Origin: Roseovarius sp. W115
Lineage (GTDB): Bacteria > Pseudomonadota > Alphaproteobacteria > Rhodobacterales > Rhodobacteraceae
Assembly: GCF_032842945.2 (NCBI RefSeq)
Contig: NZ_CP146606.1
Span: 3,228,501-3,292,500, forward strand
Direction of reading: 5' to 3'
DNA length: 64,000 nt
The translations under genes and the position numbers were made by a program. Under the pieces are notes generated by a model. The model made no database searches, was not told where the DNA came from, and saw only the letters and a program-made list of their open reading frames with translations. Below are positions 1 through 64,000 of this stretch, one piece after another; within the stretch, counting starts at the first letter, position 1, and each line of letters begins with the position of its first letter.

Positions 1-434
1 GATTTCGGATGTGGAACGGGCCTGTCGGGCCTCGCTCTGAAGCTTGCTGGGTTCAAGGTGATCGACGGGATGGATCCCAACCCCGAAATGCTGGTTCTGG
101 CCAAACCCAAGGGTGTTTACCGCACACTCACAGAAATTGATGTCGCAGATCCCAATCCGATTTCGCAAGGCAGTTATGCCACGATCGCCGCGATTGGGGT
201 GATCGGCACCGGTGCGGCCCCCCGGAAACCTTTGATCTATTGATGAACGCGCTCAATCCGGGTGGGATCATGAGCTTTAGCTTCAACGATCATGCCATGG
301 CGGATGCGTCCTACACCGCGCGGCTGGAGGATTGGGTTGATGGCGGTAGGGCGCGTCTTGTGCATAGCGCTTATGGCCCGCATCTGCCTAAGCGCAACGT
401 GAATTCCACCATATATATTATTGAAAAAGCGTGA
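1..434 (+). pseudogene. SAM-dependent methyltransferase, 5' partial and frameshifted
   Basis: The reading frame enters from the window edge with the glycine-rich SAM-binding motif I (DFGCGTGLSG) followed by an acidic end of strand 2 (DGMDPNPEML), the class I methyltransferase signature. That frame stops at 241-243. A second frame starting near 222 continues the fold (FDLLMNALNPGG, then a C-terminus ending YIIEKA) and stops at 432-434. The two join cleanly if one C is added to the six-C run at 218-223, giving APPETFDLL. So this is either a real one-base deletion or a homopolymer sequencing error. The stop overlaps the GTG start of gluQ by four bases. The substrate cannot be told from the sequence. 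Confidence 0.75.
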
Positions 435-1285
435 TATTTCGCACTCGCTTTGCGCCATCGCCAACTGGACCACTGCATCTGGGGCACGCGTATTCAGCGC
501 TTTTGGCGCATGACATGGCGACGGCAGAGGGAGGCGCCTTTCATCTGCGCATCGATGACATTGACCAAAGCCGCGCGCGCACCGAATGGGAGGCATTGAT
601 TTTCGAAGACTTAAACTGGCTTGGCCTGTCCTGGCCAGAGCCGGCATGGCGACAGTCCAGCCGTGTGCCCCGGTATCGAGAAGCCCTGGAAACGCTCTGG
701 GATCAGGGGCTTCTCTATCCTTGCACCTGCAGTCGCGCTGACATTCGCGCCGCCTCCTCCGCCCCACAGGAAGGCGCGCCTCTGCACGGGCCTGACGGCA
801 TCGTCTACCCCGGCACGTGCCGCCCGCACACGCCTCCAAACGGCCCCATGCCAGACACAGCCCTGCGTCTCGACATGTCGCAGGCACTGGCCAGACTAAG
901 CGCGCCCTTAACTTTCGATGAAACTGGCGCGGGTCCAGGCGGTGAGTCAGGCAATATCACGCCAGAAGGTATGCCGCATCTTGTTGGCGATGTTGCCCTT
1001 GCCCGCCCCGGCATGGGCGCATCTTATCATTTGTCCATTGTCATCGACGACTCCGACCAGGACATCACCCATGTGATCCGAGGTCAGGATCTCTTTGCCG
1101 CCACGCAAATCCATGTCCTGCTGCAACGCCTGTTGGGCTTACCCACACCGATTTACCACCACCACCGCCTGATCCGGGACGACACAGGCAAACGCCTGGC
1201 CAAACGCGACGACGCCCGAAGCCTTGCCACCTATCGGGACGCAGGCAAAACACCGTCTGACATCAGAGCCATGGTTGGGCTCTGA
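431..1285 (+). CDS. gluQ: glutamyl-Q tRNA(Asp) synthetase
   Basis: This 284-residue protein is a truncated glutamyl-tRNA synthetase without the anticodon-binding domain. The family activates glutamate and attaches it to queuosine in the anticodon of tRNA-Asp. Visible signatures are the FAPSPTGPLHLGH N-terminus with the HIGH-type motif HLGH at residues 16-19, zinc ligands in the CTC and YPGTC segments, and GKRLAKRD in the KMSKS position near the C-terminus. The length is usual for GluQ, whereas full GltX is about 470 residues. The GTG start at 431 overlaps the upstream methyltransferase stop, which suggests translational coupling. Confidence 0.93.
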   Translation: MIFRTRFAPSPTGPLHLGHAYSALLAHDMATAEGGAFHLRIDDIDQSRARTEWEALIFEDLNWLGLSWPEPAWRQSSRVPRYREALETLWDQGLLYPCTCSRADIRAASSAPQEGAPLHGPDGIVYPGTCRPHTPPNGPMPDTALRLDMSQALARLSAPLTFDETGAGPGGESGNITPEGMPHLVGDVALARPGMGASYHLSIVIDDSDQDITHVIRGQDLFAATQIHVLLQRLLGLPTPIYHHHRLIRDDTGKRLAKRDDARSLATYRDAGKTPSDIRAMVGL

Positions 1286-1329
1286 TCCGCTCGTTCACTT
1301 TTCGCCAAATACTCCCGCCGGAGGCGGCG

Positions 1330-1692
1330 CTACGCTTTCAAAGGCGCCATGATCTCCACTTCCACACCATCCTGCACAGATGTGTAGAAACAACTGCGCC
1401 TGTAGGTGTGGCACGCCGCCCCGGTTTGGTTGATCCGCAACAACACACAATCGCGGTCACAATCCACGCGGAACTCCACCAGCGCCTGTACGTGACCCGA
1501 GGTTTCGCCCTTGATCCAAAACGCCTGCCGTGAGCGACTCCAATAGGTGACCCGGCCTGTGGCGAGCGTTTTCGCGACAGCCTCGGCATTCATCCAGGCC
1601 ATCATGAGCACATCGCCGGTTTCCGCATCCTGCGCGATGGCCGGGACCAGACCCTGATCATTGTAACGAAGTGTCGCGGGATCAAACTCCAT
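1330..1692 (-). CDS. hisI: phosphoribosyl-AMP cyclohydrolase
   Basis: HisI opens the purine ring of phosphoribosyl-AMP in the third step of histidine synthesis. It is a zinc- and magnesium-dependent cytoplasmic enzyme. The sequence shows the family core: [24 protein letters not shown], the metal-binding DCDRDC segment, and the HTYRRSCFY end. I chose the ATG at 1692 ([10 protein letters not shown], 120 residues), the normal size for the stand-alone enzyme. The frame is open further upstream but would run into the divergent gene at 1760. No other his genes are nearby, as is common for hisI in this family. Confidence 0.93.
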
Positions 1693-1759
1693 GGCGAAAA
1701 ACCTTTTGCAAGCCGGTGTGATGGCCTTATCTATGGGGTGAAACACAAAAGGGAAAGCC

Positions 1760-2212
1760 ATGAGCGGCGAAACCGACCTGATCAAACTTTATTCAGCGCG
1801 CATTCTTGAGCTGGCGGCGGATATTCCGCATCACGGACGGCTTGATGCGCCAGATGCAACGGTCAAACGCCGGGCGCCGCTTTGCGGCTCCACCGTGACA
1901 GTTGATCTGACGACAGATGGCAACATGATCAAAGACTATGCCGCCGAGGTCAAAGCCTGCGCTTTGGGTCAGGCCGCAGCAAGTGTTGTGGGTGGCGCGA
2001 TCGTTGGCTGCACGCTGGATCAGGTCATCGAGGCGCGTGATGCGCTCAAAACCATGCTGAAATCGGATGGTCCCACGCCACCGGCCCCCTTCGACGGGCT
2101 AGAGGTTCTGCGTCCTGCGCGGGACTACAAGAACCGCCATGCTTCGATCCTGTTGACTTTGGAAGCGACGGTTGAGGCCATGCAAGACGCACGCGCCTCC
2201 GCTTGCAGTTAA
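1760..2212 (+). CDS. NifU/IscU-like iron-sulfur cluster assembly scaffold protein
   Basis: A 150-residue protein with the IscU/NifU N-terminal fold, which holds a transient Fe-S cluster for delivery to target proteins. The three cysteine positions expected of the family are visible: PLCGS near residue 42, [11 protein letters not shown] near 67, and a later Cys after the GAIVGC segment. The C-terminus, with a [10 protein letters not shown] stretch, is typical of the alphaproteobacterial version often annotated simply as Fe-S cluster assembly scaffold. It is divergent from hisI with 67 bases between. No iscS or suf genes are nearby, so its partner is unknown. Confidence 0.85.
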
Positions 2213-2245
2213 GCGCAAATTTTTTCAAAAAAATTTCCTCCGCAT

Positions 2246-2277
2246 AAAAAAACCGCCGCGCGCTGTAATAGCGGCGG
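2246..2277 (-). terminator. rho-independent terminator downstream of the 40-aa peptide gene
   Basis: Read on the minus strand, a seven-base-pair GC-only stem (CCGCCGC at 2271-2277 against GCGGCGG at 2253-2259, 11-base loop) is followed directly by seven Ts (A7 at 2246-2252 on the plus strand). It lies about 145 bases after the stop of the small gene at 2421. It closes a transcription unit separate from the convergent scaffold gene. Confidence 0.75.
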
Positions 2278-2420
2278 CGGAAGGAATGCGGGTGTCCGGT
2301 GCGGGCTCAGTGGAAGAGGCAAGCAACTCTGAGCAACGAGGCAGTATCACGCAGGCGTCGATAAGGGGACAGGAGACGCGGGCGTTTGACGGGCACGGGA
2401 CGGTCGCAGGCAGATACGGT

Positions 2421-2543
2421 TTACAATAGACCAGGCAGATAGAGACCACCCACCAGTGTGACCATCAGCGCGGCAGCGCCGATGAAATCCCCCAACAGGG
2501 TTTCGCGAGACTCTTTGGCAGCGAGTTTGATCTGGTTCAGCAT
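2421..2543 (-). CDS. 40-residue membrane peptide with CtrA and LexA sites in its promoter
   Basis: This ORF is too short for usual gene callers. It starts with ATG at 2543 behind a GAGAGTGA ribosome site and ends with TAA. The N-terminal 17 residues are polar and mostly basic (MLNQIKLAAKESRETLL). Residues 18-40 form one hydrophobic helix (GDFIGAAALMVTLVGG, then LYLPGLL), so a single-span inner-membrane peptide with a cytoplasmic N-terminus is likely. Upstream on the same strand lie a perfect LexA box (2612-2626) and a perfect CtrA site (2655-2669). A terminator sits downstream at 2246-2277. The function is unknown. The size, topology and LexA box recall SidA, the 29-residue SOS-induced division inhibitor of Caulobacter, but I see no sequence evidence of homology. 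Confidence 0.7.
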   Translation of the reverse strand: MLNQIKLAAKESRETLLGDFIGAAALMVTLVGGLYLPGLL

Positions 2544-2611
2544 GGCGGTCACTCTCGATGTTTTGTTCTTTTTGTTGCTTATTTGTTCTCATTTTGAGGT
2601 GGTGTTGTAAA

Positions 2612-2626
2612 GAACTTTTTAAGAAC
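2612..2626 (-). promoter_or_regulatory. perfect alphaproteobacterial LexA (SOS) box
   Basis: The plus strand reads GAACTTTTTAAGAAC, which is GTTC-N7-GTTC on the minus strand, the exact LexA operator described for alphaproteobacteria. A further GAAC follows at 2633-2636 with six-base spacing, and a one-mismatch GTTG-N7-GTTC lies at 2574-2588. The box is 69 bases upstream of the small-gene ATG and 29 bases downstream of the CtrA site, a fitting place for a repressor that blocks transcription start. It is also near the recG 3' end, but recG is read away from it. Confidence 0.7.
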
Positions 2627-2654
2627 ATTTGTGAACTTAGCGAGAATAAATCTA

Positions 2655-2669
2655 TTAACCAATTGTTAA
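2655..2669 (-). promoter_or_regulatory. perfect CtrA binding site upstream of the 40-aa peptide gene
   Basis: TTAACCAATTGTTAA matches the CtrA consensus TTAA-N7-TTAA at all eight fixed positions. It lies in the intergenic space between recG and the small gene, upstream of the LexA box on the small gene's strand. Only three perfect full sites were found in the whole window by eye. Confidence 0.65.
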
Positions 2670-2712
2670 TGAATAGAACTTTTTGGAACATCGTTATGGA
2701 CCGAGCTGGTCT

Positions 2713-6977
<4,265 letters not shown>

Positions 6978-7027
6978 TTATGACGCGATGCGCCGGACGT
7001 CCAGTCCGCCGCGCCCTGCGCCGTGCT

Positions 7028-7744
7028 TCAGGCGCCGATGGCGACCCGCGGCTGACCGGCCTCTTTCGGCTCAGGATCGCGTAGGACATAGCCGCGCCCC
7101 CAGACCGTTTCGATGTAGTTTTCACCATCCGTGGCCTCGGCCAGCTTTTTGCGAAGCTTGCAGATGAACACGTCGATGATCTTCAACTCCGGCTCATCCA
7201 TGCCGCCGTAAAGATGATTGAGGAACATTTCCTTGGTCAGCGTCGTGCCCTTGCGCAGGCTCAGAAGCTCAAGCATCTGATACTCCTTGCCCGTCAGATG
7301 CACAGTCTTGCCATCAGCCTCAACTGTTTTGGCATCAAGATTCACGCTGACCTTGCCGGTTTTGATGATAGATTGTGAGTGGCCCTTTGAGCGGCGAATG
7401 ATGGCGTGAATGCGCGCAACAAGTTCTTCGCGGTGAAACGGCTTGGTCAGATAATCATCGGCCCCGAACCCAAAGCCCTTAATCTTGTTCTCGGTGTCAT
7501 CTGCCCCCGAAAGAATCAGGATCGGTGTGTCGACACGCGCCAGCCGTAGCTGACGCAGCACATCATGCCCGTTCATATCCGGCAATCCGAGATCAAGAAG
7601 AATCAAATCGTAATCATATAACTTGGCCAGATCGATGCCTTCTTCACCAAGATCGGTTGTGTACACATTGAGATTGGCGTGTGTCAGCATCAGCTCGATG
7701 CTCTTGGAGGTATTCGGATCGTCTTCAACCAGAAGAACGCGCAT
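7028..7744 (-). CDS. ctrA: cell-cycle response regulator CtrA
   Basis: CtrA is the master OmpR-type regulator of alphaproteobacteria. In Rhodobacterales it governs motility, gene transfer agents and cell-cycle-linked traits. The 238-residue product has a receiver domain with acidic pocket EDD at 7-9, phosphoacceptor D51 in [10 protein letters not shown] and the KPF lysine ([10 protein letters not shown]), then a winged-helix DNA-binding domain (about 125-230) with the recognition helix around [12 protein letters not shown]. The tail ends GQPRVAIGA rather than in the double alanine of Caulobacter CtrA. Upstream are a near-consensus CtrA site and sciP. Phosphate would come from CckA and ChpT, both encoded in this window. 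Confidence 0.96.
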
Positions 7745-7794
7745 GTTTCAGTCTCCATTATAGAATTTGCTGGTGGCAGCTTGGCTAAAATTGG

Positions 7795-7809
7795 TTAACT
7801 GGCGGTTAC
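7795..7809 (-). promoter_or_regulatory. one-mismatch CtrA site upstream of ctrA
   Basis: The plus strand reads TTAACTGGCGGTTAC, a TTAA-N7-TTAC site with seven of eight consensus bases. It lies 51 bases upstream of the ctrA start in the 88-base space after sciP. Autoregulation of ctrA through such sites is known in Caulobacter; here it is inferred from position. Confidence 0.5.
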
Positions 7810-7832
7810 CCGAATAGAACAAATACTGTACA

Positions 7833-8114
7833 CTACCTTAGGTTGTTTTTGCTCTTTTGTCTAGTGACTTTCAAGTTTTCGAAATCATCATCACAAATTG
7901 CCTTTTTCCATTCATTAAGCTCTTCTTCACTCAACGCATACCTGGTCAGCGCCTCGGCCTCTGCAATTAGGCCGTGTGCAACAGCATGCACAACTTTAAG
8001 TTTCCGAGATGCAACCCACCTCACCGTATCCGCAGGCGGCAAATCGGCATGTGTTAAAACATCGCCGCTTGGCAGGGTCACAGTTCGCGGCCCTTCTGTT
8101 TTCTTTAAATACAT
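7833..8114 (-). CDS. sciP: DUF1153 protein, SciP-type CtrA inhibitor
   Basis: The 93-residue product matches the DUF1153 family. In Caulobacter its member SciP binds CtrA and blocks transcription from CtrA-activated promoters. Characteristic segments are YLKKTEGPRTVTLPSGD, ADLPPADTVRWVASRKLKVV, and ALTRYALSEEELNEWKKAI, a helix-turn-helix-like core. I chose the ATG at 8114 because GGGGTGA sits five bases before it; a GTG three codons upstream is the alternative. The last 15 residues (VTRQKSKNNLR) are more polar than I would expect. The gene lies directly upstream of ctrA on the same strand, so regulator and antagonist are neighbours. Confidence 0.88.
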   Translation of the reverse strand: MYLKKTEGPRTVTLPSGDVLTHADLPPADTVRWVASRKLKVVHAVAHGLIAEAEALTRYALSEEELNEWKKAICDDDFENLKVTRQKSKNNLR

Positions 8115-8295
8115 GATTTTCACCCCATGAAGTTCCGGGGCACATCATGCTGAATGCAGCTTAACGCCGACTGAAAGTCGCACGAAAGAGTGCTTCAGAT
8201 TTTCGTAAATCGCGAAGCGTCTTCGCCACGAACCACAGGGTTAACTTCACCACAAAATCTCTTATATAAGCCGTTCAGGTTTCCGGAGATGCTTC

Positions 8296-9432
8296 ATGCC
8301 GCTTGATCCAGCGCTCAATTCGCTTGGCTTTGCCAAGCCGCCCAGCCAGACACGTGTTGTCGTGGCCATGTCCGGCGGCGTGGACAGCTCGGTTGTGGCG
8401 GCACAACTGGCTGAGGAAGGCTATGACGTCGTAGGTGTGACGCTGCAGCTTTATGATCATGGCGCGGCATTGGCCAAGAAAGGGGCCTGTTGTGCGGGCA
8501 TCGACATTCACGACGCGCGCCGCGTGTCCGAAGAAATGGACTTTCCGCATTACGTGCTGGACTATGAGAATATCTTCAAGGACGCAGTGATCGACGAGTT
8601 TGCCGACAGCTATCTTGCCGGAGCGACGCCCGTGCCCTGTATCCGCTGCAACGAGCGGGTGAAGTTCAAGGACTTGCTTGAAACCGCCAAGGATCTTGAA
8701 GCCGATTGCATGGCCACTGGTCACTATATTCAGCGTAAGCTGGGAGAACACGGACCAGAGCTTCACTGCGCGGCAGATGCCGCACGGGACCAGTCGTATT
8801 TCCTGTTCTCCACAACACCGCAACAGCTTGAGTTTCTGCGCTTCCCCTTGGGCCACCTGCCCAGCAAGGCCGAAACCCGCGCCCTGGCCGTCAAATACGG
8901 CCTGCCAGTTGCGGATAAGCCTGACAGTCAGGACATCTGCTTTGTGCCAAATGGTGATTATGCGTCGGTGATTGAGAAACTGCGCCCTGGCGCGGCCGAT
9001 CCCGGAGAGATTGTGCATGCCGATGGACGGGTTTTAGGCACGCATGAAGGTGTCATCCACTATACAATCGGCCAACGCCGTGGCCTTGGTATCGGCGGGC
9101 TGAGTGAGCCGCTTTATGTGGTGAAGCTCGATGTGGACGCCAAACAGGTGATTGTCGGGCCAAAAGAGATGCTCGCCACGCGGCAAGTGCCCGTGCGCGA
9201 GATCAACTGGCTGGGCGATACTGCGTTCGATGCCCAGCCCGAGTGGCATGTTTCGGTCAAAGTCCGCTCGACCCGCCCGCCGCGCGAAGCCGTGATCCGG
9301 CCTTTGTCCGCCACCACGGCCCAGATCGAGTTGCTGAACCCCGAAGAAGGTGTTTCTCCGGGGCAAGCTTGCGTGTTCTACGAGACCGGTGGCACACGTA
9401 TTCTGGGTGGCGGGTGGATCTGGAAGGGCTAG
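8296..9432 (+). CDS. mnmA: tRNA 2-thiouridine(34) synthase MnmA
   Basis: MnmA thiolates the wobble uridine of tRNA-Lys, -Glu and -Gln using sulfur relayed from a cysteine desulfurase. The 378-residue protein has the PP-loop SGGVDSS at residues 26-32. The catalytic cysteine pair is C119 (in PCIRCN) and C216 (in [10 protein letters not shown]), spaced 97 residues apart as in the E. coli enzyme. The central and C-terminal beta domains carry the IGQRRGLGI segment. It is divergent from sciP, with about 180 bases between that hold no clear site. Confidence 0.96.
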
Positions 9433-9470
9433 GCTTGTTTTCCCATCGGCGGGCTGGTTAGCTGCCTCAC

Positions 9471-10490
9471 ATGACCACACCTGCCGACACACCACCCGTT
9501 TACATCGACTATCTCAACCGCTTCGATATCGAGAAACTTGGTTTCACCGATGACGACGTCCTGCGCGCTGTCGAAGACGCGCTGCGCATGCAGGGGCTGG
9601 GTGAGACCGAAATAGAGCCACGCACACATATCCGGCCCCGCGCCGGTGTTGAGGGGCATTTCAATGTGCTGCGCGGCTGGATCGGTGGCGAGATTGACAG
9701 TGCGGGCACAAAGGTCGTCGGCGATTTCGTTGACAACTACCGCGACGGACGGCCCTCGGAATATGGGCTGCTGACACTGTTTGATCCGCGCATGGGCGCG
9801 CCCAAGGCGCTGATTGATGCCACCGGGATCACCGAGATGCGCACTGGGGCGATGACAGCCCTTGGTGCCAAATATCTCGGTCCTGAGAAGCCCAAGGTTC
9901 TGGGGCATATTGGTGCACGAGGCACAGCCTACTGGAATGTGCGGCTGTTGTGCCACTTCTTCGATTTTGAAGAGGTGCGCATTCATTCCCGCCGCCCTGA
10001 AAGCCGCGAGAGCTTTGCCGAGACCCTGCGCCGCGATCTGGGGCGTGAGATCATCGTGACCGAGGACTGGCAAAGCTGTCTTGAGGGCGCGGACATCATG
10101 GTCGAAGCATCAAGGCTGACCGAGCCTACGCCGCTCTTTAAGACCAACTGGATTAAACCGGGCTCTTTGGTTGTCCCTTACGGCACCATGTCGACGGTTG
10201 AACTAAACCTGACGGACATCATGGACAAGGTCGTGATGGATGACTGGGGACAAGCGCATGGGGTCTTTGGCGCGCTGCGGGACCATGTGGATCAGGGCAA
10301 ACTGACGGCTGAGACGCTGCATGCGGAGCTGGGTCAGATTGTTGCGGGCGTGAAACCGGGGCGGGAAAGCGCAGACGAGACAATCCTTTTCTGGCACCGG
10401 GGTCTGTCGCTGTCCGACATTGCTTTGGGGCACGCGATGTTAACGCGGGCCAAGGAGCGCGGTTTGGGACAGAGGTTGCGGTTTTACTGA
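9471..10490 (+). CDS. ornithine cyclodeaminase / mu-crystallin family protein
   Basis: The 339-residue product belongs to the NAD(P)-dependent ornithine cyclodeaminase, alanine dehydrogenase and ketimine reductase family. Visible are the substrate-side arginine segment (RTHIRPRAGVEGHFN), the ALIDATGITEMRTGAMTALGAKYL segment (read as two adjoining blocks) typical of the family, and a Rossmann region beginning KVLGHIGARGTAYWN. The usual GxGxQA nucleotide motif appears as GHIGARGTA, so the cofactor site is somewhat divergent. It starts 38 bases after mnmA on the same strand. The exact substrate cannot be told; ketimine reductase or ornithine cyclodeaminase are both possible. Confidence 0.85.
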   Translation: MTTPADTPPVYIDYLNRFDIEKLGFTDDDVLRAVEDALRMQGLGETEIEPRTHIRPRAGVEGHFNVLRGWIGGEIDSAGTKVVGDFVDNYRDGRPSEYGLLTLFDPRMGAPKALIDATGITEMRTGAMTALGAKYLGPEKPKVLGHIGARGTAYWNVRLLCHFFDFEEVRIHSRRPESRESFAETLRRDLGREIIVTEDWQSCLEGADIMVEASRLTEPTPLFKTNWIKPGSLVVPYGTMSTVELNLTDIMDKVVMDDWGQAHGVFGALRDHVDQGKLTAETLHAELGQIVAGVKPGRESADETILFWHRGLSLSDIALGHAMLTRAKERGLGQRLRFY

Positions 10491-10615
10491 GGCGTCGTTG
10501 GTTTTGAGTTCACGAGGAAGATCAAGGTTACTTGGTAAGATGGATTTTACGACCGCGGAAGGCGGCTCTGAGCCCACAATGACTCCCCTCGCGCGGAATC
10601 AAGGCGCGCAGCGCC

Positions 10616-10754
10616 GCCGCGCGATCGCCAGACCGCCCCCGGGCTGGCGATTGGTCAACGTAAGCTCGTCAGTCAAAGGATTTGCGGATTAGGTTGACAT
10701 AAACCGCATGGAAAACCTGTAGGTCGCCATCCCGCGGTCTGGCGATCGCGCGGC
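10616..10754. repeat. 21-bp perfect inverted repeat in a non-coding stretch
   Basis: The 347-base gap between the cyclodeaminase gene and lpxB has no gene I can support. It holds two perfect 21-base inverted arms at 10616-10636 and 10734-10754 with a 97-base spacer. The arm core is CGCGATCGCCAGACCG. Inside, ATCGCCAG (10623-10630) also pairs with CTGGCGAT (10644-10651) around a 12-base loop, so alternative foldings are possible. The left flank carries a GGCTCTGAGCCCACAATGAC stretch that reads like a degenerate dispersed repeat. No T-run follows either arm, so it is not an ordinary terminator. Confidence 0.65.
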
Positions 10755-10837
10755 TCATCGCGGAGATTCCGGAACGGCAGCTTCGTCCACAGAGCAGACA
10801 CCCTGAGCGCCTATCCCGGCCACATATATTGCAGACG

Positions 10838-11984
10838 TCACTCCATCCGCGCCAGAACCGCCTTGGCTGCTCTCAGCCCTGGGGCCTCGCCCCCTCCCCA
10901 AGCCGTTCCATCGTCACGACCATAGCGTCCAGTTGCGCGTCCGGGGCATCCATCATCTCCAATACACCTTTGGCAATCAGGTCCGGTTTGCAGAACTCGC
11001 CGTTAAACTCCGGCACGGCACGGGTCTCCGAGACCAGGTTCACCAGTGTCAGTGTGTCAATCTTCAGCATACGCTTGATGATCTCACGGCTGACGCGGTT
11101 GACGTCATAAGCGATGACCATAGGCGTGCGCGCTGCCGCCAATTCCAAAGAGACCGTGCCAGAAGCCGCCAATGCAAAATCTGCTGCTGCAAAGGCTGCG
11201 CGTTTGCGCTGTGCGTCCGACTCTACATCTCCCTCCGGCGCGACAACAACAGGCCTGCCCGGCCAGTCCGCGACAAGGCGCATCACCTGTGCCTCACGCG
11301 CCGCTGTCGTGGGCACCACAAGCCGCAGATCGGGTTTCTTCCTGACGATCTGCTGTAGCGCGGCACCGAAAATCGGCCCCAGCCGGTTGACCTCGCCCCC
11401 CGCGATCCGGGCAGAACCAGCAGCACCGGCATGTCGATCAATCCATGCTCTGTGCGAAAGGCGGCAATCTCGGCGTCACTGGCGCGTGGCTCATTCACCA
11501 CAGGGTGCCCGACAAAGTCACAGGCCATGCCCGTCGCCTCCATGTAAGGCGGCTCAAAGGGCAAGAGCGCGAGCACGTGGTCAATGACTTTGGCCATCTT
11601 TTCTGCCCGTCCCGGACGCCAGGCCCAGACCGAGGGGGCCACGTAATGCACGGTGCGAATGCCGCTGTTTTCCTTAACGATTTTGGCCACGCGCAGGCAG
11701 AAATCTGGGCTGTCAATCGAGATGATGACATCGGGTTCTGCCGTCAACGCCGCTTCGGCGGTTTCGCGTATTCGGCGTTTGAGGTGAAAATACTTTGGCA
11801 GGACCTCAACCAGCCCCATCACGCTCAGCTCTTCCATCGGGAAAAGCGAGGTCATGCCCTCGGCCTGCATCATGGGGCCGCCCACGCCTGAAAACTCGAC
11901 CTCAGTGAGCGTCTTTAACCCCGCCATAAGCGCCGCGCCCAGCTTGTCACCAGACGCCTCACCCGCGATGAAAAAAACCTTCAC
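10838..11984 (-). pseudogene. lpxB: lipid-A-disaccharide synthase, two apparent single-base deletions
   Basis: LpxB joins UDP-diacylglucosamine and lipid X into the lipid A disaccharide at the inner membrane. The N-terminal frame (start 11984, MKVFFIAGEASGDKLGAALM) holds the family motifs down to LVLPGSRG near 11400, then diverges. Adding one base at the six-C run 11396-11401 restores GGEVNRL and continues in a second frame (LVVPTTAAREAQVMRLV onward). That frame stops at 10873. Adding one base at the C run 10890-10894 restores a normal end (GEAPGLRAAKAVLARME) with a stop at 10838. The restored protein is 382 residues, the usual length. Because the enzyme is normally essential, sequencing error is more likely than decay. 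Confidence 0.85.
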
Positions 11985-12904
11985 GGCATGGCTCCGGCTG
12001 GGCGCACCCAGAGGAACATGCCGTGCCCCTCAAGCACCTGCCTGACGCCATCGGGGTTCAGAAGCATCACGCCACCGGCCTCAATCACGATACCGCGCAG
12101 GCCCAATTCTGCTGCTCCCATTGCGGTTTTCAACCCGATAAGCGGCATGTCCACGCGCAACTCCTGCCCCGGCTTCGGCGCTTTGAAGAGCAGTCCGCCT
12201 TCGGCATTTGGGCTAACGCGCGGTTTCTCGGCCTCCGGCCCGCTCAGCCAATCGGCCACGCTGTCCAGAACATCCGCGGCAAGGTCAAAGGGATCCTCCG
12301 CCAACCATGGGGGATCATAGTCTGGAGCAAGATCATTCAACATCGCGTCCGTGCCGCGCTGATCTTCGCGCGCGATCACGTGGCCTGCCTTGACCACAAC
12401 GGCCTGTCCCTCATCCGCAGCACCCATTTCTGCCAGAGCGGCTTCCGCCGCGGCCAGGTCAGGCACGAGGTCACGTGGCAAGCTGCCAACCAAAACACCG
12501 GGTTTCGGCAGCACCTCGGGCGCGATCTCAGCTGCACCGATGACGTCAAACCCGGCCTCTTCAAAAAGGTCTATAAAGACCCGCAAGGTGCCGTCATCCC
12601 CTTTGGTCAGTGCCGCCTGAACACGGGGGACCAGCGGCATGGTGGCCGCGTCGATCAGTGACGGATCAATCGGTGGACGTTGCATCGCGCCGGCCATGCA
12701 GATCTTCGTCACACCGGTTTCTTTCAGGATCTGAAGGAACGTGCCCAGCGTCTCAAGCCGGAATCCGATGCGCGGAAGCTCTCCTTTTACTTCGGAGGGA
12801 AACTGCTCTACTTCGCAAATCACCGGAACCTCGCCTCGCTCCAGCATCGCCTTGGTCAAAAAGGGCGGCAACCCGCCCTGCCCGGCTATGAGCGCAAGGG
12901 TCAC
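11981..12904 (-). CDS. lpxI: UDP-2,3-diacylglucosamine pyrophosphatase LpxI
   Basis: LpxI hydrolyses UDP-2,3-diacylglucosamine to lipid X, replacing LpxH in many alphaproteobacteria. The 307-residue sequence starts TLALIAGQGGLPPFL and has KICMAGAMQRPPI, the GSLPRDLVPDLA segment, a GHVIAREDQRGTDAML loop and a C-terminal domain with LIGLKTAMGAAE. This is the DUF1009 layout. The stop overlaps the lpxB start by four bases, so the two consecutive lipid A steps are translationally coupled, and lpxA lies just upstream. Confidence 0.95.
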   Translation of the reverse strand: MTLALIAGQGGLPPFLTKAMLERGEVPVICEVEQFPSEVKGELPRIGFRLETLGTFLQILKETGVTKICMAGAMQRPPIDPSLIDAATMPLVPRVQAALTKGDDGTLRVFIDLFEEAGFDVIGAAEIAPEVLPKPGVLVGSLPRDLVPDLAAAEAALAEMGAADEGQAVVVKAGHVIAREDQRGTDAMLNDLAPDYDPPWLAEDPFDLAADVLDSVADWLSGPEAEKPRVSPNAEGGLLFKAPKPGQELRVDMPLIGLKTAMGAAELGLRGIVIEAGGVMLLNPDGVRQVLEGHGMFLWVRPAGAMP

Positions 12905-12910
12905 GGCGGC

Positions 12911-13723
12911 TTAGCTCGCGCCAGGGGTCAGGAAGGACCGGTCGCTTGCCGCTGTCACGAAGTCAACAATCTGACGGACATAGTCGCTCTCGGTTTCTTC
13001 GCCCAAACGCCGCGCGCGGTCCTGAAAGGTACCTTCCCCTTGGGCCAGCATCTGAATGGCCGCCCGAAGGGCGGTGATGTCCGAGCGCGCCACGCCGCGC
13101 CGCTTGAGGCCCACAAGGTTCAAGCCATCGAGATGACCGCGCGGGGCTTGGACAAGGCCGTAGGGGATCACATCATTGGTCACCATTGTGACAGCGCCAA
13201 TGATAGCGCCTTGCCCGATGCGCACCCATTGGTGCACGCCCGACAGCCCTCCGATGATCACGTCGTCCTCGATCACACAATGTCCCGCCAAAGCGGCGTT
13301 GTTCACAATGATTACCCGGTCCCCGACCTGCGCATCATGCGCCACGTGGCAGCCCGCCATGAAGAGGCCATCATCGCCAACGCGCGTTACACCCCCACCG
13401 CCTTGGGTGCCGGTGTTCATCGTGACATGTTCGCGGATGCGGTTGCGCGCACCGATTTCAAGCTCGGTTTCTTCGCCCTTGAATTTCAAATCCTGCGGGA
13501 TTTCCCCGATGCAAGCGAAAGGGAAAACCACTGTCTCTTCGCCAACGCGTGTCTTGCCCGACACCACAACATGGCTTTTCAATTGAACGCCGTCAGCCAG
13601 ACTTGCGTTTGCACCAATATGGCAAAACGGCCCGATCTCGACGCCCTGGCCAATCTGCGCGCCCTCTTCAATCACCGCACTGGGATGAATTTTTGTCTCC
13701 GAAGCTCGGCTCATTGCGCTCAC
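12911..13723 (-). CDS. lpxA: UDP-N-acetylglucosamine O-acyltransferase
   Basis: LpxA starts lipid A synthesis by moving a 3-hydroxyacyl chain from ACP to UDP-GlcNAc. The 270-residue protein shows the left-handed beta-helix hexapeptide repeats ([15 protein letters not shown] and others through about residue 190). The catalytic-region histidine lies in the [11 protein letters not shown] / [13 protein letters not shown] stretch, and a helical C-terminal domain follows. The start overlaps the end of fabZ by four bases, and lpxI follows after six bases. Confidence 0.96.
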
Positions 13724-14184
13724 TCCTTCGGCAAGTCCATCATCGCCGCAAATTCTGCCTCGGCCGCCATCTCATCGCCCACCTGCGCCACACCGCGAAA
13801 CTTCCAAACCTTGCCGCCGGGCTTGCCACGCACGGTTTCAAGCTTCATCTCAAGCACATCACCGGGCACCACCATGCGACGGAATTTACAGGCCTCAATC
13901 GACATGAAGTAGACCAGCAGATTGCGATCTTCCATGCCAAGTGCAGCGCCGACCATCACCGCGGCTGTCTGCGCCATAGCCTCGACGATCGTGACGCCTG
14001 GCATGATTGGTCTGGCCGGAAAATGCCCCTGAAAATGTGGCTCGTTCATGGTCACATTCTTGATGCCGCGGGCGGTTTGATAGCCGTCTATATCCACGAC
14101 CTTATCCACCAGAAGAAACGGATAGCGATGCGGGATGAGCCGCTTGATCCGTTCGATATCTGCCGTTTGCAGCGTGTCTGTCAT
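13720..14184 (-). CDS. fabZ: 3-hydroxyacyl-ACP dehydratase FabZ
   Basis: FabZ dehydrates 3-hydroxyacyl-ACP in fatty acid elongation and so competes with LpxA for the same substrate. The 154-residue hot-dog protein has [17 protein letters not shown], catalytic H54 in [11 protein letters not shown], and E68 in [10 protein letters not shown]. Its place directly before lpxA is the classic gene order. The 97 bases upstream, up to skp, hold no clear signal. Confidence 0.96.
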
Positions 14185-14281
14185 GGTGGGTCCTTTCCCG
14201 CGCGTGCCGTCCTTCTGTCGCCGACTATCATCGGGTCACGTCGACTTATCAACTCGCCCACGCCGGAGCAAGCACGGGGCG

Positions 14282-14884
14282 TCAATCTGTGTCGCCTGAG
14301 GAGGGCTCGTCCTGTTCCTTTGGTCCTGGCTCGATTGCGTCCGGAGCCAGGAGCGCATCAATACGGACAATCGCAACATCGGTGATGTCGATCACTTCGG
14401 CACGCAAGAGCACATTGCGCGCATCAACAACCACCACGCCACCGGCGGCGCGCATTATATCAACCAGAACAGGTTCGACCTGACGCATAAACTCTACCGG
14501 AGCTCTTTCGCGATTTCGTTCAAGATCGCGCACACGCCGTTCGCTGTCGCGGCGTATCTCCTGCACACGCGCGTCAAAATCATCCGCCATTTCGCGAAAT
14601 TCTTCCGGCGTGGAGTCTTCGCGTTTTTCGGTTAGCGATTTTTCCTCGGCCTCGAGCTGTGTTTCAATTTGACGGTTACGTGCAATAAGCGCATCGCGCT
14701 CTTCTTGAATTTCTGTGAGATAGCTCTGGCCCAGCCGCGTCTGATTGAAAAGTCGCTCTGGATCAACAACCAGAACTTGGCTTTGCACAACACCTACATC
14801 CTGCGCCGAAACTGCAACAGCTCCAAAAACCAAACTGCCCCCCGCGATCACGGCGGCGGACAGGATGGTCTTGATCTTTTGCAT
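14282..14884 (-). CDS. skp: OmpH/Skp-family periplasmic chaperone
   Basis: Skp-type chaperones hold unfolded outer-membrane proteins in the periplasm for BamA. From the ATG at 14884 the 200-residue product has a signal peptide (MQKIKTILSAAVIAGG, then SAQDVG as the likely cleavage area), a short beta core, a long charged coiled coil (about residues 50-125), and the VVVDARNVLLRAEVIDIT end strand. The frame is open upstream, but longer starts would overlap bamA; this ATG lies one base after the bamA stop. The acidic tail (KEQDEPSSGDTD) is unremarkable for the family. Confidence 0.9.
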   Translation of the reverse strand: MQKIKTILSAAVIAGGSLVFGAVAVSAQDVGVVQSQVLVVDPERLFNQTRLGQSYLTEIQEERDALIARNRQIETQLEAEEKSLTEKREDSTPEEFREMADDFDARVQEIRRDSERRVRDLERNRERAPVEFMRQVEPVLVDIMRAAGGVVVVDARNVLLRAEVIDITDVAIVRIDALLAPDAIEPGPKEQDEPSSGDTD

Positions 14885-14885
14885 G

Positions 14886-17210
14886 TCAGAAGTTCGTGCG
14901 AACCGTGATATCAAATTCACGCTCAACATCGTCAGGCTCGCTTTCGAGGGCACGGGAGAAGTTCAACCGTAGCGGTCCGAATGGAGATTCCCAGAAAAGG
15001 GAAAACCCGACAACATGACGCAAGTTGAAGTCTTCTGAGGCCACGCCCGGACCGGTCGTATCCAGACCCCAGATAGAGCCGACATCATAGAACAGTCCGC
15101 CCGTGATCCCAAACTCATCGGGCAGCCCCAGAGGAAACTCGGCATCAAACTGCGCGGAGGCAAAATATGTTCCGCCAAGATGTTCACCGTTTTGAACCGG
15201 GCCTAACCCATTGGCGTCAAAACCCCGAATAACCTGTTGCGTGAACCGATCCACGGAGCGCGAGTCGCCACTCAGAAATTCAAGTGCGCCGGCTCGAAGC
15301 GTTGCACGAAGCGTGACTTCTTCGTTGAAAACACGAGTCTGTCCGATGAGGCGGGCGGTCGGGCGAATAAAGTCCTGATCGCCGCCGAGCCCCGCGTATT
15401 CCAGGCCAAACTCCAATAGCACGCCTGCATTTGGGTTAAGTCCTGTCCGGCGTGTGTCATACGAATATGTGAATCCCACGGAGCTGCCGATTCGACCGCT
15501 CTCAGCTGATTCAGCCGCCAAAAGTGGCGATAGACCCGTAACTGGGTAATCCGTCATGTCGGAGTATGAAAGTTCGTAGAAAACATTCAAACGGCTGCTT
15601 TCGCCCAAAGGAAACCCGAGGCTGGGCCGAATATCAGCTGTGGTTGTGTCAAATAGGCTGTTGGCTTGCGAGGTTTCCAGCAGGGATGTTCTGAAGCCAA
15701 AGGACACATCGCGACCTAGAAAGGCAGGTTCGGAAAAGGTCAGGCTGTAGTTCGCCCGTTCACTGCTTGCGATGATATTGGCGGACAATCCCTGACCTCT
15801 GCCGAGGAAGTTTCGTTCGGTAAAACCAACTGAAAACCCAAGCCCTGCGTCAGACGAAAAGTTCGCACCGAACGACAGAGAACCTGTTGTCGTTTCTTCT
15901 ACATCTACGTCAACCACAACCTGGTCAGGCCGCGATCCTTCACGTGCATTAACGTTTGTCGAGGAGAAAAAGCGTAGGGCGCGGATACGCTGAGCCGCTT
16001 GCCGGATCTCGCGAGGATTGAACGGATCGCCCTCTACAGTATCAAACTGTCTGCGAATGACTCGGTCCAGGGTCGTTGTATTGCCTTCGATGTCTATGCG
16101 CTCGACAAAGACCCTTGGGCCTCGGGACAGGACAAACTCGACGTCCAGCGTCAACGTGCGATCATTGCGCGTGATACGTGGTTCAACTCGCAGAAAGTCT
16201 ATACCATCCCGAATGGCTTGCCGCTCCATACGGGCGATTGAGTTTTCCACCAATGTTGGCGAATAGACAACGCCAGGCTTGATTTTCAGAACGTTTTGAT
16301 ACGTTTCGGCCTCGACACCCGGCATCTCACTGACTGTTGTGATGTCGCCAAAGCGAAATTGTTGACCTTCTTGAATGTTGAAAGTGATAAAAAAACCATC
16401 GCGTTCGCGGGCAAGCTCAGCGTTGGTGCCTGTCACGCGGAAATCAACATAACCACGCGATTGGTAGAAATCCGTCAGAACTTGTCTGTCAAATTCCAGC
16501 CGATCAGCTACAAACGTGTCTCTGTTCACGATTGCCCGCAGAAGGCCTGCTTGTTTGCTGCCAATGACACGTCGCAGACGGCGATCTGAATAGGCTTTGT
16601 TGCCTACAAATCCTATGCGGCGCACTTCAATGGGCCGCCCTTCGAACACTTCGAACACGACATCAACACGGTTCTCACTGCGACGGATAACCTTTGGGGT
16701 GATGCGCGCAGAAACCCGGCCGTTTTGCTCATATGCTTCACTGAGGGTGGCCACGTCGCGTTCGATTCGCGTGGGGCTAAAGACTTGACTTGGTTCGGTT
16801 TCGATAAACCCAAGCAGGTTTTCATCGCTCAGCCGCTTGTTGCCTTCTATGGCGACGGCGTTGATCGTCGGAAACTCGACCACGCGAATAACAAGAGTGT
16901 TGCCGCGCGGCTCTACCTCAACCGTTTCAAAAAGCCCACTGGCGCGAATGCGCTGTGCAGCAGCGTTCAGCTCACCCGCTGAAATGGTCTGACCGGCTTC
17001 GATTCCGGCTTGGGATGCAATCGTGGCGGCCTCGATCCTCTGGTTGCCTTCAACACTTACAGAGGAAAACCGAAAGCTTTGCGCATGGGCCGGATCGACG
17101 GCGAATACGGTGATGAAAAACAGTAGAAAAGCGATCAACGAGCGAACAGTATTTAATGCAACGCCGTCTTGAAAAAGACGCCCTGCCCCCGCTCTGAGAA
17201 ATTTAGCCAT
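14886..17210 (-). CDS. bamA: outer membrane protein assembly factor BamA
   Basis: BamA is the Omp85 core of the outer-membrane protein insertion machine. The 774-residue product has a signal peptide (LIAFLLFFITVFA, then AHAQS), five POTRA repeats (about residues 30-410, starting FRFSSVSVEGNQRIEA), and a 16-strand barrel region. The barrel carries the conserved loop 6 motif IRGF (QQVIRGFDANGLG) and a terminal aromatic (ITVRTNF). I prefer the ATG at 17210 over a TTG four codons upstream. It is preceded by a 42-residue peptide gene and rseP and followed by skp. Confidence 0.95.
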   Translation of the reverse strand: MAKFLRAGAGRLFQDGVALNTVRSLIAFLLFFITVFAVDPAHAQSFRFSSVSVEGNQRIEAATIASQAGIEAGQTISAGELNAAAQRIRASGLFETVEVEPRGNTLVIRVVEFPTINAVAIEGNKRLSDENLLGFIETEPSQVFSPTRIERDVATLSEAYEQNGRVSARITPKVIRRSENRVDVVFEVFEGRPIEVRRIGFVGNKAYSDRRLRRVIGSKQAGLLRAIVNRDTFVADRLEFDRQVLTDFYQSRGYVDFRVTGTNAELARERDGFFITFNIQEGQQFRFGDITTVSEMPGVEAETYQNVLKIKPGVVYSPTLVENSIARMERQAIRDGIDFLRVEPRITRNDRTLTLDVEFVLSRGPRVFVERIDIEGNTTTLDRVIRRQFDTVEGDPFNPREIRQAAQRIRALRFFSSTNVNAREGSRPDQVVVDVDVEETTTGSLSFGANFSSDAGLGFSVGFTERNFLGRGQGLSANIIASSERANYSLTFSEPAFLGRDVSFGFRTSLLETSQANSLFDTTTADIRPSLGFPLGESSRLNVFYELSYSDMTDYPVTGLSPLLAAESAESGRIGSSVGFTYSYDTRRTGLNPNAGVLLEFGLEYAGLGGDQDFIRPTARLIGQTRVFNEEVTLRATLRAGALEFLSGDSRSVDRFTQQVIRGFDANGLGPVQNGEHLGGTYFASAQFDAEFPLGLPDEFGITGGLFYDVGSIWGLDTTGPGVASEDFNLRHVVGFSLFWESPFGPLRLNFSRALESEPDDVEREFDITVRTNF

Positions 17211-17366
17211 CGGCAAACCCAATCAGACATCCCAGTATGTCTTGTCAGTAACCATTCTGAAGGGGCTTGTCAAAACGCCAGACAAGGAAAATTCGCCGCA
17301 TCCAATGCGACGATCAATTTAATTTTTTGGATTGGCCGGATCACACCCCAAACAGCAGGGGTGAGA

Positions 17367-17495
17367 TCACCAGAATGTCCCGAGAAGCGCGCCTGCATAC
17401 AGAGCCACAACCAGAGTAGCCAGATACAAAATCCGGTCCCAGTTGAGGTTCAGCAACAAGGCCATACCACGGTATCCCTTGAGAATGTGCTGCAT
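17367..17495 (-). CDS. 42-residue single-span membrane peptide between rseP and bamA
   Basis: An ATG at 17495 opens a 42-codon frame ending in TGA at 17367. The N-terminus is basic and amphipathic (MQHILKGYRGMALLLNL), followed by a hydrophobic helix rich in Leu, Val and Ala (LYLATLVVALYAGALLGTFW). That predicts one membrane span. There is no strong ribosome site. A CACCCC/GGGGTG hairpin (17344-17363) follows the stop but lacks a T-run. Without the ORF, this 392-base gap in a tight operon would be unexplained. The function is unknown; placement suggests a link to envelope assembly. Confidence 0.5.
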   Translation of the reverse strand: MQHILKGYRGMALLLNLNWDRILYLATLVVALYAGALLGTFW

Positions 17496-17614
17496 GGTTC
17501 TGCCAGTTTAACCTGTGTTAAAGACGCAATTTCAGCGCGTCGACGAACAGAGGCTACTCGTTCTTTCTGGCGAGATTGTGGCGTGGATTGGCCGGTTTAG
17601 CCACAAATCCGTTC

Positions 17615-18958
17615 TCAAGGGCAGAAAATATCGTTGAACAAAGCGAAAAGCATCAAGCCGAGGACCAAAGTCAGCCCGACCGTCATAAGAATTCTGAGTG
17701 CCTTGTCGCTTGGCTTGCGTCCTGTCGCGGCTTCGTACGCATAAAACACAAGATGCCCGCCATCCAAGACCGGGATTGGAAAAAGATTTAACAATCCTAC
17801 CGCCGTGGACAAAACAGCAATGAACCAGATGAAGCTGTCCACGCCCTGGCTTGCCATAGCGCCGGATACTTCGGCGATCCCGATCGGTCCGGACATGTTA
17901 CAGCTGCTGATGGCTCCGGTGATCATGTGGTACAGGCCGGACAATGACCCTTCGATCACGTTCCAGGTTTGTGCAGCGCCGTTCGCCAGTGCCGCGCCAG
18001 GGCTTTCGCGCTCGGTCGCAAGTTCAAAGGCCAGACCGCCCGCAATGCCAATGCGCCAGTTCGTTTCGAACCCACCCTCTTCGCGTGGCTCATCCACGCG
18101 TCGCGGCGTCAGGTCGTAATCCAGCACAGCCCCGTCTCGCCATACCCTGAGCGGTAAGATACGCCCGTTTGAAGCTTCGACAACGTCTTTCAGTTCGTTA
18201 AATGTTGCGACGGACGTTCCGTCCACGCCGACAATGACATCGCCTTGCTTGAGCCCTGTCTCAAATGCTGCGGAGCGCGGCGCAAGTTGTACCACCAGTG
18301 GGGGCATGGGATGTGGGCCCGTGACCGTCTGCACCTGGCCATCGCGGCGGACTTCATAATTGAGGACAGCCGTCTGAGGCAGTTGATCTACAAAATCGCC
18401 GAAGCCTTCATCTTCGGCGTCCAACGAAGGAATAGGCACACCTTCTATTGTCAGAAGCTCATCGCCCGCCGCCAGAGTAAGCCCTTCTGCGGGAAGCGGC
18501 GTCAGCTCACCTACTGCCAATGGTTCAGCAACACGTCCCTGGCTCAGGATAATCGCACCGAAAACCGCAATAGAGAGAATGAAATTGAACACCGGTCCGG
18601 CGGCAACTGTCGCTGTTCGTGCCCAAAGCGGTGCGCCAATCATGGTTTGGCGTTGAACCGCGGCTGGCATCTCCTCCACGCTGCCATCACTGGTTCCGCT
18701 GGCCGCGTTGGCGTCCCCCAGAAACTTCACATAACCGCCAAAAGGCAGCGCTGCCAGCTGCCACTTCGTGCCATGTTTGTCGACACGCGAGGCCAATACC
18801 GGACCAAAGCCTAGCGAAAACACTTCTGCTTTGATTCCGCACCAACGGCCCACGATGTAATGACCATATTCGTGGATCGCCACGATCACCGAGAGTGCTG
18901 CGATAAAGGCGAGGATTGTAAAAAAGAGCCCATCGAATTGCGGTATTAATGATTCCAA
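17615..18958 (-). CDS. rseP: RseP-type site-2 membrane metalloprotease
   Basis: RseP cuts transmembrane anti-sigma factors and leftover signal peptides inside the inner membrane. The 447-residue product has the zinc motif HEYGH at residues 29-33 in the first membrane span, periplasmic PDZ modules around residues 130-300 (one with APRSAAFETGLKQGDVIVGV), and the second metal motif in LNLFPIPVLDGGHL. It appears to start with TTG at 18958 behind GGCAGGA; no ATG gives the usual N-terminus. It sits between dxr and bamA, the common order. Confidence 0.93.
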   Translation of the reverse strand: MESLIPQFDGLFFTILAFIAALSVIVAIHEYGHYIVGRWCGIKAEVFSLGFGPVLASRVDKHGTKWQLAALPFGGYVKFLGDANAASGTSDGSVEEMPAAVQRQTMIGAPLWARTATVAAGPVFNFILSIAVFGAIILSQGRVAEPLAVGELTPLPAEGLTLAAGDELLTIEGVPIPSLDAEDEGFGDFVDQLPQTAVLNYEVRRDGQVQTVTGPHPMPPLVVQLAPRSAAFETGLKQGDVIVGVDGTSVATFNELKDVVEASNGRILPLRVWRDGAVLDYDLTPRRVDEPREEGGFETNWRIGIAGGLAFELATERESPGAALANGAAQTWNVIEGSLSGLYHMITGAISSCNMSGPIGIAEVSGAMASQGVDSFIWFIAVLSTAVGLLNLFPIPVLDGGHLVFYAYEAATGRKPSDKALRILMTVGLTLVLGLMLFALFNDIFCP

Positions 18959-18966
18959 AGTCCTGC

Positions 18967-20139
18967 CTACCCTATCAGTTCGTGCACCACGGCATCTGCC
19001 CCATCCCGTGCCAAATGGTCTGCTTTGCGCGCGGTATCAAGGGTGATCACGTCATCATTTAGACCGCATTGGTGCAAAATCCGGGTCAAAACCTCTTCCA
19101 CGACCTCGCTCATCTGTAAAAATCCGATCCGGCCAGCGATGAAATGGTCGAGTGCGCGCTCCTTTGCGCCGTTGAATACAGCACCACTATGGCCACGTTT
19201 TTCCATCACGTGACGCGCCAGACGAAGCGGCGGGAACCGATCAAGGTCAGGTGTTTCGAAATCGAGTGTTCCAGCCTTGGCCAAATCCAGCATATCTACA
19301 GGAAGCGGTCGACGCTCGGGCCAGTTCAGTGCAAATCCAATGGCATGTCGCATGTCATGCGGGCCCACATGGGCCATCAAACCGCCGTCGCAGAACCCGA
19401 CCAGCGCGTGGACCAGGGATTGTGGATGCACCAGCACCTCAATTTGGTCAGGCGTAAAGTCAAAAAACTCCCTTGCCTCAATCATTTCCAGCGCTTTGTT
19501 GAACATTGATGCACTGTCGATTGTGATGCGTTGACCCATATCCCAGTTGGGGTGAGTCGCAGCTTCGGCTGCAGTGGCTGTGGTAAGTTTCTCAATCGGC
19601 CAATCGCGGAACGCGCCGCCGCTTGCGGTAATGATCACGCGTGAGACCGCCTTGGGCTCTTCACCGATCAGGGCCTGAAAGATCGCTGAATGCTCACTGT
19701 CCACTGGCAAAACTTTTGCGTTATGCTGTTGGGCGGTGTCCAAAAGCAAGGCCCCTGCGGCGACCAGTGATTCCTTGTTGGCCAGCGCCAGTGTAGCCCC
19801 CTGTTCCAGCGCTGCCAGGCCCGGTGCCAGCCCGGCAAACCCGACAATGGCCGACATGACCCAATCGGCGGGATGTGCTCCCGCCTCAATGATCGCCTGC
19901 TCGCCTGCGGCAACTTTGGTTCCGGTTCCGGCAAGTGCATCTCGCAGCGCATCAAGCTGGGTTTCGTCACCTATGACAGCCAAGTCTGCTTGAAATTCGC
20001 GGGCGTCACGAGCCAGTTGGTCAACATTGCGTCCAGCCGTCAGCGCCACCACCTCAAATGCATCGCGGTCGCGTCGAATAAGGTCGAGCGTGTTTTGACC
20101 GATCGAACCGGTCGCGCCTAGAACGCTGACCCGTTTCAT
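18967..20139 (-). CDS. dxr: 1-deoxy-D-xylulose 5-phosphate reductoisomerase
   Basis: Dxr makes methylerythritol phosphate from DXP with NADPH, the committed step of the non-mevalonate isoprenoid pathway. The 390-residue protein has the N-terminal nucleotide motif LGATGSIGQNTLDLI, the metal and substrate segments LPVDSEHSAIFQ and TASGGAFRDWP, and MGQRITIDSASMFNKALE. It is followed by uppS-related flow of isoprenoids only indirectly, but the cluster order uppS-cdsA-dxr-rseP is standard. The start overlaps the cdsA stop by four bases. Confidence 0.96.
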   Translation of the reverse strand: MKRVSVLGATGSIGQNTLDLIRRDRDAFEVVALTAGRNVDQLARDAREFQADLAVIGDETQLDALRDALAGTGTKVAAGEQAIIEAGAHPADWVMSAIVGFAGLAPGLAALEQGATLALANKESLVAAGALLLDTAQQHNAKVLPVDSEHSAIFQALIGEEPKAVSRVIITASGGAFRDWPIEKLTTATAAEAATHPNWDMGQRITIDSASMFNKALEMIEAREFFDFTPDQIEVLVHPQSLVHALVGFCDGGLMAHVGPHDMRHAIGFALNWPERRPLPVDMLDLAKAGTLDFETPDLDRFPPLRLARHVMEKRGHSGAVFNGAKERALDHFIAGRIGFLQMSEVVEEVLTRILHQCGLNDDVITLDTARKADHLARDGADAVVHELIG

Positions 20140-20918
20140 GAACCGGCACCCGGCAACAACCCCAAGGCCCAGAGCAAAATCGTCAACACACCTGCCCCCA
20201 GCATAGCATCGAAGCGGTCAAAAACGCCGCCATGACCTGGGATCAGGTCGGAACTGTCCTTGATCCCCTGACGCCGTTTAACCGCACTTTGCGCGATATC
20301 ACCCATTTGCCCAGCGAACCCCACAAAGATTGAGATGAAAACCAGCGCACCGTTTGCCCCGAGCGGTCCAATGAATGCCACACCGACCAAAGCCGCACCC
20401 AGCCATCCAGCCACAGTGCCCGACCAGGTTTTCTTGGGGCTGATCTTGGGCCAGAATTTCGGTCCGCCTAGGCTTCTGCCTGCGAAGTATCCTGCGACGT
20501 CCGAGGCTACCACGATGAAGACCAGCCACAGGATCCAGCCTGTGCCAGCCGCTGTGCGCAAATGCATCAATGCAAATGAACCAAAAAGGACCCATGCGAT
20601 AACTACGAACAAAACGGGTTTGTCTTTTTCAGTCTGTCCTGCTGCAACCAGCGCCATTGCGATCAAGAGCGGAGCGACAAACACGCCGGGCAAGAAATGG
20701 ATGACGTTCAAAACAACCGCCGCTGCCACACCCAAGCCAATGGCTTGTCTGGCTTGAAACATGCGCGCGGTTTCCCAGACCATGAGGCCGCAAATCACGC
20801 TGACAAGTTCAACATAGAGCAACCCGCCCTGCCAAACGGCAAAGGCCCCGACGAGGGCCATTAGGAACGCTGAGATCACCCGTGCACGAAGATCAGACCA
20901 TTGCGCAGATGCGCTCAT
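20136..20918 (-). CDS. cdsA: phosphatidate cytidylyltransferase
   Basis: CdsA makes CDP-diacylglycerol, the branch point of phospholipid synthesis, in the inner membrane. The 260-residue protein is mostly hydrophobic with about seven to eight membrane spans. It carries the family signature near the C-terminus (SAVKRRQGIKDSSDLIPGHGGVFDRFD, read as adjoining blocks SAVKRRQGIKDSSDL and IPGHGGVFDRFD). Both ends overlap neighbours by four bases (uppS upstream, dxr downstream), indicating one operon. Confidence 0.95.
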   Translation of the reverse strand: MSASAQWSDLRARVISAFLMALVGAFAVWQGGLLYVELVSVICGLMVWETARMFQARQAIGLGVAAAVVLNVIHFLPGVFVAPLLIAMALVAAGQTEKDKPVLFVVIAWVLFGSFALMHLRTAAGTGWILWLVFIVVASDVAGYFAGRSLGGPKFWPKISPKKTWSGTVAGWLGAALVGVAFIGPLGANGALVFISIFVGFAGQMGDIAQSAVKRRQGIKDSSDLIPGHGGVFDRFDAMLGAGVLTILLWALGLLPGAGS

Positions 20919-21655
20919 GCGGTCACGGCCCCAAAACGCCGGTCGCGCGCATCAAAACCTTTGAGCAGATCGCCAAAGATCTCTTTGGTGAAGTCTGGCC
21001 AAAGGGTGTCGATGAATTCATATTCAGCATAGGCCGATTGCCACAAAAGGAAGTTTGAAATCCGCGCCTCACCACTGGTGCGGATCACCAAGTCTGGATC
21101 AGGTAAAACATAAGTATCCAAGTACTTTGGCAGCGTTTCTTCATTCACATCTTCGGGGCCAATATGCCCTTCTGCCACATCTCGTGCCAGACGTTTGGCT
21201 GCGCGTGTCACCTCGTCCCGACCGCCATAGTTCAACGCCACAGTCAGGTTTGTGCCGGTGCATTCGCGCGTAACATCTTCGGCCTGATCCATCAGGCCCC
21301 GCAGTTTGTCATCCAGCCGAAACCGATCTCCAATGAAGCGAACGCGCACATTATTGCGCAACAGTTCCTGCATTTCTTTCATGATATAGCGCCGAAAGAG
21401 GTTCATCAGACCTGCAACCTCGGTCTGTGTCCGCTTCCAGTTCTCTGTCGAAAAGGCAAAGATTGTCAGGTATTCGACTCCAAACTCCGGACAGGAACTG
21501 ACAATCTCACGCACCCGGCGGGCGCCTGCGTGGTGACCATAGAGCCGTGGACGACCGCGCGCCTGCGCCCAGCGGCCATTACCATCCATAATAATGGCCA
21601 CATGACGTGGGCCCGTATCGGGTCCTTGTGGGTTGATCTCCGGCAATACTGTCAT
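20915..21655 (-). CDS. uppS: undecaprenyl pyrophosphate synthase
   Basis: UppS extends farnesyl diphosphate with cis isoprene units to the C55 lipid carrier used for peptidoglycan. The 246-residue product has the N-terminal IIMDGNGRWAQARG segment with the magnesium-binding D24, the GHHAGARRVREIV block, SVTENWKR-like FSTENWKRTQTEV, and RTSGEARISNFLLWQSAYAE split into its usual RTSGE and SNFLLWQ parts. The length is normal. It lies 11 bases after frr on the same strand. Confidence 0.96.
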   Translation of the reverse strand: MTVLPEINPQGPDTGPRHVAIIMDGNGRWAQARGRPRLYGHHAGARRVREIVSSCPEFGVEYLTIFAFSTENWKRTQTEVAGLMNLFRRYIMKEMQELLRNNVRVRFIGDRFRLDDKLRGLMDQAEDVTRECTGTNLTVALNYGGRDEVTRAAKRLARDVAEGHIGPEDVNEETLPKYLDTYVLPDPDLVIRTSGEARISNFLLWQSAYAEYEFIDTLWPDFTKEIFGDLLKGFDARDRRFGAVTA

Positions 21656-21666
21656 GAATTACTCTG

Positions 21667-22230
21667 TTAAACCTGCATAATTTCTGATTGTTTGGTTTCG
21701 AGCGCATCGTCGACCGACTTAATAAATCGGTCGGTCATATCCTGCACTTCATTTTCCCAGAACTTCTGATCATCCTCTGACAAACCGTCAGACTTGGCCT
21801 TTTTAACCTGATCCATGCCGTCCCGCCGAATATTCCGCACGGCCACGCGCGCGCTTTCGGCATATTGTGCCGCAACGCGCGTCAGCTCTTTGCGGCGCTC
21901 TTCGTTGAGTTCTGGGATCGGCAACATAATGATCGTGCCGTTGAGCTGTGGATTGATGCCCAAACCGCTTTCGCGAATGGCCTTTTCCACGGCACCAACC
22001 ATCGACTTGTCCCAGACATTGATCGTCACCATACGCGGTTCGGGCACATTGACCGTACCAACCTGATTGATCGGAGTTTTCTGACCGTAGGCTTCAACCA
22101 TGACCGGTTCGAGCATGCTGGCCGAGGCGCGCCCGGTGCGCAAAGAGGCGAATTCCGTGCGCAGGGCACTCATCGCGCCATCCATCCGACGCTCAAGATC
22201 GTCGGTATCCAACATAAAATCATCAGACAT
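21667..22230 (-). CDS. frr: ribosome recycling factor
   Basis: Frr splits post-termination ribosomes together with EF-G. The 187-residue product has the expected three-helix-bundle sequence with [20 protein letters not shown], the [15 protein letters not shown] strand block, and the [24 protein letters not shown] segment (here [20 protein letters not shown]). It is followed closely by uppS and preceded by pyrH at 45 bases, the conserved pyrH-frr order. Confidence 0.97.
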
Positions 22231-22275
22231 AGGTTGTTCTTCCTCTTCCAGCCCGGCACTGATCCCTCTTTAGAC

Positions 22276-23007
22276 CTAGCTGTGCACCTTTGTATAGGTG
22301 CCGGTACCATCCAGAATGGCCCGGAACCCGCCAGGTTCGTCCAGCGAGAAGACGATAATGGGCAGGTTGTTGTCCCGTGCGAGGGCGATTGCACTGGCGT
22401 CCATGACGCCCAGATGTTTGGCCAAAACCTCATCATAGGTGACGGTTTCGAAACGCTTGGCATCATCGTGCTTGACCGGGTCCTTGTCATAGACGCCGTC
22501 TACCTTGGTTCCCTTAAAAATCGCTTCACAGGCCATTTCATTGGCGCGCAGGGTCGCCGCCGTATCGGTGGTGAAATACGGATTGCCCGTCCCGGCGGCA
22601 AAGATGCAGACGCGCTTTTTCTCAAGGTGGCGCACGGCGCGGCGGCGGATATAGGGCTCTGCCACCTCATCCATGCGAATGGCAGTTATCACGCGGCAAT
22701 AGACACCGATCTTTTCCAGCGCGCTTTGTACCGCCAGCGCGTTCATCACCGTGGCCAGCATGCCCATGTAATCGGCGGTGGTGCGTTCCATGCCCTGTGC
22801 GCTGCCTTGTAGTCCGCGAAAGATGTTTCCGCCACCGATGACCATGCAAATCTCAACCCCAAGATCGTGTACCGATTTCACTTCCTTGGCGATGCGTTCC
22901 ACAGTAGGCGGGTGAAGCCCGTATCCCTGATCGCCCATCAGCGCTTCGCCTGATATTTTCAAGAGTACCCGTTTGAAGGCTGTTTCCGTGGGGGCGGTGT
23001 CGGGCAT
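22276..23007 (-). CDS. pyrH: UMP kinase
   Basis: PyrH phosphorylates UMP to UDP. From the ATG at 23007 ([20 protein letters not shown]) the product is 243 residues, the family norm. It shows the amino-acid-kinase motifs [10 protein letters not shown] and [18 protein letters not shown]. The frame is open for another 90 codons upstream, but that part is not kinase-like and overlaps the divergent miaA region. The chosen start has GGAG six bases before it. Confidence 0.95.
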
Positions 23008-23161
23008 AGTGGGCTCCGGAAGTCTTGGGGGCAATTGCGGCGCAAAATGTCTTAATTCGGGTGTGGGTTCAATCGCCAAACATGCACTTGCGCGCAATCT
23101 GGCCAGAAAATGCGCGAAATCTGCTCGTGCTACGCGAAAAACTAGCATATCACCCGCCCCC

Positions 23162-24043
23162 GTGACAGGTTTGATCGATATTGACCCCACCCGCCCGGTT
23201 TTGATTGCCGGGCCAACGGCTTGTGGCAAATCCGCTTTGGCCTTGCGTCTCGCTGAGAGCGATGGCGGGCAGATCATCAATGCAGATGCGCTTCAGGTCT
23301 TTGCCAACTGGAGGGTGTTGACCGCGCGCCCGTCGCCCGAGGAAGAAAGCCGTGCGCCGCATAGGCTCTATGGTCACGTTGGACCTGAGGTCGCGTATTC
23401 CGTGGGGCATTGGCTGCGCGATGTAGCACCGCTTTTGCAAAATGGTCCGCGTCCCATCATCGTTGGCGGGACCGGGCTCTACTTCACCGCGCTTACCGAA
23501 GGTCTGGCGGACATCCCCGAAACACCTGCGTCCCTTCGCGAAGACGCAAATGCAATACGCGCCGCTCAAGGTCATGAAGCGTTCCTGCCGGACCTTGACC
23601 AGGACACGCTGGAGCGTCTCGATACCGCCAACCCCATGCGTGTCCAACGCGCCTGGGAGGTGCAGCGCGCCACGGGGCGCAGCCTGGCCGCATGGCAGGA
23701 CGAAACACCGCCGCCGCTTTTACCCCTCTCGGAATGTGCAGCGATTGCACTGGAGGCCCCCAAAGAGTGGCTCAATCCGCGTATTGAGATGCGCTTTGAT
23801 CAGATGCTGGCCGAGGGCGCATTGGATGAGGTGCGCGCCAATCTGGACGGTTGGATGCCCGAGCGGCCCTCGTCACGGGCAATCGGCGCGCCGGAGCTTG
23901 TGGCGTATTTGCGAGGTGAACTGACCTTGGACGGCGCACGGGACGCCGCCGTCATTGCAACCCGCCAATACGCCAAACGCCAGCGCACCTGGTTCCGCGC
24001 CCGGATGCGCGATTGGCATTGGCACGCCGCCGCTGAGATTTAG
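23162..24043 (+). CDS. miaA: tRNA dimethylallyltransferase
   Basis: MiaA adds dimethylallyl to A37 of tRNAs reading UNN codons. The P-loop is [13 protein letters not shown] near residue 20. The substrate-binding strand reads NADALQVF where most bacteria have DSxQVY, a variant I believe is common in this family. The [18 protein letters not shown] block and a C-terminal [12 protein letters not shown] complete the signature. I chose the GTG at 23162 (293 residues); the open frame further upstream overlaps divergent pyrH and looks non-coding. Confidence 0.93.
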
Positions 24044-24112
24044 GCGCACCTATCTTTTGGCGCGTCAAACTGCTATTCACGATACCCGGGAAATTGCAGC
24101 GGTTCCAAGATC

Positions 24113-24922
24113 ATGATGGACCCAACCAACACACGGCACGCGCAACTCAAGACTTTGGCGCAATGGGTCGGAGGCGCCCCCTGGCGCGCAACCCTTCCCC
24201 ATTCGCGTGATACCCACGCGCTGATCTGGATCACACGCGGTCAGGGGCGATGCCTTTTGGGCGGTCGGCGGCGCGGGCTCAGTGTACATTCCGCTGTGAT
24301 CATTCCCGCGCACACACTTTTTGCGCTGGAACCGGGCGCGCAAAGCTTTGGGCTTGTCTGTGATATCCCCACCAAAAGTTCGATCCTGATGCCAGATGAA
24401 CCGATGGTGCTGCGCATCCGTGACCCTCGCGCACAGGCAGAACTGACCACGCTCATGGAAACCATGCAGCGCGACCAGAATGAGGCGCGCCCCTTTTGGG
24501 ATGAAGCGCTCAATGCCCATGCCAGCCTCATCACCGTCTGGCTGCGCCGCGCGATTATCGCCCAAGACGAGGCCGCCCTTCCCCGCGAAACCGCCTCAGA
24601 CCGGTTGTTGAGCGCATATGCCGCACTAATTGAACGCGACTATGCAACCGGTCGCTCGATGCAGGATTATGCACGCCGTTTGGGTGTCACACCGACACAT
24701 CTCACGCGTACATGCAAAAGCGCCGTTGGCATGACCGCTTCTGATCTTTTGACCCGGCGCATTCTTTATGGCGCACGTGATCTGCTTGAAACCACTGACC
24801 TTCCAGCCAATCAGATCGCCGCGCGTATGGGGTTTCGCAGCGCGGCTTATTTTACGCGCTTCATCCAACGTCATACGGGCAAGTCACCGACAGAGCTGCG
24901 CTCTAAATTGGCGAAAGTCTGA
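24113..24922 (+). CDS. AraC-family transcriptional regulator
   Basis: The 269-residue product has an N-terminal cupin-like sensor half (HALIWITRGQGRCLLGG) and a C-terminal AraC/XylS DNA-binding domain with two helix-turn-helix units (MQDYARRLGVTPTHLTRTCK and ANQIAARMGFRSAAYFTRFI). It ends with the usual TGKSPTELRSK. It lies 135 bases upstream of a peptide-type solute-binding protein in the same direction, so that gene is the obvious candidate target. The inducer is unknown. Confidence 0.9.
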   Translation: MMDPTNTRHAQLKTLAQWVGGAPWRATLPHSRDTHALIWITRGQGRCLLGGRRRGLSVHSAVIIPAHTLFALEPGAQSFGLVCDIPTKSSILMPDEPMVLRIRDPRAQAELTTLMETMQRDQNEARPFWDEALNAHASLITVWLRRAIIAQDEAALPRETASDRLLSAYAALIERDYATGRSMQDYARRLGVTPTHLTRTCKSAVGMTASDLLTRRILYGARDLLETTDLPANQIAARMGFRSAAYFTRFIQRHTGKSPTELRSKLAKV

Positions 24923-25057
24923 CACGACACACGAACGGTCCGCGACCTGACGCAATAAAATCGCGCAAATGTGCAGTGCGCGCATGGCGCCGCGCCTTGA
25001 TTTCGGCGCTGCAGCATGCAATTCACGTCCATCCTCACCACTCCCGCAGGTTTTCTT

Positions 25058-26725
25058 ATGTCCTTTTCGCGCACCAAGCCCTCTTTATTGCATCACGCAA
25101 TTCCGGGGCTTGCCCGTGACTTGGCCACGCAACGTATCGGGCGGCGGGAATTCCTGACGCGCGCTTGTGCGTTTGGGGTCACTGCACCTATCGCCTTGGA
25201 GCTAACTGGCGGGTATCGCCCTGCCTATGCAGAGGCAAAGCCCATTCAGGGCGGCACCCTTCGCATCCAGCAAAACATCAAGGCTCTCACAGACCCGCGC
25301 AGCTATGCGTGGAGCGAAATGGGAAACCTGACGCGCGGTTTTTTGGAGTACCTGGTGCAATACAACAGCGACGGCTCGCTACAGGGCATGTTGCTTCAGA
25401 CCTGGGATGTGAATGACACCGCAACGGTTTACCGCCTCGCCCTGCGTCCCGATGTGACCTGGAACAACGGCGATGCCTTCACGGCGCGCGATGTGGCGCG
25501 GAATTTTGAACGCTGGTGTGACACCACCGCACCGGGCAATTCGATGGCCTCTCGGCTTGAGGCATTGATCGACCCCGGCACCGGGCAAATAATCGATGGG
25601 GCCATTAAGCTCTTGGATGATCTGACCATCGAACTGACCCTGCGCCACCCGGATATCACTTTGATGGTGAACCTCGCCGACTACCCCGCTGCCATTGTGC
25701 ACCCTAGTTTCGAGGGGGGAAATCCGTTTGAGCATGGCATTGGCACGGGGCCTTTCCGACCAGTCGAGATGCAGGTTGGAGAGCGCTGTGTATTGGAGCG
25801 GAATCTGGATCATACATGGTGGGGCACAGCCATATTCGGAGGTCCCTATCTCGACCGAGTAGAGTTTCTCGACTTTGGCACGGATCCTTCAAGCTGGGTT
25901 GCCGCAGCTGACGCCGGTGAAGTTGACCTGCTTTACGAATCCGTGGGCGATTTCATTGACGTGCTTGACGCCCTTGGCTGGACGCAGACCAAAACAGACA
26001 CGACCGCCACAATGATCATTCGCGCCAATGCGCTGGCCGAAGTTGAAGGGGCGAAACCCTATGCCGATGCCGCCGTGCGACGCGCCTTGGCGATGTCCGT
26101 CGACAATGAGATCTGTCTGGAGCTGGGCTATGCCGGACGTGGACAGGTCGCCGAGAATGACCATGTCAGCCCGCTGCACCCGGCCCATGCCGAACTCGGT
26201 CCAGCAATTTACGATCCTGCAAAGGCGCGTGAAGATATGGCCGCGGCGGGTCAGACTGAATTCGAACATGAGCTGGTGACGCTGGATGATGAATGGCAGC
26301 GCAACACTGGCGACGCCGTGGCGGCTCAGCTGCGCGACAATGGCTTCAAGGTGCGTCGCAGCATCCAGCCCGGCGACACCTACTGGTCCAACTGGCAAAC
26401 CTACCCCTTTTCCGCCACGCAATGGAATCACCGTCCCTTGGGCGTGCAGGCGTTGTCGCTGGCCTATCGCTCTAACGCTGCGTGGAACGAAACCGGGTTT
26501 GCCTCGGACGCATTCGATGGTCTGCTGGAGGAAGCCACGTCTGTGGTTGATGTGGAGGAGCGTCGCAAAACCATGGGCAAACTGCAAACCATCCTGCGCA
26601 ACGAAGGTGTGATGATCCAGCCCTATTGGCGGTCACTTTACAATCACCACAACGGGCGTGTGGTTGGGGCTGAAAAGCACCCATCCAATGAGATACATCT
26701 GCACAAGATCGGATTTTCCGGCTGA
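25058..26725 (+). CDS. family 5 ABC transporter substrate-binding protein with Tat-like signal
   Basis: From the ATG at 25058 the product is 555 residues. It has a twin-arginine leader (IGRREFLTRACAFGV) with cleavage likely after AYAEA, then the SBP family 5 fold of peptide, nickel and opine binders: GGTLRIQQNI, LVQYNSDGSLQGMLLQTWDV, LALRPDVTWNNGDAFTARDV. An ATG 14 codons upstream (25016) is possible but has no ribosome site. No permease or ATPase genes follow; the next gene is convergent. It is therefore an orphan binding protein that must use another transporter or serve sensing. The ligand is unknown. Confidence 0.88.
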   Translation: MSFSRTKPSLLHHAIPGLARDLATQRIGRREFLTRACAFGVTAPIALELTGGYRPAYAEAKPIQGGTLRIQQNIKALTDPRSYAWSEMGNLTRGFLEYLVQYNSDGSLQGMLLQTWDVNDTATVYRLALRPDVTWNNGDAFTARDVARNFERWCDTTAPGNSMASRLEALIDPGTGQIIDGAIKLLDDLTIELTLRHPDITLMVNLADYPAAIVHPSFEGGNPFEHGIGTGPFRPVEMQVGERCVLERNLDHTWWGTAIFGGPYLDRVEFLDFGTDPSSWVAAADAGEVDLLYESVGDFIDVLDALGWTQTKTDTTATMIIRANALAEVEGAKPYADAAVRRALAMSVDNEICLELGYAGRGQVAENDHVSPLHPAHAELGPAIYDPAKAREDMAAAGQTEFEHELVTLDDEWQRNTGDAVAAQLRDNGFKVRRSIQPGDTYWSNWQTYPFSATQWNHRPLGVQALSLAYRSNAAWNETGFASDAFDGLLEEATSVVDVEERRKTMGKLQTILRNEGVMIQPYWRSLYNHHNGRVVGAEKHPSNEIHLHKIGFSG

Positions 26726-26734
26726 CGCTTAGGC

Positions 26735-27328
26735 TTAGCTGCCCCAGATCACTTTGACGTAGTTGCGTGTTTCCTTGAAGGGTGGCACGCCGTTGTATTT
26801 CTCGACTGCCGCAGGCCCGGCATTATATGCGGCCAGTGCCAAACGCCACGACCGGAACTTGCGGTACTGCTCGGCCAAGTAGCGCGCACCACCCTCCAGA
26901 TTTTCATATGGATCATGGGGATTGACGCCGAGGTAAGACGCCGTTCCCGGCATCAGCTGTGCAAGGCCGATAGCACCCTTGTGCGATTTGGCCCGTGGAT
27001 TCCATCCAGATTCCTGTTGCACCAGCCGCAGAAACAAATCCTGCGGCACACCGTGCTTTGCCGCCGCTTGCTTGGCCGCGCTCAGGTATGGACCGCGATA
27101 CGCGCCGCGAAAAGTTTGCGTAGGCTCGTCGTCCCATTTGGTGGGTGTATGCACTTTCTGCGGCTGCAACCGCACAGACGAGTTGTACTGCGCCCTTGCC
27201 CGGTTATCGAGAACCTTGGTCTGCGATTTGAAGACGCGGTTCTTGCCTTGGGTTGAGAATATATCTGCAGAGGCGGCCATGGGCCAAGCCAAGGAAACAC
27301 AAGTGATGGCTGCCGCCAAAACACGCAT
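26735..27328 (-). CDS. lytic transglycosylase, SLT family
   Basis: This 197-residue exported protein has a signal peptide ([20 protein letters not shown], likely cut before ADIF), a linker of about 60 residues, and a C-terminal soluble lytic transglycosylase domain. Catalytic Glu lies in [10 protein letters not shown], followed by [14 protein letters not shown] and [16 protein letters not shown]. Such enzymes cut the glycan backbone of peptidoglycan with a 1,6-anhydro product. It converges on the binding-protein gene with nine bases between and is divergent from ssb. Confidence 0.92.
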
Positions 27329-27455
27329 ATCGTTCCACGCCCCCTACCACATCACAGGTTCCAACCCGGCGCACTATACTGGTTTTAGGACAAATTGCCA
27401 GAGATCGCGATTGCGTGCGTCGAACGGTCCATTCGGATCATTTTCACTTTGTTGC

Positions 27456-27470
27456 GTTAGGTATTTGTTC
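27456..27470 (+). promoter_or_regulatory. possible LexA box upstream of ssb
   Basis: GTTAGGTATTTGTTC is a GTTA-N7-GTTC site, one base off the alphaproteobacterial SOS consensus, 60 bases before the ssb start. SSB genes are often in LexA regulons. The single mismatch makes this tentative. Confidence 0.35.
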
Positions 27471-27530
27471 ATTTCTTTGCGGTGGTGTAACGAAGGCGTG
27501 TCAGAGGCACGAAAAGAGCGAGGAGGACGC

Positions 27531-28019
27531 ATGGCCGGCTCAGTCAACAAGGTCATCATCATTGGCAATCTGGGGCGTGATCCCGAGGTGCGCACCTTTC
27601 AGAATGGCGGCAAAGTGTGCAACCTGCGCATCGCCACCTCCGAGACCTGGAAAGATCGCAACACCGGTGAGCGGCGCGAACGCACCGAATGGCACTCGGT
27701 GGCGATCTTCAACGAAAACCTCGCACGTCTGGCCGAGCAGTATCTGCGCAAGGGGTCTAAAGTGTATATCGAGGGTAAGCTGGAAACCCGCAAATGGCAG
27801 GATCAGTCCGGTCAGGATCGGTACTCCACCGAAGTGGTTCTGCGCCCTTATGCCGGTGAACTGACTTTCCTTGATTCTCGTGACGGAGGGTCCGGCGGCG
27901 GTGGCGGCGGCAGTTACGGTGGTGGCTACGACCAAGGCTATGATAGCGGCCCGTCTTCGGAGGGTGGCCAGTCCGGCAATGCGCCATCGCGCGACTACGA
28001 CGACGAAATTCCGTTCTAG
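27531..28019 (+). CDS. ssb: single-stranded DNA-binding protein
   Basis: SSB coats single-stranded DNA in replication and repair and recruits partners through its tail. The 162-residue product has the OB fold (residues 1-115; [50 protein letters not shown]), a glycine-rich linker ([16 protein letters not shown]), and the conserved acidic tip DDEIPF. The start has AGGAGG ten bases upstream. It is monocistronic and followed by the bchE promoter region. Confidence 0.96.
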
Positions 28020-28105
28020 ACTCAAAAAGAAGCGTGTAGCGACAGCTGCATAGTGCGGATTCCGCATCTACCTTGATCTGTGTCAACTCTTTCAACTTCC
28101 ACTGC

Positions 28106-28123
28106 TGTAAACTTAAGTTTACA
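28106..28123 (+). promoter_or_regulatory. PpsR/CrtJ-type palindrome upstream of bchE
   Basis: TGTAAACTTAAGTTTACA is a perfect 18-base palindrome of the form TGT-N12-ACA. This is the binding pattern of PpsR/CrtJ, the redox- and light-responsive repressor of photosynthesis genes in purple bacteria. It ends 13 bases before the bchE start, just upstream of the GGGAG ribosome site, where a bound repressor would block transcription. No clear second copy is seen; PpsR often uses paired sites. Confidence 0.7.
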
Positions 28124-28136
28124 CAGGGAGATTGAT

Positions 28137-29801
28137 ATGCGCATTCTATTTGTTCACCCGAACTACCGATCCGGTGGTGCGGAAATTGCGGGTACCTGGC
28201 CACCGGCTTGGGTGGCGTACCTGACGGGCCACCTTCGCACCGCGGGATTTGATGATGTTCATTTCATCGATGCGATGACAAATGACATCTCGGATGAGGA
28301 CCTGGCCCATCAAATCGAAGCCCTGCACCCCGACGTGGTCGGTGTCACGGCCATCACCCCATCTATATATCGCGCCGAAGAGGTGCTCCGGATCGCCAGC
28401 GAGGTCGCCCCGCATGCCGTGCGCGTGATGGGCGGTGTCCATGCGACATTCATGTTCAAGCAGGTCTTGTCAGAGGCCCCCTGGATTGACGTCATCGTCC
28501 GCGGCGAAGGCGAAGAGATTTGCACCGAACTGATGCTGGCCATAGAAGACGGCCGCTGGCCCAAGGAGCGCCACAAGATCAAGGGGCTTGCCTTTCGCGA
28601 CGGTGATGAGATTGTCGCCACCGCTGCTGCCTCAACGGTCAAGGACCTGTCGGCGATCAAACCTGACTGGACCGTGCTGGAGTGGGAGAAATACATCTAC
28701 ATCCCGCTTGGCACGCGCGTGGCCATCCCCAACCTCGCACGCGGCTGTCCGTTCACCTGTTCTTTCTGCAGTCAGTGGAAATTCTGGCGCGACTATCGGG
28801 TGCGTGACCCCAAAGATGTGGTCGATGAGATTGAAGACCTCGTGGACAACCATGGCGTCGGCTTTTTCATCCTTGCCGACGAAGAGCCCACCATCAACAA
28901 GAAGAAATTCGTGGCCTTCTGTCAGGAGCTGATCGACCGCGGCCTGCCCAAGCGCGTCAAATGGGGCATCAACACCCGTGTGACAGACATCTATCGCGAC
29001 AAAGACCTGCTCAAGTTCTATCGCAAGGCAGGTCTGGTGCATGTATCGCTTGGCACCGAAGCGGCCGCGCAAATGAAGCTCGATATCTTCAACAAGGAAA
29101 CCAAGGTCGACGAAAACAAGACCGCTATCCGCCTGCTGCGTGAGGCCGATATTCTGGTTGAGGCGCAATTCATCGTCGGGCTGGACAATGAAACGCCCGA
29201 GACGCTGGAAGAAACCTACCAGATGGCCTGGGACTGGCAGCCCGATCTGGCGAACTGGTCGATGTACACCCCCTGGCCCTTCACGCCGCTTTTTCAGGAA
29301 TTGAAAGATCAGGTCGAGATTTACGACTTCTCCAAATATAACTTTGTTACGCCGATCATGAAGCCCGCTGCGATGGAGCGGGGCGAACTGCTGGACGGTG
29401 TGATGAACAATTACCGCCGGTTTTACAGCAAGAAGGCGCTGTTTCACTATCCATGGCGCGGCACCGGGTTCCGGCGGCGCTATCTTCTGGGCTGTCTTTA
29501 TGCCTTCCTCAAAGCCGGATTCCAGCGGACATTCTATGATCTGGGCAAGGCCGGCTATTGGGGGCCGCAGACCAAGAATTCGGTTGATTTCCACTTTGAT
29601 GAAACCCGGCAATTGGCCGAAGCCCAGCTTGAAGATTGGGAAGCCTCCGCTGACAAGGCGGCGCGTGCGGCTGAACGCCGGGCCGCAGTGAAAGCACAGA
29701 TGAAAGATCGCTCAGCGCAACGCACACAGGACTTCAAAATGCCCAACGGCGCCGAAGTGCGCGCCTGTGGCGGAAGTGATCAGCAGATGGAAGATGTCTA
29801 G
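28137..29801 (+). CDS. bchE: Mg-protoporphyrin IX monomethyl ester oxidative cyclase, anaerobic (BchE)
   Basis: BchE forms the fifth ring of bacteriochlorophyll using water-derived oxygen. It is a cobalamin-dependent radical SAM enzyme. The 554-residue product has an N-terminal B12-binding-like domain (residues 1-140, [16 protein letters not shown]), then the 4Fe-4S motif C204-x3-C208-x2-C211 in [13 protein letters not shown], the radical SAM barrel, and a BchE-type C-terminal region ([15 protein letters not shown]). It forms an operon with bchJ, which starts eight bases before this stop. The pair is flanked by ssb and housekeeping genes with no other photosynthesis gene in the window. Confidence 0.95.
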
Positions 29802-30390
29802 GCCAAAGAATGCCACGTCCAATGTGATTGGCCCCAACGCGGTTCTACAGTTGCTGCCGTTGATTGAACGGCTTGGTGGCACGTCGCGTGTGACCAAGAT
29901 GCTGAAGGCGGCGGGGATGGATGAGGCCCCGGATGGGACCGAGATGATCCCCGAAGTACATGCCGCCCGCCTGCATCAGCTTTTGCGCCAAGAAGAACCG
30001 CAATCTGCCCCACTTCTGGCCGCAGAGGCCGGGCGTGCCACAGCAACCTATATTCTGGCGCACCGCATTCCTCAAAAAGCGCAGACGCTCCTTCGATTGC
30101 TGCCGGCCCGCTTTGCCGCAATGTTGCTCTCCAAGGCCATCACCAAACATGCCTGGACTTTCGCGGGGTCGGGTCAATTTGAACGTGTGTCCCCCTGGAC
30201 CTACCGGATCAAGGACAACCCGGTCGTGCGCGGCGAGGTCAGTCAAACGCCGCTCTGCACTTGGCATGCCGCGGTGTTTGAACATTTGTATCAGGTGCTT
30301 GTGCATCCCCGGTGCCGATGCGTTGAGACACATTGCTGCGCACAACACGGATCCGAGGCGTGTGTCTTTGCGATTGATATCGCGCCCTGA
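29794..30390 (+). CDS. bchJ: bacteriochlorophyll biosynthesis protein BchJ (V4R domain)
   Basis: The 198-residue product matches BchJ, once called the 4-vinyl reductase and now thought to assist chlorophyllide or Mg-protoporphyrin steps. It has the family's N-terminus ([17 protein letters not shown]), an internal [17 protein letters not shown] segment, and a C-terminal V4R region with clustered cysteines ([20 protein letters not shown]). The ATG at 29794 lies inside the end of bchE, so translation is coupled. The bchE-bchJ order is conserved among purple bacteria. Confidence 0.9.
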
Positions 30391-30405
30391 CAGCATCAAG
30401 GCGCG

Positions 30406-30528
30406 CTATAGCCCCCAAATGGAACGCACGGCAGCCAGCCCCGTTAGAAACACAGTCGATAAAAACAGCGCCAGAATGAGTGCTGCTAACAGTGTTGGGC
30501 GTGGCGGAGGTGCGTGCACGTCACTCAT
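30406..30528 (-). CDS. possible 40-residue membrane peptide convergent to bchJ
   Basis: ATG at 30528 opens 40 codons ending in TAG at 30406. The N-terminus is short and proline-rich (MSDVHAPPPRPT), followed by one strongly hydrophobic segment (LLAALILALFLSTVFLTGLA) and a short basic end (AVRSIWGL). The shape fits a small single-span protein such as a photosystem or oxidase accessory subunit. I see no ribosome site, so the coding call is weak. It fills the 206-base gap between bchJ and the GNAT gene. Confidence 0.35.
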   Translation of the reverse strand: MSDVHAPPPRPTLLAALILALFLSTVFLTGLAAVRSIWGL

Positions 30529-30596
30529 ATGTCGGATGGATCGTTTCATGTGCCGGACTTAACCACGATTTAGGTTTTGATCCGGTTAATGGCGGC

Positions 30597-31520
30597 ATGG
30601 AACTATATTTTGATCGGACCGGCGCCATGCCTCCAGGGCTTTGCCCGATGCAGCAGCATCCTTACTACGGCGATGCCCTGCGTTCGTTGGGGGCCAATGT
30701 GACCTGTCTGAGCGCGCGCAAACACGGGGTACGTGTTGCACATCTTCAATTGGTCAAGCGCCGGTTTGGTCCGGTGCAGGTGCGATGGGTGCCGCGTGGT
30801 CCAGTCTGGGCGCCAGGGGCTTCCGGGCGTGATCGACACCATGTTGTTGATCTGCTTCACAAAGAAGCAGGTGTGGCCACAGGATCCATCGTCGCCTTGG
30901 AAACACCGGCCGAACTTCCTCTCTTTGCCGCTGCGGGTTACCGCGCCCTCTGGACATGCCAATACGTGGCTGAGCTGTGGTTGCGCGACGCGCCCGAGGC
31001 ACGTCTTTCCGCGCAGTCGGTCAAATGGCGCAACCGTCTGCGTCATGCCGAACGCAATGACATCGAAGTGGCCCACCGTCGGTTTCATCCGGGCCGAGAT
31101 GCGTGGCTCTTGCAGGCTGAAACGGCGCAACGTCGCGCGCGCAGGTATCGCACCCTGCCCGCAGCCTTCACCACAGCCTGGGCCCGGCTTCATCCCAACG
31201 CCACGCGGCTTTTCGTGGCGCATCGTCAGGGGCGGATCATCGCCGCGATGCTGTTCCTGCGCCATCCACCCACGGCCAGCTATCACATTGGCTGGAGTGA
31301 CACGGAAGGGCGCAAGTATTCGGCACATAACCTGCTCTTGTGGCGCGCTGCGAACTGGCTGGCGGTACAGGGGTGCCAACGTCTCGATCTCGGCACGGTC
31401 GATAGCGAAAACGCTCCGGGCCTTGCCCGCTTCAAGCTTGGGAGCGGGGCCGCGTTGCGACCTTTAGGTCCTACCATGCTGCGCCTTCCGGGCCTCGCGC
31501 GCCGCCGCATTGCAGCATAA
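30597..31520 (+). CDS. GNAT/FemAB-like acetyltransferase
   Basis: The 307-residue product from the ATG at 30597 (MELYFDRTGAMPPG) resembles the double-GNAT proteins annotated as FemAB-like or GNAT N-acetyltransferase. The C-terminal half has RLFVAHRQGRIIAAMLFLRH, then the HIGWSDTEGRKYSAHNLLLW stretch and LDLGTVDSENAPGLARFKLG. These match acyl- or aminoacyl-transferase folds of this kind. A one-mismatch CtrA-like TTAA-N7-TTAG lies at 30559-30573. The substrate is unknown. It follows bchJ but is separated by 206 bases. Confidence 0.7.
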   Translation: MELYFDRTGAMPPGLCPMQQHPYYGDALRSLGANVTCLSARKHGVRVAHLQLVKRRFGPVQVRWVPRGPVWAPGASGRDRHHVVDLLHKEAGVATGSIVALETPAELPLFAAAGYRALWTCQYVAELWLRDAPEARLSAQSVKWRNRLRHAERNDIEVAHRRFHPGRDAWLLQAETAQRRARRYRTLPAAFTTAWARLHPNATRLFVAHRQGRIIAAMLFLRHPPTASYHIGWSDTEGRKYSAHNLLLWRAANWLAVQGCQRLDLGTVDSENAPGLARFKLGSGAALRPLGPTMLRLPGLARRRIAA

Positions 31521-31593
31521 GAACGATTTGCCTCTGGCCATTCGGTGCGACCCCGTATAGGGCGCATCTCACATCAGAGGAAAGAGCACGCAT

Positions 31594-33417
31594 ATGGACC
31601 TGCGCAACATTGCTATCATTGCCCACGTAGACCACGGGAAAACCACCCTCGTGGATGAGTTGCTTAAGCAATCCGGCGTATTTCGCGAAGGTCAGGCCGT
31701 GGCCGAACGCGCCATGGACAGCAACGATCTTGAGCGTGAACGCGGTATCACCATCTTTGCCAAGCCCACCTCTGTGGAATGGAAATCCACGCGGATCAAC
31801 ATTGTTGACACCCCTGGCCACGCTGATTTCGGCGGCGAGGTCGAGCGGATTCTTTCGATGGTCGACGGTGTCGTTCTGTTGGTCGATGCCGCCGAAGGCC
31901 CGATGCCGCAGACCAAGTTCGTGACCTCCAAGGCGCTGGCGCTTGGCCTGCGCCCGATCGTGGTGCTCAACAAGGTGGACAAACCCGATGCCGAGCCGGA
32001 CCGCGCGTTGGATGAATGCTTTGATCTCTTCGCCTCGCTGGATGCCAATGAGGACCAACTGGATTTCCCGCATATGTATGCCTCTGGCCGCTCCGGCTGG
32101 GCCGATCATGAACTGGACGGACCGCGCGCCGACCTCTCCGCACTTTTTGATCTCATCGTCAATCACGTCCCTGCCCCACGCCAGGTGAGCCGCACGGATG
32201 AGGACTTCCGAATGCTGGCCACCACGCTGGGAGCTGATCCGTTTGTGGGTCGCATTCTGACAGGCCGAGTCGAATCCGGACACCTTAAGGTCGGAGCCAC
32301 CGTCCAGGCACTGAGCCGCATTGGCCAAAAGATCGAACAGTTCCGCGTCACCAAAATTCAGGCGTTTCGCGGACTGACCACACAAGACATCGATGAGGCG
32401 ACAGCCGGTGATATTGTCAGCATCGCTGGCATGTCCAAAGCGACAGTGGCCGATACAATCTGTGCTTTGGCCGTCGAAGAACCGCTTGAAGCACAACCCA
32501 TCGATCCGCCCACCATCTCGGTCACCTTTGGCATCAATGACAGCCCGCTGGCCGGTCGAGATGGCAAAAAGGTGCAGTCGCGCGTGATCCGCGAACGGCT
32601 CATGAAAGAAGCCGAGACCAATGTTGCGATCAAGGTCACCGACACGCCGGGCGGTGAGGCCTTTGATGTCGCGGGCCGTGGTGAGCTTCAAATGGGTGTG
32701 TTGATTGAAAACATGCGCCGCGAAGGGTTTGAGCTTTCGATTTCGCGCCCTCGGGTACTGATGCGGGAAGATGAGACGGGACAAAAGCTAGAGCCCATCG
32801 AGGAAGTTACGATTGATGTGGATGACGACTATTCCGGTGCGGTGATTGAGAAAATCACAGGGCCACGTCGCGGCGAAATGACCGAGATGAAACCGGCTGG
32901 TACGGGAAAAACGCGCATTGTGGCGCATGTGCCCTCGCGTGGGTTGATCGGGTATCATGGTGAGTTCCTGACGGATACACGCGGCACCGGTGTGCTCAAC
33001 CGCGTCTTTCACAGCTGGGCGCCACACAAGGGTCCGATCCCTGGCCGTCGTGCCGGGGTTCTGATTTCCATGGAAAACGGTGAATCTGTGGCTTACGCGC
33101 TGTGGAACCTTGAGGATCGGGGCAAGATGTTTATCGGGGCGCAGGCCAAGATCTACACGGGCATGATTATTGGAGAGCACAGCCGCGAAAATGATCTGGA
33201 AGTGAACCCGCTCAAGGGTAAGAAACTCACCAATGTACGCGCCTCTGGCACCGATGAGGCTGTGCGCTTGACCACGCCAATCACGCTCTCACTGGAAGAG
33301 GCGATTGCCTATATCAACGATGACGAGTTGGTTGAGGTCACACCGAACGCCATCCGTTTACGCAAACGCCATCTCGATCCGCATGAAAGAAAGCGAGCAT
33401 CCAAATCCGGGGCCTAG
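31594..33417 (+). CDS. typA: ribosome-associated GTPase TypA/BipA
   Basis: TypA is an EF-G-like translational GTPase linked to stress and 50S assembly. The 607-residue product has P-loop [15 protein letters not shown], switch regions ([11 protein letters not shown] and [15 protein letters not shown]), NKVD specificity motif, and the two C-terminal beta-barrel and alpha-beta domains ([20 protein letters not shown]). The start at 31594 has AGAGGAAAGA upstream. The length is usual. Confidence 0.96.
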
Positions 33418-33439
33418 ACCGGGGTGGTCGTATACAAGG

Positions 33440-33910
33440 CTAAACCCGCTCTACCATATCCCCAATAGACACCAGCCCAGGTGACACCACCTGAGCGCAC
33501 CATCCGCCGTGACCGCGCATCGCGTTGTACCCGCCGGGGCCCAAAGCCGCCTCCATCCGGGAACAGGGCGCGCAGGGGGTGGTGATCTCAAGTTCCGCCT
33601 CACCCATCCGAAGTCGGTGGTTGCGCAGGGCCGTCAGGTTAATCCCTGACACCACGATATTGCGGCGCAAAAGCTCTGGCGTGACCTTACCGCGATGGGC
33701 TAGTGCTGCAATCACCGGCAGGTGCTCGGCTTGAATGAGTGTCACCGCACGTTTGCCCGACCGCCCATGATCCTCTTCCAATCCGTCTTTGACGACCCTC
33801 GCGGATGAGACAGGCACAACCTCGGCCAATCGCTCGGGGCGCACACCGATCCAGTCCACGCGCCCTGCCCCGGCATGGGTTTTGATCAGTTCGGCAAGTT
33901 TGCCCTGCAC
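33440..33910 (-). CDS. MOSC domain protein
   Basis: The 156-residue product is a single MOSC domain, related to the C-terminal part of molybdenum cofactor sulfurase. The conserved cysteine is in TTPCAPCSRMEAALGPGGYNA, read as TTPCAPCSRMEAALG. Other MOSC landmarks are the EEDHGRSGKRAVTLIQAEHL region and ELLRRNIVVSGINL. Such proteins are thought to handle molybdopterin-bound or carrier sulfur; the substrate here is unknown. It overlaps the end of the first DUF1330 gene by one base. Confidence 0.88.
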   Translation of the reverse strand: MQGKLAELIKTHAGAGRVDWIGVRPERLAEVVPVSSARVVKDGLEEDHGRSGKRAVTLIQAEHLPVIAALAHRGKVTPELLRRNIVVSGINLTALRNHRLRMGEAELEITTPCAPCSRMEAALGPGGYNAMRGHGGWCAQVVSPGLVSIGDMVERV

Positions 33911-34197
33911 TACTCGGTCGTCTCGACAATCACCAAATCGCGCTCTGACGCGCCGCGTGCATGATCGAGCGCCGCTTGATACTCTGCGCTGTGATAACAG
34001 GTTTCTGCCGCCTCAAGCGACGGGAATTTCGCCACCACATTACGTGGATGGTCGCGCCCCTCAAGCTGCACATAGCGCGCAGCCCGCGCAATGAAGTGCC
34101 CGCCATGTTTTTCCAACGCAGGCCCGGCCAGCTTGGCATAACGGCCATAAGCCTCTTCGTCAGTCACGGTCACATGAGCGATCCATAGTGCAGGCAT
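33910..34197 (-). CDS. DUF1330 protein, copy 1
   Basis: A 95-residue ferredoxin-like alpha+beta barrel protein of the DUF1330 family: WIAHVTVTDEEAYGRYAKLA, ARYVQLEGRDHPRNVVAKFP, and AALDHARGASERDLVIVE. A paralogue lies 125 bases upstream (34323-34607), similar in length and motif order but clearly diverged, so the pair looks like an old tandem duplication. The function of the family is not established. Confidence 0.88.
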   Translation of the reverse strand: MPALWIAHVTVTDEEAYGRYAKLAGPALEKHGGHFIARAARYVQLEGRDHPRNVVAKFPSLEAAETCYHSAEYQAALDHARGASERDLVIVETTE

Positions 34198-34209
34198 GTC
34201 AATTCTCCT

Positions 34210-34320
34210 TTGAAGCGTTTCGCCTTCACCTGAACTATCAGCGAAAGGTGAAACGCGTGCAACGAATGAGTGTCACGCTACGTTTCGCGATCATCTGTGA
34301 ACCGGGTCTATCGCGAAACG
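34210..34320. repeat. GCGTTTC-type inverted repeats between two DUF1330 genes
   Basis: Two hairpins sit in the 125-base gap. The first pairs GCGTTTC near 34214 with GAAACGC near 34250 with partial complementarity inside. The second is a perfect 11-base stem, CGTTTCGCGAT (34281-34291) with ATCGCGAAACG (34310-34320), around 18 bases. No T-run follows either. A similar 8-base arm pair with an 18-base loop lies after guaB at 44669-44702. They may be copies of a dispersed palindromic element. Confidence 0.5.
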
Positions 34321-34322
34321 CT

Positions 34323-34607
34323 CTAAATGCCGTCAACGATAACGATATCGCGTTCGCTGGAGGACACGGCAATCGGCAAAATGCGTTGATACTCAGGCGA
34401 GTTATACCAATCCAACGCCGCTTGATGGTCCGGAAACTCGATGATCACATGCCGGTCGGGGCTGTTGCCCTCAACTTGCGTCTGTGTGCCGCCTTTCACC
34501 AGAAACCGCCCGCCGGCTTTTTCGGCCAGCGCCACAGTCTGGCTGGCATAGGTCTGGTAGTCTTCCGGTTCTGTCACATTGATCCGGGCAATCACATACG
34601 CTGTCAT
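34323..34607 (-). CDS. DUF1330 protein, copy 2
   Basis: A 94-residue paralogue of the gene at 33910-34197, with the family landmarks ITEPEDYQTYASQT-like NVTEPEDYQTYASQTVALAE, GGTQTQVEGNSPDRHVIIEF and the SSERDIVIVDGI end that parallels ASERDLVIVETTE in copy 1. It lies just after alaS on the same strand with 35 bases between. Its function is unknown. Confidence 0.88.
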   Translation of the reverse strand: MTAYVIARINVTEPEDYQTYASQTVALAEKAGGRFLVKGGTQTQVEGNSPDRHVIIEFPDHQAALDWYNSPEYQRILPIAVSSSERDIVIVDGI

Positions 34608-34642
34608 ACTCTCCCCCTCCCAAGGGTGGCGGGAAAGAGAGG

Positions 34643-37300
34643 TTAAGCTTGCAACACCTGCTCTGCCGCCTTGATCGCCGCATCAGCGCGCGTCACATCC
34701 GTGCCACCGCCCTGCGCCATGTCCGGACGGCCGCCACCGCCCTTGCCGCCAAGTTCACCTACCGCGGCCCGGACAAGATCAACAGCAGAGACGCGTTCGG
34801 TCAAGTCTTTCGTCACACCAGCCGCCACAGCGGCCTTGCCGCCTGCATCCGCAATCAAGAGAATCGCGCCTGAGCCAAGCTTGTCTTTCATCTCGTCCAT
34901 CAGCGGCGGAAGGTCCTTGCCCGAGACGCCGGACAGTACCTGTGCGAGAAACTTGACCCCGCCGATGTCCTTGGCTTCGGGTCCTGCAGTCGCACCGCCA
35001 CCCATGGCCACATCACGGCGCAGTTGGGCAACTTCATTGCTCAGCGCCTTGCGCTCTTCCATCAACGCACGCACGCGATCCAGAACATCGCCAGGCTGCG
35101 CTTTGAGTTCCAGCGCCACTTCGGCCAGCCGGTGATCCTGTTCGCTGAGATATTTGAAGGCCTCGGCCCCTGTGAGCGCCTCAATCCGACGCACGCCAGC
35201 GCTTGAGGCGCTTTCGCCCAACGTCACGAACATGCCGATATCCCCGGTCTGACGCACATGCGTGCCGCCGCAAAGCTCAATCGAATAGGTCTGCCCGTCC
35301 AGCCCCTTGCCGGACCCGGCTTCGGTGCCCATTGAGACCACGCGGACCTCGTCGCCATACTTTTCGCCAAAGAGCGCCTGCGCGCCCAGTTCCCGTGCAT
35401 CATCGGGTGGCATAATCCGTGTCTCAACCGGCGTGTTTTGCCGGATATAGGCGTTCACCTCTTCCTCCACGCGTTTGATTTCCTCAAGGCTCATCGCCTT
35501 GGCATGGCTGAAGTCAAACCGCAGCCGATCGGCGGCATTGAGCGACCCGCGCTGCGCTACATGATCGCCAAGCGCGGCGCGCAGGGCTTCGTGCAGCAGG
35601 TGTGTGGCCGAATGGTTGGCGCGGATAGACGTGCGGCGCGTGTGGTCGACAACCAACTGCGCCGCAGCTCCACTGACGATCTCGCCTTCGGTGACATTGG
35701 CAATGTGAATGAATACACCCGCAACTTTCTTAGTGTCCGTCACGCGCGCCAAACCATTTTCAACGCGGATCACGCCGGTATCGCCCACCTGTCCACCGCT
35801 TTCGGCATAGAATGGCGTCTGGTTGAGCACAATTTGGACGTCGGCACCTTTCGTCGCCGCCTCGACAGGCGCACCATCCTGCACCAGCGCCACGATCTGT
35901 CCTTCGGCGATTTCAGTGTCATAGCCCAGGAAATCCGTGGTTCCGTGCTCTTCGGCAACATCAAACCAAACGCTGGCATCTGCCGCCTCACCTGTGCCGG
36001 CCCAGGCCGCACGCGCCTTGGCTTTTTGTTCGTCCATGGCCGCATCGAACCCAGCCACATCCACCTCACGGCCCTTTTCACGCAAGGCATCTTGGGTGAG
36101 GTCCAACGGAAACCCGTATGTGTCATAGAGCTTGAACGCCGCCTCTCCTGGCAAAGCCGCGCCATCGGAAAGCTTCTCAAGTTCATCATCCAAAAGCCGC
36201 AAGCCACGGTCGAGCGTTTGCTTGAAACGTTTCTCTTCCAGCTCCAGCGTTTCCTCAATCAGCGCCTGCGCCTGCCCCAACTCGGGAAAGGCCTGACCCA
36301 TCTGCGCCACCAGATTGGACACAAGCCGGTGCATCACCGGGTCCTGGGCCCCAAGCAAATGCGCATGTCGCATCGCCCGGCGCATGATCCGGCGCAGGAC
36401 GTAACCGCGCCCTTCATTTGATGGCATTACACCATCGGCGATCAGAAAACTGGTCGAGCGCAGGTGATCGGCAATCACCCGGTGATGGACATTGCCATCA
36501 CCATCAGGGTCCACATTTGTGGCGTTCGCACTGGCCTCAATGAGACTGCGCATCAGGTCGGTGTCGTAATTGTCATGCTTGCCCTGCAAGAGCGCACCGA
36601 TCCGTTCCAGCCCCATGCCGGTGTCAATCGACTGCATGTCCAGATCGACCATGCTGCCATCTTCGAAACGCTCGTTCTGCATGAAGACGAGGTTCCAGAT
36701 CTCAATAAATCGGTCGCCATCTTCCTCGGGGCTTCCCGGAGGGCCACCCCAGATGGCCGGTCCGTGGTCATAGAAAATCTCGGTACAAGGCCCGCATGGC
36801 CCCGTTGGGCCCATGGACCAGAAATTGTCATCCGTGGCGATACGGATGATGCGCTCATCGGGAAGGCCCGCGTGTTTCTTCCAGATCTCGGCGGCTTCAT
36901 CATCGGTATGATAAATCGTGACAAGAAGCTTGGATTTGTCGATCTCAAAGTCCTTGGTCAGCAGATCCCAGGCAAAGGGGATTGCGTCGGATTTGAAGTA
37001 ATCGCCGAAACTGAAATTGCCGAGCATCTCGAAAAACGTGTGGTGCCGAGCGGTATAGCCAACATTGTCGAGATCGTTGTGCTTGCCGCCTGCCCGCACG
37101 CATTTCTGGCTCGTCGTCGCGCGGGAATAATCGCGTTTCTCGACCCCGGTGAAGAGGTTCTTGAACTGCACCATGCCCGAGTTTGTGAACATCAGCGTCG
37201 GATCATTGCGCGGCACCAGCGGAGAGCTTGCCACGACCTCGTGATCGTTGCGGTCAAAGAAATTCAGAAAGGTCGAGCGGATCTCGTTCAGCGTAGGCAT
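34643..37300 (-). CDS. alaS: alanyl-tRNA synthetase
   Basis: The 885-residue enzyme has the class II catalytic domain at the N-terminus ([18 protein letters not shown]), the tRNA-recognition part, and an editing domain with zinc motif [11 protein letters not shown] and CGGTHV that removes mischarged serine and glycine. The C-Ala oligomerisation and tRNA-elbow domain closes the protein ([15 protein letters not shown]). The length is normal. It is read from the same strand as recA, 127 bases downstream of it and beyond a strong terminator. Confidence 0.97.
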
Positions 37301-37373
37301 ATCGGGTCTCGCGGCATTGCAGCATTATTGGAGTCCGAGGTTTAGCCGCCGTGCTGATCCATGTCCACAACTA

Positions 37374-37407
37374 GAAACGGCCCGGGCGTTTTGCACCGGA
37401 CCGTTTC
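37374..37407 (-). terminator. rho-independent-type terminator after recA
   Basis: On the minus strand GAAACGGTCCGG pairs with CCGGGCCGTTTC over 12 base pairs (one G-T wobble) with a 10-base loop, starting 20 bases after the recA stop. The run after it (TAGTTG) is poor in T, so strength is uncertain, but the stem is the strongest in this part of the window. Confidence 0.6.
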
Positions 37408-37426
37408 CTGTCACTTGCTGGAAAAC

Positions 37427-38518
37427 TCAGGCTTCGAGGATATCATCATCCCCGCCTGTGTCATCCGATCCCATGCCTTCTGGCATATCAAAATCAAGGC
37501 CATGGGCGGCCCGGATTTTGTCTTCAATCTCATAGGCAACACGGGCGTTTTCCCGCAGGAATTCCTTGGCATTCTCACGCCCTTGCCCAATGCGTTCATC
37601 GCCGTAGCTGAACCAGCTGCCGGATTTCTCGACCACGCCCGCCTTGACGCCCAGGTCAAGAAGTTCACCCATCTTGGAAATACCTTCACCATACATGATG
37701 TCAAATTCAACCTGCTTGAAGGGCGGTGCCATCTTGTTCTTGACGACTTTCACACGGGTCTGGTTGCCCACGACCTCGTCACGATCCTTGATTGCGCCAA
37801 TCCGGCGAATGTCGAGCCGCACCGAGCTGTAGAATTTCAAAGCGTTGCCGCCGGTCGTTGTCTCGGGGCTTCCGAACATGACGCCGATTTTCATGCGGAT
37901 CTGGTTGATGAAGATCACGGTGCATTTTGATTTATTGATCGAACCAGTGAGCTTGCGCATCGCCTGGCTCATCAGCCGGGCATGCACGCCGACGCTGCTG
38001 TCGCCCATGTCACCTTCGAGTTCAGACTTGGGCGTGAGAGCCGCAACGGAGTCCACTACGATCATGCTGACTGCACCAGAGCGCACCAGAGTGTCAACGA
38101 TCTCAAGGCTTTGCTCACCTGTGTCAGGCTGAGAAATCAAAAGCTCATCCAGATCAACTCCCAGTTTACGGGCATAAATCGGATCGAGTGCATGCTCGGC
38201 ATCAACAAAGGCGCAAACACCGCCTTTTTTCTGTTCTTCGGCGACGCAATGCAGCGTCAACGTTGTCTTACCAGAGCTTTCTGGCCCGTAAATCTCAACA
38301 ATGCGCCCCTTGGGCACGCCACCGATGCCAAGCGCAATATCAAGACCCAAAGAACCGGTCGATGTGGCCTCAACCTCTTGCACTGGGTTGTCAGCACCCA
38401 GTTTCATGATCGAACCTTTGCCAAATTGGCGCTCAATCTGTGCCAATGCGCTGTCGAGCGCTTTTTGACGGTCTGTGTTTTTCTTGGGATCCATGTCCAA
38501 AAGTTCTGCTGTTGCCAT
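37427..38518 (-). CDS. recA: recombinase RecA
   Basis: RecA drives homologous recombination and stimulates LexA self-cleavage. From the ATG at 38518 ([13 protein letters not shown]) the product is 363 residues. It has Walker [30 protein letters not shown] [18 protein letters not shown], the L2 loop ([16 protein letters not shown]), and an acidic tail ([14 protein letters not shown]). The open frame upstream of this ATG is not RecA-like. A near-consensus LexA box lies about 95 bases upstream and a terminator downstream. Confidence 0.97.
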
Positions 38519-38610
38519 ACCTGTCGCCTTCCTTATTTCATAGGCCGCTTGGCGCGTCCATGACTGCTTTCGTTCACCTCTTGTTCTCAAAGCTTATGAA
38601 GACAAAAGGA

Positions 38611-38625
38611 GAACATTTCAAGAAA
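38611..38625 (-). promoter_or_regulatory. possible LexA box between recA and a sulfotransferase-like gene
   Basis: The plus strand reads GAACATTTCAAGAAA, a GAAC-N7-GAAA site one base off the SOS consensus, 93 bases upstream of the recA ATG and 76 bases upstream of the divergent gene at 38701. It resembles the perfect box at 2612-2626 in spacing and A/T-rich core. RecA autoregulation by LexA is well known, which raises its likelihood. Confidence 0.5.
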
Positions 38626-38700
38626 ATTGTTCGTATTTGATTTTTGCGTGGATGCGTTAAAGAGTGGTGAATAGCAGTCAAAACGAGGACACTCCCGCAG

Positions 38701-39345
38701 ATGCTTGCGTTTTCTAAAGAAAAACTCGTTTTTTTGTCTGTGCCCAAAACTGGCACCACGGCTTATCAGGATGCCTTGGCTGCTCGTGCTTCATTGGTCG
38801 TGCGTGACCCACCGGAACTCAAACATGCGCCGGTCTTTCGATACAATCGTTTCTTTCGCCCCTCGTTAGAGAAGTTTTGCGGCGAGGGATTCGACGTACT
38901 CGCGGTGATGCGCGAGCCCATCGATTGGCTCGGTAGCTGGTATCGCTATCGCCGCCGTCCCGGCCACGAAGGTACGCGAACCTCAACGCATGAGCTGAGC
39001 TTCGATGAGTTTGTGCTGGCCTATCTGAAAGGCAATCGTCCGCCCTGTGCCAATGTCGGCTCTCAGGCCAAGTTTCTGGAGCCGCAGAAAAATGGCACAG
39101 CGGTCACGCATCTCTTTCGGTATGAAGATCAGCAGGGGCTGACAGATTTCCTGAAAAATCGTTTGAAAACAGATGTCTTTACAAGACGGCTGAACCAGTC
39201 CCCAAAACTGGAGCTCCTGCTTAGCGCAGAAGTGGAGACCGAGCTTCGACGTAAATGTGCGGTCGAATTTGCATTGTATGACGGAATTGACGCCAACGGG
39301 CTCTACACACCGCTGTCTCATGGAGAGGCCCCGGCGCACCGATAG
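38701..39345 (+). CDS. small sulfotransferase-like protein
   Basis: The 214-residue product begins with a PAPS-type 5'-phosphosulfate loop (VFLSVPKTGTTAYQDAL, PKTGTT at residues 15-20). It has a possible 3'-phosphate motif in VLAVMREPIDWLGSWYRYRR. That supports the sulfotransferase fold, but the protein is shorter than most, and the substrate is unknown. It is divergent from recA, sharing a promoter region with a possible LexA box, and converges on cckA with three bases between the stops. Confidence 0.75.
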   Translation: MLAFSKEKLVFLSVPKTGTTAYQDALAARASLVVRDPPELKHAPVFRYNRFFRPSLEKFCGEGFDVLAVMREPIDWLGSWYRYRRRPGHEGTRTSTHELSFDEFVLAYLKGNRPPCANVGSQAKFLEPQKNGTAVTHLFRYEDQQGLTDFLKNRLKTDVFTRRLNQSPKLELLLSAEVETELRRKCAVEFALYDGIDANGLYTPLSHGEAPAHR

Positions 39346-39348
39346 GGA

Positions 39349-41694
39349 TCATTGCCCAGGAATGGATTTCGCGCGCATCATCTGACGTTGGACAATATCG
39401 GTCAAATCCGTCAGCGAAAATGGCTTTGGCAGGAACAGTGAGTTCGGAATGCGGGCCTGAATTTCCCCAAAGGTTTCGGCGGCGTAACCAGACATGAAAA
39501 CAACCTGAGTTTCGGGTCGTGATTGCAATGCGCGAATAACCCAGCTTGGTCCGTCTATTCCGGGCATCACCACATCTGAGACAAACACATCAACACTCAG
39601 AGTCGTGTCCTTCAATAGTTCAAGTGCTGATTCTGCCGAATCTGCTTCAAGAACTGTGAGGCCACGCATTTGCAAGGCACGACTGGCAAATGCCCGCACC
39701 GGAGCCTCATCTTCCACCAGCAAAACCACGCCCTCAACCGGTCGGTCATGCGCAACCTCTTCGGCAGGCGTTTTCTCAGGCGCTTGAATGGCGTCGTGAG
39801 CCGGAAACAAAAGTTGAAACACAGTGCCCTCGCCCGGCGTGCTGTCTGCAAAAATAAATCCTCCGGTCTGTTTCACGATGCCGTAGGCCGTCGAAAGCCC
39901 CAAGCCCGTGCCCTCACCTGTGCGTTTGGTTGTGTAAAACGGTTCAAACACTTTCTGGATTTTGTCGGCGGGAATCCCCATACCACTGTCTTCAACACTG
40001 ACGCGCACATAGCGCCCGGGCGCTACGATTGCACGATCCCGCCACAGCGGATCATCAAGGGTGATGTTTTCAGTACGCACTCTGATATCGCCCCCTTCGG
40101 GCATGGCATCGCGCGCATTGACGACCAGGTTCATCAAAACCTGTTCCAGCTGACGCTTGTCTGCGCGGATCGACGACAGGGTCGGATCATGGCTGAGCGA
40201 GAGGGTAACTTTCTCACCCACGAGACGATTGAGCAGGTGCGTGAGGTCCGACAGCATATCCCGCAGATCCATGATTTCCGGGCGCAGCGTTTGCTTGCGT
40301 GAATAGGCCAAAAGCTGACTGACCAATGCTGCCGCGCGATTTGCGTTCTGATTGATCTGTACCAGGTCGGCAAAATCTGGATCCCCCTGATCATGGCGCA
40401 GCAAAAGAAGGTCGCAATGGCCAGTGATCGCCGTCAAAAGGTTGTTGAAATCATGCGCCACACCACCAGCCAACTGGCCAATCGCTTGCATTTTCTGGCT
40501 TTGTACAAACTGCGCCTCCAGCGACTTGAGTTTGGTTGCGTCGCTCAGCACCGCGATCAAAACGGTTTCACCTGCTTCGGTGGCGCGGTTCAGCGTCACC
40601 TGAAGAAACACCTCACGATCCTCACGTTTGACGCGCAGGAATTCCGAATGCACACCGCCACGCCCGGCCGCTGCATCTTCGAGCCAATCAGGGATTGAGC
40701 GCCCAAGGCCTTCCATAAGGTCGCTCACGATTTTGCCCGAGCAGCCCTCAACACCCAACAGATCACGCGCCGGACGGTTTGACAGATGTATTTCGCCCGT
40801 ACGCGCCAGTTTGAGCAACGGGACAGGCAATTCATCAAAAAATGCCCATCCATCCGGTTGACGTTCCGTCGGCGCAATGCCCGGGAGCAGGAACACTTCT
40901 CGTCGCCCTGCTGCGCCTTCAAGCTCAACCACCAGACAAGACACCGCGCCTTCGCTGCTGTTGATCTTGTTGATCTGACCCGACCGCAGGGGCAATTTGG
41001 GAAATACGCGATCGAGTGTGCGCGCACGTTCCCCGATCAGATCACGCGCCGCCGTGTTCATGTATAGAACCGCTCCATTGCGCCCAACGGTCATCATCGG
41101 CAAGGGCATCGGATCCGCTTCACTGGCAGGGCGCTCCGCCGATTTTTCAATCCGCCAGATAAAATGATCATCTCGTGTGCGATGCACCGAGAGGCGGAAA
41201 TGTCCGTCCCGCGTTACCACATCCTCATGCGCGGCTCCGCGTGCAACCGCACGGGATTCCAGGCGAAATAAGACCGGACCGGGGTTGGCGATACTGTTTT
41301 GCAAAACACCGGCCAGGGTATGAAGCACCTGCCCTTCAAAAAGCTGCATGGCGGCACGATTGGCGTATTGGATGTCACCCTTTGCACTGGTCATAAAACT
41401 GGGGCTGGCGTCGTCATCAAAAAAGTGTTCCGCCGTTTTCAGCGTGTGCAAATCAGACCTTTGGCTGAGTGTGTTCAGGGCGAGGATCAGACCGGTTGTC
41501 AGCAAAAGCAGAATCGAGATCAGCAAAAGCACCAAAGATGGAAAGTCAGGCACAACATTGGAGGTCAGAAAACATGCCGTTGCGATGACGAAGACCGCGC
41601 GGGTTCGCGGTCTAAGACGTGTTCTTGTTGCGCGTGCCGCAGAGAAATGCCCTGTGGTATCAGCCAAAACTGCATCCCCGTTACTGAAACTCAC
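39349..41694 (-). CDS. cckA: hybrid histidine kinase CckA
   Basis: CckA starts the phosphorelay that controls CtrA through ChpT. The 781-residue protein has two membrane spans (about residues 32-48 and 52-73), PAS-type sensor repeats (about 95-390), a dimerisation helix with the phospho-histidine H414 in GGVAHDFNNLL, the ATPase domain (NLVVNARDAM, EDSGMGIPADK, GEGTGLGLSTAYG), and a C-terminal receiver with D707 and K757 (LPKPFS). The layout matches CckA. The start is uncertain: GTG at 41694 has GAGG directly against it, and TTG at 41667 has a better-spaced GGGGA. A perfect CtrA site lies upstream. Confidence 0.93.
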   Translation of the reverse strand: MSFSNGDAVLADTTGHFSAARATRTRLRPRTRAVFVIATACFLTSNVVPDFPSLVLLLISILLLLTTGLILALNTLSQRSDLHTLKTAEHFFDDDASPSFMTSAKGDIQYANRAAMQLFEGQVLHTLAGVLQNSIANPGPVLFRLESRAVARGAAHEDVVTRDGHFRLSVHRTRDDHFIWRIEKSAERPASEADPMPLPMMTVGRNGAVLYMNTAARDLIGERARTLDRVFPKLPLRSGQINKINSSEGAVSCLVVELEGAAGRREVFLLPGIAPTERQPDGWAFFDELPVPLLKLARTGEIHLSNRPARDLLGVEGCSGKIVSDLMEGLGRSIPDWLEDAAAGRGGVHSEFLRVKREDREVFLQVTLNRATEAGETVLIAVLSDATKLKSLEAQFVQSQKMQAIGQLAGGVAHDFNNLLTAITGHCDLLLLRHDQGDPDFADLVQINQNANRAAALVSQLLAYSRKQTLRPEIMDLRDMLSDLTHLLNRLVGEKVTLSLSHDPTLSSIRADKRQLEQVLMNLVVNARDAMPEGGDIRVRTENITLDDPLWRDRAIVAPGRYVRVSVEDSGMGIPADKIQKVFEPFYTTKRTGEGTGLGLSTAYGIVKQTGGFIFADSTPGEGTVFQLLFPAHDAIQAPEKTPAEEVAHDRPVEGVVLLVEDEAPVRAFASRALQMRGLTVLEADSAESALELLKDTTLSVDVFVSDVVMPGIDGPSWVIRALQSRPETQVVFMSGYAAETFGEIQARIPNSLFLPKPFSLTDLTDIVQRQMMRAKSIPGQ

Positions 41695-41716
41695 CCTCGT
41701 CTTTGGGGTGCAAGTT

Positions 41717-41731
41717 TTAAGGTCAGATTAA
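41717..41731 (-). promoter_or_regulatory. perfect CtrA binding site upstream of cckA
   Basis: TTAAGGTCAGATTAA matches TTAA-N7-TTAA exactly. It ends 22 bases before the GTG start of cckA in the 180-base gap after rsmB. If the site overlaps a -35 region, transcription would begin close to or within the first codons, which fits the TTG start at 41667 or repression by CtrA. Feedback of CtrA on its own kinase is inferred. Confidence 0.65.
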
Positions 41732-41874
41732 TCTTGGCCGTCGATACACGTCAAGGTTGTATATCGTGATCGTTTCTTCTTTTAAAGCGCCAGGCCTTTC
41801 ACCTGGGACGTCAGATAAAGGCAGATCGCACGCAAAACTCGTATCATGCGCTGCGTTCGACCCAAAGCTGTGAG

Positions 41875-43056
41875 TCAGGTTTTTTGGCCCGAACGCTTTA
41901 AACTGGCGAGAAAGAACCCATCGCCCCATTCAGAAATGGACCATGACTTTTGGAGTGTGATCTCCCAGTCAGGATGTTGATCTATGAAGCGTGTCACCTG
42001 ATGGTCATTTTCCTCAGGTAAAAGCGAGCAGGTTGCGTATGCCAGCTGCCCGTCGGGTGCGACCAGCGACGCAGCATCCTGAAGAATATCGCGCTGAAGT
42101 ACACACAGCTCTTCGAGCCGTTCCGATGTCAGCCGCCACTTTGCCTCGGGCGCGCGCCGCCAGGTACCGCTGCCCGAACACGGAACATCACACAGAACAA
42201 GATCAAAGGGGGCTGCATCCGCAATAGCGTTGGTCTCCAGGCAGGTCACAGTGATGCCTGAACGGTCTGCACGCCGCGGCAGGTCGCTCATTCTGCTCTC
42301 ATTGGCATCATGTGCGAACCAGTCGGCAGTCACGCGTGCGGCCAGCGCCAGGGTCTTGCCGCCGCCGCCGGCACAATAATCGAGGACACGAGATCCCGGC
42401 GCAACGCTCAAAGCAGCCATGGCCGCCTGACTGCTTGCGTCTTGAAGCTCGACGTATCCCTCGCAGTAGGCGCGCGATCCTGCGACGCGCCGCGCGCCCT
42501 CTATCACAATAAGCGCGGTATCAATCAGATCGCAGGATGTAACCGTAATCTGGTCTTCTTTCAAAATTTCAATGGCTTGTGGGGCGGTGCTCAATCTGGA
42601 ATTGACACGCAATGTGACAGGCGCGCGTTGTTGCAATATCTGTGCGCTAAGCCGCGCGTTGCCCGTACCAAGGGCGGTTTCAAACCGTTTCCAAAGCCAA
42701 TCTGGTAAATTGCCCTGTTCTGCACCAGCCGCAGGATCGCGTCCTTTGGTTAGCTCTTCCGTGTCCAAAACAGCAGGTGAATGGCCGTCTCCGGTGAAAA
42801 CAGTGTCCAGCGCAACACCGGCGTCGATCAAGGCGCCACGCATGAGCGCCCGGCCGTTTGTGCCACCGCCCAAAGCCGCATAGCTGCGACGGCAACGCAG
42901 GGCCTGAAACACGTGATCCCGTACAGCGGCGCGATCGCCTGACCCGGCATAGCGCGCGCGCCGCGCCCATGTGGTCAGCGCTTTTTCCGCGGCTGTGCCC
43001 TGATTGATGTGATCGAGGATCTCAATCGCGGCTTGCACACGTGCCGCTGGCGTCAT
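41875..43056 (-). CDS. rsmB: 16S rRNA m5C methyltransferase, RsmB/Sun family
   Basis: The 393-residue product has an N-terminal NusB-like RNA-binding domain (about 1-130) and a C-terminal SAM methyltransferase domain. Motif I is VLDYCAGGGGKTLALAA. The two catalytic cysteines of this family lie in LCDVPCSGSGTWRR and AYATCSLLPEENDHQV. It would methylate C967 of 16S rRNA or an equivalent site. A CCAGG/CCTGG hairpin at 41790-41806 downstream is a weak terminator candidate before cckA. Confidence 0.9.
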   Translation of the reverse strand: MTPAARVQAAIEILDHINQGTAAEKALTTWARRARYAGSGDRAAVRDHVFQALRCRRSYAALGGGTNGRALMRGALIDAGVALDTVFTGDGHSPAVLDTEELTKGRDPAAGAEQGNLPDWLWKRFETALGTGNARLSAQILQQRAPVTLRVNSRLSTAPQAIEILKEDQITVTSCDLIDTALIVIEGARRVAGSRAYCEGYVELQDASSQAAMAALSVAPGSRVLDYCAGGGGKTLALAARVTADWFAHDANESRMSDLPRRADRSGITVTCLETNAIADAAPFDLVLCDVPCSGSGTWRRAPEAKWRLTSERLEELCVLQRDILQDAASLVAPDGQLAYATCSLLPEENDHQVTRFIDQHPDWEITLQKSWSISEWGDGFFLASLKRSGQKT

Positions 43057-43101
43057 GACAGCATCTCAAGATGGGATGATAAGCCACTGATATAAGGTGA
43101 T

Positions 43102-44586
<1,485 letters not shown>

Positions 44587-44668
44587 CTATTGCATGGGTT
44601 GACGGGAATGGAAAGGGGCGTTCTATCGTGGCTGAAGAATTTGGCGGTAAACCCGGTGGGCGAACCCA

Positions 44669-44702
44669 AAGCGTTTCGATTTCAAATTGACTCAAAACGC
44701 TT
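44669..44702. repeat. AAGCGTTT/AAACGCTT inverted repeat in the guaB upstream gap
   Basis: An eight-base perfect inverted repeat (arms 44669-44676 and 44695-44702, 18-base loop) lies in the 221-base gap between guaB and the membrane-protein gene. It shares the GCGTTTC core and the loop length of the hairpin at 34281-34320. No T-run follows on either strand. The rest of the gap holds no gene I can support. Confidence 0.4.
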
Positions 44703-44771
44703 CAAATCACGCCTTCATCGGCAAAGGTGCCTTGCGCCTGGCGGCTTTTCGGATCCTGGTCGGAGCTGGGT

Positions 44772-45530
44772 TCAAATAAAACCTTCTCCGTCGCCACCAT
44801 CAGCCAATTTGGCAATGCCCCCCACTGCGGCTGCGACGACACCTTTTTTGGCAGCGGCACCCGTGGACCCGCCATCCCGTTCACGGCGCATCCACTTTTT
44901 GCGGATAATTGCGGCGATCATCGAGAACCAGATCAGCAATACGCCAATGAGACCGGCAACAAAATAGAGTTCCGGACGCGCTTCAACAATTGTCTCACGT
45001 CCCGCGAAATGGGGCTCAATGTAGAAAAAGTTTTCTGACACTGTCACACCTAAGTCGGCGGCGGCCCAGTCAATCTCTTCCATTGTGACGGGTGGGGAAA
45101 GCGCACGAACACCTGTGAGTTCGAAAATGGGCCCAAGCGCGCCATCTTCCACATATGCTTGTTCGAGATATGCTCCAACTTCCGCATCTTCGAGACTGGT
45201 GTATGAAAAAGCCCCCAACACTTCTTGCACCGGGCCTTCATGATCGGGGTCGACAAGGAAAATAACCGGAAATTCAGTGCTTTCGTTTTCGTACCAGTAG
45301 ACATAGGACAGGTCTTCGCTGGCTTGAGCGCGTATCGTCGTTTCTTCAAACCAGGGAAACCCGCGAACAGGTTGCATCTGGGAAACGGCCACGGCGCCGG
45401 GTGCACCCGTTTCACGTGCAATGCGTTTGCCATTCTCATAGTTGAAAAGAGCACCTGTCAGAGCGAGGCAAGCCAGACCAAGTAAAAACAAAATGACTGG
45501 AAACGGAATAAGTCTGAATATCCAGGACAT
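44772..45530 (-). CDS. unknown two-span membrane protein
   Basis: I do not recognise this 252-residue protein. It has an N-terminal span (FRLIPFPVILFLLGLACLAL), a periplasmic or extracytoplasmic middle of about 160 mostly acidic residues (including WFEETTIRAQASEDLSYVYW), and a second span (ELYFVAGLIGVLLIWFSMIA) followed by basic residues (RKKWMRRERDGG) and a low-complexity Ala/Gly tail. I chose the ATG at 45530 with GAGG ten bases upstream; a TTG lies five codons earlier. It is followed by the guaB upstream gap and has no obvious partner. Confidence 0.8.
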   Translation of the reverse strand: MSWIFRLIPFPVILFLLGLACLALTGALFNYENGKRIARETGAPGAVAVSQMQPVRGFPWFEETTIRAQASEDLSYVYWYENESTEFPVIFLVDPDHEGPVQEVLGAFSYTSLEDAEVGAYLEQAYVEDGALGPIFELTGVRALSPPVTMEEIDWAAADLGVTVSENFFYIEPHFAGRETIVEARPELYFVAGLIGVLLIWFSMIAAIIRKKWMRRERDGGSTGAAAKKGVVAAAVGGIAKLADGGDGEGFI

Positions 45531-45857
45531 ATCAAAAGACCTCAAAACAATCTTTCACAATGCCTAGCAGGCTAAAGTTGCGTGAAGTGGGACATGTTTT
45601 GGGTAATTCAATGGCTGCCGCGCGCGCCAATCAGGCAAGGCCGCGTGCTATTGAAGGGCCTTGGTCTGCCATCGAAAATCGTCTTGTCCAAAGTAGAAAA
45701 GCTTCGCGGAGCAACTCATCTGCACTGCTGCACATGCAAGCGCCAAACCTTTTCGAAACGTGACTTGCAAAAGCATTTGACTGCACCGAGAATGCCCCGC
45801 GACGCTGCAGCCATTGTGGTGTTGCGGCGCGGCAGATCTGACAGGAAAAGAAAGAAA
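45531..45857. other. 327-base gap without a supported gene
   Basis: The gap lies between divergent genes for a membrane protein and an LpxO-like hydroxylase, so it should contain two promoters. Open frames run through it (one continues in frame into the hydroxylase gene from 45582), but their translations are not protein-like to my eye and would lengthen the hydroxylase well beyond its family. I see no CtrA, LexA or repeat motif. Confidence 0.5.
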
Positions 45858-46757
45858 ATGGGCCCCTACATCCTTCTGATTTTCATCATGTGTGCGATTT
45901 ACGTTCAAACGCGGGGCGAAGTCCGGCACGAGTTGATCAAGCGGCGATTCACTGACCACTCCAACCTGTTGGGGCCGATCAATGTTCTGTTTTACATGTT
46001 CTCCAAGGTGCCAACGACGCCATATATCAGCAAGGATCATTTTCCTGAACTTGAGGTGTTGCATGACAACTGGGAGGTGATCCGTGACGAAGCCATACAG
46101 ATCGACCAACAAGGCGCGATCAAGGCATCTGACGACATGGATGATATTGGGTTCAACTCTTTCTTCAAAACAGGTTGGACGCGATTTTACCTAAAGTGGT
46201 ATGGATCAAAACTGGCCTCCGCGTCCAAGCTTTGCCCGAAGACCACACAAATGATTGAAAGCCTGCCATCGATAAAGGGGGCGATGTTCGCGATGCTGCC
46301 GCCCGGCGCACGGCTGGTAAAGCACCGCGATCCATTTGCCGGATCATTGCGGTATCACATGGGCCTCAGCACACCAAACGATGACGCTTGTTTTATTGAT
46401 GTGGACGGACAAAAGTATTCGTGGCGCGATGGCGAGGTCGTGATGTTCGACGAAACCTACATCCATTACGCGGAAAACCAGACTGACCAGAACAGGATCA
46501 TTTTGTTTCTCGACATCAAGCGCCCTGTCACATTTGCTCCGATTGACTGGCTGAACACGGGGTTTTCGAACCTGGTGATGTCGGCAAGTGCAACGAAAAA
46601 CGTTGAAGGTGACAAGGTGGGTGGCCTGAACAAGGTATTCGGCCACATTCAGAAAGTCCGCTTCCTCGGCAAACGCGTGAAGGCTTGGAACAGCAACGTC
46701 TATTACGTGGTGCAATACGGCATTTACCTCGCGCTGATTTACTGGATTTTCTTCTAG
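45858..46757 (+). CDS. LpxO-like aspartyl/asparaginyl beta-hydroxylase family dioxygenase
   Basis: The 299-residue product matches the membrane-linked LpxO group, which adds a 2-hydroxyl to a lipid A acyl chain using Fe(II), 2-oxoglutarate and oxygen. It has a short N-terminal span (MGPYILLIFIMCAIYV), the iron ligands H156-x-D158 (LVKHRDPFAGS) and H203 (ETYIHYAENQ), R214 in a 2-oxoglutarate-binding place, and a C-terminal hydrophobic end (YGIYLALIYWIFF). The ATG at 45858 has AGGAAAAGAAAG upstream and gives LpxO-like length. Whether the substrate is lipid A or an ornithine lipid is open. Confidence 0.82.
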   Translation: MGPYILLIFIMCAIYVQTRGEVRHELIKRRFTDHSNLLGPINVLFYMFSKVPTTPYISKDHFPELEVLHDNWEVIRDEAIQIDQQGAIKASDDMDDIGFNSFFKTGWTRFYLKWYGSKLASASKLCPKTTQMIESLPSIKGAMFAMLPPGARLVKHRDPFAGSLRYHMGLSTPNDDACFIDVDGQKYSWRDGEVVMFDETYIHYAENQTDQNRIILFLDIKRPVTFAPIDWLNTGFSNLVMSASATKNVEGDKVGGLNKVFGHIQKVRFLGKRVKAWNSNVYYVVQYGIYLALIYWIFF

Positions 46758-46831
46758 GCTTCCGGCACAGGGACGCTTTCAATTCTGCACCCCGTCTGTA
46801 ATCTTCTGTGCAAGGCGACTAGAGGACCCAC

Positions 46832-47791
46832 ATGAGCACACATGGATATGAAGGCGGCAGGCTGGATCTGCCCTTTGTTGGTATTTCTACCTTTGGCAAA
46901 CGACCCTATGTCTCGGACTGGAGTGCCATAGACGCTGATGTGGCCATCCTTGGGGCGCCTTTTGACTTTGGCACGCAATGGCGCTCGGGTGCGCGGTTTG
47001 GTCCACGCGGGGTGCGAGAGGCATCGACGCTATTCTCTTTCGGTCATGCCGGGGCTTATGACCATGAAGATGACGCCACCTACCTGCCTGGCGACGTGCG
47101 CATCGTGGATATTGGCGATGCCGATATTGTGCATACGGACACAGAAAAATCGCACGCCAATATTGAGTCCGGTGTGCGCGCTATTCTCAAGGCCGGTGCC
47201 CTGCCCGTCACCATTGGCGGAGATCATTCGGTCAATATCCCTTGCGTGAATGCCTTTAAGGGTCACGGCGACATCCACATCCTGCAAATTGACGCACATC
47301 TCGATTTTGTCGATGAGCGCCACGGGGTGCGTTACGGACATGGCAATCCGATGCGTCGCGCCGCTGAAAAGCCCTATGTCACCGGCCTCACACAACTTGG
47401 CATCCGCAACGTCAGCTCCACAGCCAAGGAGGGCTATGAGGATGCACGCGCGCGCGGCTCGGACATCCTGTCGGTGCGGCAGGTGCGCGCTCTTGGCCCG
47501 AAGGCCACATCAGAACGCCTTCCAGAAGGCGCACGTGTCTATATCACCATCGACATAGATGCCTTTTGCCCCTCCATCGCGCCGGGCACAGGCACACCAA
47601 GTCATGGTGGGTTTCTCTACTACGATGTGCTGGAAATCCTCCAGCAGGTGGCGCAGCGGCATGAGGTGGTGGGCATTGATCTGGTAGAAGTGGCCCCGGA
47701 CTATGATCCGACAGGCTCAACCTCGATCCTCGCTGCACAAGTGCTTCTGAACCTGCTTGGCTTCATCTTCCACTTCAGCTCAAAAACGTAG
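46832..47791 (+). CDS. agmatinase/ureohydrolase-family enzyme
   Basis: The 319-residue product belongs to the arginase/agmatinase family of two-manganese hydrolases that release urea from guanidino compounds. Metal motifs are visible: GGDHS, DAHLDF and ITIDIDAFCPSIAPGTGTP. In the last one a Cys stands where most relatives have Asp-Pro (DIDxxDP); the two true metal aspartates (DID) are kept. The substrate could be agmatine, guanidinobutyrate or guanidinopropionate. No speA or other polyamine gene is nearby. Confidence 0.88.
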   Translation: MSTHGYEGGRLDLPFVGISTFGKRPYVSDWSAIDADVAILGAPFDFGTQWRSGARFGPRGVREASTLFSFGHAGAYDHEDDATYLPGDVRIVDIGDADIVHTDTEKSHANIESGVRAILKAGALPVTIGGDHSVNIPCVNAFKGHGDIHILQIDAHLDFVDERHGVRYGHGNPMRRAAEKPYVTGLTQLGIRNVSSTAKEGYEDARARGSDILSVRQVRALGPKATSERLPEGARVYITIDIDAFCPSIAPGTGTPSHGGFLYYDVLEILQQVAQRHEVVGIDLVEVAPDYDPTGSTSILAAQVLLNLLGFIFHFSSKT

Positions 47792-47799
47792 GCAGGGGT

Positions 47800-48684
47800 T
47801 CACCCCGGCTCTCCCTCCAAAGCCTTGCGCAAAGTGGCATAGTCCTCAAACCCAAATTGCGCCTCAATCGTCTCGGTCCATGTGGCGGCAAAAGCCGCTT
47901 GGACCGCATCACTGACCAAAGGCTTGCCTGCCCCTGCTTTCCCCGTGCTGACCTTTGAGGCCACGCTGCCCGGTGGCAGGCCACACGCGGCATCGCGTGC
48001 CATCCGGGTCAGATGGTCATCAAACTGCGTCTCATGTGCCTTCATGAAGTCAAACTTCGCCTGCGCCTCGGCCACAGCAATTGTTGCATCATCCGTGATC
48101 TCAAGAAACGCGGCCACTTGCGCTACGGACGCCCTCAAATCATGCTTCATCGCCTCATAGCTTAGCAGCAGGACATCATCCCGCTCTCGCATCGCCCACC
48201 AGGAGGCCAGATGCGTCCAGTAGTCCCGCCCGTCGCGTTCACCCAGAAAGTAGTCGGCAAACCTGTCCAGAGCTACAGACCCGGTCTCAAAGAACCACCC
48301 CTCAAAGAACCGAAAGAGCGACACCATCGCATCCACCGGATCACGCAGAACCACGATATAGCGCCCGCCTTTGGGAATCTCGTTCCAACTCAGATGGCTC
48401 TTGAAGACACGAAAATCGCCCGGTTGTGGGTCTAGTGGCAGTCCAAGATCATGTGCCATCTCGATCCAGGGTGTGACGGCGGTGATCTCGTCAAAGCTCA
48501 TATCTCCACCGGTGCGCAGCCCATGCACGATCTGTTGCATCCAGGTGGTGCCGCATTTGGCATAGGGCGAGATAAACACATCGCTGGCCCGAACCGGATG
48601 GGACAGCCCCCTGGCCTTGCCCTCGGCTGTCATGAAGCCCTCAAGCGCGCGCATCATCCCGGCAATATCGGTGGGTCTTTGCAT
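47800..48684 (-). CDS. sulfotransferase domain protein
   Basis: The 294-residue product has the cytosolic sulfotransferase layout: 5'-phosphosulfate loop SPYAKCGTTWMQQIVHGL, RVFKSHLSW, the 3'-phosphate motif IVVLRDPVDAMVSLFRFFEG, and a late KVSTGKAGAGKP region near the usual RKG position. Such enzymes move sulfate from PAPS to alcohols or amines; the substrate is unknown. I prefer the ATG at 48684 (MQRPTDIAG) over an upstream TTG. It is convergent with the agmatinase gene (eight bases) and divergent from the DUF900 hydrolase. Confidence 0.88.
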   Translation of the reverse strand: MQRPTDIAGMMRALEGFMTAEGKARGLSHPVRASDVFISPYAKCGTTWMQQIVHGLRTGGDMSFDEITAVTPWIEMAHDLGLPLDPQPGDFRVFKSHLSWNEIPKGGRYIVVLRDPVDAMVSLFRFFEGWFFETGSVALDRFADYFLGERDGRDYWTHLASWWAMRERDDVLLLSYEAMKHDLRASVAQVAAFLEITDDATIAVAEAQAKFDFMKAHETQFDDHLTRMARDAACGLPPGSVASKVSTGKAGAGKPLVSDAVQAAFAATWTETIEAQFGFEDYATLRKALEGEPG

Positions 48685-48771
48685 GTCTTCTGCAAAGCAC
48701 GGCCAGACCACAGACGCAATGTTCAAAACGTGCTAGGATCTATCATTATTTGAGTAAAAGGAGCATTTGTT

Positions 48772-49767
48772 ATGGACTATTTCTTTTCCGTACGCGGTCG
48801 ATCGGGTGATGGGTATTCAAATTCTTTGGGCGGGGCAAAGTACCTCGCTATTCCAGGCGATGTGACGCGCGCCATCCGCAGTCATGAAATCTCTCGCACG
48901 GCCTTTTTTCGCGCAGTGCAGGACAAAGCCGGGGCCACCGACACGGACAAGGGCAACATTGTTTTCTTTGTACATGGCTTTAACACCGACCAGTGGGACA
49001 TGCTCGAACGCCATCGCAAAATTCGTGATGGGTTAATGGCGCATGGGTTTAAGGGTTGTGTCGTCAGCTTTGACTGGCCAAGCGATGGTTTCGTATTGGG
49101 CTACAATGCCGACCGGCGCGATGCGCGGCTATCGGCGGACCGGCTGTTCAAAGACGGCATTACTCATGTGGCGCGTGCACAGGAGCCGGATTGCAGATTT
49201 AACATTCATGTGCTGGCCCACTCGATGGGGTGTTTTCTGGTGCGCGAGGCGTTTGATTTTGCCGATGACGATCATGCCACGGCACAGCAAAGCTGGACCG
49301 TCAGCCAGATTGCGTTTGTCGCCGCGGATATCACCTCAAAGTCGATGGCAGAGGGCAATCCGAAATCAAGCTCTTTGCTGCGCCGCTCCACACGTCTGAC
49401 CAACTATTACAGCCCGTTTGACGAAGTTCTTTCAATTTCAGAAACCAAACGCATTGGTGTGTCCCGCCGTTTGGGGCGTGTTGGGTTGCCCGATGATCAT
49501 TCTCAGAAGGCGGTCAATCTCTACTGCGGGCATTACTTTGACACGCATCGTGCGGAGTTCGGCACAAGTGCAGGTATTTCACACCGCTGGTATTTTGAAG
49601 CGCCGCGTTTTTATGAGGACCTGTTTCATACTTTTGAAGGTAAGCTTGATCGCAACGTGATCCCGACCCGTGCCATGACCGATCATTGGAATCTGGCTCT
49701 GGTCAGTGACGGCCCTGCCCCTGATCCGACCCCGCGTCCGGATCCGATACCGGATCATAACCGCTAG
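48772..49767 (+). CDS. alpha/beta hydrolase, DUF900 family
   Basis: The 331-residue product matches the DUF900 group of serine hydrolases: oxyanion-side FFVHGFNTDQWDML, CVVSFDWPSDGF, and the nucleophile elbow VLAHSMGCFLVREAF. A late GLPDDHSQKAVNLYC could hold the catalytic histidine. The C-terminus is a proline-aspartate run (PAPDPTPRPDPIPDHNR) whose codons lie antisense to the end of yidD, a 65-base overlap. The substrate is unknown. RBS AAAGGAG lies upstream. Confidence 0.85.
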   Translation: MDYFFSVRGRSGDGYSNSLGGAKYLAIPGDVTRAIRSHEISRTAFFRAVQDKAGATDTDKGNIVFFVHGFNTDQWDMLERHRKIRDGLMAHGFKGCVVSFDWPSDGFVLGYNADRRDARLSADRLFKDGITHVARAQEPDCRFNIHVLAHSMGCFLVREAFDFADDDHATAQQSWTVSQIAFVAADITSKSMAEGNPKSSSLLRRSTRLTNYYSPFDEVLSISETKRIGVSRRLGRVGLPDDHSQKAVNLYCGHYFDTHRAEFGTSAGISHRWYFEAPRFYEDLFHTFEGKLDRNVIPTRAMTDHWNLALVSDGPAPDPTPRPDPIPDHNR

Positions 49768-49960
49768 AGCCCCACGGATTGCAGCGCAATATTCGGCGCA
49801 GGGCCAGCCACCCGCCCCGCAGCCCGCCATGTTTTGCCAACGCGTCCAGCGCGTATTGACTGCACGTTGGCTGGAAGCGGCAATTGTGGCCGACCCATGG
49901 GGAAAAGATCAGCCGGTAGGCTTTGACCGGGAGCGCGAGGATATTTGCCAGCGGGCTCAT
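49703..49960 (-). CDS. yidD: membrane protein insertion efficiency factor YidD
   Basis: YidD is a small amphipathic protein at the inner face of the membrane that helps YidC insert proteins. The 85-residue product has the hallmark segment YRLIFSPWVGHNCRFQPTCS followed by QYALDALAKHGGLRGGWLAL and RCNPWGSSGYDPV. It overlaps rnpA by four bases, the normal rpmH-rnpA-yidD order. The usual next gene yidC is missing; the convergent hydrolase gene overlaps its end instead. Confidence 0.95.
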   Translation of the reverse strand: MSPLANILALPVKAYRLIFSPWVGHNCRFQPTCSQYALDALAKHGGLRGGWLALRRILRCNPWGSSGYDPVSDPDAGSDQGQGRH

Positions 49961-50355
49961 GTCGGACCGTGCAGCTTTTTGAGCGCATAGCCTAAGTCAG
50001 CTTTGAGCGATGCAAAGTCGCGCTCAACCGTCGCCCCCGCGCGTCCGATCAGAACGTAATCCCATCCCGGCTGTCCATCTCGGAGCAGCACGTCACGGGC
50101 CACTTCGCGCAACCTCCGTTTGGCGCGGTTGCGCAGCACGGCATTTCCAACTTTTTTGGAACAGGTAAATCCGACCCGTATTTCGCCGCTGTCATCGCCG
50201 CGATGGCGCGCCTGCACCATCATGCCCTTGGTCCCTTGCCGGCGTGCGCGTGCCGCGGCCAGAAAATCACTGCGTTTCTTGAGAACCTCCAGACAAACGG
50301 ACACCGCCGGGGGCGTGTTCCCCGCTTGCGCAGCAGGGGCCTCCGGCGGTGTCAT
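49957..50355 (-). CDS. rnpA: ribonuclease P protein component
   Basis: RnpA is the protein subunit of RNase P, which trims the 5' leader of pre-tRNAs. The 132-residue product has LKKRSDFLAAARARRQGTKG and the RNR motif VGNAVLRNRAKRRLREVAR. An N-terminal extension of about 20 residues (MTPPEAPAAQAGNTPP) may be real or the start may be further downstream. It follows rpmH by 25 bases and overlaps yidD by four. Confidence 0.95.
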   Translation of the reverse strand: MTPPEAPAAQAGNTPPAVSVCLEVLKKRSDFLAAARARRQGTKGMMVQARHRGDDSGEIRVGFTCSKKVGNAVLRNRAKRRLREVARDVLLRDGQPGWDYVLIGRAGATVERDFASLKADLGYALKKLHGPT

Positions 50356-50380
50356 ATCCGTTGTCCTGTCTGGCGCGGGT

Positions 50381-50515
50381 TTACGCGCTCAGGCTCTTGC
50401 GGCCACGTGCGCGGCGCGCATTCAGGATTTTGCGTCCAGCCTTGGTGGCCATGCGCGCGCGAAAGCCGTGGCGGCGTTTGCGCACCAGGTTCGAGGGTTG
50501 ATAGGTGCGTTTCAT
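50381..50515 (-). CDS. rpmH: 50S ribosomal protein L34
   Basis: A 44-residue gene too short for most gene lists: [20 protein letters not shown] continuing [20 protein letters not shown] and ending SLSA, the invariant L34 pattern. ATG at 50515, TAA at 50381. It heads the rpmH-rnpA-yidD unit. The upstream 254-base gap holds a GGGGGTG/CACCCCC inverted repeat (50697-50727) but no DnaA-box cluster that I can see. Confidence 0.97.
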
Positions 50516-50769
50516 CGCTCCGATCTCCGATCAATGGGGTGTTGCATATGAATCGCGCAGCACCCGGAATACGTCGTGAAGCCCGGTCTATAGGGGGCGG
50601 TTTTTGCGAAGTCAAACCCAAGCTGACCCTTCTGCAACAAAAAACCAATGAAATTTCCCGCCAATGTTTCATTCCTGCAAGAATAGGCGTCATAATGGGG
50701 GTGTTTCCATCACCCATGATCACCCCCACGTGAGCGCTATAGCGCCAGACTGGATCGAGACGCATTTAC

Positions 50770-51540
50770 ATGGCAAGCCACCGCAACGGGAAAGCATCGG
50801 ACAGCGACATGGAAAATGTAAACCAGGGCAGCAAGCCCTCCATCCTTCGTCACGCCCCTCTAGGCGCAATCATTATCGCAGCGGTCGTCGGATATTTCAC
50901 TTTGGGTGACTATCTGTCATTCGACACGCTAAACGAAAACCGCGAACAGCTTCTGGCCTTCCGGGACAACCACTTTGTGCTTATGGCACTGGCATTCATT
51001 GCCATCTATTTCACGATCGTGGCCTTCTCATTGCCTGGAGCAGCGGTGGCGTCGGTCACTGGTGGGTTCCTCTTTGGCCTTGGTCTGGGTGGGGCTTTCA
51101 ATGTCACCGCAGCGACTTTAGGAGCGATTGCGATCTTCCTGGCGGCACGCTGGGGACTGGGAAAAGCTCTGTCCGCCAAAATGGACGCCTCAGAAGGCTC
51201 TTTGAAGAAAATCAAAGAAGGCCTGCGCGAGCATGAGATCAGTGTCTTGTTCCTCATGCGCCTTGTGCCTGTGGTGCCGTTTTTCGTGGCCAATCTCCTG
51301 CCTGCTCTTGTGGGGGTGCGGTTCATCAACTTTGCCTGGACGACATTTGTCGGCATCATTCCGGGCGCACTGGTGTTTACCTGGATTGGCGTGGGCCTTG
51401 GCGAAGTGTTTGACCGCGGCGAACGCCCTGATCTGTCCCTGTTGTGGGAACCACAGGTTATCGGCCCCATTCTGGGCTTGTGTGCCCTGGCCGCTTTGCC
51501 CATCGTGATCAAAACGATCCGCGGCAAAAAGGACATCTGA
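50770..51540 (+). CDS. TVP38/TMEM64 family membrane protein
   Basis: The 256-residue product has a cytoplasmic N-terminus and about six hydrophobic segments. Its VTT-domain core contains SLPGAAVASVTGGFLFG and LFLMRLVPVVPFFVANLLPA, the DedA/TMEM64 signature of predicted lipid scramblase- or exchanger-like proteins. The start could also be the ATG at 50812 (MENVNQGS). It is followed three bases later by a flavin disulfide oxidoreductase, a pairing seen in many proteobacteria. Confidence 0.9.
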   Translation: MASHRNGKASDSDMENVNQGSKPSILRHAPLGAIIIAAVVGYFTLGDYLSFDTLNENREQLLAFRDNHFVLMALAFIAIYFTIVAFSLPGAAVASVTGGFLFGLGLGGAFNVTAATLGAIAIFLAARWGLGKALSAKMDASEGSLKKIKEGLREHEISVLFLMRLVPVVPFFVANLLPALVGVRFINFAWTTFVGIIPGALVFTWIGVGLGEVFDRGERPDLSLLWEPQVIGPILGLCALAALPIVIKTIRGKKDI

Positions 51541-51543
51541 TCA

Positions 51544-52962
51544 ATGACACAATTGAAAGCGGATTTGCTGGTCATCGGCGCCGGCTCTGGTGGGCTGTCT
51601 GTTGCGGCCGGTGCAGTGCAGATGGGTGCCTCGGTTATCCTTCTGGAAGGCCACAAGATGGGTGGCGATTGCCTGAATTATGGCTGTGTGCCGTCTAAGG
51701 CCCTCATCGCGTCTGGTAAGGCGGCATATGCCCAATCTCACGCCAGCGCTTATGGCGTGGCCGATCTCAAGCCGAAAGTGGATTATGCTGCGGCCAAAGA
51801 TCACGTGGCTGATGTCATCGCCACGATTGAACCTCATGACAGCGTGGAACGGTTCGAAGGGCTTGGCGTGCAGGTCATCCAGGAATTTGGCGAATTCATC
51901 TCACCCACCGAGGTGCGCGCCGGGGAGCACACCATAACCGCCCGCCGCATCGTCATCTCTACAGGCTCATCGCCCTTTGTGCCGCCCATTCCCGGCCTCG
52001 ACACCGTGCCCTATGAAACCAACGAGACACTTTTTGAGCTGCGTGAACAGCCCAAACATCTGCTCATCGTGGGCGGTGGCCCCATTGGCATGGAAATGGC
52101 GCAGGCGCATGTCCGGCTGGGCAGCAAGGTGACGGTTATTGAGGGCATGAAGGCACTTGGCAAGGACGACCCGGAAATGGCTGCGGTTGTGTTGGACCGG
52201 GTGCGCGCTGAGGGCGTCGAGGTCGCCGAAGGCGCCATGGCCAGCGAAATTCGTGGCAAGGCAGGCGCGATTGAACTCGAAACCAAGGATGGCCGCGTCT
52301 TCAAAGGCACGCATCTTTTGATGGCTGTGGGGCGCAAAGCCAATACGGACCGCCTCAATCTTGAGGCCGCAGGCATTGAAACCACGCGCGCAGGCATCAA
52401 GGTGGATGCCGCGCTCAAAACCACCAATTCAAAGGTGTATGCCATTGGTGATGTGGCGGGCGGCCTGCAATTCACCCACGTGGCGGGATATCACGCCGGG
52501 ATAATCATCCGCTCTGCACTTTTCGGGCTGCCTGCCAAAGCCAACCATGACCATATTCCATGGGCCACTTACACCGACCCGGAACTGGCGCAGGTGGGTT
52601 TAACCGAAGCACAGGCCCGAGAGGCGCATGGCGATGCGCTTGAAGTCGTGCGCTTCCCCTACTCCGGCAATGATCGCGCCATCGCCGAGCGCAAGACCGA
52701 AGGCCTGATCAAGCTGATGGTTGTCAAAGGCCGTCCGGTCGGCGCATCCATCGCAGGCGCACAGGCCGGAGAATTGATCGGGTTTTGGGCGCTGGCACTG
52801 GCCAATAAAATGAAAATGAAGCAGATTGCGGCCATGGTTGCGCCATACCCGACTTTGGGTGAGATCAATAAGCGCGCGGCAGGGGCTTATTTCTCTCCAC
52901 GTCTCTTTGAAAGCGACGGTGTCAAACGTGTTGTGCGGCTTGTACAGCGCTGGCTGCCCTAA
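51544..52962 (+). CDS. FAD-dependent pyridine nucleotide-disulfide oxidoreductase
   Basis: The 472-residue product resembles mercuric reductase and dihydrolipoamide dehydrogenase. It has the FAD motif VIGAGSGGLSVAAGA, the redox-active CLNYGC pair, NAD(P)-binding IVGGGPIGMEMAQAHVRLG, and the second FAD motif KVYAIGDVAGG. The C-terminal interface domain lacks the His-Glu pair typical of true lipoamide dehydrogenases as far as I can see (it ends VAPYPTLGEINKRAAG), and there are no paired Cys at the end as in MerA. Its substrate is unknown; the TVP38 partner suggests a membrane-linked role. Confidence 0.88.
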   Translation: MTQLKADLLVIGAGSGGLSVAAGAVQMGASVILLEGHKMGGDCLNYGCVPSKALIASGKAAYAQSHASAYGVADLKPKVDYAAAKDHVADVIATIEPHDSVERFEGLGVQVIQEFGEFISPTEVRAGEHTITARRIVISTGSSPFVPPIPGLDTVPYETNETLFELREQPKHLLIVGGGPIGMEMAQAHVRLGSKVTVIEGMKALGKDDPEMAAVVLDRVRAEGVEVAEGAMASEIRGKAGAIELETKDGRVFKGTHLLMAVGRKANTDRLNLEAAGIETTRAGIKVDAALKTTNSKVYAIGDVAGGLQFTHVAGYHAGIIIRSALFGLPAKANHDHIPWATYTDPELAQVGLTEAQAREAHGDALEVVRFPYSGNDRAIAERKTEGLIKLMVVKGRPVGASIAGAQAGELIGFWALALANKMKMKQIAAMVAPYPTLGEINKRAAGAYFSPRLFESDGVKRVVRLVQRWLP

Positions 52963-52980
52963 CTCAGAAACAGGATCAAA

Positions 52981-54376
52981 ATGCAGTTTCTCAAGTCACT
53001 CTCGGGACGGTTTCTTATCCTGACAGTCATCTTTGTGATGCTGGCAGAAATTCTGATCTTCGTTCCCTCCATTGCCCGTTTTCGGCAAGAGTTTCTTATG
53101 GACCGGCTGGACCGCGCACAGATTGCCTCTTTGGCGCTTTTGGCGGATGGCCAGATCTCGGAGGATTTGCAGGAAGAGCTTCTTTTCAACGCGGGTGTCT
53201 ACAATGTCGTTTTGCGCCGGAACGAGGCTCGCCAGCTTGTGCTCTCGGCGCCCCTGCCCTCTGCGATCTCAGAGACTTACGACTTACGTGATCCAACGCC
53301 TGTGACGCTTATTCGGGATTCTCTCAAGTTTCTGATGCAGCCCAATGATGAAATCATTCGCGTGATTGGCGAGCCGTCAAACATGGGTGGCTTGCTTATT
53401 GAAGTCACTGTCGACAGCGCGCCATTGCGCGCGGCGATGCTGGATTACGGTTTGCGTATTCTTATCCTGTCGGCTGTGATCTCCGTTGTCACGGCTGCGC
53501 TGCTCTTTCTGGCTGTGCGCGGTTTCCTGGTCAAACCGATCCGTCGGGTTGTGGGCCACATGAAGGTCTATGCTGAAGCACCGGATGACGCGCGTCGCAT
53601 CATTGAGCCGTCCTCAACCACCACCGAGATACTGCAGGCTGAAGAAGCGCTGAAATCCATGCAGCAACAGCTGACCGCCTCTCTCAAACAGCGCGAGCGG
53701 CTGGCGCAGTTGGGCGGTGCCGTGGCCAAGATCAGCCACGATCTGCGCAACATCCTCACCTCGGCGCAGCTCTTTACCGATCGCATCGAAATGAGCGAAG
53801 ACCCCGCCGTCAAACGGATGGCCCCAAAACTGGTCAATTCGATCACCCGCGCTGTGCATCTCTGCGAGATCCACCCTGGCCTATGGCAAGGCCGAGGAGC
53901 AGGCTCCGATGCTCAGTCGCTTCATGCTGATCGATATCGTGTCGGACGTGATCGAAAGCGAACGCCTGGCGGTGGGAGACGCGGATGTCAGTTTTGGCGA
54001 AGATATTCCGCCAACGCTTGAACTTCGCGGCGACTCTGAGCAGATTTATCGCGTCATCTCGAACCTTGTGCGCAATGCGCGCCAGGCGATTGTGAACACC
54101 GGCAACGCGGGTGAAATCGCCATTTCCGCTGAAGAAACGCCTGCAAGCTGGGAAATCTGTGTGTCCGACACCGGCCCCGGTCTGCCGCCCAAAGCCAAAG
54201 AGCACCTCTTTCAACCCTTCCAAGGCGGCGCGACCAAAGGTGGCACAGGGCTGGGCTTGTCGATTGCCGCAGAACTTATCCGTGGTCACGGCGGTACCCT
54301 GGACTTGGAACGCAGCGACGAGACCGGAACAACATTCCGCATCTCTATGCCGCGCGGCGAAGTCTCTGCCGCCTAA
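52981..54376 (+). pseudogene. membrane sensor histidine kinase, frameshifted
   Basis: Two membrane spans (about residues 10-33 and 158-180), a HAMP-like linker, and a phospho-histidine at H253 (AKISHDLRNILTS) are read in the first frame, which loses sense after HLCE near 53868. Dropping one base (A at 53869) gives STLAYGKAEEQAP and leads into a second frame with the complete ATPase domain (NLVRNARQAI, SDTGPGLPPK, GGTGLGLSIAAELIRGHGG). The stop is at 54374-54376, for 464 residues. The lesion is an insertion, unlike the others in this window. No response regulator is adjacent. It follows the oxidoreductase by 18 bases, as a third gene of that operon. Confidence 0.85.
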
Positions 54377-54433
54377 GATTTTCCCAAACCCTCTTGCATT
54401 GCCCGGCACGAGGGTCTAGATGCCTGATCCGAC

Positions 54434-54510
54434 GGACCGATAGCTCAGCTGGATAGAGTACCTGACTACGAATCAGGGGGTCGGGGGTTCGAATCCTCCT
54501 CGGTCCGCCA
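54434..54510 (+). tRNA. tRNA-Arg (anticodon ACG)
   Basis: A complete 77-base cloverleaf: acceptor GGACCGA pairs with TCGGTCC, the D-arm is GCTCAGCTGGATAGAGT, the anticodon stem-loop CTGACTACGAATCAG has ACG, and the T-arm holds GGTTCGAATCC. CCA is encoded. ACG is deaminated to ICG to read CGU, CGC and CGA. Confidence 0.97.
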
Positions 54511-54600
54511 CATTCCCAAACTGCAAGAGTGCGATAGCGTTCTGCTGCTTCTCTTTTTGCGCAGCGCATTGACCTCGCCGATCGCGTCAGCCTGCGACGC

Positions 54601-56085
54601 TCAGCGGCCACTGGCCGCGCTCGCCCCCAAAACCTCGAACTTGTCTTTGAGATATCGCATCAACGGCTCGGCTGAGGGCTCAAACCCGCAAGCCAGGGCA
54701 ATGATATCACGCGGTTCATTGAGACCACCGTGGCGTTGCACGTGCGTGCGCAGCCACGACGTCGGAGCGCTCAGGTCACCTTTGCTCAAATGTGTCTCGA
54801 GATCCGGCACAGCCCTCTGCAATGCCTCATAGAGGCATCCGGCATACACATTTCCTAGGCTGTAGGTCGGGAAATATCCAAACAACCCAACCGACCAATG
54901 CACGTCCTGCAAAATCCCGTTTGAGGGCCGGTCAACATCGTATCCGAAATCAGACAAAAACCGGTCGTTCCAGGCAGCCTCAAGGTCGCTCACCTGAAGG
55001 TCACCCGACATCAACGCCCGCTCCAGATCAAAGCGCAGCATGATGTGCAGGTTGTATTGAACTTCGTCTGCCTCGGTCCGTATGTACCCGCGATTCACGT
55101 TATTTACCGTCCGATAGAACGTGTCTTCATCGGACACACCAAAGTCACCAAAAACATCCCGCATCCGGCCATAGAGATATCCGCAAAACGCCCGACTGCG
55201 CCCCAGTTGATTTTCGTAAATACGGCTCTGGCTTTCATGCACCCCCATCGACACGCCCTGCCCTATGGGCGTCAGGTGATAGGTCGGATCGATGCCTTGT
55301 TCGTAACAGGCGTGGCCGACCTCGTGGATGGTCGAATAGATGCAGTTGAACGGATCATCCTCGGCGGTTCGCATAGTGATGCGCACATCCTCGCCAGAGC
55401 CGCTGGAAAACGGGTGCACCGCCTTGTCAATGCGGCCGCGGCTGAGGTCATACCCAAAACTTTGCGCCAACTCACGGCTGAGCGCCACCTGCACCGCTTC
55501 GTCAAAAGATCCGGTCAGTTCGGGCGCTGCAGGCTGCGCCAGAGCCGCCTCGCGCAACGCCACCAATCCAGAGCGCATGTCCTCAAACATCGCACCCAGT
55601 TCAGATGCTGTCATTTCAGGTTCAAAGTCATCAATCAGCGCGTCATAAAGATCGCGACCATTGGCCAGCGCACTGGCCTCTTCGCGCTTGAGAGCGACCA
55701 CGTCTTTGAGTGTTGGCAGAAAAGCAGATACGTCTTCCGCCTCGCGAGCTTCGGCCCAGATGCCCTGTGATTTCGAGGTCAGACGTGCCAGGGCTGTGGC
55801 CAAATCCGCCGGCACTTTGATCGCGCGCTCATAACTGCGCCTGATCAACCGAAGCTGCGCCGCGCCGTCCTCATCCGTTGCCTTTGCATTCGCCAGCCAG
55901 TCGCCAACCCGCGGGTCGGTGCGGCGCGCATGAAGCACCGCTTCCATCGCGCCTGCTTCCTCCGCGCGCTGCCCTGTGGCGCCACGAGGCATCACTGTTT
56001 CCTGGTCCCAGCTCAACCGTCCGGCCACCCGCGCCAGCGCCTGGCTTTCGCGCTCAAACGCCATCAACTCGTCAAAAGCAGACAT
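54601..56085 (-). CDS. M32 family (Taq-type) metallocarboxypeptidase
   Basis: The 494-residue product matches carboxypeptidase Taq: zinc motif HEVGH in TIHEVGHACYEQGID, upstream DVRITMRTAEDDPFNCIYST, and downstream GVHESQSRIYENQLGRSRAF, all landmarks of family M32. These helical enzymes trim C-terminal residues from peptides in the cytoplasm. The ATG at 56085 (MSAFDELMAFE) has GAGGGTAAAG upstream; longer starts are not supported. Confidence 0.93.
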   Translation of the reverse strand: MSAFDELMAFERESQALARVAGRLSWDQETVMPRGATGQRAEEAGAMEAVLHARRTDPRVGDWLANAKATDEDGAAQLRLIRRSYERAIKVPADLATALARLTSKSQGIWAEAREAEDVSAFLPTLKDVVALKREEASALANGRDLYDALIDDFEPEMTASELGAMFEDMRSGLVALREAALAQPAAPELTGSFDEAVQVALSRELAQSFGYDLSRGRIDKAVHPFSSGSGEDVRITMRTAEDDPFNCIYSTIHEVGHACYEQGIDPTYHLTPIGQGVSMGVHESQSRIYENQLGRSRAFCGYLYGRMRDVFGDFGVSDEDTFYRTVNNVNRGYIRTEADEVQYNLHIMLRFDLERALMSGDLQVSDLEAAWNDRFLSDFGYDVDRPSNGILQDVHWSVGLFGYFPTYSLGNVYAGCLYEALQRAVPDLETHLSKGDLSAPTSWLRTHVQRHGGLNEPRDIIALACGFEPSAEPLMRYLKDKFEVLGASAASGR

Positions 56086-56105
56086 CTTTACCCTCGTTGC
56101 AATGA

Positions 56106-57245
56106 TTATCCGCGCACCGACTGCGCAATTGGATATTGGCTCAAAAACCGTGCCCGCAAGATCAGCACCCAAAGCACAACAGCCACAAACTGGTGCACGA
56201 TCGCCACTTGCCAGGCTGCCACGTAGAGCACTGTGACAATGCCCAGCACAATCTGTGCCAGAAGTGCGAAGAAAGCGGCGGTGAAGGCTGCGCGTGTGGC
56301 CGCATGTGCACTCTTGCGTCCCTTGAGCCAGACCATGACCGCGAAGGCAAAAAGCAGATAACCCGTAAGACGGTGAATGAATTGCACCAGACCGGGGTTT
56401 TCAAAGAAATTGCGCAAGCCCAGCTCGGCCATCCAGATATCGGGTGGTAAAAATCCTCCCGCCATCAAAGGCCAGTCGGTATAGGTGCGCCCGGCATCAA
56501 TACCCGCCACCAAAGCGCCGATGAGAATTTGGAGAAACGCGAAATGCAGCAACCCGGTCGAGAGGCCAAAGAGCTTTGCTTCGCGTCCGCGACGGGCCTG
56601 CATCAACTCGCGTTCTTCACGCCCCAGCAGCATGACATACCAAGCGATGAAGCCCAGAATGACAAAAGCTAGTCCCAGATGTACGGCCAGCCGATAGGAG
56701 GCCACATCCAGCATCTCGCCGCGCAACCCGGAGCTGACCATCCACCAGCCAATGGCGCCCTGAGCGCCGCCCAGCACACCCAGGAACAAAAGCCGTCCCG
56801 TCCAGCCCGGTGGTATCTTGCGTGTGGCCAGAAACCCAAGAAAGCCAACAGCCCAGACCAGGCCGATCACCCGGCCCAGCTGCCTGTGGCCCCATTCCCA
56901 CCAATAGATGATCTTGAACTCTTCCAGGCTCATGCCCTTGTTCTGCAGCTGATACTCCGGGATTGCGCGGTATTTCTCGAATTCCGCGTCCCAGGTTGCC
57001 GCATCCATTGGCGGCAAGGCCCCCGTCACGGGTTTCCACTCGGTAATGCTCAGGCCGCTATCGGTAAGACGTGTGAGACCCCCAACGGCAATCATCACCA
57101 CAACAAGCGCAAATAACACCATCAGCCAGACGCGCACCGCCCCGCGCGCACCACGCCTGCCGGCATCGATCATACCACCCTTAGGTGCAGATGGCTGCGC
57201 GGCGCCCTCGCCCACGTCTTCAAAGATGCTGCGTTTGTCGCTCAT
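56106..57245 (-). CDS. ctaA: heme A synthase
   Basis: CtaA/COX15 oxidises the C8 methyl of heme O to the formyl of heme A for aa3 oxidase. The 379-residue membrane protein has eight predicted spans and conserved histidines in IYWWEWGHRQLGR, SYRLAVHLGLAFVI and LVQFIHRLTGYLL. The large periplasmic loop after the first span (TRLTDSGLSITEWKPVTGAL) is diagnostic. I chose the ATG at 57245 with GGAAGAGG upstream over one at 57266. No other cytochrome oxidase genes are nearby. Confidence 0.94.
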   Translation of the reverse strand: MSDKRSIFEDVGEGAAQPSAPKGGMIDAGRRGARGAVRVWLMVLFALVVVMIAVGGLTRLTDSGLSITEWKPVTGALPPMDAATWDAEFEKYRAIPEYQLQNKGMSLEEFKIIYWWEWGHRQLGRVIGLVWAVGFLGFLATRKIPPGWTGRLLFLGVLGGAQGAIGWWMVSSGLRGEMLDVASYRLAVHLGLAFVILGFIAWYVMLLGREERELMQARRGREAKLFGLSTGLLHFAFLQILIGALVAGIDAGRTYTDWPLMAGGFLPPDIWMAELGLRNFFENPGLVQFIHRLTGYLLFAFAVMVWLKGRKSAHAATRAAFTAAFFALLAQIVLGIVTVLYVAAWQVAIVHQFVAVVLWVLILRARFLSQYPIAQSVRG

Positions 57246-57294
57246 GGCCTCTTCCCCGGTTTTCATCGCAACCTAGCCTTGCGCCCGGTTGCCT

Positions 57295-58038
57295 TCAACC
57301 GCGCTCCTTCCAGCGCACCATTTGCCGCAGAACACCGTGCAGCATCTGCACATCGGCCCGCGTGAGGGGCATCCGGCTCCACATGTTGCGCAGATTGGTT
57401 TTCATGCTTTGGGCTTTTTCGTCAGGGAAAAAGAACCCGGCCTGACCCAAGCGATCTTCATAATGGGCTGAGAGCGCATCAACCTCTTCCTGCGAGGCCG
57501 GGACTGTTCCGGCCATATCGACCCTTTGGGACATGATCTCTTGTGTGGCTCGGCGCCATTCATAACCACAAAGCAATACACATTGCGCAAGATTCAGGCT
57601 TGGAAACTCCGGGTTCACAGGCACGTTGATAAGCGCATTGGCGCGGGCAATGTCGTCATTCTCCAGACCCGCACGCTCCGGCCCGAAAAGAACCGAAACC
57701 CGCTCACCACGCGCAATGCGTTCAGCGGTCTGCCGCATGGCCTCCTCCGGGCTCAGCACGGGCTTGGTCAGATCACGCACCCGCGCGGTGGTTGCCATCA
57801 CGAAATGATCTTCGGCAACGGCCTGTGGCAATTCATCAACCAGCCGCGCCTCATCCAAAAGCCGCCCTGCGCCGCTGGCCATGGCATCTGCCGCCGGATT
57901 GGGCCAGCCATCACGCGGGGCCACAACCACCATCCGATCCAAGCCAAAATTCCACATTGCCCGCGCCGCTGCGCCGATATTCTCGCCCATCTGTGGGCGC
58001 ACCAGTACAAAACTGGGTTGAGCCTGAACACCTGGCAT
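57295..58038 (-). CDS. trmJ: TrmJ-type tRNA/rRNA 2'-O-methyltransferase (SPOUT)
   Basis: The 247-residue product is a SPOUT-fold RNA methyltransferase of the TrmH/TrmJ group: FVLVRPQMGENIGAAARAMW, the knot motifs VLFGPERAGLENDDIARA and NPEFPSLNLAQCVLL. TrmJ methylates position 32 of several tRNAs; the C-terminal helix region after residue 190 fits TrmJ. Two adjacent ATGs (58041, 58038) follow GGAGG; I chose the second. It is divergent from the thiE-like gene. Confidence 0.88.
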   Translation of the reverse strand: MPGVQAQPSFVLVRPQMGENIGAAARAMWNFGLDRMVVVAPRDGWPNPAADAMASGAGRLLDEARLVDELPQAVAEDHFVMATTARVRDLTKPVLSPEEAMRQTAERIARGERVSVLFGPERAGLENDDIARANALINVPVNPEFPSLNLAQCVLLCGYEWRRATQEIMSQRVDMAGTVPASQEEVDALSAHYEDRLGQAGFFFPDEKAQSMKTNLRNMWSRMPLTRADVQMLHGVLRQMVRWKERG

Positions 58039-58199
58039 CATCCATCCTCCATGCCTTCGCTTTAGGCCACAGGCGTGAGCCTGAAAACCCCCAAGCCTTT
58101 CTTCTTGCCTGAAATATCCTCGCCGAAGGCATGCCGAACATAGACACCCGTACCAAATTGCCGCTATAGCAGCGCAACGAGCTGCAGAAAGACCAGAAC

Positions 58200-58820
58200 A
58201 TGGCCGAGACAGAGCCACCGCGCCTTTACCTCATTACACCCTCCGAGATCGAATTGAGCCGGTTTCCCGGACAATTGGCGGATGTTCTGGATGCGCATGA
58301 GGTGGCCTGTGTGCGACTGGCGCTTTCAAGCCATGACGAGGACACGCTGTGTCGTGCGGCTGATGCCTGTCGCGACGTGACCACGCCGCGTGATGTTGCG
58401 CTGGTGATCGACACGCATTTTGTGCTGGCCGAGCGATTGGGCCTTGACGGTGTCCACCTGACCGATGGTGCGCGCTCGGTGCGCAAAGCGCGTAAGGCGC
58501 TTGGAGCGGATGCCATCGTCGGGGCTTTTTGCGGAACCTCGCGACATGAAGGCATGAATGCAGGTGAATCCGGGGCCGATTACATTGGTTTTGGCCCCGC
58601 GGGCCTGTCGGCTCTGGGAGATGGCACACAAGCTGATCCCGAGCTTTTTGAGTGGTGGTCGCAAATGATTGAAATTCCCGTGGTTGCCGAAGGTGCGCTT
58701 GACCCGGGCACGATCCAAACCCTGACACCGAACACGGATTTCTTTGGCATCGGTGATGAGATTTGGCGACAGGACACGCCGAGCAAGGCTCTTGAAAGCT
58801 TAGTCTCTGCAATGCGCTAG
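58200..58820 (+). CDS. thiamine phosphate synthase-like protein
   Basis: The 206-residue product has the ThiE/TenI TIM-barrel pattern: LYLITPSEIELSRF, VALVIDTHFVLAERLGLDGVHL split as VALVID and LGLDGVHLTDG, IVGAFCGTSRHEGMNAGESG, DYIGFGPAG. The phosphate-binding glycines are present, but the usual RLKN/Mg2+ residues are less clear, so it may be a TenI- or ThiE-like paralogue rather than the main synthase. It converges with olsA. RBS is weak (AGAAAGACCAGAAC). Confidence 0.8.
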   Translation: MAETEPPRLYLITPSEIELSRFPGQLADVLDAHEVACVRLALSSHDEDTLCRAADACRDVTTPRDVALVIDTHFVLAERLGLDGVHLTDGARSVRKARKALGADAIVGAFCGTSRHEGMNAGESGADYIGFGPAGLSALGDGTQADPELFEWWSQMIEIPVVAEGALDPGTIQTLTPNTDFFGIGDEIWRQDTPSKALESLVSAMR

Positions 58821-58827
58821 GCCTGTG

Positions 58828-59667
58828 TCACGTCTCCTGTTGTCGTCCCTCAGGCATCCCGCTGCGGACATGTTTTTCCAGTTCAGCCGCCAACGTCTTG
58901 CGCCCGTCGAAATCCGCGACAGCCAAAGGCGCATGGTAGATCACCCGCACGCGTCCTTGCCGTGTTGATGCCAGAACCTGCAACGCATGTGGACCCAGAT
59001 CCATATCTCCCCACCATCCATAAAACCTGGGTTCCTCTGAGTTTTGCGGCGCTTCATATACCACTGTCACGGGCTGAATATAGGCGATGTCACGTAGGCT
59101 TTGTGCGAAAAACGCTTCGAAAAGTGTTGATTTAAATGGCAAAACTCTCATTCCGTCCGTGGACGTGCCCTCGGGGAAGAACAACAGCTTCTGACCGCGC
59201 TCCATCCGCGCACGAAACATTGCGCCCTGAGCCATCGCCTCATGCCGATTGCGTCGGATGAAGGCTGTGTCCACCAGACGCGCCAGCCAGCCGATCACGG
59301 GCCAACCTGCAACTTCGGCCTTGGACACAAAGACAACCCGCTGACCGGCATTGAGCACCAGGATGTCAAGCCACGAAGAATGGTTAGCCACCACCGCGCC
59401 ACCCGTTTGCATCGGGCGCCCCACGGTGTCGCGCCGTAAACCGAGAACCCAAAGCCCGACACGAAACACATTTTGTGTCACAGGCGCCGTCAGCGGTCGC
59501 CGTATGTCCCAGATTAGCCTCTCTATCGGGCGCAGTATGAGTGTGAGCAGGAGACCTATGAGCAAGACAAGTGCCATGGCCGAGCCTCGTAACATCGCCC
59601 GCACAAGCCCCAAAGCGCCAATGCGATCTGGCTTGGGCCCCTCTCCATCGTCCCAGGTGAGGTTCAT
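58828..59667 (-). CDS. olsA: 1-acyl-glycerol/lyso-ornithine-lipid acyltransferase (OlsA/PlsC family)
   Basis: The 279-residue PlsC-domain protein has a membrane span near residues 26-50, the catalytic NHSSWLD (HX4D) motif, and FPEGTSTDGMRV. Its start overlaps the olsB stop by four bases, so it most likely adds the second acyl chain to lyso-ornithine lipid. OlsA enzymes can also make phosphatidic acid. The C-terminal part is normal for the family. Confidence 0.88.
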   Translation of the reverse strand: MNLTWDDGEGPKPDRIGALGLVRAMLRGSAMALVLLIGLLLTLILRPIERLIWDIRRPLTAPVTQNVFRVGLWVLGLRRDTVGRPMQTGGAVVANHSSWLDILVLNAGQRVVFVSKAEVAGWPVIGWLARLVDTAFIRRNRHEAMAQGAMFRARMERGQKLLFFPEGTSTDGMRVLPFKSTLFEAFFAQSLRDIAYIQPVTVVYEAPQNSEEPRFYGWWGDMDLGPHALQVLASTRQGRVRVIYHAPLAVADFDGRKTLAAELEKHVRSGMPEGRQQET

Positions 59668-60431
59668 GCTTTAACTTCTTTGGAATAAATGGTTTTCCGC
59701 CGCTCGCTTAGCCGATCTGTATCCATGATCAGACAGACATCTGTGGTGTTAAAGGCGTGGTCAATAAAGGCGCCTTCGCCAACAAATCCACCGAGCCTCA
59801 GATACGCCTTGATCAGTGCGGGAACCGCCAGCATGGCGGCCCTTCTGTCAATCTGGGCCTCCGGCAGCAGGTTCATGTTCTGAAAGGACGTCTCCAACGC
59901 CCGCACCCGCAAGGTTTCGGGCGCCAGATGACGGTGATGCAAAAGCGATAAAGGCTGTGCGAGCGACCGCGCATCGGTGCCGTGAAAACTTGCCACGCCG
60001 AAAAGAATTTCGACATTGTGCTCTGCCACATACCGCGCCAGTCCGTTCCAGAGGTGATACATTGCCGCTCCGCCACGATAGTCGCGCGCCAGACAAGATC
60101 GCCCCAATTCCATGCATTTGCGGCCAGACCGTTTCAGGACACTCAGATCGTACTCATCTTCTGAATAGAACTGTCCCACCTGCGCGGCCTGATCGTCTCG
60201 TAAGAGCCGGTAGACACCTACGATGTCTCCCGAGCGCGCTTCATCCAGTAGCAACAGGTGATCGAAGAACGGATCGAACTGGTCCCGCTCCAGTCGAGCG
60301 TCATGATCGACCAGCGGCCCATCGCCCCCCAGCTCGTCGATGAAAACATCATATCGCAAACGCTGAGCCGCGCGCAGATCAGCGTCGTTCTCAGCAAGCC
60401 GGACGGTGAACTGCGCCGCGTCAGACAGCAT
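59664..60431 (-). CDS. olsB: ornithine N-acyltransferase OlsB
   Basis: OlsB transfers a 3-hydroxyacyl chain from ACP to ornithine, the first step of phosphate-free ornithine lipids. The 255-residue product has the family block AQRLRYDVFIDELGGDG, ELGRSCLARDYRGGAAMYHL, and HHRHLAPETLRVRA. It forms a two-gene operon with olsA. A perfect CtrA site (60549-60563) lies 118 bases upstream in a 149-base gap, so cell-cycle control of this lipid is possible. Confidence 0.92.
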   Translation of the reverse strand: MLSDAAQFTVRLAENDADLRAAQRLRYDVFIDELGGDGPLVDHDARLERDQFDPFFDHLLLLDEARSGDIVGVYRLLRDDQAAQVGQFYSEDEYDLSVLKRSGRKCMELGRSCLARDYRGGAAMYHLWNGLARYVAEHNVEILFGVASFHGTDARSLAQPLSLLHHRHLAPETLRVRALETSFQNMNLLPEAQIDRRAAMLAVPALIKAYLRLGGFVGEGAFIDHAFNTTDVCLIMDTDRLSERRKTIYSKEVKA

Positions 60432-60548
60432 TTGGGATCACGCTCCTTTTCGTGGCGTTCTACTGGCATTCGCAGCTGGGCTGCAACCCATGCAGATGTC
60501 CTTATGCGCCCTAACACTATTGACGTGTGGCTTTGCTTGTTACACACT

Positions 60549-60563
60549 TTAAACGAGTATTAA
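60549..60563 (-). promoter_or_regulatory. perfect CtrA binding site upstream of olsB
   Basis: TTAAACGAGTATTAA matches TTAA-N7-TTAA exactly. A second, one-mismatch half follows in phase (TTAA at 60560, seven bases, then CTAA), giving three TTAA-like blocks spaced by seven. The site lies between olsB and the DUF3553 gene, both on the minus strand, so olsB is the gene read away from it. Confidence 0.6.
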
Positions 60564-60580
60564 TCCTTTACTAACCACCT

Positions 60581-60763
60581 TTATGGTTCGATGACCGGCA
60601 TCAGAGCAACCCGAGTCCCATCGATGACCACCTTTCCCGCATCGGGAAAATTGACTGTAACCTTACCCCCGACATTTGACTGGACCTGCCCTGTGCCCCA
60701 GTCGGGTTTTTGGGGGTGCTGGACCAGCATGCCGGGTTCCAGAATGGAATTGAGGTCGCTCAT
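60581..60763 (-). CDS. DUF3553 protein, UvrD-tail-like domain
   Basis: This 60-residue protein (MSDLNSILEPGMLVQHPQKP, then DWGTGQVQSNVGGKVTVNFP) is a stand-alone DUF3553 domain, which has an SH3-like Tudor fold related to UvrD and Mfd RNA-polymerase-binding tails. It is divergent from chpT with 32 bases between the start codons, so the two share a promoter region. The function is not established. Confidence 0.85.
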   Translation of the reverse strand: MSDLNSILEPGMLVQHPQKPDWGTGQVQSNVGGKVTVNFPDAGKVVIDGTRVALMPVIEP

Positions 60764-60795
60764 ATCGTTTTGGCCCTTGAGCAGGAGAAAAAGAC

Positions 60796-61431
60796 GTGTC
60801 GTATAATACCAACAGCCTTGCAACGATGATAGGGTCGCGCATTTGTCATGACCTGATCAGCCCGCTTGGCGCAGTGAATAACGGGCTTGAATTGATGCAG
60901 CTGTCAAATTCGACCGAAAGCCCCGAGATGTCACTTATCTCGCAAAGCGTCACTTATGCCAATGCGCGCATCCGGTTTTTCCGGCTGGCCTTTGGCATGG
61001 CATCCGAGGATCAGATGACCGGTGCAGAAGAAGTGAACACGATTTTGCACGACTTGCAGACCGATGGCCGGTTAAAGATCAGCGATTTCCCCCAAGGCGT
61101 CCATCCCCGCAGTCAGGTGCGCGCGATCCTGCTGGCGATACTCTGCGCTGAGCAGGCAATCCCTTATGGCGGTCAAATCGCGATCACCGAGCAGAATGGA
61201 ACCTGGAACGTGATCGCGCAGAGCGATCGGCTGAAACCTGATCCAGAGTTGTGGGGCTTGCTCAATGGAACCGATCTGGCGCAATCTTTGACGCCCGCTG
61301 CGGTACAATTTGCAATTTTGCCAGAGCTATTGCCGGGAATTGGCATGGCTTGCTCCACGCGGCTTACACCGAACTATGCTGAGATCCGTATCACGCCCGC
61401 GTCGCACCATCCCCCGTCACAAGATACTTGA
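60796..61431 (+). CDS. chpT: histidine phosphotransferase ChpT
   Basis: ChpT passes phosphate from the CckA receiver to CtrA and CpdR. The 211-residue product has the dimer helix with H18 in [20 protein letters not shown], the diagnostic ChpT motif, and a degenerate ATPase-like C-terminal domain. The GTG start has AGGAG about nine bases upstream. Its last 41 bases overlap the convergent end of proA. With cckA and ctrA in the same window, the whole relay is present. Confidence 0.92.
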
Positions 61432-62656
61432 AACTTGTCAGTTGCGCGGCGCCCACCGGGCCGCGCGCATGCATCTTGCCGGTGGCAATGCCAATCTCGG
61501 CACCCATACCGAATTCTCCACCATCGGCGAACTGGGTTGAGGCGTTGCGCATAAGGATCGCACTGTCGAGGCGGGCAAAGAACCTATCCGCTGTTGCGTC
61601 GTCCTCGGTGATGATGCAATCGGTGTGGTTGGAGCCATATTTTCGAATATGATCAATCGCTTCATCAGCATTCTTCACGCGTTTTGCAGCCATGATCATC
61701 GCCAGGAACTCGAATCCCCAATCCTCCTCTGAGGCAGGTTTGGTTCCCTCGACACTTTGCAGAGCCGCATCCGCACGTAGCTCCACACCCTTCTCCATCA
61801 GCGCGCGCATGACGCCCTGTCCGATCGTGTCAACCACATCCTCATGCACCAAAAGGCATTCGGCCGCACCGCAGATTCCAGTGCGTCGTGTCTTGGCGTT
61901 GATCACAACCTTGAGCGCCTTGTCCGGGTCGGCGTGTTTGTCGATATAGATATGCACGATGCCTTCGAGATGGGCGAAGACCGGCACCCTTGCCTCACGC
62001 TGCACCAACCCGACAAGACCCTTGCCACCACGCGGCACGATCACATCAATAGTGTCGGTCATGGTCAGCATTGCCTGAACCGCTGCGCGGTCCCGCGTCG
62101 GGACAAGCTGAATGGCGTCTTCCGGCAGACCTGCTTCGGCCAATCCTTCGACCAGACATGTGTGAATCGCGCCGGAAGAATGAAAACTCTCAGAGCCACC
62201 CCGCAGGATCACCGCATTCCCGGATTTGAGGCAGAGCGCCCCTGCGTCCGCGGTCACGTTGGGGCGGCTTTCATAAATCACGCCAATGACGCCCAAAGGT
62301 GTGCGCACGCGTTTGATATGCAGGCCATTGGGACGATCCCATTCGGCCATGACCTCCCCCACCGGATCATCTTGCGCGGCCACAGCGCGCAGCCCCTCGC
62401 AAATGCCATGAATGCGCGCTTCATCCAGCATCAGGCGGTCCATCATCGCATCCGACAGCCCCTTGTCGCGGCCATAATCGAGATCTTTTGCATTGGCCGC
62501 AATGATGCCCGCACGCCCCGCCCAGACGGCATCTGCAGCCGCCTCAAGCGCTGTTTGTTTGACCTCTGCCGGAGCAACCGCCAAAGCACGCGCCGCAACT
62601 TTGGCACGTGCACCGATCTCGTCCATCAGCGCGGGAATATTGTCGAGGTCTTTCAT
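61391..62656 (-). CDS. proA: gamma-glutamyl phosphate reductase
   Basis: ProA reduces gamma-glutamyl phosphate to the semialdehyde in proline synthesis. The 421-residue product from the ATG at 62656 ([15 protein letters not shown]) has [20 protein letters not shown], the NAD(P)-binding GGSESFHSS and the catalytic cysteine in [15 protein letters not shown]. It lies 43 bases after proB on the same strand. The open frame upstream of this ATG overlaps proB and is not used. Confidence 0.96.
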
Positions 62657-62699
62657 GGCAACACCTTTTGTCTCTTGCGCCAAAGTAAATCGTACGCGG

Positions 62700-63806
62700 T
62701 TAAAACGCCATATCATCGCGGTGAATGAGCGGGCCTCGTGGCGGATAACCCAGAACCGGCTCCAACGCATCACTGCGCAACCCTTTGATCTTGCTGGCAT
62801 CAGCGTGATCATAACGTGTCAGGCCCTGCCCTAGACTAGCCCCATCAACACTTACCACCTCCACTGCATCGCCACGCCCAAATCCGCCTTGCACCTCCGT
62901 GATCCCGGCAACCAACAGGCTTGATCCCGCACGCAGTGCCTTGGCCGCACCGGCATCGACGGTTACCCGCCCCTTGGGCTTCATTGCAGCAATCCACTGC
63001 TTGCGCTTTTGCTGCGGGTCACCTTGGGCTGTGAACCATGTCGCCGCCGCCCCTTCTGACAGAGCGCGGATGGGATTGAGCACATCACCTTGCGTGATCG
63101 CCATCACACAGCCCGCAGCCGTGGCTGTGCGCGCAGCGAGAAGTTTCGTCTTCATGCCGCCCTTTGAGAGCCCCGACCCGGCCTCGCCGGCCATGGCTTC
63201 AATTTCGGGTGTGATCTCGGCAATCACATCAAACCGTTTGGCCGCGGCATCCACGCCAGGTTGACCCGAGTAGAACCCGTCCACGTCACTCAGCAAGACC
63301 AGTTGATCCGCCCCGGCCGTCACCGCCACTTGTGCGGCCAACCGATCGTTGTCGCCATATCGGATTTCGTCCGTTGCCACCGTGTCGTTCTCATTCACGA
63401 TAGGCACCACACCAAGGCTCAAGAGCTGTTCCAGAGTGGCGCGGGAATTGAGATAGCGCCGACGGTCTGCGCTGTCTTCCAGAGTCACCAGAACCTGTGC
63501 CGTCGTGATATCATGCGCCGCCAGCGCCTCGGCATAGGCGCGTGCCAGTTGAATTTGCCCAACTGCTGCCGCCGCTTGCGATTGTTCCAGCGTGAGGTCC
63601 TTGCCCGGCAGGTTCAACACACCGCGCCCAAGAGCAATGGATCCCGATGAGACAAGGATCACATCTGTGCCGCGCGCGCGGATCATGGCCACATCCTCGG
63701 CCAAAGCCCGCAGCCAATCGGCGCGCAAGTCTCCTGTGGCGCGATCCACCAAAAGCGCCGAGCCGATCTTGATGACCAGCCGTTTGGCCGCGCTCAGGGA
63801 CGCCAT
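62700..63806 (-). CDS. proB: glutamate 5-kinase
   Basis: ProB phosphorylates glutamate in the first and feedback-controlled step of proline synthesis. The 368-residue product has an amino-acid kinase domain ([61 protein letters not shown]) and a C-terminal PUA domain (residues about 275-368). Its start overlaps the end of obg by 13 bases, so obg-proB-proA is one transcription unit. Confidence 0.96.
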
Positions 63807-64000
63807 GGTCCGGCCTCCTGAATATCGCCGCGTTCGCGCAGGCGCTTGGTGTCAATCTGCGCTCTGAGCGCGCGCAGGACCTCTGTGACGCCTTCTTTTG
63901 AGACACCGGACATCAGCATCACAGGCGCGCCCACCGCCGCCTCCAGCTCGTCTTTGAGAAAGTCGCGTTCTTCGCCGTCCAGCGTGTCGATCTTGTTGAG
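63794..64000 (-). CDS. obg: GTPase Obg/CgtA, C-terminal fragment
   Basis: The last 68 residues of the ribosome-assembly GTPase Obg are read from the window edge: NKID specificity motif ([14 protein letters not shown]), the G5-type loop [20 protein letters not shown], and a C-terminus ending EAGPWRP before TGA at 63794-63796. The gene continues past 64000 and is intact as far as visible. It overlaps proB by 13 bases. Confidence 0.9.

Follow-up and report, generated by a model that had tools for sequence, protein, structure and literature searches.

The window analysed here is a stretch of 64,000 nucleotides from contig NZ_CP146606.1 of Roseovarius sp. W115, a member of the Rhodobacteraceae. 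A transcription unit in which a LexA operator is followed by a 40-codon ORF, some 140 further bases and an intrinsic terminator was located on its minus strand, between recG and a gene for an Fe-S scaffold protein. The elements named by the first-pass annotation, which was made from the sequence without database searches, were all in place on this strand and the unit is real. Two distances were off by one base: 28 bases, given as 29, lie between the CtrA-like and LexA boxes, and 68 bases, given as 69, between the LexA box and the ATG. The locus had also been described as a complete single-gene unit. The unit is present, but it also contains a conserved structured 3'UTR RNA, which occupies the stretch from the stop codon to the terminator and is the main feature that was missed. 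The features are as follows.

2713-4803, minus strand: recG (NCBIfam/Pfam), the conserved upstream neighbour
2655-2669, minus strand: CtrA-like box TTAACAATTGGTTAA, present in the W115 genome and not conserved
2633-2636, minus strand: extra GTTC half-site, 10 bases upstream of the LexA box
2612-2626, minus strand: LexA box GTTCTTAAAAAGTTC
2607-2611, minus strand: TTTAC immediately 3' of the LexA box, a candidate −35 element
2574-2588, minus strand: conserved second LexA-like site GAACAAATAAGCAAC, inverted and with one mismatch
2421-2543, minus strand: ORF for the 40-aa membrane peptide MLNQIKLAAKESRETLLGDFIGAAALMVTLVGGLYLPGLL (ATG at 2543, TAA at 2423-2421), recognised by purifying selection and profile matches
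2400-2417, minus strand: 5' single-stranded motif GUAUCUGCCUGCG (UUUCUGCCUGCG in the consensus), complementary to sites in the ftsZ leader
2281-2417, minus strand: conserved structured 3'UTR RNA, recognised by covariance model and folding energies
2246-2280, minus strand: intrinsic terminator, a GC hairpin of −20.8 kcal/mol followed by seven T
1760-2212, plus strand: SufU/NifU-N-like Fe-S scaffold gene (NCBIfam/Pfam), the convergent downstream neighbour

Orthologs were picked by peptide match and not by promoter, which gave 149 unique sequences out of 153 loci. Since these were mostly the better peptide matches, the weakest orthologs are under-sampled. Among the 68 long loci, recG was the upstream neighbour in 67 and the scaffold gene the downstream neighbour in 55, and a terminator was recognised by rule in 143 of the 149 orthologs. 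A promoter-pattern scan led to a Marinibacterium MAG (Rhodobacterales) with the identical order of recG-like ORF, operator, 40-aa ORF, RNA and scaffold-like ORF, the two neighbours being named by eye.

The 40-codon ORF is a real gene under purifying selection. Coding constraint, on which the earlier proposal depended, was confirmed by a dN of 0.088 and a dS of 0.474 for 13 independent pairs. Conservation of the ORF in relatives had been suggested as a check, and it was found. A search with the single sequence matched 35 of 60 genomes, W115 included; 34 of these were among the 36 genomes of its own genus, and the one match outside the genus in these 60 was not credible (E 0.69, in-frame stop). 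In the family sample the same kind of search matched 204 of 295 genomes at E ≤ 0.1, and a profile built from 48 orthologs matched 251 of the 295 at E ≤ 0.001. When 289 genomes of the class were searched with a profile, the only credible matches were in four family genomes and none lay beyond the family. A public protein collection held 11 relatives, ten nameless and one called 'hypothetical protein', and two members compared with Pfam and NCBIfam fell into no family, with a single chance-level Pfam match (E 0.14). The peptide is 40 aa long in 123 of the 149 orthologs, and T15, D19, G22, L26, L34 and P37 were invariant in the alignment of 48. The 19-residue hydropathy maximum reached at least 1.6, enough for one span, in 148/149 orthologs, and the structure model consisted of one helix from residue 2 to 39 (pLDDT 85); both point to a very short single-span membrane protein. 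An SD-like stretch preceded the ORF in 135/149 under a permissive rule.

The LexA box is real and its conservation as an operator is well supported. Of the 149 orthologs, 148 had an exact GTTC-N7-GTTC in the 250 bases before the ORF, as compared with 0.5 expected from dinucleotide shuffles. The bare pattern was not enriched in the whole genome (95, the reversed control giving 169), so that the argument is carried by conservation of the box and not by its mere presence. The operator extends beyond the box. The extra half-site and the TTTAC were each kept in 135 of 148 orthologs, and 142 of 148 had the GAACA of the second LexA-like site 38-39 bases past the first base of that box, where the site may overlap the −10 region. 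A conserved upstream frame (MRTK...) was rejected by eye; it was out of frame in many orthologs, and the DNA is conserved there as operator. In the W115 genome GTTC-N7-GTTC was also found upstream of lexA, uvrA, an ImuB-like polymerase gene and a uvrD/pcrA-type helicase gene, all named from their first 120 residues. Judged from sequence, the unit would be expected to respond to DNA damage. The lone ortholog without an exact box (L164) has an abnormal, extended frame of 75 aa, a possible case of decay and a useful natural mutant. Elsewhere, an AT-rich LexA-type box, GTTCCTTTTTTGTTC, was noticed (L218, G000 C1:3381967) before a PA0069-family radical SAM gene, which is a candidate SOS gene.

The ORF had been read as a checkpoint-type membrane peptide switched by cell-cycle state and by DNA damage. 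Control by LexA and the single helix bear out one part of this claim; the switching by cell-cycle state was not borne out, as discussed below for the CtrA-like box. An SOS (LexA)-controlled checkpoint-type single-span membrane peptide is supported as the best reading of the ORF. An action on the divisome is suggested by analogy only, from the form and regulation of the peptide.

The 3'UTR is a conserved structured RNA, and both the coding potential of the unit and the structure of its RNA are well supported. The RNA consists of a closing stem P1, a hairpin P2 with a CUGUCCC loop, a weak P3 around CUGCC, and a hairpin P4 with a UGCCU loop. After the stop codon the motifs follow each other in the order UUUCUGCCUGCG (in most orthologs), CUGUCCC, CUGCCUGUCC, UGCCUC and the terminator. 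CUGYC occurred 3.95 times per RNA core in 132 orthologs compared with 0.67 times in shuffles, and a closing stem and hairpins carrying the motifs in their loops were broadly common to 13 individual folds. An alignment made with MAFFT only misaligned the stems. A mini-stem test with shuffled flanks proved permissive in its control (0.61-0.79), and a covariance model took its place. This model (R1) was built from eight sequences, the W115 copy (L032) among them. Applied to 100 of the 149 orthologs, it recovered 78 loci at E ≤ 0.01, all where expected, while 22 fell short; the W115 RNA scored 57.6 bits (E 4e-9), being itself part of the model. All 27 of 27 pairs showed changes on both sides, and 92.8% of cells were paired as compared with 35-49% when the partners were slid. 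Since the structure had guided this alignment, folding energies served as a check that does not depend on it. The mean folding z was −2.6 for 135 sequences (91 below −2) and −2.7 for W115, against 0.03 for coding controls (n=67). GU and UG pairs numbered 100 and AC and CA 23, an excess that favours the mRNA-sense strand.

Whole-genome scans found the RNA in at least 88 of 198 family genomes, as a single copy in each. This number is a lower bound because the filters were strict and at most 16 candidates were scored per genome. In 190 genomes of the class the scan gave three matches, all within the family, so that the absence of the RNA outside the family holds at the sensitivity of a strict-filter scan. 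In all 75 genomes with peptide coordinates the RNA followed the ORF on its strand at a distance of 1-69 bases, the remaining 13 being those without coordinates. A search of Rfam 15 with positions 2100-2900 of the window gave nothing near the gathering score. The 3'UTRs of two orthologs (L067, L083) looked aberrant by eye, and these may be cases of decay that would serve as natural mutants. A possible RNA seed in the LPG codons of the ORF was dropped, CTGCCT being present there in 14 of 129 only.

Two candidate target leaders were taken from the literature on division control and tested, dcw/UpsM first and ftsZ second. Pairing was calculated with a custom-made ungapped model, and ftsZ start codons were called by rule. 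The ftsZ test comprised 66 of 76 leaders; ten were excluded as the RNA was missing, unmapped or beyond the length limits. The mean pairing energy in the 66 genomes was −8.5 kcal/mol. Coding windows gave −3.8, and shuffled leaders, a control that used every second genome, gave −4.6. The mean was also −3.8 for 150 other ribosome-site windows, used out of 183 and placed at predicted starts of which some are surely false, and 45 of the 66 ftsZ leaders fell into the best 5%. The mean percentile of ftsZ was 0.066-0.083 (0.066 over positions −70 to +30), and it was 0.10 in 16 genomes of the same genus, where the starts of G011 and G013 were mis-called; they are corrected in the family-wide set. The results indicate that complementarity of the RNA to the ribosome site of ftsZ exceeds background.

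On the RNA side the pairing contained a conserved motif in 61 of 66 genomes. The best site in the leader lay at −30 to −1 in 36 genomes. It was further upstream in the other 30, of which 27 had it between −64 and −45. Of the 76 family leaders, 71 carried GGCRGA at the ribosome site, as did 16 of 21 further ones (87/97 together), and outside the family it was present in 1 of 12 leaders; a mis-called start (G082) was scored as a miss among the further leaders. The element read CAGGCGGA in 69/76 and ACAGGCGGA in 41/76 family leaders, and a recognisable upstream site, GGCRG at −75 to −35, was present in only 34/76. Five family genomes without a peptide match (G136, G074, G117, G181 and G082) were examined for the element: G136 and G074 were without the exact element, two keep it and G082 is the mis-called one, a sample too small to judge by.

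For the upstream region of ftsZ, cognate pairs of RNA and leader had −6.63 and swapped pairs −5.80. Of 5000 permutations 0 reached so low a value, and 20 of 5000 did when the genus of W115 was cut to one genome. At the ribosome site the values were −8.07 and −7.87, with 451 of 5000 permutations as low, and 789 of 5000 with that genus reduced. These permutations do not correct for phylogeny. A weak cognate preference at the ribosome site is as expected for an invariant site, and it also fits a site that ftsZ keeps for another reason. Double changes were seen as well: UGCCUAUCC in the RNA went with GGAUAGGUA in the leader in two genomes, and UGCCUGUCCC with GGGACAGGCA in another. In W115 the pairing with ftsZ was weaker (−7.2 kcal/mol, 17th percentile) and the best site lay off the ribosome site. 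The ftsZ leaders of W115 and its sister have diverged and do not carry the ribosome-site element, and in both genomes a changed RNA motif, AUCUGCC, matches GGCAGAU of the ftsZ leader. The ftsZ mRNA is thus the predicted target of the RNA, less strongly so in W115 itself.

It is possible, though we consider it unlikely, that the RNA acts in trans chiefly on other mRNAs or on UpsM, and that CAGGCGGA in ftsZ is an ordinary translation signal. The near absence of cognate specificity at the ribosome site suits this explanation, and the preference of the upstream ftsZ region for the cognate RNA argues against it. Among other leaders, one lpxC-like leader of one genome of the same genus (L351, named by eye) had −10.6 over 11 RNAs and so outscored the ftsZ average. 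As regards UpsM, its strongly conserved CATACAGGCA matches the UGCCUGU motif of the RNA, and the best pairing fell there in 28 of 64 genomes. Accessible pairing with UpsM was nevertheless barely above background, with a mean percentile of 0.355 and 9 of 64 genomes in the best 10%, as compared with 0.066-0.083 for ftsZ; the cognate value was −5.61 and that with the UpsM of other genomes −5.56. This set contained at least one mis-picked leader (G003). On this weak enrichment the UpsM/dcw leader was rejected as the target and retained as a rival. The UpsM/dcw leader upstream of mraZ (L237, loci L226-L324) is in itself extremely conserved, including CATACAGGCA, AGACATCCCCCCAGG and GTGGCAGCAG. Another explanation dispenses with a trans target. 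TisB is a LexA-controlled small membrane peptide of comparable size, and the peptide described here might likewise be an SOS toxin of the TisB/Hok kind that depolarises the membrane, with the 3'UTR as a cis element for translation or stability. The position of the RNA right behind the ORF in every genome checked fits this. A fold-back of the leader onto the 3'UTR, of the hok/tisB type, was rejected, as pairing between the leader/start region and the 3'UTR showed no cognate preference (−24.1 kcal/mol cognate, −24.8 noncognate, 132 orthologs), and pairing in trans accords better with the results for ftsZ and with the repetition of CUGYC. We regard the toxin explanation as rather improbable, more so than a different trans target.

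Least probable by far is the original proposal of a checkpoint peptide timed jointly by CtrA and LexA, or linked to the release of gene transfer agents. Both boxes are perfect in W115, and the inputs of CtrA and LexA overlap in Dinoroseobacter shibae (PMC6473078). The CtrA box was, however, exact in 3 of the 149 orthologs only, where 0.5 were expected and up to 3 were obtained in 20 rounds of shuffling, and it was missing from the two closest relatives examined. The window by itself contains three CtrA boxes where 0.08 are expected. A conserved TTAA-N7-TTAA site, the mark of the CtrA regulon, was thus not found at this locus. Timing of the transcript by CtrA was rejected on these counts, and the CtrA-like box is probably due to chance or specific to the lineage. 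A role in gene transfer agent release was left unsupported: the locus adjoins recG in nearly all long loci, and the peptide had zero matches in 50,697 phage records.

We therefore return to the reading in which the locus encodes a LexA-repressed, SOS-induced transcript of the Rhodobacteraceae with a dual function, specifying a membrane peptide and a 3'UTR RNA that represses ftsZ; we put its probability at roughly 0.55. According to this reading, RecA-stimulated cleavage of LexA would free the promoter under the long conserved operator. The mRNA would be translated into the 40-aa single-helix peptide, a probable inner-membrane protein that, by analogy with SidA of Caulobacter, may delay cytokinesis. 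The 3'UTR folds into its multi-hairpin RNA, as the covariation shows, and would expose several CUGCCUG(U) seeds. Either as the full transcript or once processed, this RNA is predicted to pair with two places in the ftsZ leader, the ribosome site CAGGCGGA and a stretch about 45-64 bases before the start codon, and so to lower the synthesis of FtsZ. Division might then be arrested at two levels, the supply of FtsZ and the activity of the divisome, until LexA recovers. We give even odds to the wider claim that this one LexA-controlled transcript joins a peptide inhibitor to a new RNA family repressing ftsZ, that the element arose in the Rhodobacteraceae and is kept by them, and that RNA and leader co-evolve.

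The locus would provide a candidate division-stop gene in most of the sampled family genomes, together with an RNA that is absent from Rfam. The predicted pairing of the RNA with the ftsZ mRNA is specific and can be tested by mutation on both sides. In the open-access literature that was searched, the combination of an SOS peptide with an ftsZ RNA was not named for Rhodobacteraceae, and the accessible parts of that literature contained no description of a post-damage division stop in this family.

Several known systems resemble parts of the unit. SidA of Caulobacter crescentus is an SOS-induced division inhibitor of 29 aa in the inner membrane that acts on FtsW (PMC4211646). It shares with the peptide described here a LexA operator, a very short length, one membrane helix and an alphaproteobacterial host; unlike SidA, our peptide has 40 aa, invariant positions of its own, a place beside recG, a structured 3'UTR RNA and a distribution within a single family. 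In Rhodobacter sphaeroides, UdsC is an RpoHII-dependent RNA of 67 nt behind RSP_7527 that targets rpoHII (PMC9779115, PMC8625941), and StsR and UpsM form a cell-division RNA network in which StsR depends on RpoHI/HII (PMC8307010, PMC5089854). UdsC-type RNAs are likewise 3'UTR RNAs after a small hypothetical ORF, and StsR/UpsM show that the same family has a division RNA network, whereas control by LexA is not described for UdsC or StsR in the portions of these reports that are accessible. Identity with the known UTR RNAs of this species was rejected, as UdsC belongs to another gene.

Further parallels of the RNA are found in Klebsiella and E. coli. DinR of Klebsiella pneumoniae, an sRNA that is cut from the 3' end of the LexA-controlled dinI mRNA, blocks the ribosome site of ftsZ (PMC10907235). 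A LexA-controlled mRNA with an RNA at its 3' end is common to both, and a block of the ftsZ ribosome site is predicted here. The host protein of DinR is DinI and that of our RNA a membrane peptide, and the pairing region of DinR is described as variable and Klebsiella-specific while fold and motifs of our RNA are conserved throughout the family; homology between the two RNAs is not expected. DicB and DicF of the Qin prophage of E. coli are a small division-inhibiting protein and an ftsZ sRNA from one operon (PMC10448788, PMC9438474). As is predicted for our locus, a single transcript yields both. The prophage operon is under DicA and not LexA, DicB acts via MinC, and the gene order and the RNA differ from those of our unit. 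Like RNAs of the DinR/DicF type, our RNA lies downstream of an ORF, has a conserved structure and possesses its own terminator. If the dual-function reading is true, the unit would correspond to DicB/DicF on a chromosome and under SOS control, the use of protein plus RNA against division having been reached separately. As a proposal about mode of action, and not as a claim of membership in the SidA family, the unit may work as if the ideas of SidA, DinR and DicB/DicF had been joined on one short transcript.
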